NCBI GenBank assembly: GCA_029261155.1
Contig: JAJDBW010000018.1
Span: forward strand, 1-40,878
From: Nitrospirota bacterium
GTDB lineage: Bacteria > Nitrospirota > Nitrospiria > SBBL01 > JAADHI01
Reading direction: 5' to 3'
Length of the DNA: 40,878 nt
Both the position numbers and the translations under genes were made by a program. Below, in pieces: positions 1-40,878 of this stretch (its first letter is position 1; every line of letters starts with the position of its first letter). The notes beneath the pieces were generated by a model. It was given only the letters and a program-made list of their open reading frames with translations. It was not told the origin of the DNA and did not search any database.

Positions 1-136
1 CAGCCTGTTGCGTTTCATTAACTTTTATAATACCGTCAAACCCCATAAGGGCATTGGCGACATGACCCCTTATGAAAAGCTATTTGAACACTTTCATGGA
101 TCAACAAATGTGTAAACAACGCGATGTTTTCTAACA
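1..136 (+). mobile_element. 3' end of an IS481/IS3-like insertion sequence
   Basis: The window opens inside an insertion sequence: the last codons of a transposase (stop at 113-115) are followed by a terminal sequence from about 106 to 136. That end (GTGTAAACAACGCGATG, then TTTTCTAACA) resembles the right inverted repeat of IS481-type elements, whose ends read TGT...ACA. The left end lies outside the window, so the outer boundary at about 136 is an inference from this motif only. Confidence 0.6.
2..115 (+). CDS. transposase C-terminal fragment (integrase core, IS481/IS3-like), 5' truncated by window edge
   Basis: An open frame enters from the left edge and ends at TAA 113-115, giving 37 residues. 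The residues NFYNTVKPHKGIGDMTPYEK match the well-known C-terminal signature of DDE integrase-core transposases of the IS481/IS3 group (YN..RPH..LG..TP.E). No start codon or DDE residues are visible because the gene begins outside the window, so it cannot be said whether the complete element is functional. It points towards the bat operon, but the hairpin at 160-216 and a separate promoter at 251-279 lie between them. Confidence 0.75.
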   Translation, partial: SLLRFINFYNTVKPHKGIGDMTPYEKLFEHFHGSTNV

Positions 137-159
137 AATAAAATTTCTACCTATATAAA

Positions 160-216
160 GGACAGGCCCGATTTTTTTGTTTTCATAATCCGACCCATGG
201 AAATCCGGGCCTGTCC
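160..216. repeat. imperfect inverted repeat / long hairpin between IS end and bat promoter
   Basis: GGACAGGCCCG at 160-170 is repeated exactly in inverted orientation at 206-216, separated by about 35 bases. A T-rich run (about 224-239) follows on the plus strand. It could act as a weak terminator for the transposase transcript or be a remnant of a small repeat element. Its function is not known from sequence alone. Confidence 0.5.
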
Positions 217-250
217 GCATGGCCCTTTTTTTCTTTTTCAAGATTTCGCC

Positions 251-279
251 TTGTCAAGGCGGCGTGGGTTTACTAGAAT
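251..279 (+). promoter_or_regulatory. sigma70-type promoter for the moxR-bat operon
   Basis: TTGTCA at 251-256 and TAGAAT at 274-279 are separated by exactly 17 bases, close to the consensus TTGACA-N17-TATAAT. The predicted transcript start near 286 leaves about 50 bases of leader before the ATG at 338. The -35 box overlaps a 6-bp hairpin (247-252 with 256-261). The promoter lies between the IS end and the operon, so the operon need not depend on the insertion sequence. Confidence 0.6.
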
Positions 280-337
280 AGTTTTATGATTATTTATAGA
301 TTATCGTTTGAGCATCGATACAAAACTTAGGGCTGAT

Positions 338-1303
338 ATGACGAATCAAGAAGCGATAAAGGCACTCCAACAGCACTTTAGCACGCAGATCATTGGTCAG
401 CAGATACTAGTCAATCGTCTGTTGATTGCGCTCTTGGCCGATGGGCATCTTTTGGTCGAAGGCGCACCGGGCCTGGCCAAGACCCGGGCCATCAAGGTTT
501 TGGGCGAAGGGATCGAGGGCGATTTTCATCGCATACAATTTACGCCCGACCTGCTGCCGGCGGATTTAACCGGAACGGATGTCTTTCGTCCTCAGGACGG
601 TTCGTTTCAGTTTCAGCGAGGCCCCATGTTTCACAACTTGGTCTTGGCCGACGAAATTAACCGTGCGCCGGCCAAGGTTCAATCGGCCTTACTCGAGGCC
701 ATGGGAGAGCGTCAGATCACCGTGGGGGCAGAAACCTATCACTTGCCTGAACTTTTCTTGGTCATGGCGACGCAAAATCCCATCGAGCAAGAGGGGACCT
801 ATCCTCTGCCGGAGGCCCAGCTGGATCGATTTTTAATGCACGTCCGCGTGGATTACCCCGATGCCGAGGCCGAACAGGCGATTTTGCATTTGGCGCGCGC
901 AGAGGCGCATCAGCAACACGAAAGCAGGTCGCGTTTCATCCCCTTATCACAGGAAGCCGTTTTTTCTGCGCGAGAAGAAATCCTCGATATTTACATGGCG
1001 AAGAACATTGAGGCCTATTTGTTGGAGATCGTCTTGGCCACCCGGAATCCCGGAAAATATGACGAGGCTCTGGGCCGCTGGCTGCAATTCGGTGCCAGCC
1101 CGCGTGCCAGCATTGCCCTCGACCGTTGCGCGCGCGCGCACGCTTGGTTGGATGGCCGAGATTTCGTGGGTCCGGAGGATGTTCAGGCCCTCGCTTTCGA
1201 CGTGCTTCGCCATCGGATTGTCCTCAGTTACGAGGCCGAAGCCGACGGCATTTCAGCCGATCGTTTTGTCGAGGCCTTGATCGCCCGGATCGCCGTACCC
1301 TAA
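338..1303 (+). CDS. MoxR-family AAA+ ATPase
   Basis: This 321-residue protein is a MoxR-type AAA+ ATPase, a chaperone-like enzyme that acts with the von Willebrand factor A (vWA) proteins encoded downstream. Visible motifs are Walker A GAPGLAKT (about residues 42-49), Walker B LVLADE (101-106), sensor 1 in MATQNP (about 143-148) and the arginine-containing GASPRAS near the sensor 2 region. An in-frame TTG at 308 would add 10 residues. ATG 338 is preferred because TTAGGG lies just upstream and conserved sequence starts soon after it. It is the first gene of a tight operon with the DUF58 gene 14 bases downstream, the classic MoxR-DUF58-Bat order. Confidence 0.93.
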   Translation: MTNQEAIKALQQHFSTQIIGQQILVNRLLIALLADGHLLVEGAPGLAKTRAIKVLGEGIEGDFHRIQFTPDLLPADLTGTDVFRPQDGSFQFQRGPMFHNLVLADEINRAPAKVQSALLEAMGERQITVGAETYHLPELFLVMATQNPIEQEGTYPLPEAQLDRFLMHVRVDYPDAEAEQAILHLARAEAHQQHESRSRFIPLSQEAVFSAREEILDIYMAKNIEAYLLEIVLATRNPGKYDEALGRWLQFGASPRASIALDRCARAHAWLDGRDFVGPEDVQALAFDVLRHRIVLSYEAEADGISADRFVEALIARIAVP

Positions 1304-1317
1304 ATCACGAAGCGACC

Positions 1318-2322
1318 ATGCCTTTCCAATTGTATAAACCTAAACAAAAATCGGAAGCGTCCTTTTCTTCATGGTCCTCGGAGATCGCAAAACCGAAAGA
1401 GAGCCCTGTCCGTGTGAGCAAGGCGGGCCTCATCGCCCTTTCCCGGCAAGCGGAGGGCCTTTCCTTGAAGTCGGTCAAAATCCGCGCAATGCAAGGGGGA
1501 CACTATCTTTCTCCCTTTAAAGGACGTGGCATGGAGTTCGACGAGGTTCGCCCCTATCAGCCCGGAGACGATGCGCGGACGCTCGATTGGCGCGTGACGG
1601 CCCGCACCGGGAAACCGCATACCAAGCTTTTTCGAGAAGAACGCGAACGCTCAGTACTGTTTTGGGTGGACTACCGCGCTTCAATGTTTTTTGCGACGCG
1701 CGGCCTTTTCAAATCGGTCTTGGCCGCGCGCGCCGCGGCCCTTTTGGCTTGGAGCGCCGTTCATCACGGCGACCGCATCGGCGGCCTCGTTTTCTCCGAA
1801 GCCCTGCACGCCGAAATGCGCCCTCAGCGCGGCAAGAAAGGCGTGCTGCATTTTATTTCGCACCTGGCGGAGCATCCGGCTTGGGAAGAGCGTCCAATGG
1901 CAGGAGAAGGAGGCGACGCGGCGGCCTTGTCTTTACTTCGGCTCCGCCGTGTCGCGCGGCCCGGCAGTCTGATCTTCCTCATCGGAGATTTTCGGGCGAT
2001 GGGCGAAGAAGCGCAAGCGCATCTTACGCAACTTGCCCGGAGTAACGACGTGGTGATGTTGTTTCTATTCGATCCCCTAGAGGCGGCCTTGCCGCCGCCC
2101 GGTTTGTATCGAGTCCGCGATGGGGAAAAGACCTTGACCCTCGATACCGGCGATGCCGGTTTTCGTGAGGCCTACCAAAGCAATTTTGAACATCGCCATG
2201 CGGCTTTAAAAACCCTTTGCCGCCGGAATCGCATTTATCATCTGCCTTGCGCAACGACAGATCCGCTGCTTTCCACATTGCAGCGCGGTTTGGGGCTGGG
2301 TTTAAAGCGGAGGGCGGTTTGA
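1318..2322 (+). CDS. DUF58 domain-containing protein (Bat operon)
   Basis: A 334-residue DUF58 protein. The family signature is plain around residues 70-110: a GRGMEFDEVRPYQPGDD block, then DWRVTARTGKPHTKLFREE. DUF58 proteins regularly follow moxR and carry a degenerate vWA-like fold; their biochemical role is poorly defined. The frame is open upstream to 1126 inside moxR, but that part is a shadow. ATG 1318 is the natural start, 14 bases after the moxR stop. Its stop overlaps the start of the next gene in an ATGA arrangement, which suggests translational coupling. Confidence 0.9.
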   Translation: MPFQLYKPKQKSEASFSSWSSEIAKPKESPVRVSKAGLIALSRQAEGLSLKSVKIRAMQGGHYLSPFKGRGMEFDEVRPYQPGDDARTLDWRVTARTGKPHTKLFREERERSVLFWVDYRASMFFATRGLFKSVLAARAAALLAWSAVHHGDRIGGLVFSEALHAEMRPQRGKKGVLHFISHLAEHPAWEERPMAGEGGDAAALSLLRLRRVARPGSLIFLIGDFRAMGEEAQAHLTQLARSNDVVMLFLFDPLEAALPPPGLYRVRDGEKTLTLDTGDAGFREAYQSNFEHRHAALKTLCRRNRIYHLPCATTDPLLSTLQRGLGLGLKRRAV

Positions 2323-2825
2323 TGGACGAGGTCCTGAAGATCCCTTTGCGCGACATCCACCTTCCCGATCCGATTTCCTGGTGGCCGCTGGCCCCAGGCT
2401 GGTGGGCGCTGTTGATTTTGTCGCTTCTGACAATCGCTTTGATATTGATTATTCGAAGGGTGCGTGCTCGGCGGAGAGTGCGGGTGGCGGCCTGGTTTGA
2501 ATTCGAAAAACTTTCCGCAGCATTTAATCAGACGCAGGACATCCAGCAATTGGTCAAGGCCTTATCGGTTTTATTGCGTCGTGTATGTCTCAGTTATGCC
2601 TCGCGCACCGAGGCCGCCGCTTTAACCGGCGAGCGATGGCTTGATTTTTTAGAGACCCATTTGGGAAACGAGCGCGTGCGAGGGCGTTTTAAAGCCGGGC
2701 CGGGCCGCGCGCTGATTAGCGCGCCTTACCGTGCTAGTTCTGAGATAGATGGCCCAGCTCTTTTGTCTTTATGCGGGGATTGGATCCAGGGTTTGCCTCC
2801 GCTTTCAGTCGGAGCGCGCAGATGA
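2322..2825 (+). CDS. DUF4381 family membrane protein
   Basis: A 167-residue protein with one strong membrane segment (about residues 24-44, WWALLILSLL...), followed by a basic RRVRARRRVR stretch and a cytoplasmic helical domain. The N-terminal LPDPISWWPLAPGWW is typical of DUF4381 proteins, which occupy this position between DUF58 and BatA in many Bat operons. Both ends overlap their neighbours: ATG 2322 overlaps the DUF58 stop, and TGA 2823-2825 overlaps the batA ATG. It probably anchors or scaffolds the BatA/BatB complex, although this is known only by association. Confidence 0.82.
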   Translation: MDEVLKIPLRDIHLPDPISWWPLAPGWWALLILSLLTIALILIIRRVRARRRVRVAAWFEFEKLSAAFNQTQDIQQLVKALSVLLRRVCLSYASRTEAAALTGERWLDFLETHLGNERVRGRFKAGPGRALISAPYRASSEIDGPALLSLCGDWIQGLPPLSVGARR

Positions 2826-3829
2826 TCGATTTCGCCTGGCCTTGGCTCTTTCTGATTTTCCCGCTCCCTTGGTTGCTTCGGTGGTTGATGCCTCCCGTTG
2901 CGCCCGAAGAAGAAGCCGCCTTAAGGGTCCCTTTTATTGAAGCCTTTAAAGACCGAGGCGCCGGCCGAGGCCGAGTCGGATTGAAGCGACGCAGCCTCTG
3001 GTTTGCCGCACTGGCCTGGTTATTCTTGGTCTTCGCCGTTACACGTCCCCAGTGGCGGGGCGCGCCGATTGAATTGCCGGTTAGTGGGCGCAACCTGATG
3101 TTGGCGGTCGATCTCTCCGGGAGCATGGAAGTTAAGGATTTTGAAGTGAACGGCCGGATGGTCGATCGCCTTGAAGCCACCCAGCTGGTGGCCGGGAAAT
3201 TTATCGAACGGCGTGTCGGCGACCGATTGGGTCTTATCCTTTTCGGACGGCAGGCCTACTTGCAAACGCCCTTGACCTTCGACCGGAAAACCGTGAAGAC
3301 CTTACTCAACGAGGCCGTTATCGGTCTTGCCGGAAAGGAAACGGCCATTGGCGACGCCATCGGTCTGGCCGTTAAACGCTTAAGACAACAAAAAGATGAA
3401 AGCGGCCAACGTGTTTTGATTTTATTGACCGACGGGGCCAATACGGCGGGTGAGGTCGATCCTTTGAAGGCCGCGGAGCTGGCAGCGGCCGAGGGCTTAA
3501 AAATCTATACGATCGGGATCGGCGCGGATGAAATGACCGTGCGGTCTTTATTCGGGTCGCGCCGCGTGAATCCCTCTACCGATTTAGATGAGGGGACCTT
3601 GACCGCAATCGCCGAAAAAACAGGAGGCCGTTATTTCCGCGCCAAAAACCTCAGAGATTTAGGAGAGATTTACCAGTTGCTCGACGAACTCGAACCCATT
3701 GAACAAGAAACCCAGTTATTTCGCCCGACCCGTACGCTCTATCCCTGGCCTTTGGGGACGTCCTTTGTCATCGCAGCCTTGATTGTTTTTGCTCGAAGTC
3801 GTTCCAAACTCGTGTCACAGGAGGTATGA
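2822..3829 (+). CDS. batA: BatA: vWA domain membrane protein
   Basis: This 335-residue protein has two N-terminal membrane segments (about 5-22 and 58-73), a periplasmic vWA domain and a C-terminal membrane segment (about 305-325). The metal-ion-dependent adhesion site is intact: DLSGS at about 97-101, with a later LLTDG loop. BatA-type proteins form membrane complexes with BatB and BatD and are linked to oxygen or stress tolerance. ATG 2822 overlaps the upstream stop as ATGA. The frame is open upstream to 2771, but those residues overlap the DUF4381 coding end and are not expected to be translated. Confidence 0.9.
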   Translation: MIDFAWPWLFLIFPLPWLLRWLMPPVAPEEEAALRVPFIEAFKDRGAGRGRVGLKRRSLWFAALAWLFLVFAVTRPQWRGAPIELPVSGRNLMLAVDLSGSMEVKDFEVNGRMVDRLEATQLVAGKFIERRVGDRLGLILFGRQAYLQTPLTFDRKTVKTLLNEAVIGLAGKETAIGDAIGLAVKRLRQQKDESGQRVLILLTDGANTAGEVDPLKAAELAAAEGLKIYTIGIGADEMTVRSLFGSRRVNPSTDLDEGTLTAIAEKTGGRYFRAKNLRDLGEIYQLLDELEPIEQETQLFRPTRTLYPWPLGTSFVIAALIVFARSRSKLVSQEV

Positions 3830-3879
3830 GTGTCCGGCAGTCTGGGAGCTTGTTGTAAGCAAAAGATGAGGTGGAATCG

Positions 3880-5715
3880 ATGATCTCGGAATTTCATTTC
3901 TTACGACCGTATTGGTTTTTTCTGCTGCCTTTTATCGTGTTCTTGCTTTGGCTTTATCACCGGCGAAAGGTGCAGAGTCGAAGTTGGCAAGCGGTCTGCG
4001 ATCCCGAACTTCTGCCTTATTTATTGGTCGGAAATGCCGAAGGCCGTAAAGGCCGCAGGGTCTTGTTTGCGCTGGCCCTCTCAAGTGCCTTGGCGCTCTT
4101 TGCCCTGGCGGGGCCGGCCTGGAAGCAGTTGGCGCAGCCGGTGTTTCGGGATCAATCGGCCTTGGTGCTCGTGCTTGATCTTTCGCGTTCGATGGACGCC
4201 GCCGATATCCAACCGACGCGTTTAACCCGCGCACGGCATAAGGTGATCGATATTCTGAACACACGCCGGGAGGGCCTCACTGCGTTGGTTGTTTTTGCCG
4301 CTGAGGCCTTTGTCGTAAGTCCACTCACTCAGGATTCCGAAACCATTGCGTCCCAAATTACCGCGCTCAATACGGCCTTGATGCCGAAGCAGGGCAGCCG
4401 TCCGGACAGGGCCATGGAGAAGGCGGGTCAACTGCTGGTGCAGGCAAGTGCGCCCCGTGGACGGATTTTGATCATTACAGACGGTCTCGAAAATGTACCC
4501 ACCACGGCACTGAAGGACGCGCTGGCCGAACTGCGTCAGGCGGGGCATTCGGTTTATGTTCTCGGTGTGGGCACGGCGGAAGGCGCGCCGGTTCAATTGA
4601 CGGAAGGCGGATTTTTGAAAGATCAGAATGGGGCGATCGTTCTACCCAAATTAGACGAGGCGGGCTTGGTGAGCTTAGCGCAAGAAGGCGGCGGGGCCTA
4701 TGCTCGTCTCTCGGTTGACGACCAGGACCTGCGTTTCTTGCTGGCCGAAAACCCCATCTCCACGCTTCGGGCTCAGACGGGAACGACTGACTTTAAGTCA
4801 GACCGCTGGCGGGAGGAAGGACCCTGGCTACTCTTGCCTTTATTGCCCATTGCGGCGCTGGCCTTTCGCAGAGGTTTCTTCGTTTTCATACTATGGACCC
4901 TGCTGGCCATGGCGCAACCTGTACAGGCCTTCGATTGGGAATCGCTGTGGTCGCGACCCGATCAACGGGGTGCGCGTACATTTGAAGAAGGCAAGGCGGA
5001 AGCGGCCGCGAAAATATTCGAAGATCCTCAGTGGAAGGCGGCATCTCACTATCGGGCTGGGCAATATCAACAAAGTATCGAGACTTTGTCGGGAATCGAA
5101 AGCGCCGATGCCTATTACAACAAAGGCAATGCCTTGGCGAAGCTCGGGCGCGTTCCCGAAGCCATTGCCGCTTATGACGAAGCCTTAAAGCGCGCGCCGG
5201 AGCACGAGGACGCCCTCTACAATAAAACGCAGTTGCAAAAATTGAGCGAAGAACAAAAACAAGAGAATGGTCAAGACGGTGAGCCTTCTGAAGGTGAAGA
5301 AGGAGAACAATCGGAAGAAGCGGGTCAAAATTCTTCCCAAAGCCCGCCGCAAGATCAGGCTAATAATGAGCCAGGCGATGCTCAGCCAGATCAAGACGGC
5401 AGGGCTTCAGATGAACAACAGTCCGACCAAGACGCGGACGATGCACGACAAGCCGAGCGGGCCGAGAATAAAAAGGAGGGCGAGGAGGAACGAGACGCGG
5501 AGGAGGCCAAGCGTGAGGAAGCCGAAGAAAACAAAGAAGGGGAGACCCCTTCGCGTATGGCGCAGGCCGAATCTCAGGAGCAAGACGAATCGCAACAGGC
5601 CAATGAGCAATGGCTTCGCCGGATTCCCGATGATCCCGGTGGCTTATTGCGGCGTAAGTTTTTGTTCCAATCCAAGCAAGGTCGTGGGGCAAAGCATGAG
5701 GATGCCGCATGGTAG
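3880..5715 (+). CDS. BatB-BatC fusion: vWA domain, TPR repeat and acidic tail
   Basis: A 611-residue fusion protein. Residues 1-85 hold two membrane segments and about 90-290 a vWA domain with intact MIDAS DLSRS (about 100-104) and ITDG. A further hydrophobic stretch (about 315-350) looks like a membrane segment followed by a second translocated part. Residues about 385-455 form TPR units (YYNKGNALAKLG...). The rest is a low-complexity Glu/Gln/Asp/Ser tail. The vWA part corresponds to BatB and the TPR part to BatC, which are separate genes in many bacteria. A GTG at 3871 is possible, but ATG 3880 is better placed after GAGGTGG. The 3' end overlaps batD by 7 bases. Confidence 0.88.
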   Translation: MISEFHFLRPYWFFLLPFIVFLLWLYHRRKVQSRSWQAVCDPELLPYLLVGNAEGRKGRRVLFALALSSALALFALAGPAWKQLAQPVFRDQSALVLVLDLSRSMDAADIQPTRLTRARHKVIDILNTRREGLTALVVFAAEAFVVSPLTQDSETIASQITALNTALMPKQGSRPDRAMEKAGQLLVQASAPRGRILIITDGLENVPTTALKDALAELRQAGHSVYVLGVGTAEGAPVQLTEGGFLKDQNGAIVLPKLDEAGLVSLAQEGGGAYARLSVDDQDLRFLLAENPISTLRAQTGTTDFKSDRWREEGPWLLLPLLPIAALAFRRGFFVFILWTLLAMAQPVQAFDWESLWSRPDQRGARTFEEGKAEAAAKIFEDPQWKAASHYRAGQYQQSIETLSGIESADAYYNKGNALAKLGRVPEAIAAYDEALKRAPEHEDALYNKTQLQKLSEEQKQENGQDGEPSEGEEGEQSEEAGQNSSQSPPQDQANNEPGDAQPDQDGRASDEQQSDQDADDARQAERAENKKEGEEERDAEEAKREEAEENKEGETPSRMAQAESQEQDESQQANEQWLRRIPDDPGGLLRRKFLFQSKQGRGAKHEDAAW

Positions 5716-7439
5716 ATCTAATGCGCAACATTCGACTCTTTCTGTTTTTCTCTAGTGTCGCCCTTTATTTGGGGGTATTAAACTCTCCGCTCCTTGGTGA
5801 GGCGGCGACCATTCGGGCGGACTTGGACCGGAATCCGGTTTCCATGAATGAATCCTTTACCTTGGTCTTCGAGGCGGAAGGGACGCTCGACAATAATCCC
5901 GATTTTTCTTCCCTCGAAAAGAACTTTGAAATTCTCCGCCAAAGCGAGGGAAGCAGCATGCAAATTATTGATGGAGAGATCTCACGGAAACAGCAGTGGA
6001 CCCTGGTTTTAATGCCCAAGGGCCCAGGTCGATTCAACATTCCTTCGATTGCCTTTGGCAGGGACCTGAGCCAAAGTATTCCCATCGAGGTCCAATCGGC
6101 GGAGGCGAAATCGGATGGTGATCTTGAACCTATATTTATTGAGGTCTCTGCCGAACCGCGTGTAGCCTATGTGCAGTCGCAAGTGATTTATACGGCGCGC
6201 CTCTACCGTTCGGTCAATCTCGTCAGTGGCAACTTATCGGAGCCGACCTTAAGCGATGCCGATGCGGTGATTGAAAAGTTGGGCGAGGACCGCGCTTTTG
6301 AAACAACGCGTAAGGGCCAAAAATACTTGGTGGTGGAACGCGTCTACGCGATTTTTCCCCAGCAGAGTGGGCGGCTTCGCGTGGAACCTTTAACTTTTGA
6401 AGGCCAGATCGCCGGGCGATCTCGTTCGCGTTTGGAGCCTTTCGGTCACGCCGGATCGATGAAGCGCTTGCGTTCGGAAGCGATTGATCTGGATGTAAAG
6501 CCGGTGCCGCAAGAAAAGGTTAAGGGGCGATGGTTGCCGGCGCGCGATCTTCGGATTATCGAAACGGGATTGGAGCCGGATGCCAAAACCGCCCAAATCA
6601 AAGCCGGAGAGCCGATGACCCGGACCCTGCTCGTGGTCGCCGATGGCCTGACGGCGGCCCAGCTCCCTGAAATTCAATTCGATCTTCCCGAAGGCTTCAA
6701 GGCCTACCCCGATCAACCTGTATTCGAGGATAAAAAACAGGGTGGCGGCATCATTGGCGTCCGGCAAGAAAAAGTCGCCCTGATTCCGACGCAGCCGGGT
6801 CGTTATGTGTTGCCTGCCCTTGAAATTCCCTGGTGGAATACAACGACCAATCAAGCCGCGGTGGCCCGATTGGAAGCACGAACGGTGGAGGTTACACCCG
6901 CCGCCTTGGTCAAGGCCCCGCCAGTTTCCGTGCCACAGGATCTGACTGCAGGGGAAGGACAGGTCGAAGCACAAATAACATCAACAACACGAACGGGCGT
7001 GTCATTTTGGTCTTTAATGAGTCTAATTCTCGGTCTGGGTTGGGTTCTGACCCTTGTCGCCTGGTGGGGTTCTCGACAAAAGCCAGGCCTTGCCCCGGGC
7101 CACGCCGAAAATCAAGCTTTGCCGCCGGAGACGAGTGCCATACAAAAACAGCTTAAAAGAGCCTGCGTGCAGAACGCGGCGGAGGCTGCTAAGGAGGCGC
7201 TGCTTTCTTGGTCACGCGCCCTTTGGCCGCATGGCTCGCATAGTTTGGGGGAAATTGGCGGACGCGTTAGTGCGGGCTTGGCCCATGAAATTCGGCAACT
7301 CAATTCAGCGCTCTACAGTCGCGAACCGGGCGCATGGCAAGGCGGATCGGCACTATGGCAAGCCTTTGAGCAGGAAATAAAAGAGGAGAAAAGAAAACCA
7401 GTTCGTCAGTCCAAGGGTCTGGCGCCGATGGTGCCTTGA
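5709..7439 (+). CDS. batD: BatD-like protein
   Basis: A 576-residue BatD-family protein: an N-terminal signal or membrane segment (about residues 8-30), a long beta-rich extracytoplasmic region starting TIRADLDRNPVSMNESFTL, a membrane segment at about 432-453 (FWSLMSLILGLGWVLTLVAW) and a cytoplasmic helical tail. BatD partners the vWA proteins encoded just upstream. ATG 5709 is chosen because GAGG at 5698-5701 is 7 bases upstream; ATG 5721 is an alternative. The start overlaps the end of the BatB-BatC gene, so translational coupling is likely. Confidence 0.87.
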   Translation: MVDLMRNIRLFLFFSSVALYLGVLNSPLLGEAATIRADLDRNPVSMNESFTLVFEAEGTLDNNPDFSSLEKNFEILRQSEGSSMQIIDGEISRKQQWTLVLMPKGPGRFNIPSIAFGRDLSQSIPIEVQSAEAKSDGDLEPIFIEVSAEPRVAYVQSQVIYTARLYRSVNLVSGNLSEPTLSDADAVIEKLGEDRAFETTRKGQKYLVVERVYAIFPQQSGRLRVEPLTFEGQIAGRSRSRLEPFGHAGSMKRLRSEAIDLDVKPVPQEKVKGRWLPARDLRIIETGLEPDAKTAQIKAGEPMTRTLLVVADGLTAAQLPEIQFDLPEGFKAYPDQPVFEDKKQGGGIIGVRQEKVALIPTQPGRYVLPALEIPWWNTTTNQAAVARLEARTVEVTPAALVKAPPVSVPQDLTAGEGQVEAQITSTTRTGVSFWSLMSLILGLGWVLTLVAWWGSRQKPGLAPGHAENQALPPETSAIQKQLKRACVQNAAEAAKEALLSWSRALWPHGSHSLGEIGGRVSAGLAHEIRQLNSALYSREPGAWQGGSALWQAFEQEIKEEKRKPVRQSKGLAPMVP

Positions 7440-7479
7440 AGCAAGACCACACGATAGGCAAATTTAGATGAGGTGCAAA

Positions 7480-7794
7480 GTGAAGCGGGTTTATGAGGGT
7501 TCCGATCCAGATAAGTTTTGCCATTTCTTAAAAGAAAACCGCATCGTGGCTCATTTGCAGGATCTGTCTAACACTCGGAGCAGCATGAAAATTTATAACT
7601 ATCCCAGAGATACGGTATGGGTGAATGAGGATGGCGATGCGGAGAGGGCCCTTGTCTTGATCCCGGCCTTCGAGTCGTCTTTAGCGTCTCACCGTGAAAA
7701 ACTTGCCCGTCAAAGCCCTTGGCATTGCTCGATATGTCTGGAATTCATCGAAGCAGAATTCGATGCCTGTTGGCAGTGCGGCACTTCAGGTTAA
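7480..7794 (+). CDS. DUF2007-like protein with C-terminal zinc ribbon
   Basis: A 104-residue soluble protein. The N-terminal half (KRVYEGSDPDKFCHFLKENR, then a VNEDGDAERAL stretch) resembles DUF2007, an ACT-like small domain annotated as putative signal transducing protein. The C-terminal end has two CXXC pairs (CSIC and CWQC), which should bind zinc. The frame is open from ATG 7468, but GTG 7480 has GAGG six bases upstream and gives the usual MKRVY start. It lies 40 bases after batD and probably ends the operon. Its role is unknown. Confidence 0.7.
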   Translation: MKRVYEGSDPDKFCHFLKENRIVAHLQDLSNTRSSMKIYNYPRDTVWVNEDGDAERALVLIPAFESSLASHREKLARQSPWHCSICLEFIEAEFDACWQCGTSG

Positions 7795-7959
7795 TGTGCA
7801 GAATACATTTGCATGGTAAGATAGATGTTCATGAAAGCGCTTTTCTTCAATATTTTAGCATCAAGCGATGGCGGTTTATTCTGCTGAGGGCTATTAATGC
7901 GGCCTCGCTATTGTCTTTTTGTCGTTTTTAATGTACTTAAAGAGTCTGGGGTCCTCGTC

Positions 7960-7995
7960 TTATTCTGACTGATGAATATGCCTTTTGCAGAATAA
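7960..7995. repeat. 8-bp inverted repeat upstream of the nuclease-like lipoprotein gene
   Basis: TTATTCTG (7960-7967) is mirrored by CAGAATAA (7988-7995) with a 20-base spacer, about 60 bases upstream of the lipoprotein start. It could be an operator or a hairpin in the leader. The rest of the 263-base gap (7795-8057) shows no convincing gene. Confidence 0.25.
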
Positions 7996-8057
7996 AGTGA
8001 GAAGGGCATTAATAAATTAATGGCGAAGCTTTTAAAATTGAAGTCACAAGGAAAGGT

Positions 8058-8906
8058 ATGAAACAAATCATTTTTGGCCTAAGTTTTTTGCTCTTGTTCG
8101 GTTGTTCTACTTTGGGAAAGCCAAATGTGCAGGTGTCGCCGTTTACGGAGCAGTTTTTTGAGCCAACGACAAAGGTCGATGTTTTTAAACTCAAGCCGCC
8201 CGAGCAAGCATATATTGAAGTTGCCGAACTCTCGGTCAGAATCAAAAAATCAAATTCGGATCGTGAAGTGCACCTTCTCACTGAAGAGGCAAAGTCGCTT
8301 GGGGCAGACGCCATTATCTTGAAAGGCGAGCGCGATGCGCAAGCGAGCGCCTTACCGAAGACCTCTTCCGCTTTTAATCCTGTTTATAATTTTAAAAATA
8401 AAAAACTATATGCTGTCGCGATTAAATATAAGTCGACGCTGGCTAATCTGCCTCTTCCCACTAAACCCAGAAAGAAAAAAAGTAGCCGTTTTAAGTCGAT
8501 TTCGGAATTTACTGGAAAAGTCGTGGCGATTTCGGATGCCGATATAATCAAGGTGATGTTTGCGGGTGAGCCGCTTAAAGTTCGACTGGCCGAAATCGAT
8601 TGTCCGGAAAGGACGCAGGTCTATAATAAGGATGCGAAGGAATTTACAACCGACATGGTTTTCGGGAAAATGGTTTCAGTGCGGGTGATGGAGGTTGATC
8701 GTTTTGGCGTCACTGTTGGAGAGGTGATCCTTGGCGATGGACGGAGTTTGAACAGAGAATTGGTCGGTGCAGGGCTTGCCTGGTGGGACGCGGAGAATTC
8801 AAAAGACCAATCTCTGGAGATTTTAGAATTAAACGCCCGTAGAAAAAAGATCGGCCTCTGGGCTGATGCCAACCCCGTGCCGCCATGGACATTGTTAAAG
8901 CGCTAG
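8058..8906 (+). CDS. lipoprotein with C-terminal staphylococcal-nuclease-like domain
   Basis: This 282-residue protein starts with a lipoprotein signal (LLLFGC, Cys16). A small middle domain (about 45-125, with EEAKSLGADAIIL) recalls short alpha/beta domains of envelope lipoproteins. A staphylococcal-nuclease-type (SNase) domain occupies about 150-268. SNase landmarks are present: DAD (160-162) for Asp19/Asp21, R176 for Arg35, and DCPE (181-184) for Asp40/Glu43. The position of catalytic Arg87 (DKYGR in the classic enzyme) reads DRFGV, with Val218. The fold is therefore clear, but efficient phosphodiester cleavage is doubtful. The start has AAGGAAAGG 5-13 bases upstream. It is probably monocistronic and is followed directly by a hairpin terminator. 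Confidence 0.82.
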   Translation: MKQIIFGLSFLLLFGCSTLGKPNVQVSPFTEQFFEPTTKVDVFKLKPPEQAYIEVAELSVRIKKSNSDREVHLLTEEAKSLGADAIILKGERDAQASALPKTSSAFNPVYNFKNKKLYAVAIKYKSTLANLPLPTKPRKKKSSRFKSISEFTGKVVAISDADIIKVMFAGEPLKVRLAEIDCPERTQVYNKDAKEFTTDMVFGKMVSVRVMEVDRFGVTVGEVILGDGRSLNRELVGAGLAWWDAENSKDQSLEILELNARRKKIGLWADANPVPPWTLLKR

Positions 8907-8922
8907 TGATTTAACAATGTCC
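8887..8922 (+). terminator. hairpin terminator overlapping the stop codon
   Basis: A perfect 13-bp stem pairs 8887-8899 (GGACATTGTTAAA) with 8910-8922 across a 10-base loop that contains the TAG stop (8904-8906). A T-rich stretch follows (CCTTTCATTGTTTT). The left arm lies within the last codons of the lipoprotein gene. Confidence 0.6.
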
Positions 8923-9333
8923 CCTTTCATTGTTTTCGTCATAGTATATAGATATTCTCTTAAGTTGCCTTACAATTTTCTGAAGCAAAATTCGATTTTT
9001 ATAAATCATATAAAATCCTAGTATATCCTCCATTCTGTTTTTTTCCTAAATTTCCTCTTAACCAAGATCTACATGTCTATTTAAAGATATATTTAAAGTC
9101 GTGTTAATACTTGCGAAAAATATTATTTCAAGTACACTTAGATCGTTCTAGTTGATTTTTAAAATCCAATTTGTGTATAACCATCCACAATTCAGAATTC
9201 ATTATATGATAAATCCCTTATTTGTCTTACCCTTTTTTTTGTTTATTCTAATCCAGCCTTTTCTTATTTCTTACGTGCCAGCGACAGATAACATCTTATC
9301 CAGTTTAACCTGAAGCGATCAAGGAGGGTTGTT
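8923..9333. other. AT-rich intergenic region without a recognisable gene
   Basis: About 410 AT-rich bases separate the lipoprotein terminator from the porin-like gene. No ORF with plausible coding character is visible on either strand. The only feature I can support is a weak promoter candidate at 9152-9181. The composition contrasts with the flanking genes, which fits regulatory DNA or decayed sequence. Confidence 0.5.
9152..9181 (+). promoter_or_regulatory. candidate promoter of the porin-like unit
   Basis: TTGATT (9152-9157) and TATAAC (9176-9181) are separated by 18 bases. The predicted start near 9188 would give a leader of about 145 bases. In such AT-rich DNA chance matches are common, so this is a weak call. 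Confidence 0.35.
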
Positions 9334-10629
9334 ATGGGAAAAAGAAAGCAGAGTCTCCTGCTCGGGATTTATTTCTTGAGCATATTGGTAGTGTCAAGTG
9401 TGTCGGTGGGTTTCGCAGAAGATAGATTTCAGATCAGTGGCTATGGCAATGCCCATATGATGAAGCATGACGGGCTTCCAAAGCTACTCGATCGAACGAC
9501 GGGTTTGCCGATGGAGGATCCGAACGATGTCTTCTTCCAGATTCGGGAGTTTTCTCTTTTTATGGATTTTACCGTGACGGAAGGGATTATCGCCTCTTTG
9601 GAAATCGAGGCGGGAGATGACGCCAGTGTGTTTACACCGAACTATGCCTATGTTGAAATCGACATTCCGACCGTCTTGGACATTTTTCAGTCGGAGAGTT
9701 TAAGCGGGCTCACGCTTCGCGTCGGTAAAGTACTGGTGCCTTTCCTTTCGTATAACGAGAATAAACCGAACTTTAGGCAAAACCTAATGAGCCAGCCCTT
9801 TACGGCTTGGAACATCTCGCCGGTTGTTCCCTCTCCACCCGATTTTGTCGGATTGGGTTGGTCGGATACCGGGGGCATTCTCGATTGGTATCACGAAGTG
9901 GGCGATGCCGGATTGGTGGATCTTAAGCTTGCCTTGATTAATGGGATTCAATCCGATTCCACAGTACTCGACGACAATGCCATTCAGCTGTCGAGTGGCC
10001 CGACCGTTCGGCCTCGGGATGGTCTCATTCAAAATGGTCATGATGCGACACGGGACAATAATCAGAAAAAGGCGATCGTCGCGAAGCTCAGCCTCATCAG
10101 TACGGACCTCCCCTTGGATTTAGGTTTTTCATGGTATCAGGGTGCCTGGGACCCAGCGGGGAATCAGGATCTGACGATGCAGGGCATCCATTTAAACTGG
10201 CTGGATTACTTTTGGACCTTAAAAGGTGAATGGGTGACTGCGGATGTGGAGCAAGTGGCGGGGACAAATCTTTTTCCCGGTGTCGGACCGGCAGGACTCA
10301 ACACATCAACCGGCGATTACGAGATGAACGCCTTTTATGTTGAAGGTTCTGTTATTCCGCTTCGCTATGGTCCAAATGGTGATCGTTATATCCGGCTTGT
10401 CTACCGTTATGACGATGTCGATACCAACGACCGAGCCCTCTTTACGCCTTTTGATCGGTCTCGGCAGACCTTCGGTTCGGAGTGGCAATTTGCAAAAAAC
10501 ACGCGTCTTCGTTATGAATACCAAGACCACCGAATCGATAGCTTTGAGCGTGCGCCAGGGCCTTTCATTGCAGCAGGCGGAAAAAGAAATGTCACCATGC
10601 ACATGGCATCCATCATATTCTGGTTCTAG
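9334..10629 (+). CDS. porin-like outer membrane beta-barrel protein
   Basis: A 431-residue exported protein. It has a signal peptide (residues 1-28, cleavage likely at GFA-ED) followed by alternating amphipathic stretches typical of beta strands, such as FQISGYGNAHM and LRVGKVLVPF. It ends in IIFWF, a terminal Phe of the kind used as outer-membrane insertion signal. The overall pattern recalls phosphate-selective or other general porins, but no substrate can be named. The ribosome binding site AGGAGGG at about 9322-9328 is strong. A secreted protein follows 17 bases after the stop, with its own AGGAGGG, so the two form one unit. Confidence 0.78.
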   Translation: MGKRKQSLLLGIYFLSILVVSSVSVGFAEDRFQISGYGNAHMMKHDGLPKLLDRTTGLPMEDPNDVFFQIREFSLFMDFTVTEGIIASLEIEAGDDASVFTPNYAYVEIDIPTVLDIFQSESLSGLTLRVGKVLVPFLSYNENKPNFRQNLMSQPFTAWNISPVVPSPPDFVGLGWSDTGGILDWYHEVGDAGLVDLKLALINGIQSDSTVLDDNAIQLSSGPTVRPRDGLIQNGHDATRDNNQKKAIVAKLSLISTDLPLDLGFSWYQGAWDPAGNQDLTMQGIHLNWLDYFWTLKGEWVTADVEQVAGTNLFPGVGPAGLNTSTGDYEMNAFYVEGSVIPLRYGPNGDRYIRLVYRYDDVDTNDRALFTPFDRSRQTFGSEWQFAKNTRLRYEYQDHRIDSFERAPGPFIAAGGKRNVTMHMASIIFWF

Positions 10630-10646
10630 TCAGGAGGGAGAAAATT

Positions 10647-11207
10647 ATGACATCTATTAAGATGCGTTCTTTAGTCATAAAGACGACCATTCTATTTTTT
10701 CTAATCTCTCTGGCTGCACCACTTGCCTGGGGAGAAGTCGATGTGTACCTGATTTATTCAGGAAAAAATAAAGCCGAGAAAAAGGCGCTCATGAAGGCCT
10801 TGCCGAAAAACATAACGGTAAAAGCCTATAATGCCGATCTTTTAGCCGTGGCCGATTATTCCGGAATACAAAAGGCCGTCTCGAAGTTTGAAAAGGCGGG
10901 TGTCATTGTTGTATTGAGGGACCGGCCCCTGGAGATGCTCAAAGGCGCAAGCGTCAACAAGGATCTGATTATTGTCAACGGCGACAAGCAGGGTATGAAA
11001 TCTTCGCGTTGGAGGATCTATCTCTTAGATGGTGCAGCTGACCTTTCACCCTTTGATGTCAATGCCACGACAAAGAACGTGGGGAGCATGGCCGATCTGG
11101 CAGATAAAGATGCGCTGCGATCCACCAATGTGCTGATTGTCGATGATAAGAAGCTCAAGCTAAATAAGGTGGTTTCCGATCTCATCGGAAAAAGCTTGGC
11201 GCGTTAG
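10647..11207 (+). CDS. unrecognised secreted alpha/beta protein
   Basis: I do not recognise this 186-residue protein. It starts with a signal peptide (hydrophobic core ILFFLISLAAPLAW, cleavage likely after Gly29). The mature part alternates hydrophobic strands and charged helices (VDVYLIYSG, VIVVLRD, DLIIVNGD, NVLIVDD), suggesting a Rossmann-like or periplasmic-binding-like alpha/beta fold. There are no cysteines and no obvious catalytic motif. It lies 17 bases after the porin-like gene behind a strong AGGAGGG site, so a role linked to what passes the porin is a reasonable inference but no more. Confidence 0.65.
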   Translation: MTSIKMRSLVIKTTILFFLISLAAPLAWGEVDVYLIYSGKNKAEKKALMKALPKNITVKAYNADLLAVADYSGIQKAVSKFEKAGVIVVLRDRPLEMLKGASVNKDLIIVNGDKQGMKSSRWRIYLLDGAADLSPFDVNATTKNVGSMADLADKDALRSTNVLIVDDKKLKLNKVVSDLIGKSLAR

Positions 11208-11341
11208 GTCGGATCGATAATACGATCGTGAAGCGAACGCCCAGATGGACCTTGATCCAATAAGGCCCAAGGGAGATCCGTTTTTCGATGTTGTGGATTC
11301 CGGAAAAAGCAGATGGTTTGCCGCTGAGCTTCCTCAGTCGC

Positions 11342-14203
11342 TTATTGGCTTTGTAGGATGGCGAAGGGGTCGATGCCGCGGTGTTGTTTCATCCAAGACC
11401 AGAAGGGGGATAGCGGGGGCGGTCCCGCGACCCCCTCTTTTTTTTGTGCCTCTAGAAATGCGCCCATTTTCTCTGCAACCAAGGTGTGCGCCCCCTCCGT
11501 TTTTCCCGCCATCGACAAGGCATAGATCCGATAGTTGAAGGCATCCGCCTGCACCGTTGGGTCGGCCTCTGCTTTTTTGAATGCTTCCGCCGCGGCACTG
11601 TACTTTCTTTCGGACAAAAGCATCATCCCCAGTTGTGCCTGAACCAGAGGATCTTTCCGCGCAGATTCATCCGCAGTCGATGCGATGCGTTCATAATCGG
11701 CATGGCTTCCCAAGAGCCATAGCGGCAAGGTCTTTAAGTCGCTATGCGTCAAAAGATTGTGAAGATCCGCGATGGGTGCATTGCTGGGCTGCCTTAAGGC
11801 CAAGCTTTTCTGATGGAGGAGGGCCTGGTATTGAAAGTAGGGGCCGGCGTTTCGTCTTAGTTCCTCTGGCCAAAGGCGGCGAATGAGCGCGCTTTCCAGA
11901 AATCGTTCCTGGGTTTCGTCGGTGTCCGTCCAACGATCGAGCAATTTGACCAATTCCATGCGCGGTCCGCGCGATCCCTGTATCCGTTTTGGAAAATTGT
12001 CAACCAAAGGCCAAGTCCCGCGCGTGATTTCTTCGAGATAGGGCGCGTCGCCAATAAACAGGGCACCCAGTTGTTCCGGCACTTCAATCCCAATCTTGGA
12101 AAGTTCTTTAGAGACGAGCGGGTCTTCCCATTGTCGGCGAAACTGGACAGCGGTGATAGGGCCCTTCGCCTCGCGCGTTCCAATCATCATCAGGTCGAGT
12201 GATTGTCCGTGCCAGAGCGAACAATCCGAAAAAACATTGCAAAAAGCTTTTAAGATGGCCTTGGCACTCTGCGCATCGATGGCGTGAAGCGGCAGCCAAT
12301 AACTCACGATGCCCCCATCGTTTAGACGTGCGTAGAGCAATCGAAAATATTCTTCCGTATAGAGATTAACGACCCCCGCGAGTTCGGGGGGCGGGGGTTC
12401 GCCTGTAATCAGGTCGAAGCGTTTTTCCACCGTTTGCAGGAAATAACGCGCATCCTCAATATGAACACGTACGCGCGGATCGTGCAAAGGGTGCTCGGCC
12501 GGATCGGGGAAGACAATGCGATTCATCTCCAGGATGTCTTTGGAAATGTCCACGACGTCGATTTCCGCCAATGCCCTCGAATCCACAAGGGCCTTCGCCG
12601 TGCTGCCGATGCCGTAGGAAATCAGCAAGGTCTTCTTCGGGTCGGGATGCAGGGCCATCGGCCAGTAGACAAACAGCTTCATATAGCGTTTTGAGAGAAT
12701 GTCAGAGCTCGACATTGAATACGAATTGGTGACGAGGCGGTAGGACAGCGGCTTGCCTTTCCATTGCCGTTCCAAATAGCTGATGGTTTCGAGCTGTCCC
12801 TCGCGAACCGCAACAATGCGGCCCTCTTCTCCCGGAGACAAGAGGCGTTGACTCGGGAGAGGGAGGTAGCGTGTCTCCATCGTTCCACTTGGAAAAAACA
12901 GGATACTCAAGCCAAAGACAAAGGCCACCACAGTGGGCCATTTGGAAGACACTGCGCGGATTCGGAAGAGCAGCAATCCGGTGAGTCCGTAAAGCGAGGC
13001 AATCAGGAAAAAAGAGCGTTCCATGCCAAAGTGCGGCAGGAAAACGAAACCGGCGGCGAAGGCGCCCAAGGCCGCCCCCAGGGTATTTGAGAAGGTGAGG
13101 GTCCCGGTCGTGGCCGTCTCGGAGTTCAGGTGGGATTTGAGCGCCGTTCCAATCAATGTAAAAAAAATCCCCGAGATGAAAGAGACGGGGAGCATGAGCG
13201 GTATGCCGACCTTCAGAATCTTGGATGGATTTGAAATCACTGCAGCGGATTGCTCTGCGAGAAAAAGGGGGAAGGCGGCATAGCTGAGAACCGTCAGTAT
13301 GCCCATGAGAAAAACGATGGACGCGCCCTCGTACGCAAACGCGGGGAAGCGGCGGAGGATCCAAGAAGCGAACAAGCCGCCAAAGGCGATGCCTGCGAGT
13401 ACCACAGCCAAGATCAGGGCGAAGGACTCGGAATGGCCGGAGATAAAGAGCATGAGAAAACGAAACCAGACCACCTCCAGGGCCAGCAGGCAAAATCCGG
13501 AGAGAAAGGCCGCCGCCAAGTATTGACGAATGGGGCCTGGGCCCTTGGCCTCTTGAATATTCTGCTCTTTCGGTTTTTGACTTGGAAGAGATTCTTCCAA
13601 TGTTTCCTTGGACAGGTGCCATGCAATTGCGGCCACGCCCACATTTAAAAAAAAGGCGAGCCATGCGGTCACCCGAATGCCCACTGCACCAATCAGGACG
13701 AACTCCGTCAAGATGACGCCCAGGAGCGCGCCGAGGGTATTCCATCCATAGAGTCGGCCCAGTACCCGGCCGAAGAGCGAATCACTGGCTGAAAGGGCCT
13801 GGGTTAAAATCGGAAGCGTAAGGCCCATGGCGGTTGAAGGAATGAGGAGCAGCAGGAAGGCAAATATAAGTCGAAGGGGGTTGATGAGCCAAGGCCGGTC
13901 GAGAAGGGGCCTAAACAAGGGGGCCATCCATTCCCCGAGGGAAGGAAGAAAAAGCACAATAAGCAGGCCGCTGATTCCAATTGCCAGCTCGATAGCTGCA
14001 TAGAGGCGAATGGGGTTTTTAAAGCGTCCACGTGCGGCAATGGCGTTTCCCAGAGCTAAGCCAGCCATGAAGCCGGAGAGGACGAGGCTCGAGGCCCAGA
14101 CGCTATTGCCGAATGCAAGCCCTGCCTGGCGGAACCAGAGGGTTTCAAACATGAGGGCCGAAGCCCCCGAAATGAGAAAAATAGTACAGAGCAGTCTTGC
14201 CAT
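11342..14203 (-). CDS. polytopic membrane protein with spermidine-synthase-like domain and C-terminal TPR-like region
   Basis: A 953-residue protein. Residues 1-200 and about 225-440 contain many membrane segments in two blocks that look duplicated (SGASALMFETLWFRQ and SGFCLLALEVVWFRF). A spermidine-synthase-like AdoMet-fold domain spans about 480-700, with YGIGSTAKAL at 530-539, VVDIS at 550-554 and EDARYF at 583-588. The C-terminal 840-920 has TPR-like helices. The strand-4 motif reads DLITGEPPPP (597-606), where true aminopropyltransferases have an Asp (VDSxDP), so polyamine synthesis is unlikely. Fused proteins of this type are widespread and mostly uncharacterised. It is convergent with the porin unit, and no terminator was found between them. 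Confidence 0.8.
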   Translation of the reverse strand: MARLLCTIFLISGASALMFETLWFRQAGLAFGNSVWASSLVLSGFMAGLALGNAIAARGRFKNPIRLYAAIELAIGISGLLIVLFLPSLGEWMAPLFRPLLDRPWLINPLRLIFAFLLLLIPSTAMGLTLPILTQALSASDSLFGRVLGRLYGWNTLGALLGVILTEFVLIGAVGIRVTAWLAFFLNVGVAAIAWHLSKETLEESLPSQKPKEQNIQEAKGPGPIRQYLAAAFLSGFCLLALEVVWFRFLMLFISGHSESFALILAVVLAGIAFGGLFASWILRRFPAFAYEGASIVFLMGILTVLSYAAFPLFLAEQSAAVISNPSKILKVGIPLMLPVSFISGIFFTLIGTALKSHLNSETATTGTLTFSNTLGAALGAFAAGFVFLPHFGMERSFFLIASLYGLTGLLLFRIRAVSSKWPTVVAFVFGLSILFFPSGTMETRYLPLPSQRLLSPGEEGRIVAVREGQLETISYLERQWKGKPLSYRLVTNSYSMSSSDILSKRYMKLFVYWPMALHPDPKKTLLISYGIGSTAKALVDSRALAEIDVVDISKDILEMNRIVFPDPAEHPLHDPRVRVHIEDARYFLQTVEKRFDLITGEPPPPELAGVVNLYTEEYFRLLYARLNDGGIVSYWLPLHAIDAQSAKAILKAFCNVFSDCSLWHGQSLDLMMIGTREAKGPITAVQFRRQWEDPLVSKELSKIGIEVPEQLGALFIGDAPYLEEITRGTWPLVDNFPKRIQGSRGPRMELVKLLDRWTDTDETQERFLESALIRRLWPEELRRNAGPYFQYQALLHQKSLALRQPSNAPIADLHNLLTHSDLKTLPLWLLGSHADYERIASTADESARKDPLVQAQLGMMLLSERKYSAAAEAFKKAEADPTVQADAFNYRIYALSMAGKTEGAHTLVAEKMGAFLEAQKKEGVAGPPPLSPFWSWMKQHRGIDPFAILQSQ

Positions 14204-14455
14204 CAGAAAGGCATCACGCTTGGCTTTATGTTCGTCTTTCGGCTCAGAAAGAGGGGCCAGATTTTATATTCGTTAAGCTTCATACGGAACCGCATCGGGT
14301 TTGCGCCACAAGCTAGGGTCGAGGCGAACTTGGGGCGATTTTAACACCTTTTTTTGTGATCGTCGAATGGCGCGGAAGGACAAGGTGGGATTGGATTCTT
14401 TTAGGCCTTCACCTGCTGTGATCTGTTGAGGTCGTGATTTCCTAAGCTTGCGTCT

Positions 14456-15829
14456 TTATTTTCGTTTTATACGCTTTTTTTTAAGCCCTGGGCTCGAAGT
14501 ATTCAGCGGTTTTTTAATAATTTTCGTCTTTCCCTTTTCCTCTTTTTTCATTTTTTTATCGTAAAAATGATGGAGATTACGCCCCGATGTTTTCGATCGG
14601 TACATGGCCAGGTCGGCGTTTTCAATCAGCGTGCTCCCCTGCTCACCATCCTCTGGTACCATGGCAATGCCGATACTGGCGCCAAGAGAGGCTTTGCGGC
14701 CCTTAATTTGAAAAGGCGCGGCGAATTGCACGAGGATTTCTTTTGCAACGCGCGCGGCTTGCTCTTTTGTTTTAATGTTGGTGAGGACGATGAGGAATTC
14801 ATCGCCTCCGGATCGGGCAACGGTATCGGTCTCCCGTACGCAGGCCTGAAGTCGGGCCGCCGACATTTTTAGGACGGTGTCGCCTGCGGCGTGCCCCATG
14901 TGATCATTCACGGCTTTAAAACGGTCGAGATCGACAAAGAGGAGTGCAGCCTTGCTGTCGTTTCGCCGGGTTTGTTTTATGGCTTGGGAAAGCCGTTCTA
15001 AAAAAAGCGTTCGATTGGGAAGACGGGTCAAGGAATCGTAATAGGCCTGAAATTCGAGTTTGGCTTCCCCCGCTTTTCGTTGCGTAATATCGCTAAAGAG
15101 CGCGGCATATTGAACACTATGGTCTTCCTCGTCCTTTACCGCGGTGATCGAGAGCCATTCCGGATAAATCTTCCCGTTTTTTCGACGATTCCAGATCTCG
15201 CCCTGCCAGTGGCCCTCTGTGCATATGGTTTCCCACATCTTTTTATAAAAGGCCTTGTCCTGCCGGCCCGATTGGAGAATCTTCGGGTTTTTCCCTAAGA
15301 CTTCTTCCGCCGAATATCCGGTAATCCGTGTAAAGGCGGGATTGACTGCCAGGATGTTTCCTTCGACATCGGTCACCAGAATCGCTTCGGTCGCGGCTTC
15401 GAAGATCGCCGTTGACAGACGTTTGAATTGATCGGAAAGCTTTCGCGCCGCGATCTCGTGCGCGTCGAATAAGAGAACAGGCTTTCTTTTTAAGGTGATA
15501 CGCTTTGCCCGAACCTGGACATCGAGGAGCGCGCCTTTGCGTGTTCGGTATCGGGCACGAAAGGCACCGAGTCCTTTTGCGTTGAGAATGAGGAGATTGG
15601 GCGTCGCTGTTTTTGTTGATTCGCCGATAACGAAATCTGAAAAGTTTAAGTGGGAAAAATCTTTTCGTGTGTATTCAAGGCATTGACGCAGCTTGTCGTT
15701 AAAAGAAACCAAACGGCCAGTTTTCGGATCGACGACGAAAAGAAAACGGTCACTCTGCTCAAAGAGTGTTTGATACAGCGTTTCCGAAAGCGGCGGGGCT
15801 TCAATCTGTTTTTGTTGTTTTGACCTCAT
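14456..15829 (-). CDS. PAS-PAS-GGDEF diguanylate cyclase
   Basis: A 457-residue soluble sensor that should make cyclic di-GMP from two GTP. A first PAS domain covers about 15-125 and a second about 135-255, the latter clear from VTDVEGNILAVNPAF and ITGYSAEEVLG. The GGDEF domain covers about 255-425. The catalytic motif GGDEF is at 341-345, and the inhibitory site RETD (332-335) sits exactly five residues upstream, so product inhibition is expected. There is no EAL domain. The C-terminal tail (about 425-457) is unusually rich in lysine. There is no membrane segment, so the signal must be cytoplasmic or diffusible. AGGATC lies near the start. The flanking gaps of about 250-270 bases suggest a separate transcript. 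Confidence 0.9.
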   Translation of the reverse strand: MRSKQQKQIEAPPLSETLYQTLFEQSDRFLFVVDPKTGRLVSFNDKLRQCLEYTRKDFSHLNFSDFVIGESTKTATPNLLILNAKGLGAFRARYRTRKGALLDVQVRAKRITLKRKPVLLFDAHEIAARKLSDQFKRLSTAIFEAATEAILVTDVEGNILAVNPAFTRITGYSAEEVLGKNPKILQSGRQDKAFYKKMWETICTEGHWQGEIWNRRKNGKIYPEWLSITAVKDEEDHSVQYAALFSDITQRKAGEAKLEFQAYYDSLTRLPNRTLFLERLSQAIKQTRRNDSKAALLFVDLDRFKAVNDHMGHAAGDTVLKMSAARLQACVRETDTVARSGGDEFLIVLTNIKTKEQAARVAKEILVQFAAPFQIKGRKASLGASIGIAMVPEDGEQGSTLIENADLAMYRSKTSGRNLHHFYDKKMKKEEKGKTKIIKKPLNTSSPGLKKKRIKRK

Positions 15830-16099
15830 TTTTACACGATCCTAGCGCGGGTGGTCTTATTTTAAGTCTGCTTGTCGGCCCATCAGCCCTGCACTTTATT
15901 CAAGAGGGGGCGCGGTCGCTTTGATCATTGGCTCGTCAGTGGGCCAGATCCTGTCTAAAATGATATACCAAAGCGTTGTTTTAAGAAAGAGTGCCGGGGT
16001 TGTTTTGTCTGCACAGATGAAGACGGTTGGAATAGAAGGTCCAATTATGTTTTACATGCAAAACGCGAGGATGTAGGCGAATACCGCATAAAGACGGGC

Positions 16100-16567
16100 T
16101 TATTTGTTGAAATCGATTTCGTGGAGGGAAGGGGATCGAAACGAAAAAGTGGTTTTTCCACCTGCGTTTGAAATCGCAAAGTCGCCTAAGCTGATAATGT
16201 CCATACCGATTAACACATGAGCACCTTTGACCAGGGGGGCTTCTGTAACCTTCAGTTCTGATACGCCGACACGGCTTGCCAGCACCAGCGCAATTTGATA
16301 GACCGAGGACTGGATAGGTCCACCCGATGTGTTGACCTTGACCATTCCTTTTGGGGGCAGTTTTAAATCTTCAATCACCTGCCGTGTAATAACCGTGCTG
16401 GTCGCGGCAGTGTCCCAAATCGCCCAATATTTTTTGCATTGGGGGAGATCGTTTACTTCTTCCAGTTTAAAGGCCGGATAAACGAAGACGGTTGAAGAGA
16501 TGACGCCCGCGATATGATTATATCGTCGGGTAAAGCTACGGGATGCCGATGGGTCTGTAGAGTGCAC
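16100..16567 (-). CDS. retropepsin-like aspartyl protease family protein
   Basis: A 155-residue protein with the layout of a retroviral-type aspartic protease monomer. The active-site-like motif is DTAATSTVI (from Asp52), and the flap-to-C-terminal motif is HVLIGMDIISLGDFAIS (about 117-133), followed by FSFRSPS. Family members usually read DTGA; here the glycine is alanine. Such proteins act as dimers in which each chain gives one Asp. There is no signal peptide, so it is probably cytoplasmic. The start is GTG 16567, with AGGAA about 7 bases upstream. No substrate or partner is evident from the neighbours. Whether it is an active protease is uncertain. Confidence 0.7.
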   Translation of the reverse strand: MHSTDPSASRSFTRRYNHIAGVISSTVFVYPAFKLEEVNDLPQCKKYWAIWDTAATSTVITRQVIEDLKLPPKGMVKVNTSGGPIQSSVYQIALVLASRVGVSELKVTEAPLVKGAHVLIGMDIISLGDFAISNAGGKTTFSFRSPSLHEIDFNK

Positions 16568-16952
16568 GGTGGTTCCTGGTGATAGGCGCGAGGCTCAGTC
16601 TAAGAAACCAAGGAAGGGTTTGAAAAACCTAAGGCAGTCTTTCAAGAAGAAGTAATGCGTGGTCTTAGTCCCTTTTGTCGACCTTTATTTTATCTGCCAA
16701 GAATAGGGGCATTATTTTTTTTTATCAAGGAAATTATCATGAAAGTCTAAAAGAATATTAGGAATGTTAATAAAACAAGGGCAAAAGGGGCTTTGGCGAG
16801 GGTGGAAAGTTTTAAGATGGTCAGATCTTGTATTTTTTCTTCATGTTTCAGAAGAATGTGAGACAGGTAGGTCTGGAGAAAAGCTAGGAATAAAAGCAAC
16901 CTAATTGTCTTGTCTTACCGCTTGGATTGGGAGCCTGGTTCAAGATCCCTCG
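16568..16952. other. intergenic region without a recognisable gene
   Basis: About 385 bases between the retropepsin-like start and the tRNA terminator. I see no coding ORF of credible length and no clear promoter. A tiny frame, ATG AAA GTC TAA at about 16739, follows AAGGAAA but encodes only three residues. Confidence 0.4.
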
Positions 16953-16990
16953 AAAAAAAGGAGTTCGCCCCAAGGCGAACTCCTTTTTTT
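16953..16990 (-). terminator. Rho-independent terminator of tRNA-Ala
   Basis: A perfect 17-bp inverted repeat (16953-16969 with 16974-16990) has a 4-base loop, a GC-rich core (GGAGTTCGCC) and A7/T7 ends. It lies 5 bases beyond the tRNA 3' end in the direction of transcription. Because both ends carry T runs it could work in both directions. Confidence 0.93.
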
Positions 16991-16995
16991 GGGGT

Positions 16996-17071
16996 TGGTG
17001 GAGCTGAGGGGGATCGAACCCCTGACCCCAAGACTGCCAGCCTTGTGCTCTCCCAGCTGAGCTACAGCCCC
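16996..17071 (-). tRNA. tRNA-Ala (GGC anticodon)
   Basis: The reverse strand folds as a complete 76-nt tRNA. The acceptor stem GGGGCTG pairs with CAGCTCC, the D arm is GCTC-AGCTGGGA-GAGC, the anticodon loop is CTGGCAG (anticodon GGC) on stem CAAGG/TCTTG, and the T arm is AGGGG-TTCGATC-CCCCT. Discriminator A and an encoded CCA follow. It reads alanine GCC/GCU codons. The gene is a self-contained unit with its own promoter (17099-17127) and terminator (16953-16990). Confidence 0.97.
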
Positions 17072-17098
17072 ATTATGATATTTCAAGTCTCGATTTGG

Positions 17099-17127
17099 AG
17101 AATAGCATCGGCCTATTCGGAAGTCAA
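17099..17127 (-). promoter_or_regulatory. sigma70-type promoter of tRNA-Ala
   Basis: On the minus strand TTGACT (17127-17122) and TATTCT (17104-17099) are separated by exactly 17 bases. The predicted start near 17092 leaves about 20 bases before the mature tRNA, as is usual for a tRNA gene. Confidence 0.7.
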
Positions 17128-17171
17128 GATGAGGAATCTTGCGGTTAATTGGAGATTTTGAAGGCCGGATG

Positions 17172-18341
17172 TTAATTGAACTTCGGGTTCGGGCTTTCGT
17201 CTTCGTCTAGAGACTCTAGGGCTTCGGAAGGGTCTTTCTCCACCATGCTCTCATCGAGGGTGAGTAGGAAGTCGGCCAATTTATGAAGCGCACCCACCGT
17301 GAATTTACGACTGTAATCGCTCGGCATGCCGTCTCGGAAGTCGGAAACGACAAAGGCGCTCGGATTGAGAATGGATTCGATCACATACTCTTTCGGCGTG
17401 CTGGCACTGGCACGCCCTTCTTTGACGGCCTTCCGATATTCGCTAGAGGCGAGACGAAGCGCGGCATTGGTTTTAAGTGTTAAGACCGGTCCGATTAAGC
17501 CGGTTTGTGCTACGGGGACGGAAGGGATTTTATGGCAGACAAAGCAACGCATTTTTTCGACGATGACTTCAATGGGGTCTGAGATCAGTGCCGTATTTTC
17601 AATGGATTCCGCCGAAATTGTTAAGGAGACTTCGGCTTCCGGCAGGGTCAGCTCCCGATTGAAATAACGTTCCCAATCTTGTTTCACCGTCACCTTCGAA
17701 AAATCGCCAGGGCTTTCCATGGCCTGAAGGTAGGCGGCCACTGCGACCAATTCGAAATCGTTTAATTGCCAAGGCATTCGCTTCATGATCGGCATTTCGC
17801 TTTGTTGGCCTCCGCTGTCTGGGAGGCCGTAGCCTTCGACAACATAGCAGTTCGGGCAGTAGAGTGATTCGAGAATGTATTCTCCACCTGTTTTCGCCTT
17901 GGGTTTTAGGCCCGAATCCGTTTCACTTTCTTGTGCATATGTATTAGAAAATTCTTGATAGCGCACTTCCTTGGGTCGCAAATGAGAGCGGGCTTCAATT
18001 CCTCTCAAATCGGGGCAGCGATCCGATTTTTGCTCGGCGACGAAGAGATGGCAGAAGGCGCATTGCCCTTTTCCTAAAGGGAGTCTCCCGCCTTCATTTA
18101 ATTCCGGCTGATCCGTTCCAAAGATAATCAGCTTTCCCTGAGAGACCAAGGATTCCGGAGAAAAGGGATCTTTAGTTCTTGCTTTAGGGGTTTTTATCTT
18201 TTCAACAGGTGCCGCTTTCTCTGCTTCTATAGGTGTAGGCTCATCGCGTTTAAAGATCATCAGGCCCAAGACGGCGAGGGTAAGTATAATTGCGGAGGCC
18301 TTCCACAGGCTTATCAATTTTCTGGATCGGTTGTCAGGCAT
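17172..18341 (-). CDS. membrane-anchored diheme cytochrome c
   Basis: A 389-residue protein with one N-terminal membrane anchor (about 11-30), a Pro/Lys/Glu-rich linker and two cytochrome c domains facing the periplasm. Heme-binding motifs are CAFCH (94-98) and CFVCH (266-270). Candidate distal Met ligands are M183, M186 or M189 in the first domain and M339 in the second. The domains are related: each has EY(I/V)xES followed by a loop ending in a VV pair and then Met-Pro. In the first, the usual NP-S/N-A loop reads CPNC (162-165), a second cysteine pair without a heme-type His. The redox partner is unknown. The gene follows a large lipoprotein gene by 120 bases on the same strand. Confidence 0.85.
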   Translation of the reverse strand: MPDNRSRKLISLWKASAIILTLAVLGLMIFKRDEPTPIEAEKAAPVEKIKTPKARTKDPFSPESLVSQGKLIIFGTDQPELNEGGRLPLGKGQCAFCHLFVAEQKSDRCPDLRGIEARSHLRPKEVRYQEFSNTYAQESETDSGLKPKAKTGGEYILESLYCPNCYVVEGYGLPDSGGQQSEMPIMKRMPWQLNDFELVAVAAYLQAMESPGDFSKVTVKQDWERYFNRELTLPEAEVSLTISAESIENTALISDPIEVIVEKMRCFVCHKIPSVPVAQTGLIGPVLTLKTNAALRLASSEYRKAVKEGRASASTPKEYVIESILNPSAFVVSDFRDGMPSDYSRKFTVGALHKLADFLLTLDESMVEKDPSEALESLDEDESPNPKFN

Positions 18342-18461
18342 TGAAGTGCGTTTCCTTCTCGTTTATATCTTCCGGAGGCTTAAGCTTGAACCAGATTTAA
18401 TCATGGGCTTAAGTGTTCGGTTTAGATTAGACATTGCTGCGAATTCGATTTGTAGGGCGTC

Positions 18462-21400
18462 CTAAGGCGAGTGGCTTGTATCGACAAAAAGGGCGGAAGG
18501 TTGATTCAGGCCTGTATTGTCTCCCGAGAGGGTTTTTATATTGCCGGGTCTGCCGTTTATTGTGCTGGCATCGAAAAAGAAAAACACGGCCTCCGCCCCA
18601 GGATCCGAAAGATAGAGCAGATCTAAAGTGGGGTCGACAAAGAGGGCGGAAGGGCTGACCATAAAGTTGTTCCCGCCCGGATCGCCCGCGATATTCGTTG
18701 CGTCTTGATCGCCCCCGCGAATGACCCGCGTCGGTGCCACATTTCCACTCAAAGTTCCTTCAAAAACGAGGATCTCGGTTGTTCCGCCACCATTTAAAAC
18801 GTAAAGCAGGTTACGCGTGGCATCGATGGCTACATCAAGGGGGTTATTCAGTTGGGTATTTGATCCGTTGAGGGCGGCATCGAATACCGCATTGCCATCG
18901 ACATTAAAAACCAAGATCGAATCGTTACCGGTACTGGCCACATAGAGGCGCTTGCCTAAGGTATCGAGGTCCAGGCCTCTGGGATTGCTTAATTGGGCAT
19001 GGGTGATCGTTTGTGAAGGGCTTGATCCTTCGGAAAGCGTACTCGCTTCGTTAAAGGCGAGAATGGAAGCCGCATTTGAAACATAGAGGCGGTTTTCTGA
19101 GCTGTCGACCAGAAGTCCTGCAGGGCTATCGAGCTGGATATTACTCAGGTCTGTTTTTGTTGTCGTGACATTGACCTGACTCGCCGTGTTAAATCTAGAA
19201 AGTGTATTGGTCGCCTGGTTGATAACATAGAGTACGTCCCGCGTGGGATCGACGCTCACGCCCGATGGAAGGGAAAAGCCATCGTCTACCCCGGACCAAA
19301 CTTTGCCTGGAGTGACTTTCCCCTGAATGCCAAAAACCATAAGGGCTCCCGTAGGACAATTGCTTACATCACAGACAGGGCTTTCTGGTTGGCCAATAAA
19401 AATTTGTTGCTTCCCTTTTATATTGGTAGCCAGGAGGGCTCCAGTTTTTCGACTGGCTTCCACAGGAGGTGAAAAATCAAGTAGGGATGCAGAACCTAAG
19501 ATCTTTTTGTCGGGTTTTTTTTCTCCTTCTAGGAGATCTGCATTTTCATAAGTGAAGATGGCATTTTGGCCAGAATTTATTAGAAAAAGTTCGTTTGTGA
19601 CCGTATCTATAGCGGGGGCCATTGGGGTTTGTAGTTTATTATCTAGTGATAATGTTGAAGTTGTTAATATTCGGTTTGGTGCGACATTGCCATTCTTTGT
19701 GCTTATATCGTCAAAAGACAAAAGGGTATTATTCCCAGCATTGGTGACATAAAGAATGTCTTTGGTTGAGTCATAGGTAAGACCATGAGGTTGATTTAGC
19801 GTTGTACTTGCACCAATGATTGCGGGTTCTAAGGATCGTGTGTTTAGATCATAAATGAAGATGGCGTTTGCGCCCTTATCGGCGATATAGACGTGCCCCC
19901 GGTCTTGATCAACGGTCATGGCTGTTGGACCACCTAAGGTTAAGCCAGCGATGAACCCGTCAAAACGGGTAGGAGGCGTTAGTTGTGTTCCTGTGGGTCC
20001 AGTCGGATTAATGGGGAAGTTATTCCATAAAATTGTGGGGTCTCCGACTGCCGCATTTGTACATTCGGTATTAAATACGCCACTAGACAGAGGGATGCAG
20101 TAAAGAGAAAATTTAGACCCATCTTGACTCATGTTTAAGAGAGGAGAAGCACTTAAGGTAAGCAGATATCCTCTCGTTTTGTCCAGGTAGATTCCCCTCA
20201 TCACAGATAAGCTGGGATCCTTGCCAATTGTCCAGCTGGGTGGGGTATTGGAAAAAGTTAAGGTGCTCGCCTTGTCATAAACGATGATGGGTATTGCCGC
20301 AGCTAAATTATTTGTGTTGCCAAAGTTTGTGATATATAGGCGATCTAGACCATCGTCGTAGAAAATACTGCTAGGTTCTTCTAAGTTTGTCGCATCTTGC
20401 GGAAACAGATCATTGCCGCCCTGTGTTGTTACCCCTGCATTCAATTTTACAGGCCCTATGTTCCCGGCCAAGCCATAAAAAAGAATGTTATTCCCGCCCG
20501 TGTTTGCGATGTAGGTGATTTTGCGTAGAGGATCGATGGCCACGCCAATGGGGCTCGCGAGGGTCGTTCCGGCTTCGGGACTGACATCTCCGCCGATGCG
20601 GTTGTCCGGGGTAAGATTGCAAAGATGCGTTGTGGTGGTGCAGGCATTGAGTATGTCGTTAAAGACGACCAGCGATGGGCTGTCGACGTTGTTGCCTGCG
20701 GATTGGTTTAGGTTATTCGGGCTGTTGTTGTTGATAACATACACCTCCCCAGTATCGACATCGACGTCGATCCCGGCCGGTACGGTCAGTTGGGTGTTCA
20801 GTCCGGCAATCACACGCTCTGGGATTTCTTCTCCGCTCGCACTATTTCGCGTACTTGCGTTTTCGTAAATTAAGATCGCTGGCGTGTTGAGGCCGGTGTT
20901 CGCCACATAGAGTCGGTCGTTTTGGTTGTCGATATAAATGCCAAAGGGGAGTTCGAGTTTGCTGGCGTCTTCGTTGCTGTTGTGAGGGCCGATGACACGG
21001 TTCGGGGCTGCGGTGCAGGGAACGAAGGTCGTGATGCATTGCGCCGGTGAACCTCCAATGTTTCCGGGGTTTTCGTAAACTAGGATGGAGTCATTCCCCG
21101 TTGTCGAAACGTAGAGAAGGTTTCGTAAGGTATCGATGGCGAGGGATCGAGGAAAACTAGGCGGAGTTTGCCCTGCGATAATCAGTCGCCTGCAAGGGGC
21201 AATGTTCCCCGCCAGGCTGCCTGCGCAACTGAGATCAAAAACGACGACGGAATTGGAGTCGCGGTTGGCAGCGAAGATTCTGTTGTTGACCGCATCGTAG
21301 GTGACGCCGAAAGGTTTGTCGAGTAGGGTTTTGTCGCCAACAATGACGCGCGTTGCCGCAACGGGCGGTGTGAGGGTGCTGGCGTTTTCGTAGATGGCGA

Positions 21401-21869
21401 TGGCATTTTGTCCTGTATTCGCCACATAGAGGGTGTCGTTCACCCGGTCGAGAAAAATGCTGCTGGGTGCCGCGACGGATTCCGGATAGCGGCGAGTGGG
21501 TGTGATATTGCCTTCTTGGAGACGCGGGGTCGGTGTGTTTGTGGCCTTAATGGTCGCTGCATTCTTCTGGGACGCGGCACAGCCGCTGGAATCCACAGAT
21601 GAACCGGAAGGGGTGCTTGGGCAGAGGTCATTATTATTGACGGTCCCATCCCCATCGTCATCCTGACCGTCGAAGACGAGGAGACTGCCGTCTGCGCCAT
21701 TCGTCACGTAGAGGCTGCCGCCAAAGCGGAAGGCTTCAGGCTCCGGCGCGGGTGCGGAATTCGGGACATCGCTGCAGGCCGAGAGGCTCAGAACGAAAAA
21801 AAGGAGTGGGAGGAAAAGGGCAAAGGTTCGCGGTTTTAAAATGGAACGTAAGGCGCGGTGGGATGTCAT
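18462..21869 (-). CDS. large beta-propeller-type (NHL/YVTN-like repeat) lipoprotein
   Basis: A 1135-residue lipoprotein with lipobox LSAC (Cys32) and Ser at +2, which fits outer-membrane sorting. Residues about 67-90 have an Asp-rich calcium-type stretch (DDDGDGTVNNNDLCP) like a thrombospondin type 3 repeat. The rest consists of roughly 18 repeats of the form LYVANTG-x-N-x-I-x-V-(Y/F), each preceded by Asp-rich turns, as in NHL/YVTN propellers; this would make two or three propellers. An upstream in-frame TTG (21887) exists, but ATG 21869 gives the better signal peptide. It lies 111 bases after tsf and 120 bases before the cytochrome gene. Its function is unknown; binding of a surface ligand or protein scaffolding is plausible. 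Confidence 0.8.
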   Translation of the reverse strand: MTSHRALRSILKPRTFALFLPLLFFVLSLSACSDVPNSAPAPEPEAFRFGGSLYVTNGADGSLLVFDGQDDDGDGTVNNNDLCPSTPSGSSVDSSGCAASQKNAATIKATNTPTPRLQEGNITPTRRYPESVAAPSSIFLDRVNDTLYVANTGQNAIAIYENASTLTPPVAATRVIVGDKTLLDKPFGVTYDAVNNRIFAANRDSNSVVVFDLSCAGSLAGNIAPCRRLIIAGQTPPSFPRSLAIDTLRNLLYVSTTGNDSILVYENPGNIGGSPAQCITTFVPCTAAPNRVIGPHNSNEDASKLELPFGIYIDNQNDRLYVANTGLNTPAILIYENASTRNSASGEEIPERVIAGLNTQLTVPAGIDVDVDTGEVYVINNNSPNNLNQSAGNNVDSPSLVVFNDILNACTTTTHLCNLTPDNRIGGDVSPEAGTTLASPIGVAIDPLRKITYIANTGGNNILFYGLAGNIGPVKLNAGVTTQGGNDLFPQDATNLEEPSSIFYDDGLDRLYITNFGNTNNLAAAIPIIVYDKASTLTFSNTPPSWTIGKDPSLSVMRGIYLDKTRGYLLTLSASPLLNMSQDGSKFSLYCIPLSSGVFNTECTNAAVGDPTILWNNFPINPTGPTGTQLTPPTRFDGFIAGLTLGGPTAMTVDQDRGHVYIADKGANAIFIYDLNTRSLEPAIIGASTTLNQPHGLTYDSTKDILYVTNAGNNTLLSFDDISTKNGNVAPNRILTTSTLSLDNKLQTPMAPAIDTVTNELFLINSGQNAIFTYENADLLEGEKKPDKKILGSASLLDFSPPVEASRKTGALLATNIKGKQQIFIGQPESPVCDVSNCPTGALMVFGIQGKVTPGKVWSGVDDGFSLPSGVSVDPTRDVLYVINQATNTLSRFNTASQVNVTTTKTDLSNIQLDSPAGLLVDSSENRLYVSNAASILAFNEASTLSEGSSPSQTITHAQLSNPRGLDLDTLGKRLYVASTGNDSILVFNVDGNAVFDAALNGSNTQLNNPLDVAIDATRNLLYVLNGGGTTEILVFEGTLSGNVAPTRVIRGGDQDATNIAGDPGGNNFMVSPSALFVDPTLDLLYLSDPGAEAVFFFFDASTINGRPGNIKTLSGDNTGLNQPSALFVDTSHSP

Positions 21870-21937
21870 CTTGATACGATCTCGCAAAGCAATCCTACAT
21901 TCATATAGGAATAAAGGGCTCAGATCGGGTGCGAGCG

Positions 21938-21955
21938 GCCTCAGTCGCCTGAGGC
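21938..21955 (-). other. 7-bp hairpin downstream of tsf
   Basis: GCCTCAG (21938-21944) pairs with CTGAGGC (21949-21955) across a 4-base loop, 26 bases after the tsf stop. No T run follows on the minus strand, so it is not a classic Rho-independent terminator. It may slow transcription or protect the 3' end. Confidence 0.4.
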
Positions 21956-21980
21956 AAGTGACATGATTCTTGTCGTCGCC

Positions 21981-22583
21981 CTAGCCTTCACTTTCCCCTA
22001 AACGGTATCGTGTAAATCGACGAACTTTTATGTTTTCGCCGGTCTTCGCAATTTTTTGCGCGATGAGTTCTTTAATCGTAATGTTCGGGTCTTTAATAAA
22101 GGCCTGCTCGAGGAGACAGATTTCCTGGATAAACTTTTTCACCTTTCCTTCGGCAATTTTTTCGATCACCGCTGCTGGTTTTTTGGATTCTGCCGCCTGG
22201 GCCTTGTATATTTCGCTTTCTTTTGCGATGAGGGCTTCAGGGACCTCCTCGGCTTGCACATAACGTGGCGGTGGACTGGATCCGGCAACCTGCATGGCGA
22301 GATCTTTTACCAGTTCTTGAAATTCGGGGTTTCGTGCGACGAAGTCGGTTTCGCAATTAATCTCGATTAACACGCCGATGCTGCCGTTGGAATGGATATA
22401 GGACCCGACGCTGCCCTGTTCCGTGGCGCGCCCCGATTTTTTCGTGGCGCTTGCGAGGCCCTTGCGTCGAAGGAAGTCGACCGCTTTTTCCAAATCATCG
22501 CCCGATTCCTCAAGCGCTTTTTTACAGTCCAAGATCCCCGCGCCCGTTTTCTCGCGGAGGGTTTTAATTGTGTTAACGCCCAA
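21981..22583 (-). CDS. tsf: elongation factor Ts
   Basis: A 200-residue EF-Ts, the nucleotide exchange factor that regenerates EF-Tu-GTP. The N-terminal UBA-like domain is clear (IKTLREKTGAGILDCKKALE), followed by the core containing ETDFVARN. At about 200 residues it is the short form, with a single core module, found in several non-enterobacterial phyla. Translation starts at TTG 22583 (minus strand) with AAGGAG 8 bases upstream; no ATG fits. It lies 56 bases after rpsB, the usual rpsB-tsf order. Confidence 0.97.
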   Translation of the reverse strand: MGVNTIKTLREKTGAGILDCKKALEESGDDLEKAVDFLRRKGLASATKKSGRATEQGSVGSYIHSNGSIGVLIEINCETDFVARNPEFQELVKDLAMQVAGSSPPPRYVQAEEVPEALIAKESEIYKAQAAESKKPAAVIEKIAEGKVKKFIQEICLLEQAFIKDPNITIKELIAQKIAKTGENIKVRRFTRYRLGESEG

Positions 22584-22639
22584 TGCTGAATCTCCTTAAC
22601 AAATGTACTATTTCAGTTTGTGAATGAAAACCGGTTCAC

Positions 22640-23443
22640 TTAGGCCGGTGTCTGGGATTCGACCGGTTCAGTTGCGGGCGCAGGGGGCATATCGTCAGGC
22701 GATACAACTGCGGCCTCGGGCTTTTTCGGAGGAGCCGCTGAAGAAGCGGCTTCTTTTTCCCGCGCCATTTGACCTTCTAATACGGCATCTGCAATTTTTT
22801 TTGTAATTAATCGAATCGCACGAACGGCATCGTCATTTCCGGGAATAATGTGGTCTATCTCGTCCGGATTGCAATTGGTGTCGACAATGGCAATCACCGG
22901 AATACCCAGGCGCCGGGCTTCGAGCACCGCTGTATGTTCCTTGATGGTATCGACGATAAAAACAGCGGCAGGCAGGCGAGACATGTTTTTAATGCCACCC
23001 AGCGTTTTATCCAATTGCACCCGATCTTTTTCGTGCATGATGACTTCTTTTTTAGGGAGTCGTTCGTAGGTGCCGTCTTCTTGGGCCGATTCGAGACGTT
23101 TTAATTTTTTGATGCTTTGCTTAATCGTTGTAAAATTGGTGAGCATGCCGCCGAGCCAACGATGGTTGACGAAGTACATCTGGCAGCGCTCTGCCTCTTC
23201 TCTGACAATGTCTTGCGCCTGCCTTTTTGTGCCGACAAAGAGGATGGCCTCTTTTTGGGCCGCTAACTCACGCACAAATTCATGTACAGCGCTAAACATG
23301 TGAATTGTTTTTTTGAGGTCGATGATGCAGGCGTTATTTTGTTCTCCGAAGATATATTTCGCCATCTTCGGATTCCAGCGTTTGGTCTGATGTCCAAAAT
23401 GAACACCGGCTTCCAAAAGTTCTTTCATTTCAATGATTGGCAT
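22640..23443 (-). CDS. rpsB: 30S ribosomal protein S2
   Basis: A 267-residue ribosomal protein S2. Family hallmarks are the start [21 protein letters not shown], then [28 protein letters not shown] and the late [13 protein letters not shown]. The last ~35 residues are an Ala/Pro/Glu-rich extension beyond the conserved core. The start ATG has the strong site AAAGGAGGT about 10 bases upstream. It is followed by tsf and preceded by a 393-base leader region with clear RNA structure (23499-23551 and 23587-23602). Confidence 0.98.
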
Positions 23444-23498
23444 TACGTTTGTTACCTCCTTTTAGGTCTAATCCGCCGCTCCTATGTTTCTTTTTATA

Positions 23499-23551
23499 AT
23501 CGGGCGACCTGTTGGCTTGTGATGTCTAGTTCAACAGGGACCTTGCCCGAT
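23499..23551 (-). promoter_or_regulatory. stem-loop in the rpsB leader, candidate autoregulatory element
   Basis: Two helices stack in one stem: ATCGGGC (23499-23505) with GCCCGAT (23545-23551), and CCTGTTG (23508-23514) with CAACAGG (23532-23538). Between them is an asymmetric internal loop of 2 and 6 bases, and a 17-base loop closes the top. It lies about 56-108 bases upstream of the rpsB start and has no T run, so it is not a terminator. S2 operons in many bacteria are repressed by free S2 binding leader RNA. Assigning that role here is inference. Confidence 0.5.
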
Positions 23552-23586
23552 AGCGGAGCGTGAGTATTTGTCTCTTTGCTTCCAAG

Positions 23587-23602
23587 GCGTGCCTAAGCAC
23601 GC
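23587..23602 (-). other. second rpsB leader hairpin
   Basis: A perfect 6-bp stem, GCGTGC/GCACGC, closes a CTAA loop (minus strand: TTAG), about 145-160 bases upstream of rpsB. Short TTCC/GGAA flanks could extend the pairing after an internal loop. Confidence 0.4.
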
Positions 23603-23836
23603 GAAGTCGGAACCATACCATAGGCACCGGTAAAATTACAATCCCAAATCACCCCTAAGTCCCTAAGGGGTAAGGCCTTGTCCTGGTTTGAGGCAATGAG
23701 GGCGCTGACTGGTCGTATTTGCCGATTTATTGTTTAAAACGATAAGTATAGCCGAAATTTGCCGGTTCTTATGCTGAGGGATTAACAGCCTAGGATCTGA
23801 CCTGGACTTAATGCGGGTTTGGGGGAGGTCAGGGCA

Positions 23837-24445
23837 TCAGAGTGCGGCGCCGACAATGGCGGCACGCTTGGCCTCGTATTGCGCGATTTTATCTTGTTGC
23901 GCAACCGTTAGGCCGATGTCATCAAGGCCTTTTTGTAGGCAGTCACGCCGGAAAGGGTCGATCTCGATAGCGAAGCGTAAGCCGTCATCGGAACGGATCT
24001 CCTGTTTTTCTAGATCGACACTCAGGGTGTATCCGGGGGTTTGCCGTACCCGCGTAAACAGCGTCTCAACATCTGATTCCGAAAGACACACCGGAAGGAT
24101 GCCGTTTTTAAAACAGTTGTTGTAAAAGATGTCGGCAAAGGAAGGCGCAATAATGCAACGGAAGCCATAGTCGAGCAGGGCCCAGGGGGCGTGTTCCCGC
24201 GAGGAGCCGCAGCCGAAGTTGGCGCGGGCGACCAGGATAGACGCGCCTTGGTAGCGCGGCGCGTTCATCTCAAAATCAGGCTTGAGCCCTTCCCCGTCGA
24301 TAAAGCGCCAGTCGTAGAAGAGGAATTGACCAAAGCCGGTTCGCTCGATCCGTTTGAGAAATTGCTTCGGAATGATTTGATCGGTATCGACATCTGGCAG
24401 ATCGAGCAGGGTGACGATGCCCTTTAAGGTTTTAAAAGGTTCCAT
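23837..24445 (-). CDS. leuD: 3-isopropylmalate dehydratase small subunit
   Basis: This 202-residue LeuD forms with LeuC the isomerase that converts 2-isopropylmalate to 3-isopropylmalate in leucine synthesis. The family signature is clear: [14 protein letters not shown] near the N-terminus and [15 protein letters not shown] in the swivelling domain. Length is normal for the bacterial leuD class. It starts 22 bases after leuC. No terminator was found before the rpsB leader, so some read-through is possible. Confidence 0.97.
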
Positions 24446-24467
24446 GGGCTACTTTCCTCTTAAATCG

Positions 24468-25856
<1,389 letters not shown>

Positions 25857-25861
25857 TCGTT

Positions 25862-26281
25862 TTACCTGACTTGAAGGAGTTCGACTTCAAAGATAAGCGT
25901 GGCATTGGGCGGAATTACACCGCCGGCACCGCGCGCGCCATAACCTAAGCGTGGCGGGATGATGAGTCGCCGTTTTCCACCGGTTTTCATGCTTGCAAGG
26001 CCCTCGTCCCATCCGCGGATAACCCGCCCTTGTCCCAGGGGAAAGGAAATCGGTTCATTGCGATCGAAGGAGCTGTCGAACTTTGTGCCGTCTTCGAGCC
26101 ATCCCGTGTAGTGGACCCAGACCTGTTGGCCTTTTTTTGGCTGTGCGCCCGATCCCTCGATTAGATCAACAAACTTCAGGCCTGTGGGGCTTTCTTTAAG
26201 TGTCTCTTCGGCAGCTTCAGCGGCTAAGGGCGAAAAGATCGTCGCTAGAAAGAACAGACCGACATAGATTAGGTATTGCAT
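25862..26281 (-). CDS. secreted FKBP-type peptidyl-prolyl cis-trans isomerase
   Basis: A 139-residue FKBP. The signal peptide (residues 1-23, cleavage near AEA-AEE) sends it to the periplasm, where such enzymes speed proline isomerisation in folding proteins. The FKBP core is intact: [37 protein letters not shown], then [24 protein letters not shown]. Its position as first gene before leuC, with a 5-base gap, is odd: an envelope folding enzyme in a cytoplasmic biosynthesis operon. A promoter at 26307-26336 fits as the start of this operon. Confidence 0.95.
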
Positions 26282-26306
26282 CGCTTTATGCTCTCAAATT
26301 TTCGCC

Positions 26307-26336
26307 AGTATAAGTTGAAGGTCTTGTTGGAATCAA
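26307..26336 (-). promoter_or_regulatory. candidate promoter of the FKBP-leuC-leuD operon
   Basis: On the minus strand TTGATT (26336-26331) and TATACT (26312-26307) are separated by 18 bases. The transcript would start near 26300, about 20 bases before the FKBP ATG. Confidence 0.5.
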
Positions 26337-26420
26337 GGTCTATCGGGAGCAGGGTGTTCTCGTTTCGATTCAAAGAAAAGCCGACAAGCGCTTATTTAGG
26401 TGGCCAGCCCGCCTTAGATA

Positions 26421-26449
26421 TTGACATTTTTTTGAGAGAATGATAGTTA
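26421..26449 (+). promoter_or_regulatory. candidate promoter of the delta-60 repeat lipoprotein
   Basis: A perfect TTGACA (26421-26426) is followed 17 bases later by TAGTTA (26444-26449). The -10 box is poor, so confidence is modest. Confidence 0.35.
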
Positions 26450-26546
26450 AGCCGTGAATTTATTACATAATATAAGAAGGCGGTTCCGATCTCCTTCATA
26501 TCGATTGGACATTAGCCATTCTCCCCTTAGAAGATAAGGAGTAAGA

Positions 26547-29309
26547 TTGTCCTTCAAGAGATTTGGTGTGATTTTATTCCTCATCCTGGCTACCGGGTTT
26601 TTATCCGGCTGTCTTGAAGACAAGGTTGCTCCCGAATCCGATGTGGAGCCCACGGTTGTTGCCGTCTCCGTTAGCCCGGCGACCCTTACTTTACCGACGG
26701 GTGGCTCGGCCGTCTTTACGGCTTCGTTGACCGGCAGCGGAAATACGGTTGTCAACTGGTCGATTCAAGAAGGCTCCAGTGGCGGAAGCGTTTCCAGCAA
26801 GGGGCTTTACACCGCGCCTGATTTCTCCGGCACTTTCCACGTTGTGGCGACCAGTGTCGTCGATCCCGAAAAAATAGCCACGGCGACGGTCGTGGTGTCC
26901 TCCTTGCTCGACGCTACCTTTGGCCTCAACGGCAAAGTCCAAACTGCTTTTGGCGGAAACGATCGCGTGAATGCCCTTAAGCTGCAATCCGATGGAAAAA
27001 TTCTCGCCGCGGGCTTTTCTTTAAACGGGACGAAGAACAACTTTGCCTTGGTCCGTTACAACGCAGACGGAAGCCTCGATACGAGCTTTGGTCTCAATGG
27101 TAAGGTGACGACCGATCTCGGTAGCGCGAGCGAAGCCCAGGCCATGGCCATTCAAACGGACGGGAAAATTGTCTTGGGTGGCTTCGTCTTAACCGGCATA
27201 AAGAGCAAATTCGCCCTGGTTCGATATCACCGCGACGGGACTCTGGATACGGCCTTCGGTGTTGGCGGTCAGGTAACGACTTCGGTTGGGAGTACGAGTG
27301 GAAGTGGTGGAAAAATGAGAGCCTTGGTGATTCAAAGCGACGGTAAAATTGTTGCGGGGGGCTTTTCTTTTCTTTCACAAAATGATTTTACCCTGAGCCG
27401 TTATAATACTAACGGTGCTCTTGATACGACCTTTGGAACAGGAGGTGTTGTGAGGACCGACTTTGGTGGGAGCGAACTTAACGGGTTGGCCCTTCAGACC
27501 GACGGCAAGATCGTTGCCAGTGGTTTTGCTGGAGGCCTTACCAACCCGGGGTTGCGCGATTTTGCTCTTGCTCGTTATAGCGTTAATGGGACTCTAGATA
27601 TGAGCTTCGGTACAGGTGGGAAGGTGAGTGTAATAGAGAACCGTGCCCAGGAATCTAAGAGTCTGTTAATTCAAGCTAACGGCAAGATTCTTGCGGGGGG
27701 CTACTCAGCAAATCCTAGCAATAATGATTTTGCGTTAGCACGGTTTAATTCCGACGGGAGCTTGGACACGACATTCGATAATGACGGAAAAGTAACCACG
27801 ACCATCGGCTCTGGAAGTGAACAGGTTAATAGCCTTCATGTCCTTTCGGATGGAAAAATCGTTGCGGTCGGGTATTCCTCGAATGGAACCGACAACGATT
27901 TCGCCTTGGCGCGATACAATGCCAATGGGACTCTCGATACTGCATTTGATGGAGATGGCAAGCTGACCACGGCAATCGGCAGCGGCGCGGATGAGGCGCG
28001 CGGTCTGCTGATTCAAAGCGATGGCAAAATTGTCGCAGGGGGATTTACATTAAGCAGTTTACGGACGGATTTTGCCCTGGCGCGCTACAATACCGATGGA
28101 AGCCTCGATAGTACGTTCGATGTCGATGGTAGCCTTACAACCACGATTGGTGACGGTAACGATGAAATCAAGGCAATCGGTGTTCAATCGAATGGGAATG
28201 TTATCGCCGCGGGTTCTGCCTTTGGTGTGGCAGGTAACCTGAATAATGATTTTGCCCTCGCACGTTATAACAGTGGCGGGATCTTGGATGGCCGTACAAG
28301 CACGGCCATCGGCACAAAAGACGATATCGCGCAGGCCCTAGTCATTCAGAGCGACGATAAGATCGTGGTGGGTGGCGTGGCCTTTATGACATCCACGAAC
28401 GATTTTGCTCTGGTCCGCTACTTGGCCGACGGCACCCTAGATACCACCTTCGATACCGATGGGAAGCTCACCACCGCGATTGGCACCGGTAACGATGCCA
28501 TCAATGCCCTTGCCCTGCAAGGGGATGGAAAGATTGTTGCGGCGGGCACGGCGTTTATTGGGGTGAATAATAATTTCGCACTGGCGCGTTATACCTCGGC
28601 AGGTGTTTTGGATACCACCTTCGATGGAGACGGTAAACTCAGCACGGCGGTCGGCACAGGCAGCAGCTTTGGAAAGGCTGTTCAAGTCCAATCCGACGGA
28701 AAAATCCTGGTAGCGGGCATGGCCTCGAATGGAAGTGACTTCGATTTTGCGCTGGTGCGCTATAATACAAATGGCAGCCTCGATACGACCTTCGATACAG
28801 ACGGAATGGTGATGACGCCTGTGGGCTCAGGCCACGACGTCGCCAATGCCATGATGATTCAATCGGATGGCAAAATTCTTGTCGTCGGCGGAACAATCAC
28901 CGGAACGCCAGCGGGCGTGTTCTCCATCGTCCGTTACAATACCGATGGCAGCTTGGATAGCGGTTTCGGCCTTGGCGGGATTGTTACGGCTGTCATCGGT
29001 GATGCGGGAAACAACGACAGTCAGGCCTTGGCCGTGCTTGCGCAGTCGGACGGCAAGATCGTCGTCGGGGGTTTTGTTTACAGTGTCGAAAATAACCGTG
29101 ATTTTGCCTTGGCGCGGTTTTTAGCCGATGGGAGCTTGGATCCGACCTTTGGGACCGGTGGGAAGGAAATCTCGCCCTTAGGCGCCGGGATCGATGAGGT
29201 TCATGGCCTCCTCATTCAATCGGTCGATGGCAAAATCGTTGCGGGTGGCGCGGTATTTAACGCCAATAATGAGAATTCGGATTTTGCCTTGACGCGATAT
29301 CTGCCCTGA
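26547..29309 (+). CDS. delta-60 repeat lipoprotein with N-terminal Ig-like domain
   Basis: A 920-residue exported protein. The lipobox LSGC (Cys22) is followed by a bacterial Ig-like domain (about 35-118, with VSPATLTLPTGGSAVFTAS). From about residue 120 to the end there are 14 tandem repeats of about 57 residues of the form LDTTFGTGGK-VTT-IG...LQSDGKIVAGG...DFALARYN-DGS, the delta-60 repeat (TIGR02608 type), probably beta-propeller blades. Repeat 9 (about 28284-28440) lacks the TFGTDGK part. Translation starts at TTG 26547 with AAGGAG five bases upstream. It is likely a surface protein of unknown role. Confidence 0.88.
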   Translation: MSFKRFGVILFLILATGFLSGCLEDKVAPESDVEPTVVAVSVSPATLTLPTGGSAVFTASLTGSGNTVVNWSIQEGSSGGSVSSKGLYTAPDFSGTFHVVATSVVDPEKIATATVVVSSLLDATFGLNGKVQTAFGGNDRVNALKLQSDGKILAAGFSLNGTKNNFALVRYNADGSLDTSFGLNGKVTTDLGSASEAQAMAIQTDGKIVLGGFVLTGIKSKFALVRYHRDGTLDTAFGVGGQVTTSVGSTSGSGGKMRALVIQSDGKIVAGGFSFLSQNDFTLSRYNTNGALDTTFGTGGVVRTDFGGSELNGLALQTDGKIVASGFAGGLTNPGLRDFALARYSVNGTLDMSFGTGGKVSVIENRAQESKSLLIQANGKILAGGYSANPSNNDFALARFNSDGSLDTTFDNDGKVTTTIGSGSEQVNSLHVLSDGKIVAVGYSSNGTDNDFALARYNANGTLDTAFDGDGKLTTAIGSGADEARGLLIQSDGKIVAGGFTLSSLRTDFALARYNTDGSLDSTFDVDGSLTTTIGDGNDEIKAIGVQSNGNVIAAGSAFGVAGNLNNDFALARYNSGGILDGRTSTAIGTKDDIAQALVIQSDDKIVVGGVAFMTSTNDFALVRYLADGTLDTTFDTDGKLTTAIGTGNDAINALALQGDGKIVAAGTAFIGVNNNFALARYTSAGVLDTTFDGDGKLSTAVGTGSSFGKAVQVQSDGKILVAGMASNGSDFDFALVRYNTNGSLDTTFDTDGMVMTPVGSGHDVANAMMIQSDGKILVVGGTITGTPAGVFSIVRYNTDGSLDSGFGLGGIVTAVIGDAGNNDSQALAVLAQSDGKIVVGGFVYSVENNRDFALARFLADGSLDPTFGTGGKEISPLGAGIDEVHGLLIQSVDGKIVAGGAVFNANNENSDFALTRYLP

Positions 29310-29468
29310 AGAGAGATCGCGATTCCAAGCGAACCGGCTTGCGATATTTATTGAGTTCGCCTTCTTATTTTAGTCTCGAGGTTTTCGCATTCCCCTCCTC
29401 AGTCTAGATCATGCACGTTTCAGGGTTAGAATACCTATATTTAAGCAAAAATAAACGGGGACAATAAG

Positions 29469-29972
29469 ATGTCGAACCGATCGAAAAATGGAGATCAGAA
29501 AAAAGGCCCGCTTGTGGGAATTGTGGGCGGAAGCAAGAGCGATTTTCCCATACTCGAAAAAGCGGTCGATCTCTTATCGGCCTTGAAAATCGCCAGTGAA
29601 TTGAAGGTGGTTTCGGCCCATCGTACTCCGGATTTGCTCTTTGAATATGCCGAAGAGGCAAGAGGTCGAGGCATTGAGGTCATCATCGCGGGGGCTGGCG
29701 GGGCGGCCCATCTTCCCGGGATGCTGGCTGCCAAAACGGCGCTTCCGATTATCGGCGTTCCGATCCCGAGCGAGCATTTACGCGGTCTCGATTCGCTCTT
29801 GTCCATCGTTCAAATGCCGCGCGGCATTCCGGTGGCAACGGTTGCCATCGGTGGGTCGCAAAACGCCGCCCTCTTGGCTGCGGAAATCCTTGCGCTTAAA
29901 TATCCCGCTGTCTTAAAAGAACTCCTTTCTTATCGTTCGGCCTTGACCCGCTCGGTACTCGAAGAGGCCTAG
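29469..29972 (+). CDS. purE: N5-carboxyaminoimidazole ribonucleotide mutase
   Basis: A 167-residue class I PurE, which converts N5-CAIR to CAIR in purine synthesis. Motifs are GIVGGSKSD (the phosphate-binding GS-SD loop), VVSAHRTPD with the catalytic His, AGAGGAAHLPGMLAA, and the late MPRGIPVATVAIG. It is followed by purK after 2 bases, and the pair act in sequence, as expected for a class I enzyme that needs PurK. Confidence 0.97.
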   Translation: MSNRSKNGDQKKGPLVGIVGGSKSDFPILEKAVDLLSALKIASELKVVSAHRTPDLLFEYAEEARGRGIEVIIAGAGGAAHLPGMLAAKTALPIIGVPIPSEHLRGLDSLLSIVQMPRGIPVATVAIGGSQNAALLAAEILALKYPAVLKELLSYRSALTRSVLEEA

Positions 29973-29974
29973 GC

Positions 29975-31132
29975 TTGATTCCGCCCGGTCACAAGATCGG
30001 TATTTTAGGTGGAGGACAGCTCGGGACTTTTTTTACCCTCGCGGCAAAAAGACAGGGTTATTTTGTCACTGTTTGGGATCCGGATCCGGAGGCGCCAGCC
30101 CATGCCTGGGCCGATATTCGCATTACTAAGGCCTTCGATGATCCGGAGGCTCGATCCCTTTTCGTAAGCCACTGCGAGGCGGCGACCTACGAGTGGGAAA
30201 ACCTCCCCGTCGAAACCGTTGCCGAGCTGGAAAGCGAAATGCCCGTGCATCCCGGCAGCCGGGTTTTATCTCTTTTTCAAAACAGAATCGCAGAAAAAAA
30301 CTTTCTCACAGAACATCGCTTCCCGGTCACTCCCTACCTGCATGTCCATCAAATTCAAGAACTTGAGCGCGCGATCCAAAAATTGGGGCTCCCGGTTGTT
30401 TGTAAAACGGCGACCACAGGCTACGACGGACATGGGCAATGGCGGATTGAGCGGCTCAAAGACATGGCCTCGCTTGGGCCCTTGCTCCATGACTGCGCCA
30501 GCGGATGGATTGTGGAGAAGTGGGTTCCTTTTGCGAGCGAGCTCTCCGTCGTCGCCGTTCGAAATGAAGTCGGCAATGTTGTGGTCTATCCGGTGGTGGA
30601 AAACCGTCACGAAGGGGCAATTCTTCGCCAATGTCGGGTGCCTGCAGAGATGGAGGCCGGCCTCGCCGACAAGGTGTCTTCACTCGCTGAAGCGGTCTTG
30701 ACTGCGCTGAAGGGCGTGGGTGTTTTTTGCATCGAATTTTTTCTTCTTAAAGACGGCACCCTCTTAATTAACGAAATTGCCCCGCGTCCACATAATTCGG
30801 GGCACTATTCTATGGACGCCTGTTCGGTCTCGCAGTTTGAGCATCAATTGCGGGCCCTCTGCGGGCTCCCCTTATTACCGCCACACTTGTTTTCGCCTGC
30901 GGTGATGATCAATATATTAGGTGCGGAGATTCAGGCTTTAGCCACGGGAAAAAGCCTGAACACCTTGTTGGAGATTGAGGGGTGCCGCGTCTATCACTAT
31001 CGAAAAAACAGAATTAAACGCCGCCGGAAAATGGGGCATATTACGCTTATGAGTGCGAATCGAGATCAGCTCTTAGCGAAGGCGGATCTTGTTCGATCAA
31101 TCCTCGATCGCGCAGGGAGAAGGGAAGCCTAA
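29975..31132 (+). CDS. purK: N5-carboxyaminoimidazole ribonucleotide synthase
   Basis: A 385-residue ATP-grasp enzyme that carboxylates AIR with ATP and bicarbonate to give N5-CAIR for PurE. Visible are the N-terminal GILGGGQLG, VCKTATTGYDGHGQW in the ATP-grasp part, and NEIAPRPHNSGHYSMDAC near the metal-binding site. It begins with TTG 29975, two bases after the purE stop and with GAGG about 8 bases upstream, so it is translationally coupled. Its last 86 bases overlap the 3' end of a minus-strand gene. Confidence 0.96.
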   Translation: MIPPGHKIGILGGGQLGTFFTLAAKRQGYFVTVWDPDPEAPAHAWADIRITKAFDDPEARSLFVSHCEAATYEWENLPVETVAELESEMPVHPGSRVLSLFQNRIAEKNFLTEHRFPVTPYLHVHQIQELERAIQKLGLPVVCKTATTGYDGHGQWRIERLKDMASLGPLLHDCASGWIVEKWVPFASELSVVAVRNEVGNVVVYPVVENRHEGAILRQCRVPAEMEAGLADKVSSLAEAVLTALKGVGVFCIEFFLLKDGTLLINEIAPRPHNSGHYSMDACSVSQFEHQLRALCGLPLLPPHLFSPAVMINILGAEIQALATGKSLNTLLEIEGCRVYHYRKNRIKRRRKMGHITLMSANRDQLLAKADLVRSILDRAGRREA

Positions 31133-31523
31133 GAGGCACCGCGTCATTTTGATCGGGATAAAGATTCAAAGGAAGCACCGCAAAGACGACATGGATTGTG
31201 ACTGAGGTTTGGGGTGGGTTTGGGACAGGAATATAGCGCCGACCGATGGCCCTGAGTGTCAAGGGGCCATGGAAATTCAGAGGGATTTGGATCGTCCATT
31301 CGAAAGGCATGGACGAATCGAGGTGCGCCTTTATGATGCCCTGATTGGAGATCAACAAGACGCCGAATAGCGGGGGGAGGTCTCCGGGGTCTACTGAAAC
31401 CTTTAGGGTAGTTCCCGCTGCGATGATATGCCCCTCCTTTGGACTGCTAAATGAGAAGGCAGCGGAATTGGAAGTTCTTGCGCCAAAGATCGCCACTAGG
31501 AAAATCAGCACTATTATTTTCAT
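31047..31523 (-). CDS. small secreted Ig-like domain protein, 3' overlap with purK
   Basis: A 158-residue exported protein of unknown function. A signal peptide (KIIVLIFLVAIFG) leads into one beta-sandwich-like domain, roughly residues 25-115 (FSFSSPKEGHIIAAGTTLKV, then PFEWTIQIPL and SVTIHVV), resembling bacterial Ig-like folds. The last ~28 residues are antisense to the end of purK, basic and unlike the domain, so they may be a recent extension after loss of a stop codon. An ATG at 31541 is possible, but ATG 31523 has GGGAG seven bases upstream. Confidence 0.62.
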   Translation of the reverse strand: MKIIVLIFLVAIFGARTSNSAAFSFSSPKEGHIIAAGTTLKVSVDPGDLPPLFGVLLISNQGIIKAHLDSSMPFEWTIQIPLNFHGPLTLRAIGRRYIPVPNPPQTSVTIHVVFAVLPLNLYPDQNDAVPLRLPFSLRDRGLIEQDPPSLRADLDSHS

Positions 31524-31748
31524 TTTTGACTCCCAGGCCATGCGCTATTCGATCTACAGGGCCTTCTAGGCACAGATCCCTTTATCCACAATATAAAAAC
31601 CTTCAACAATATGATGGGCGATGAAGATGAAGCGTGGGGTACCTATCGTCCCATTTGAGAGAAGGCGATAGATCCTTGTCGACACTTGCAACAGTCTATC
31701 AGGGCGAGGCCTTGGGATTCAACGGACAGCGGGGCGAGGGGGTTCAGC

Positions 31749-33104
31749 TTATTTTCTGTGGAGACGAACGCGATTGCGTCCTTCCCGCTTGGCGAGATAT
31801 AGGGCTTCGTCTGCGCAACGAATGAGTTCTTTGGGGGAAAGGGTCGATCCTTGGATGTCTCGAAAAGTACAGACCCCGAAACTGCAGGTTAGTGTTGAGC
31901 CGTTGGGGAGGAAATTGGCGGTTTCGGTGGCCTGGCGAAGACGTTCGGCGAAGGCCACGGCTTCAACCTCGTCCGTTTCAGACATGAGGATCAGAAACTC
32001 TTCGCCGCCAAAACGGGCGAGGACGTCATAGGGTCGTATAATCGATTCGAAGCAGCTAGATAGGCCTTGGAGGACGTGGTCGCCAACGAGATGGCCGAAT
32101 TTATCGTTGATGAGTTTAAAGTAATCAACATCGACTAAAATAACCGAAAGCGGGCTTTTTAAGCGGGAAGCTCGGCCAATTTCCGAAACCATAACTTTGT
32201 TAAGGTAACGTCGATTATAAAGTCCGGTGAGTGGGTCGCGAATGGACAGTTCTTTTATTTTTTCGAAGGCTTGTTGTTTTTGAATCGCGATGACAGCCTG
32301 GGCCGCCAGCATCCGCAGGCTTTCCAGGAGAGAAGAGGATTGGAAATTTCTGGGTTCGAAATCGTCGGCGTATAAAATGCCGACCGGCCCCTTCTCCGAG
32401 ACGAGGGGGATGGCAATGAGTGAGCGTATCCCTTCTTTTAAGATAATGGGATTGTTGAAGGCGGGAAAGTCGCTGATGTCGGGGACCAAAATCGGTTCGT
32501 TTTTGGAAAGAATATGTTCGGTTAACCCACCAGGCCGAACCGGATAGACGGCGTTTTTGTAGAACTCAGATGAAAACCCTTTGGTCGCCACGAGAAAGAG
32601 CTGCTGTTTTTCTTTGTTATAGACCGAAAGCGATCCGGCCGGCATGCCCGTAATGCGGACCCCGCCTGCGACGATGGCTTCAAAGATTTGATCGGGTGTT
32701 TCGGAGCTGGAAAGCATGAGGCTTATATCGAGGAGAATCTGGTGCTCTCCGAGTTGCTGGATGATCCGGGACTCCTTGTCCTCGAGTTCGAGAATAACAT
32801 TCCATAAAATCTGGGTGACTTCGCCCGTGGCCACATCGAATTGAGCATCTGGAAAGTTGAGGAGTTTTGTCCCAACGATCGGGTTTCCGGTTAAATCGAA
32901 AACCAGGTCTACGGAGAGGTTGTTAAGTAGGGGGAAAGGGTCTTCCAGAAAGGTTGGAATATTTGCTTCTTTGGCCATTTCAATGGCCGGGGCTTCGGGG
33001 TTGAGGTCTGCGACCCCTGCGATTTGAATCCAGTTAAATTGGCGCAAACGGCTCAGTACGGCTTTTCCGCCCTTCCCGGCGCCGATAATGAAGACCTTGA
33101 CCAT
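31749..33104 (-). CDS. diguanylate cyclase with N-terminal NAD-binding-type Rossmann domain, GAF and GGDEF
   Basis: A 451-residue protein with an unusual layout. Residues 1-100 look like a dinucleotide-binding Rossmann domain: VFIIGAGKGGKAV (GxGxxG at 8-13), with an acidic residue in VADLNP (Asp33) at the end of strand 2, as in NAD-preferring enzymes. A GAF domain covers about 120-278 and a GGDEF domain about 285-451. Catalytic GGEEF is at 366-370 and inhibitory site RPYD at 357-360, exactly five residues upstream. The protein should make c-di-GMP under control of a nucleotide or redox signal; that control is inferred. There is no ribosome binding site; the promoter at 33111-33138 puts transcription start at the ATG itself. 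Confidence 0.86.
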   Translation of the reverse strand: MVKVFIIGAGKGGKAVLSRLRQFNWIQIAGVADLNPEAPAIEMAKEANIPTFLEDPFPLLNNLSVDLVFDLTGNPIVGTKLLNFPDAQFDVATGEVTQILWNVILELEDKESRIIQQLGEHQILLDISLMLSSSETPDQIFEAIVAGGVRITGMPAGSLSVYNKEKQQLFLVATKGFSSEFYKNAVYPVRPGGLTEHILSKNEPILVPDISDFPAFNNPIILKEGIRSLIAIPLVSEKGPVGILYADDFEPRNFQSSSLLESLRMLAAQAVIAIQKQQAFEKIKELSIRDPLTGLYNRRYLNKVMVSEIGRASRLKSPLSVILVDVDYFKLINDKFGHLVGDHVLQGLSSCFESIIRPYDVLARFGGEEFLILMSETDEVEAVAFAERLRQATETANFLPNGSTLTCSFGVCTFRDIQGSTLSPKELIRCADEALYLAKREGRNRVRLHRK

Positions 33105-33110
33105 AGGTTA

Positions 33111-33138
33111 AGTCTATCTATTGCTTAATTAATGTCAA
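33111..33138 (-). promoter_or_regulatory. promoter giving a leaderless mRNA for the Rossmann-GAF-GGDEF gene
   Basis: On the minus strand TTGACA (33138-33133), a 16-base spacer and TAGACT (33116-33111) precede the ATG (33104) by only 6 bases. The expected transcription start is therefore the A of the ATG. No Shine-Dalgarno sequence is present, which agrees with leaderless translation. Confidence 0.5.
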
Positions 33139-33394
33139 GCATCGCGATTGCTTGTATAAAAAATTAAGGAAATTAATAGAATCGTTATTTTGGGTCTCGG
33201 ATTCCGAAAAGAGCCGATATAATAGAAATGAAACTGAGCTCTGAGCGATTTGATTATAGATGCTTGCAGAAATGAGATTAACGAAGCCTTGGTTATTTCA
33301 GTCGTCTTTTCCATACATTGTGTTGCATTGAATCGCGGATCGATCTCCTATCGCAGTCTTTAGCATCTGGGGGAGTTCAGATTATGTTGTTATC
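33139..33394. other. divergent intergenic region
   Basis: About 256 bases between two divergent promoters. A perfect TATAAT stands at 33218-33223 on the plus strand, but no good -35 box is at the right distance. It is followed only by a 15-codon frame (ATG at about 33229). I see no gene here. Confidence 0.4.
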
Positions 33395-33423
33395 TTGACT
33401 TGTCAAGGTACCTGTGTTATCTT
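33395..33423 (+). promoter_or_regulatory. sigma70-type promoter of the M23 peptidase gene
   Basis: TTGACT (33395-33400) and TATCTT (33418-33423) are separated by exactly 17 bases. The predicted start near 33430 gives a leader of about 18 bases to ATG 33448. It also rules out the in-frame TTG at 33400 as translation start. Confidence 0.65.
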
Positions 33424-33447
33424 CTTGCGGCTTGTCCGGAGTTAGGG

Positions 33448-34347
33448 ATGGGGAAACCTCAAAGTTCTTATACCATTGTAATTTTTCCAGGCTCGACCAC
33501 ATCGGAACCTTACCGCTTTTCGATCAGAAAAGGGGTGCTTAAGTTTCTCTTGGGTTTTTCAGCCGCTTTTCTCTTAATTTTTGCCGGACTGTCTGTTCGG
33601 CATTATCAGATGCGCTCAGATCTCGTCGAACTGAGCAATCTTCGTAAAAATAATAAAACCCAAAACATCCAGATCCAAAAATTTTCCAGCCAGATCGATG
33701 ACTTAACTGATCAAGTTGTTCGCTTGGTGGAATTTGACCGCAAATTGCGGGTCATGACCGATATCGGTCCACCTAAAGGAACGATTAAGTCTTATGGCGT
33801 GGGAGGCGCGGAAGAGTTGCATCCCTCTTTTTCGGCTCCTGATTTAGGCGAAACCGTAAAGCAGGATTTGGCTTTTCTCCAAACCAAAGTGACTGAACAA
33901 GAACAAAGTTTCCAAGAATTAGAAACTGTTGTACAAAACCGTCAATCTTTATGGGCCTCAACGCCCTCCATTTGGCCAACCTCTGGTTGGCTGAGTTCCG
34001 AATTCGGTAAGCGGATCTCTCCTTTTACCGGGCACCTTGCAATGCACCGTGGAATTGACATCGCCGCCCGCTCCGGAACGCCGATTATTGCACCTGCGGC
34101 TGGCGTGGTGACCTACGCCAGGTTTAATGGCGGGTTTGGCCGTTATCTTAAGCTAAATCATGGCTATGGGACCGTGACCCACTATGGTCACCTCTCAAAA
34201 GCGGAAGTCAAAGTCGGGCAAAAGGTAAAGCGGGGAGATGTCATTGGCTATGTCGGAAACACTGGACTTTCTACAGGACCGCACCTCCATTACGAAGTTT
34301 ATGTGAACAAAGTTGCGATCAACCCGATGAAATTTATCTTGAACTAA
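33448..34347 (+). CDS. M23-family metallopeptidase, membrane-anchored, coiled-coil
   Basis: A 299-residue envelope peptidase of the LytM/NlpD/murein hydrolase type. One membrane segment (about 31-50) is followed by a coiled-coil region (about 55-165) and the M23 domain (about 180-299). Zinc ligands are present: HRGID (His200, Asp204) and HLH (279-281, His281). The domain also has GPHLHYEVYV and GDVIGYVGNTG. It should cleave peptidoglycan cross-link peptides, perhaps during cell division. ATG 33448 is chosen over an upstream TTG because GGAG lies six bases before it and the promoter overlaps the upstream frame. Confidence 0.92.
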   Translation: MGKPQSSYTIVIFPGSTTSEPYRFSIRKGVLKFLLGFSAAFLLIFAGLSVRHYQMRSDLVELSNLRKNNKTQNIQIQKFSSQIDDLTDQVVRLVEFDRKLRVMTDIGPPKGTIKSYGVGGAEELHPSFSAPDLGETVKQDLAFLQTKVTEQEQSFQELETVVQNRQSLWASTPSIWPTSGWLSSEFGKRISPFTGHLAMHRGIDIAARSGTPIIAPAAGVVTYARFNGGFGRYLKLNHGYGTVTHYGHLSKAEVKVGQKVKRGDVIGYVGNTGLSTGPHLHYEVYVNKVAINPMKFILN

Positions 34348-34355
34348 AAACTTAC

Positions 34356-34376
34356 CAGGAGAGCAGTTTTCTCCTG
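34356..34376 (+). other. hairpin after the M23 peptidase gene
   Basis: CAGGAGA (34356-34362) pairs with TCTCCTG (34370-34376) across a 7-base loop, 8 bases after the stop. No T run follows, so it is at best a weak terminator. It might instead belong to the leader of the cold-shock gene. Confidence 0.35.
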
Positions 34377-34408
34377 AAGCAAGAAGGAAGAATGATGTTT
34401 CTATTGTT

Positions 34409-34420
34409 ATGAAATTTCAT
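34409..34420. promoter_or_regulatory. 12-bp palindrome in front of the cold-shock gene
   Basis: ATGAAATTTCAT is a perfect palindrome about 80 bases upstream of the cold-shock protein start. It could be an operator half-site pair or chance in AT-rich DNA. Confidence 0.25.
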
Positions 34421-34499
34421 TTTCTTCTTGGATTATCAACACCAAGATGATTTACCGGTTCTGTATGTCATTTTGGAAAAAGGGAGGTTTGCGGGTCCG

Positions 34500-34709
34500 A
34501 TGGCGGTAAAAGGCAAAGTAAAGTGGTTTAATGAAAAAAAAGGATATGGGTTTATTGAACAAGAAGAAGGAGGCGGCGACGTTTTCGTTCATTTCTCTGC
34601 AATTTCGGGAGAAGGATTTAAAACTTTAACCGAGGGACAGGCTGTGGAATTTGAAGTGATACAGGGTGAAAAAGGCCCACAGGCAGCCAATGTCAATCCA
34701 CCCGAATAA
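34500..34709 (+). CDS. cold-shock protein (CspA family)
   Basis: A 69-residue single cold-shock domain that binds single-stranded RNA and DNA as a chaperone. RNA-binding motifs are KGYGFIE (RNP1) and VFVHFS (RNP2), after the usual [12 protein letters not shown]. The frame is open upstream to 34428, but ATG 34500 gives the standard family length. The nearest Shine-Dalgarno-like sequence, GGGAGG, is 12 bases upstream. A leader of up to 150 bases separates it from the M23 gene, as is common in cold-shock genes. A strong terminator follows. Confidence 0.93.
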
Positions 34710-34732
34710 GGTGGATCTTTATTGATTGACTG

Positions 34733-34768
34733 AAGCCCCGGCGAGATAGCTCTTGCCGGGGCTTTTTT
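34733..34768 (+). terminator. Rho-independent terminator after the cold-shock gene
   Basis: AAGCCCCGGC (34733-34742) pairs perfectly with GCCGGGGCTT (34755-34764) across 12 bases, followed by further T to 34768. It separates the cold-shock gene from secA. Confidence 0.93.
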
Positions 34769-34923
34769 ACAATAGCAAGAAAAAAAAGCCTATGCTACAA
34801 TACCCTACAGATTGAAATCGTTTAAAATATGAAGGCTGATCCAATCACGATTTGATTCATTATAGTCAGGCTGTCTGGGTACAAGCCTACACATTTTAAA
34901 CACAAACCGGGTATTTTTCAGAG

Positions 34924-34992
34924 ATGAGCACCCTGAATCTAAAATGGTCTCTTTCTGAACGATTTATTCGAGACGGATTAAGAACGACCTAG
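34924..34992 (+). other. possible 22-codon leader peptide upstream of secA
   Basis: ATG 34924 opens 22 codons ending at TAG 34990-34992, whose end runs into the secA ribosome binding site (AGAGGA) and leaves 9 bases to the secA ATG. The peptide ends in RFIRDGLRTT. There is no clear Shine-Dalgarno site and no signal peptide, so this may be chance. The position is that of a translational leader such as SecM. Confidence 0.2.
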
Positions 34993-35001
34993 AGGAAAAA
35001 C

Positions 35002-37686
35002 ATGTTGGGCGTAAGCAATATCGTTAGAAAAGTGATTGGAAGTCGCAACGACAGGGAGCTGAAGCGATTCGACCCACTTGTTGCAAAAGTCAATGCCTTT
35101 GAAGCCTCGGTGGCCGACCTCTCCGACACGGCCCTGCGTGAAAAGACCCTTGAATTTCGAAAGCGGCTGGGTGTCTTCGGGGAGGAGGGGACTCCCGATC
35201 CTGAATTACCGCAAGCGACCCACGAAACCCTAGATGACCTCTTACCAGAAGCTTTTGCCGTGGCCCGTGAAGCAGCGAGACGCGTGCTAGGCATGCGGCA
35301 TTTCGACTCTCAAATTTTAGGCGGAATCGTCCTCCACGAAGGAAAGATTGCCGAGATGAAAACCGGTGAAGGAAAGACGCTTGTTGCCACCCTTCCTGTC
35401 TATTTAAATGCCTTGCTCGGCAAGGGTGTCCATGTTGTTACTGTGAACGATTACCTGGCGAAGCGGGATTCCCAATGGATGGGCAAGGTCTATCAGTTTT
35501 TAGGATTGACGGTCGGATTGGTTCAACACGATATCCCGGATGCAGCGCGTCTGCAGGCCTATGGTGCCGATATTACTTATGGAACCAATAACGAGTTCGG
35601 CTTCGACTACCTCCGCGACAATATGAAATTCGATCCGAAAAGCTTTGTTCAACCCGAGCACTATTACGCCATCATCGACGAGGTGGACAGCATCTTAATC
35701 GACGAGGCCAGAACGCCGCTGATTATCTCCGGGCCTTCAGAAGACTCCACCGAGCTTTACTATCGGATTAATCAGATCATTCCACAACTCAAGTTCGAGG
35801 ATGATTATACGATAGAGGAAAAGAGCAAAACGGTGACCCTGACCGACGATGGCAATATCAAGGTCGAACGCTTATTGGGCGTTGAAAATCTCTACGATTT
35901 GGTCAACATTTCCTTGGTTCATCACGTTCTCCAAGGGCTTAAGGCGCACGCCCTCTTTAAGCGCGATGTTGATTATGTCGTAAAGGATGGAGAAGTCCTC
36001 ATTGTCGATGAGTTTACCGGGCGCCTTATGGCCGGTCGGCGTTGGAGCGATGGTCTTCATCAGGCCGTGGAAGCGAAGGAAGGGGTTAAGATTGCCAACG
36101 AAAACCAAACGCTCGCATCGATCACTTTCCAGAATTATTTTCGCCTCTACGATAAATTAGGTGGCATGACCGGAACGGCCGATACGGAAGCGGCCGAGTT
36201 TCATAAGATCTATAATCTCGAAGTCATCGTTATTCCCCCCAATCGCAAAATGATCCGTGAAAATTATTCCGATGTTATCTACCGCACCGAAAAAGAAAAG
36301 TTCGAGGCCATAGTTGAAGAAATTATGGAGATGAACAAGGTGGGCCGACCAGTGCTGGTGGGGACAATTTCTATCGAAACTTCAGAAAGAATATCGGCGC
36401 TTTTGAAACGGCAAGGGATTCCCCATTCTGTGTTGAATGCAAAATTTCACGAAAAAGAAGCCGACATCATCGCCCAAGCCGGACGAAAAGGGGCTGTGAC
36501 GATCGCCACAAATATGGCGGGGCGGGGTACAGATATTCTTTTGGGCGGCAATCCCGAATTTCTCGTCCAGCAATATGAACGGCAGCATCCCGATGCCACA
36601 CCCGAAGCCTTGGAAAAAATCGCCGAGCAATATCAACACGAAAGCGAAAAAGAAAAAGAAGAGGTGCTTCATTTTGGGGGTTTGCACATTATCGGAACGG
36701 AGCGTCACGAATCGCGTCGTGTCGATAATCAGTTGCGTGGACGATCCGGTCGCCAGGGCGATCCGGGTTCTTCCCGGTTCTATCTTTCCTTAGAGGACGA
36801 TCTGCTGCGCATTTTCGGTTCCGACCGCATTGCAAATCTGATGAATCGCCTGGGTATGGAGGAGGGCGTGCCTATCGAACATCGGATGGTGACCAAGGCA
36901 ATCGAAGGGGCCCAGAAACGGGTTGAAGGGCATAACTTCGACATCCGTAAGCAACTCCTCGAATATGACGATGTGATGAACAAGCAGCGTACAGTTATTT
37001 ACAACCGCCGCCGTGAAGTGCTCTCGCCGGGGGGGATCCGCGAAGATATCGAAGAGATGATCGAAGAACAAGTCGACATGCTCCTCGATACGTTTTGCCC
37101 CGAGGAGTCCTATTCCGAATCTTGGGATGCGACCGGTTTGTTGGAAGGATTGTCTCACCATTTTGCAATGAGCCTAAACGAAGAAGCGCTCGGATTTCCC
37201 GAAATTGGGCGGGAAGCATTGAAAGAAACCCTGCTTGAAAAAGTAAAGGGACTTTATGAGCAAAAGCGCGCCGAGTTTGGAGAAGAATTAAGTAACACAA
37301 TCGAGAAACAAATCTTTCTGCGCATGATCGATACCCTCTGGAAAGACCATCTGCTTGCGATGGACTCCCTCAAAGAAGGTATCGGATTGAGAGGTTATGG
37401 TCAAAAGGAGCCGCTAAGCGAATACAAAAGAGAAGGTTTCGAAATGTTTAGTGACATGATTGATCGTATTAAGTCGGATACCATTGAAAACCTATTCCGT
37501 GTCCAGATCGTTAACGAAGAAAAACGCCCGGTCGCGACGCTCTTTCCCAAAGAGCAAGCCATGCAAATGAATCGAGGCGAAGCGGCTCCGCCGCAAACCC
37601 AGCATCGTGATGGAAAGAAGATCGGTCGAAACGATCCTTGCTCTTGTGGGAGCGGGAAAAAATATAAGAAATGCCATGGCAGGTAA
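35002..37686 (+). CDS. secA: preprotein translocase subunit SecA
   Basis: An 894-residue SecA, the motor ATPase that pushes proteins through SecYEG. Walker A TGEGKT is at 121-126 and the DEAD-type DEVD at 226-229 ([15 protein letters not shown]). The helicase motif [10 protein letters not shown], the [12 protein letters not shown] motif and the C-terminal zinc site (Cys880, Cys882, Cys891, His892 in [17 protein letters not shown]) are all intact. The zinc tail binds SecB or ribosomes in other bacteria. AGAGGA lies about 6 bases upstream of the ATG. The last 11 bases overlap the start of a GGDEF gene. Confidence 0.98.
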
Positions 37687-38794
37687 ACCGAAAGCCAAAA
37701 ATGCAAAAAAAAAATCACCCAGCTCGCCACGCAAGCTCTCTCCGCTTCAACTGATTCGTAAAGAAAATAGGCAGCTTAACCAAGATCTAAAAAAAAGAAC
37801 GCGTGAGCTCTCCTACTTTATGGACGCCGGCAAGGCGCTGGCGGAGACGCTCGAATTTAAAAAAGTCCTTCGGGTGATCCACGCTTCGGCACGGAAATTA
37901 GTCCGCTGCGAAGATGTCTCCCTTCTTTTATGCGACGAACTACAGGAAGTTCTTCGTTATGAAATCCTAAAGAAGACCACAGCAAAAAGCATCAAAAACA
38001 TCGAATACAAAATCGGAAAAGGACCGGCGGGGAGAGCGGTTGAAAAGGGGGTTCCGGTTTTGATTTCGGATGCCGAGAAAAAACGGGCCGAACTGAAAAA
38101 GAACTATCCTTTTATTGAAGTGCGTTCTCTTTTATGCCTGCCTATACTCAGTAAAAATCGCGTTATCGGTGTGCTCCAACTCTTGAATCGGCTTGGCGAG
38201 GACTGCTTTAACGCCCATGACCTCCAACTTTTAACCAACTTGGTCGAACAGGCGGCGCTTGCCATTGCGCGTTCCGATCTTTATCAAACCATGTCTGACC
38301 TTGCCGCCACCGATGACCTTACCAAGCTCTACAATCTGAGGTATTTTGGCCGCGCCTTGGATGTCGAACTGAGTCGGTGCAAGCGCTACGGTCTTTCGCT
38401 CTCTCTTATTTTTATCGATATTGATTATTTTAAGCGGGTCAACGATCGTCATGGTCATCTTGCCGGCAGTCAGGTCCTTGTCGAAATGGGCCGGATTATT
38501 CGGGACTGTTTTCGCGTGGTCGACATCGTCGCGCGCTATGGGGGGGACGAATTCGTGGTCATTCTTCCAGAGACCCATATGAAAAGAGCTTGCCAGGTGG
38601 CCGAGCGTGTGCGGCAGGCGGTCCTAAAAACAGAATTTCTGAAAGACAAGGGACTCTCGCTCAAGATTACGGCGAGCTTTGGCGTCGCCGGTTTTCCCGA
38701 GCACACAGATAACAAAACTGAATTAATCCACCTGGCTGACCAGGCCATGTACCAGTCAAAGGTCCTCGGTAGAAACCGCACAACTCTCGTTTAA
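37676..38794 (+). CDS. GAF-GGDEF diguanylate cyclase overlapping secA
   Basis: A 372-residue protein with a basic N-terminus (about 1-20), a short coiled coil (25-45), a GAF domain (about 50-200) and a GGDEF domain (about 205-372). The catalytic motif GGDEF is at 289-293, and the inhibitory site RVVD (280-283) is five residues upstream. It should make c-di-GMP under control of a small ligand bound by GAF. ATG 37676 lies inside the last codons of secA, in another frame, so its translation is probably coupled to secA. The frame is open upstream to 37607, but that part only shadows secA. Confidence 0.88.
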
Positions 38795-38825
38795 TAGGGT
38801 CTATATAGAGCAAGCCATTATCATT

Positions 38826-40238
38826 TCACCATCGACTTCCTAAAACACGGGCCAGTCGTTGCGGTTCTATCGCAATGTGGATTGTTTTTTCCTGAGTCCA
38901 TAGCACCGCTCCCTGCTTTCCGCCTTTTACCTTTCGAAGATATTTTTTCTGGGTGTAGATGACTTCCCCCTTGCCGTCTTCTTTTGATCGACTAAAATGA
39001 AGTGCGAGCGTTGCCGCGTCGAGAAGGCTTTGATGGGGAAGGTCTTTTTGCCTTCCCATTCGAACAATAAGATGCGCGCCGGGTACACCACGGGCGTGAA
39101 ACCAGAGGTCCTTGCCCCGTGCAATCTCAAACGTGACGCATGTATTTTCGAGATCATCTCTCCCGACAATGAGGATGATGTCATCCGCAGATCGGTAGCG
39201 CGGTGGACCGGCTTTTTCTTCCTTCCGTTTCTTTTTTGCTGCCGACGGATATGCCGTGGATGCTGCGTTCACAACAGCCTCCTCTGTCATCGCCTTTACT
39301 TTTTCAGTGTCCAATTGCGCTATCTTTTTTTGGACGATTTTGATCGCCGACTGAATAGCACCTATATTTCGTTCTCCACGTTTGTATTGTTTAAACAGCT
39401 GGGCCATATTTTCGGTGGGCGATAAGACGGGGTTAAGTGGGATGAGGACGGGCTTTGCATCGGGGTCGTTCGGATCGGATGTTTGAAATTGAGACGCACC
39501 CGCTTCGATTTCATGAAGATGCATCTTGAGAATTTCTCCAAGGTTTCGAAAACGCGAGGCGGCCTGGACCTCCAAAAGACGCGTGGAGAGGCGGGACAAA
39601 CGACGGTGGTTCTTCCGAATCTCATGATTATATTTAAAAAGCAAGTTGCGTTTTGCCGTTTCTCGGGTTTCTTTCTCTTCCAATGCTCGAAAAAAATGCT
39701 CGGCGGAGGCGTTTAGTGAAGCAAGCCGAGGCATCTCTGTAATAGGAAGTAGAGGTGGTTTTATTGTTGTCGCCTGATAAGACGCCCCGAGGGAAAGGCT
39801 CCGTCGATGTGAAGTATATTGTGTGCCAAAGATCTTGCCTTCGGCATTGAGCAGAAGGAGATTTGAGTCCGACCCCTTGAGTTCTGCGAGCAAGGTTATT
39901 TCAGATGCGGCTTCTCCCTCTTGCCATGCAGTACGAAGGCGAACGATACGGTCATGCTCAAGCGCTTCTAGCGAAAGGATTTTTTTATACCGAAGGTGAG
40001 CGCGTAGCAATTGGCAAAATGGGGGCGGGGATAAGGGGTTGAGATCTCTTTTGGTGATCAAATGGCAACGGGCATGATGCCTGTGGGTTGAAAAAAGAAG
40101 CAGGTGCAGGCTCCCCTTATTTTCGATCTCTAATACAATATTCCAAGCGTGGGGCTGGTCGATTCGGCGGATTTGGCCGCCGACAAGTTCCGACTGCATC
40201 TCATCGACTAAGGCCTTGAGTTGTTGAAGGCTGAGCAT
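38826..40238 (-). CDS. RqcH/NFACT-family ribosome quality control protein
   Basis: A 470-residue protein of the NFACT (RqcH/Rqc2/FbpA) family. The NFACT-N domain covers about 1-200 and contains the Asp-Arg pair (Asp96-Arg97) that in Bacillus RqcH (D97-R98) is needed to recruit tRNA-Ala. Two coiled-coil helices (about 190-330) follow, then the NFACT-R domain (DLWFHARGVPGAHLIV). RqcH binds stalled 50S subunits and adds C-terminal alanine tails that mark the nascent chain for degradation. The protein is about 100 residues shorter than the Bacillus one and seems to lack NFACT-C. It is divergent from an Smr-domain gene. Confidence 0.9.
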   Translation of the reverse strand: MLSLQQLKALVDEMQSELVGGQIRRIDQPHAWNIVLEIENKGSLHLLLFSTHRHHARCHLITKRDLNPLSPPPFCQLLRAHLRYKKILSLEALEHDRIVRLRTAWQEGEAASEITLLAELKGSDSNLLLLNAEGKIFGTQYTSHRRSLSLGASYQATTIKPPLLPITEMPRLASLNASAEHFFRALEEKETRETAKRNLLFKYNHEIRKNHRRLSRLSTRLLEVQAASRFRNLGEILKMHLHEIEAGASQFQTSDPNDPDAKPVLIPLNPVLSPTENMAQLFKQYKRGERNIGAIQSAIKIVQKKIAQLDTEKVKAMTEEAVVNAASTAYPSAAKKKRKEEKAGPPRYRSADDIILIVGRDDLENTCVTFEIARGKDLWFHARGVPGAHLIVRMGRQKDLPHQSLLDAATLALHFSRSKEDGKGEVIYTQKKYLRKVKGGKQGAVLWTQEKTIHIAIEPQRLARVLGSRW

Positions 40239-40418
40239 TTTTTAATCGCGCCTGTTCGAGCGTGTTCCTTTATTATCAAAAAGTGAAGCGGTGTTGAGGT
40301 CTTGCCGATATTTAGGCGGACATGTTATTTTACCGCGATGAGGTGGTCTCAATTCTAGAGCCCTACTCGAAAATCTGCAAGGGAAGCCTAAATCTTTATA
40401 GAATAGGAAGGGAAATCA

Positions 40419-40679
40419 TTGCAGTCCGATGCCTTTAAACCCCGTATCGATCTCCATGGCGAGCGCGTCGAGGAGGCCCTTGCGCGTTTAGAGCGTTTTC
40501 TTGATCGGGCCATACTGTCCGACGAAAGGGATGTGACCGTGATTCACGGCCACGGGAGCGGTTTTCTAAAATCGGCGGTGCGCGACTACCTCAAAACATC
40601 CGCTTATGTCTCAACTTTTCGCCCCGGCGATCCTTGGGAAGGGAGTGATGCCGTGACGATTGTTACAATAAACAAATGA
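40419..40679 (+). CDS. stand-alone Smr-domain protein
   Basis: An 86-residue protein that is essentially one Smr domain. The LDxHG-type motif is IDLHG (10-14) and the second motif HGHG (43-46), followed by AVRDYLKTS and FRPGDPWEGSDAVTIV. This last part closely matches the C-terminal Smr domain of MutS2. Smr domains are nucleases that in MutS2/SmrB-type proteins act on collided ribosomes or their mRNA. No MutS ATPase part is present upstream, so it is a free domain, not a visible truncation. It starts at TTG 40419 with GGAAGGG about 7 bases upstream. An insertion sequence lies directly after it. Confidence 0.82.
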   Translation: MQSDAFKPRIDLHGERVEEALARLERFLDRAILSDERDVTVIHGHGSGFLKSAVRDYLKTSAYVSTFRPGDPWEGSDAVTIVTINK

Positions 40680-40685
40680 AAATTC

Positions 40686-40878
40686 GGGGTTGCACTATAG
40701 AACTCCTATCGTCCTGTCCCTGTTTTATCTTCATTTATTAACTTGCCTCTTAACAATTCACAGCTTGCTTCAGAACGGGTGTATGTTGCACACACAGGCT
40801 TAAAAGTCGATTGGGAAGTTGGGACTCCCATTGTCTTCGATTAAACCGGTAACAGAATTCATTGAGATACTCTTGTAA
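40686..40878 (-). mobile_element. 3' end of an IS1595/ISXO2-like insertion sequence
   Basis: A transposase 3' end runs in from the right edge. The outer end is probably the GGGG at 40686-40689 (GGGGTTGCACTATAG), only 6 bases past the Smr stop. The other end is outside the window, so neither the inverted repeat nor the target duplication can be confirmed. Confidence 0.55.
40750..40878 (-). CDS. IS1595-family (ISXO2-like) transposase, C-terminal fragment
   Basis: The minus strand from the right edge gives 42 residues before a TAA (40752-40750). The motif YLNEFCYRFNRRQW is the characteristic C-terminal block of ISXO2-like DDE transposases (IS1595 family). The catalytic residues lie outside the window. 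Whether the element is complete is unknown. Confidence 0.82.
   Translation of the reverse strand, partial: LQEYLNEFCYRFNRRQWESQLPNRLLSLCVQHTPVLKQAVNC

Follow-up and report, generated by a model that had tools for sequence, protein, structure and literature searches.

A predicted diguanylate cyclase encoded in a 40,878-nucleotide stretch of DNA from a Nitrospirota bacterium (hereafter the window) starts with a region resembling a dinucleotide-binding domain, which raises the question of what such a domain does in front of GAF and GGDEF domains. Judged from its sequence, the protein probably makes c-di-GMP when prompted by a small nucleotide, for example NAD(H).

Domain organization of the predicted cyclase

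The gene occupies 31749..33104 on the minus strand, as do all its features given below, and its open reading frame has an ATG start, includes the stop codon and encodes 451 aa; full-length relatives with 54-70% identity have the same domain order. The Rossmann domain (residues 1-107; 32784..33104) was delimited by an AlphaFold2 model, PDB matches, a profile search and conservation. A preliminary description of this DNA had it directly joined to the GAF domain, which is not the case: the two are separated by some 28 residues of helical linker (108-134; 32703..32783), and the AlphaFold2 model places one helix at 95-119. The GAF domain (residues 135-275; 32280..32702) matches PF13185 (GAF_2, E 1.1e-15), and the GGDEF diguanylate cyclase domain (residues 288-445; 31770..32243) matches PF00990 (E 8.9e-43).

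The GG(D/E)EF signature and the metal/GTP residues expected of a GGDEF domain are recognized from the PF00990 match, DVDYFKLINDKFGH and the active-site sequence GGEEF (residues 366-370; 31995..32009). Five residues separate GGEEF from the RxxD motif RPYD (residues 357-360; 32025..32036), which is presumably the product-inhibition site. Pfam matches and a motif check thereby confirm the earlier reading of joined GAF and GGDEF domains with intact GGEEF and RxxD. RxxD-5-GGEEF is kept in all complete relatives compared (23 distinct genes).

Of the 17 nearest genomes, 13 contain full-length relatives of 54-70% identity (as many as three in G003), and the remaining four have more distant matches of 34-43% identity. 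The order purE-purK-small ORF-cyclase (29469-33104 in the window) recurs in another genus of the family (G002, locus L200). Because full-length relatives exist in other genomes and the purE-purK order is kept in a relative, an assembly mis-join of a plain dehydrogenase is excluded.

Two other genes of the window, both on the plus strand, encode a 920-aa lipoprotein-like protein with many 'ALARYNADGSLDTTFG-GGK'-type repeats (26547-29309) and a second GAF-GGDEF protein without the Rossmann domain, immediately downstream of secA (37607-38794).

The N-terminal region is predicted to adopt an NAD-type Rossmann fold

Residues 1-115 gave no Pfam family above the cut-off, and the window copy stays below every Pfam cut-off; its weak matches are to CoA_binding (the best, E 0.004) and GFO_IDH_MocA. 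The AlphaFold2 model of the N-terminal domain, built on a 12-row alignment, has a mean pLDDT of 89.7 and a pTM of 0.80. Its topology is beta-alpha-beta-alpha-alpha-beta-alpha-beta followed by the long C-terminal helix, with strands at 2-7, 26-32, 67-70 and 90-92 and helices between them. Foldseek returned acetaldehyde dehydrogenases and GAPDH as the top matches (7z3s, E 1.7e-5), and a second aligner ranked at the top an acetaldehyde dehydrogenase (4lrs; Z 11.9, 1.9 Å over 96 residues), KefC (Z 11.8), Gfo/Idh enzymes and Rex (3wg9, Z 10.8; 7wb3, Z 10.1), Z values so near one another that they point to a fold class without singling out any one function as closest. The PDB matches are NAD-binding Rossmann domains. 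The proposed dinucleotide-binding fold therefore stands, and a receiver or other non-nucleotide fold is excluded by the AlphaFold2 model and the PDB matches.

The glycine loop GAGKGG (G8-A9-G10-K11-G12-G13; 33066..33083) and Asp33 at the end of strand 2 (33006..33008) lie where the preliminary description had put a GxGxxG motif and an acidic residue, and a DLTG motif follows the fourth strand (residues 70-73; 32886..32897). When a Rossmann-type fingerprint drawn up for the purpose was run on residues 1-115, the native sequence matched, as did 21 of 100,000 shuffled versions. With the predicted fold, GxGxxG and an acidic residue ending strand 2, the model combines the features of an NAD(P)-binding Rossmann domain, and residues 1 to about 107 are confidently predicted to form an NAD-type Rossmann fold. 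A full-length model of a kinase carrying the same domain was only moderate (pLDDT 68, linker below 50) and was thus used solely for the repeated N-terminal topology.

The closest known domain, both by profile and by structure, is the NAD domain of acylating acetaldehyde dehydrogenase (TIGR03215; DmpF 1nvm, PheF 7z3s), which has the same glycine loop and, following strand 2, a comparable D-P-E-x-x-G-L stretch. However, the window protein has GAF-GGDEF in place of the catalytic/dimerisation domain, and its match to TIGR03215 stops at residue 73 with 20 bits (E 3.4e-4) against a cut-off of 282. A functional oxidoreductase half-domain, turning over a substrate within signalling, is a highly improbable reading of the Rossmann domain: although dehydrogenases are its nearest sequence relatives, Pfam detected no dehydrogenase catalytic or substrate domain after it in the proteins scanned, it ends in a helix running to the output, and the score just given is far below that of a family member.

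Rex is a Rossmann sensor of the NADH/NAD+ ratio that resembles the window protein in this domain; its output is a winged-helix DNA-binding domain, whereas that of the window family is an enzyme or kinase, and the window protein begins with the Rossmann domain and gave no winged-helix Pfam match. The RCK domain of KefC is likewise a regulatory Rossmann domain, but KefC is a membrane potassium efflux system. For Gfo/Idh/MocA (PF01408), the window copy scores 13-16 bits against a cut-off of 24, and GAF follows instead of a substrate domain. Known GAF-GGDEF cyclases have GAF, GGDEF, GGEEF and RxxD in common with the window protein, which adds the Rossmann input in front.

Residue conservation and the candidate ligand

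Conservation was read from 93 non-redundant domain copies (alignment A3, one insert column left out). G8 is invariant (100%) and G10 is kept in 94%, and the third glycine of the loop, position 13, is G in 65% and C in 32%. Cysteine at this position occurs mostly in histidine kinases, where a redox-active role is conceivable; as a departure from GxGxxG, it speaks against the NAD(H) reading. Position 33 is acidic in 98% of copies (D 87%, E 11%), and A38 (95%), A44 (97%), T72 (89%), G73 (91%) and W101 (89%) are also strongly conserved.

An acidic residue ending strand 2 classically indicates binding of NAD(H) over NADP(H), and NAD(H) as the ligand would fit both this residue and the NAD-binding neighbours, Rex included. 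A profile of the 93 rows matched PDB sequences of acetaldehyde dehydrogenase (1nvm, E 2.7e-8), Gfo/Idh (5e-6) and Rex (5zz5, 4.7e-4). Among the 93 members, 53 match GFO_IDH_MocA and 40 match NAD_binding_3 (both at E ≤0.01), and up to 11 match Rex models.

The alternative that the domain senses CoA or acyl-CoA, a nucleotide sugar or another nucleotide deserves weight, even though we consider it unlikely. CoA is the main rival ligand: the best, sub-cut-off Pfam match of the window copy is CoA_binding, the closest enzymes are CoA-acylating dehydrogenases, and acylating acetaldehyde dehydrogenases have a CoA binding site near the NAD site too. Moreover, 23 of the 93 members match a NeuD-type model. 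Against this, the acidic residue 33 is typical of NAD(H) binding, and CoA_binding is matched by far fewer members (10 of 93) than the NAD-binding families.

The Rossmann domain is under purifying selection (dN 0.10 and dS 0.64 against the paralogue on contig C12). Among relatives of more than 58% identity, the GAF domain is the best conserved (67-80%), followed by GGDEF and then by the Rossmann domain (50-67%), so that GAF may share or dominate sensing and may even be the main sensor. This gradient also speaks for a relic that binds no small molecule and serves dimerisation or partner binding, with GAF as the true sensor, as does the absence from the window copy of the GG-SAK segment common in other members. 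We nevertheless regard a relic as improbable, because the glycine loop, the acidic residue 33 and the TG motif are kept in members that have diverged widely, as well as in most of those with GGDEF, and because GAF is altogether absent from several of the kinases scanned and from the scanned sigma-54 member.

The Rossmann domain is fused to many outputs

Architectures were read from 133 distinct proteins, many of them cut by locus ends, with Pfam scans of examples. The partners of the module are GGDEF (with or without EAL), both HisKA types of histidine kinase, sigma-54 activators and DNA-binding heads of the LuxR type. The arrangement of the window protein, Rossmann with GAF-GGDEF, is found in L110, L111, L112, L115, L085 and L087, and is preceded by a LuxR-type GerE domain in L086, L088 and L139. 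Additionally, the domain is joined to GAF-GGDEF-EAL (L116), to GGDEF-EAL (L118), to more than one GAF and then GGDEF (L122, L129 and L167), and to GAF-PAS-HisKA-HATPase-receivers-GGDEF (L123). L145, the same gene as L102, has two Rossmann copies, both found there by the family profile, followed by PAS-PAS-HisKA-HATPase.

Tandem N-terminal Rossmann copies were seen in some Desulfobacterota kinases, such as L102, L105 and L106. Stand-alone copies of about 150 aa (L203-L206) occur in Desulfobacterota genomes beside seemingly unrelated genes, and these neighbours gave no functional clue.

A quick tree of the 93 domain copies requires 14 changes of output type, a count that is not an exact number of re-joining events, since sequence motifs supplied the output labels, one of which is wrong (the short copy L166, given as GGDEF), and many forks lack resolution. 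The starred branches of the tree force at least two output changes each for HisKA and for GGDEF, and the window copy falls inside a clade of eight GGDEF fusions that has full support. That the domain is joined to outputs of unrelated kinds, and in two or more phyla, is what is expected of a sensor.

Distribution of the module across genomes

The window genome (G000) has eight domain copies. Five are Rossmann-GAF-GGDEF paralogues, of which four are truncated by the end of a contig. Contigs C12 and C39 overlap exactly over 141 bp, and the C-terminal part is on C39, which makes it probable that one or more of the four is a whole gene split by the assembly. The set has the appearance of a recent gene expansion, at which the assembly broke. 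The five paralogues are dispersed over C10 (the window), C12 with C39, C18, C87 and C41 (L189-L193) and are 78-96% identical in DNA; their upstream genes are unrelated, and nearby genomes have one to three copies. The three divergent copies belong to a HisKA-HATPase kinase (L006), a sigma-54 AAA+ activator (L007) and a HisKA_3-type kinase that adjoins a NarL-type regulator (L008).

All 58 Nitrospiria genomes searched, the window genome included, carry the domain. Across the phylum Nitrospirota, matches at E 1e-3 were obtained in 210 of the 296 genomes sampled and matches at 1e-10 or better in about 170, including all 114 listed genomes of the class; the Nitrospirota matches weaker than 1e-10 may be ordinary dehydrogenases. 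In Desulfobacterota, the phylum of a Desulfobacteraceae locus, the corresponding figures are 115 of 247 genomes at 1e-3 and about 70 at 1e-10. The two phyla searched thus both hold the module, and its carriers comprise nitrifying, manganese-oxidising and sulphate-reducing groups. A search for a plasmid-borne module yielded just one weak Gfo/Idh match.

Discussion

The predicted fold, the motifs, the domain order, the selection and the recurrence with different outputs are established here. The best explanation for them, to which we assign a probability of about 0.55, is that an NAD(H)-type Rossmann sensor gates cyclase dimers, possibly together with GAF; in this model, we infer the identity of the ligand, the direction of control, the cyclase activity and the dimer mechanism. 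The protein would be a soluble diguanylate cyclase that senses through its first domain, a Rossmann domain binding a dinucleotide without catalysing a reaction. NAD(H), the most likely ligand, would occupy the glycine-loop pocket, and its binding would alter the packing of the helix leaving the Rossmann domain. Through the linker and GAF, this change may set how two GGDEF domains meet, such that c-di-GMP would be made when the ligand, or the redox ratio, is right, with the RxxD site supplying product feedback. In other proteins, the same module precedes kinase, sigma-54 activator or phosphodiesterase-type outputs.

Rossmann-fold regulators, such as Rex and KefC, and GAF-GGDEF cyclases are already known. 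The Rossmann family as a portable, widely shared input module seems undescribed: we found neither a dedicated Pfam/NCBIfam model for the input domain nor any description of such a domain in the open-licence papers searched. The earlier suggestion that a Rossmann domain is not a usual cyclase sensor holds for these models and papers, but not in the sense of a one-off, since the search of other genomes recovered the module in at least two phyla and with many output types.

On a more tentative level, with odds that we put somewhat below even, a portable and hitherto undescribed NAD(H)-sensing domain would couple the redox state to most of the major bacterial signalling outputs in Nitrospirota and Desulfobacterota, namely c-di-GMP synthesis and breakdown, phosphorelays and sigma-54 control. 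The familiar redox sensor, Rex, acts as a repressor, and to our knowledge few ways have been described in which bacteria pass the state of the NAD(H) pool straight to second messengers or kinases. If this reading is true, many uncharacterised regulators would have one testable receptor, and the domain would merit a family model of its own. Nitrifiers, manganese oxidisers and sulphate reducers run their energy metabolism near redox limits, which is where a shared cytosolic Rossmann module of this kind would be relevant.
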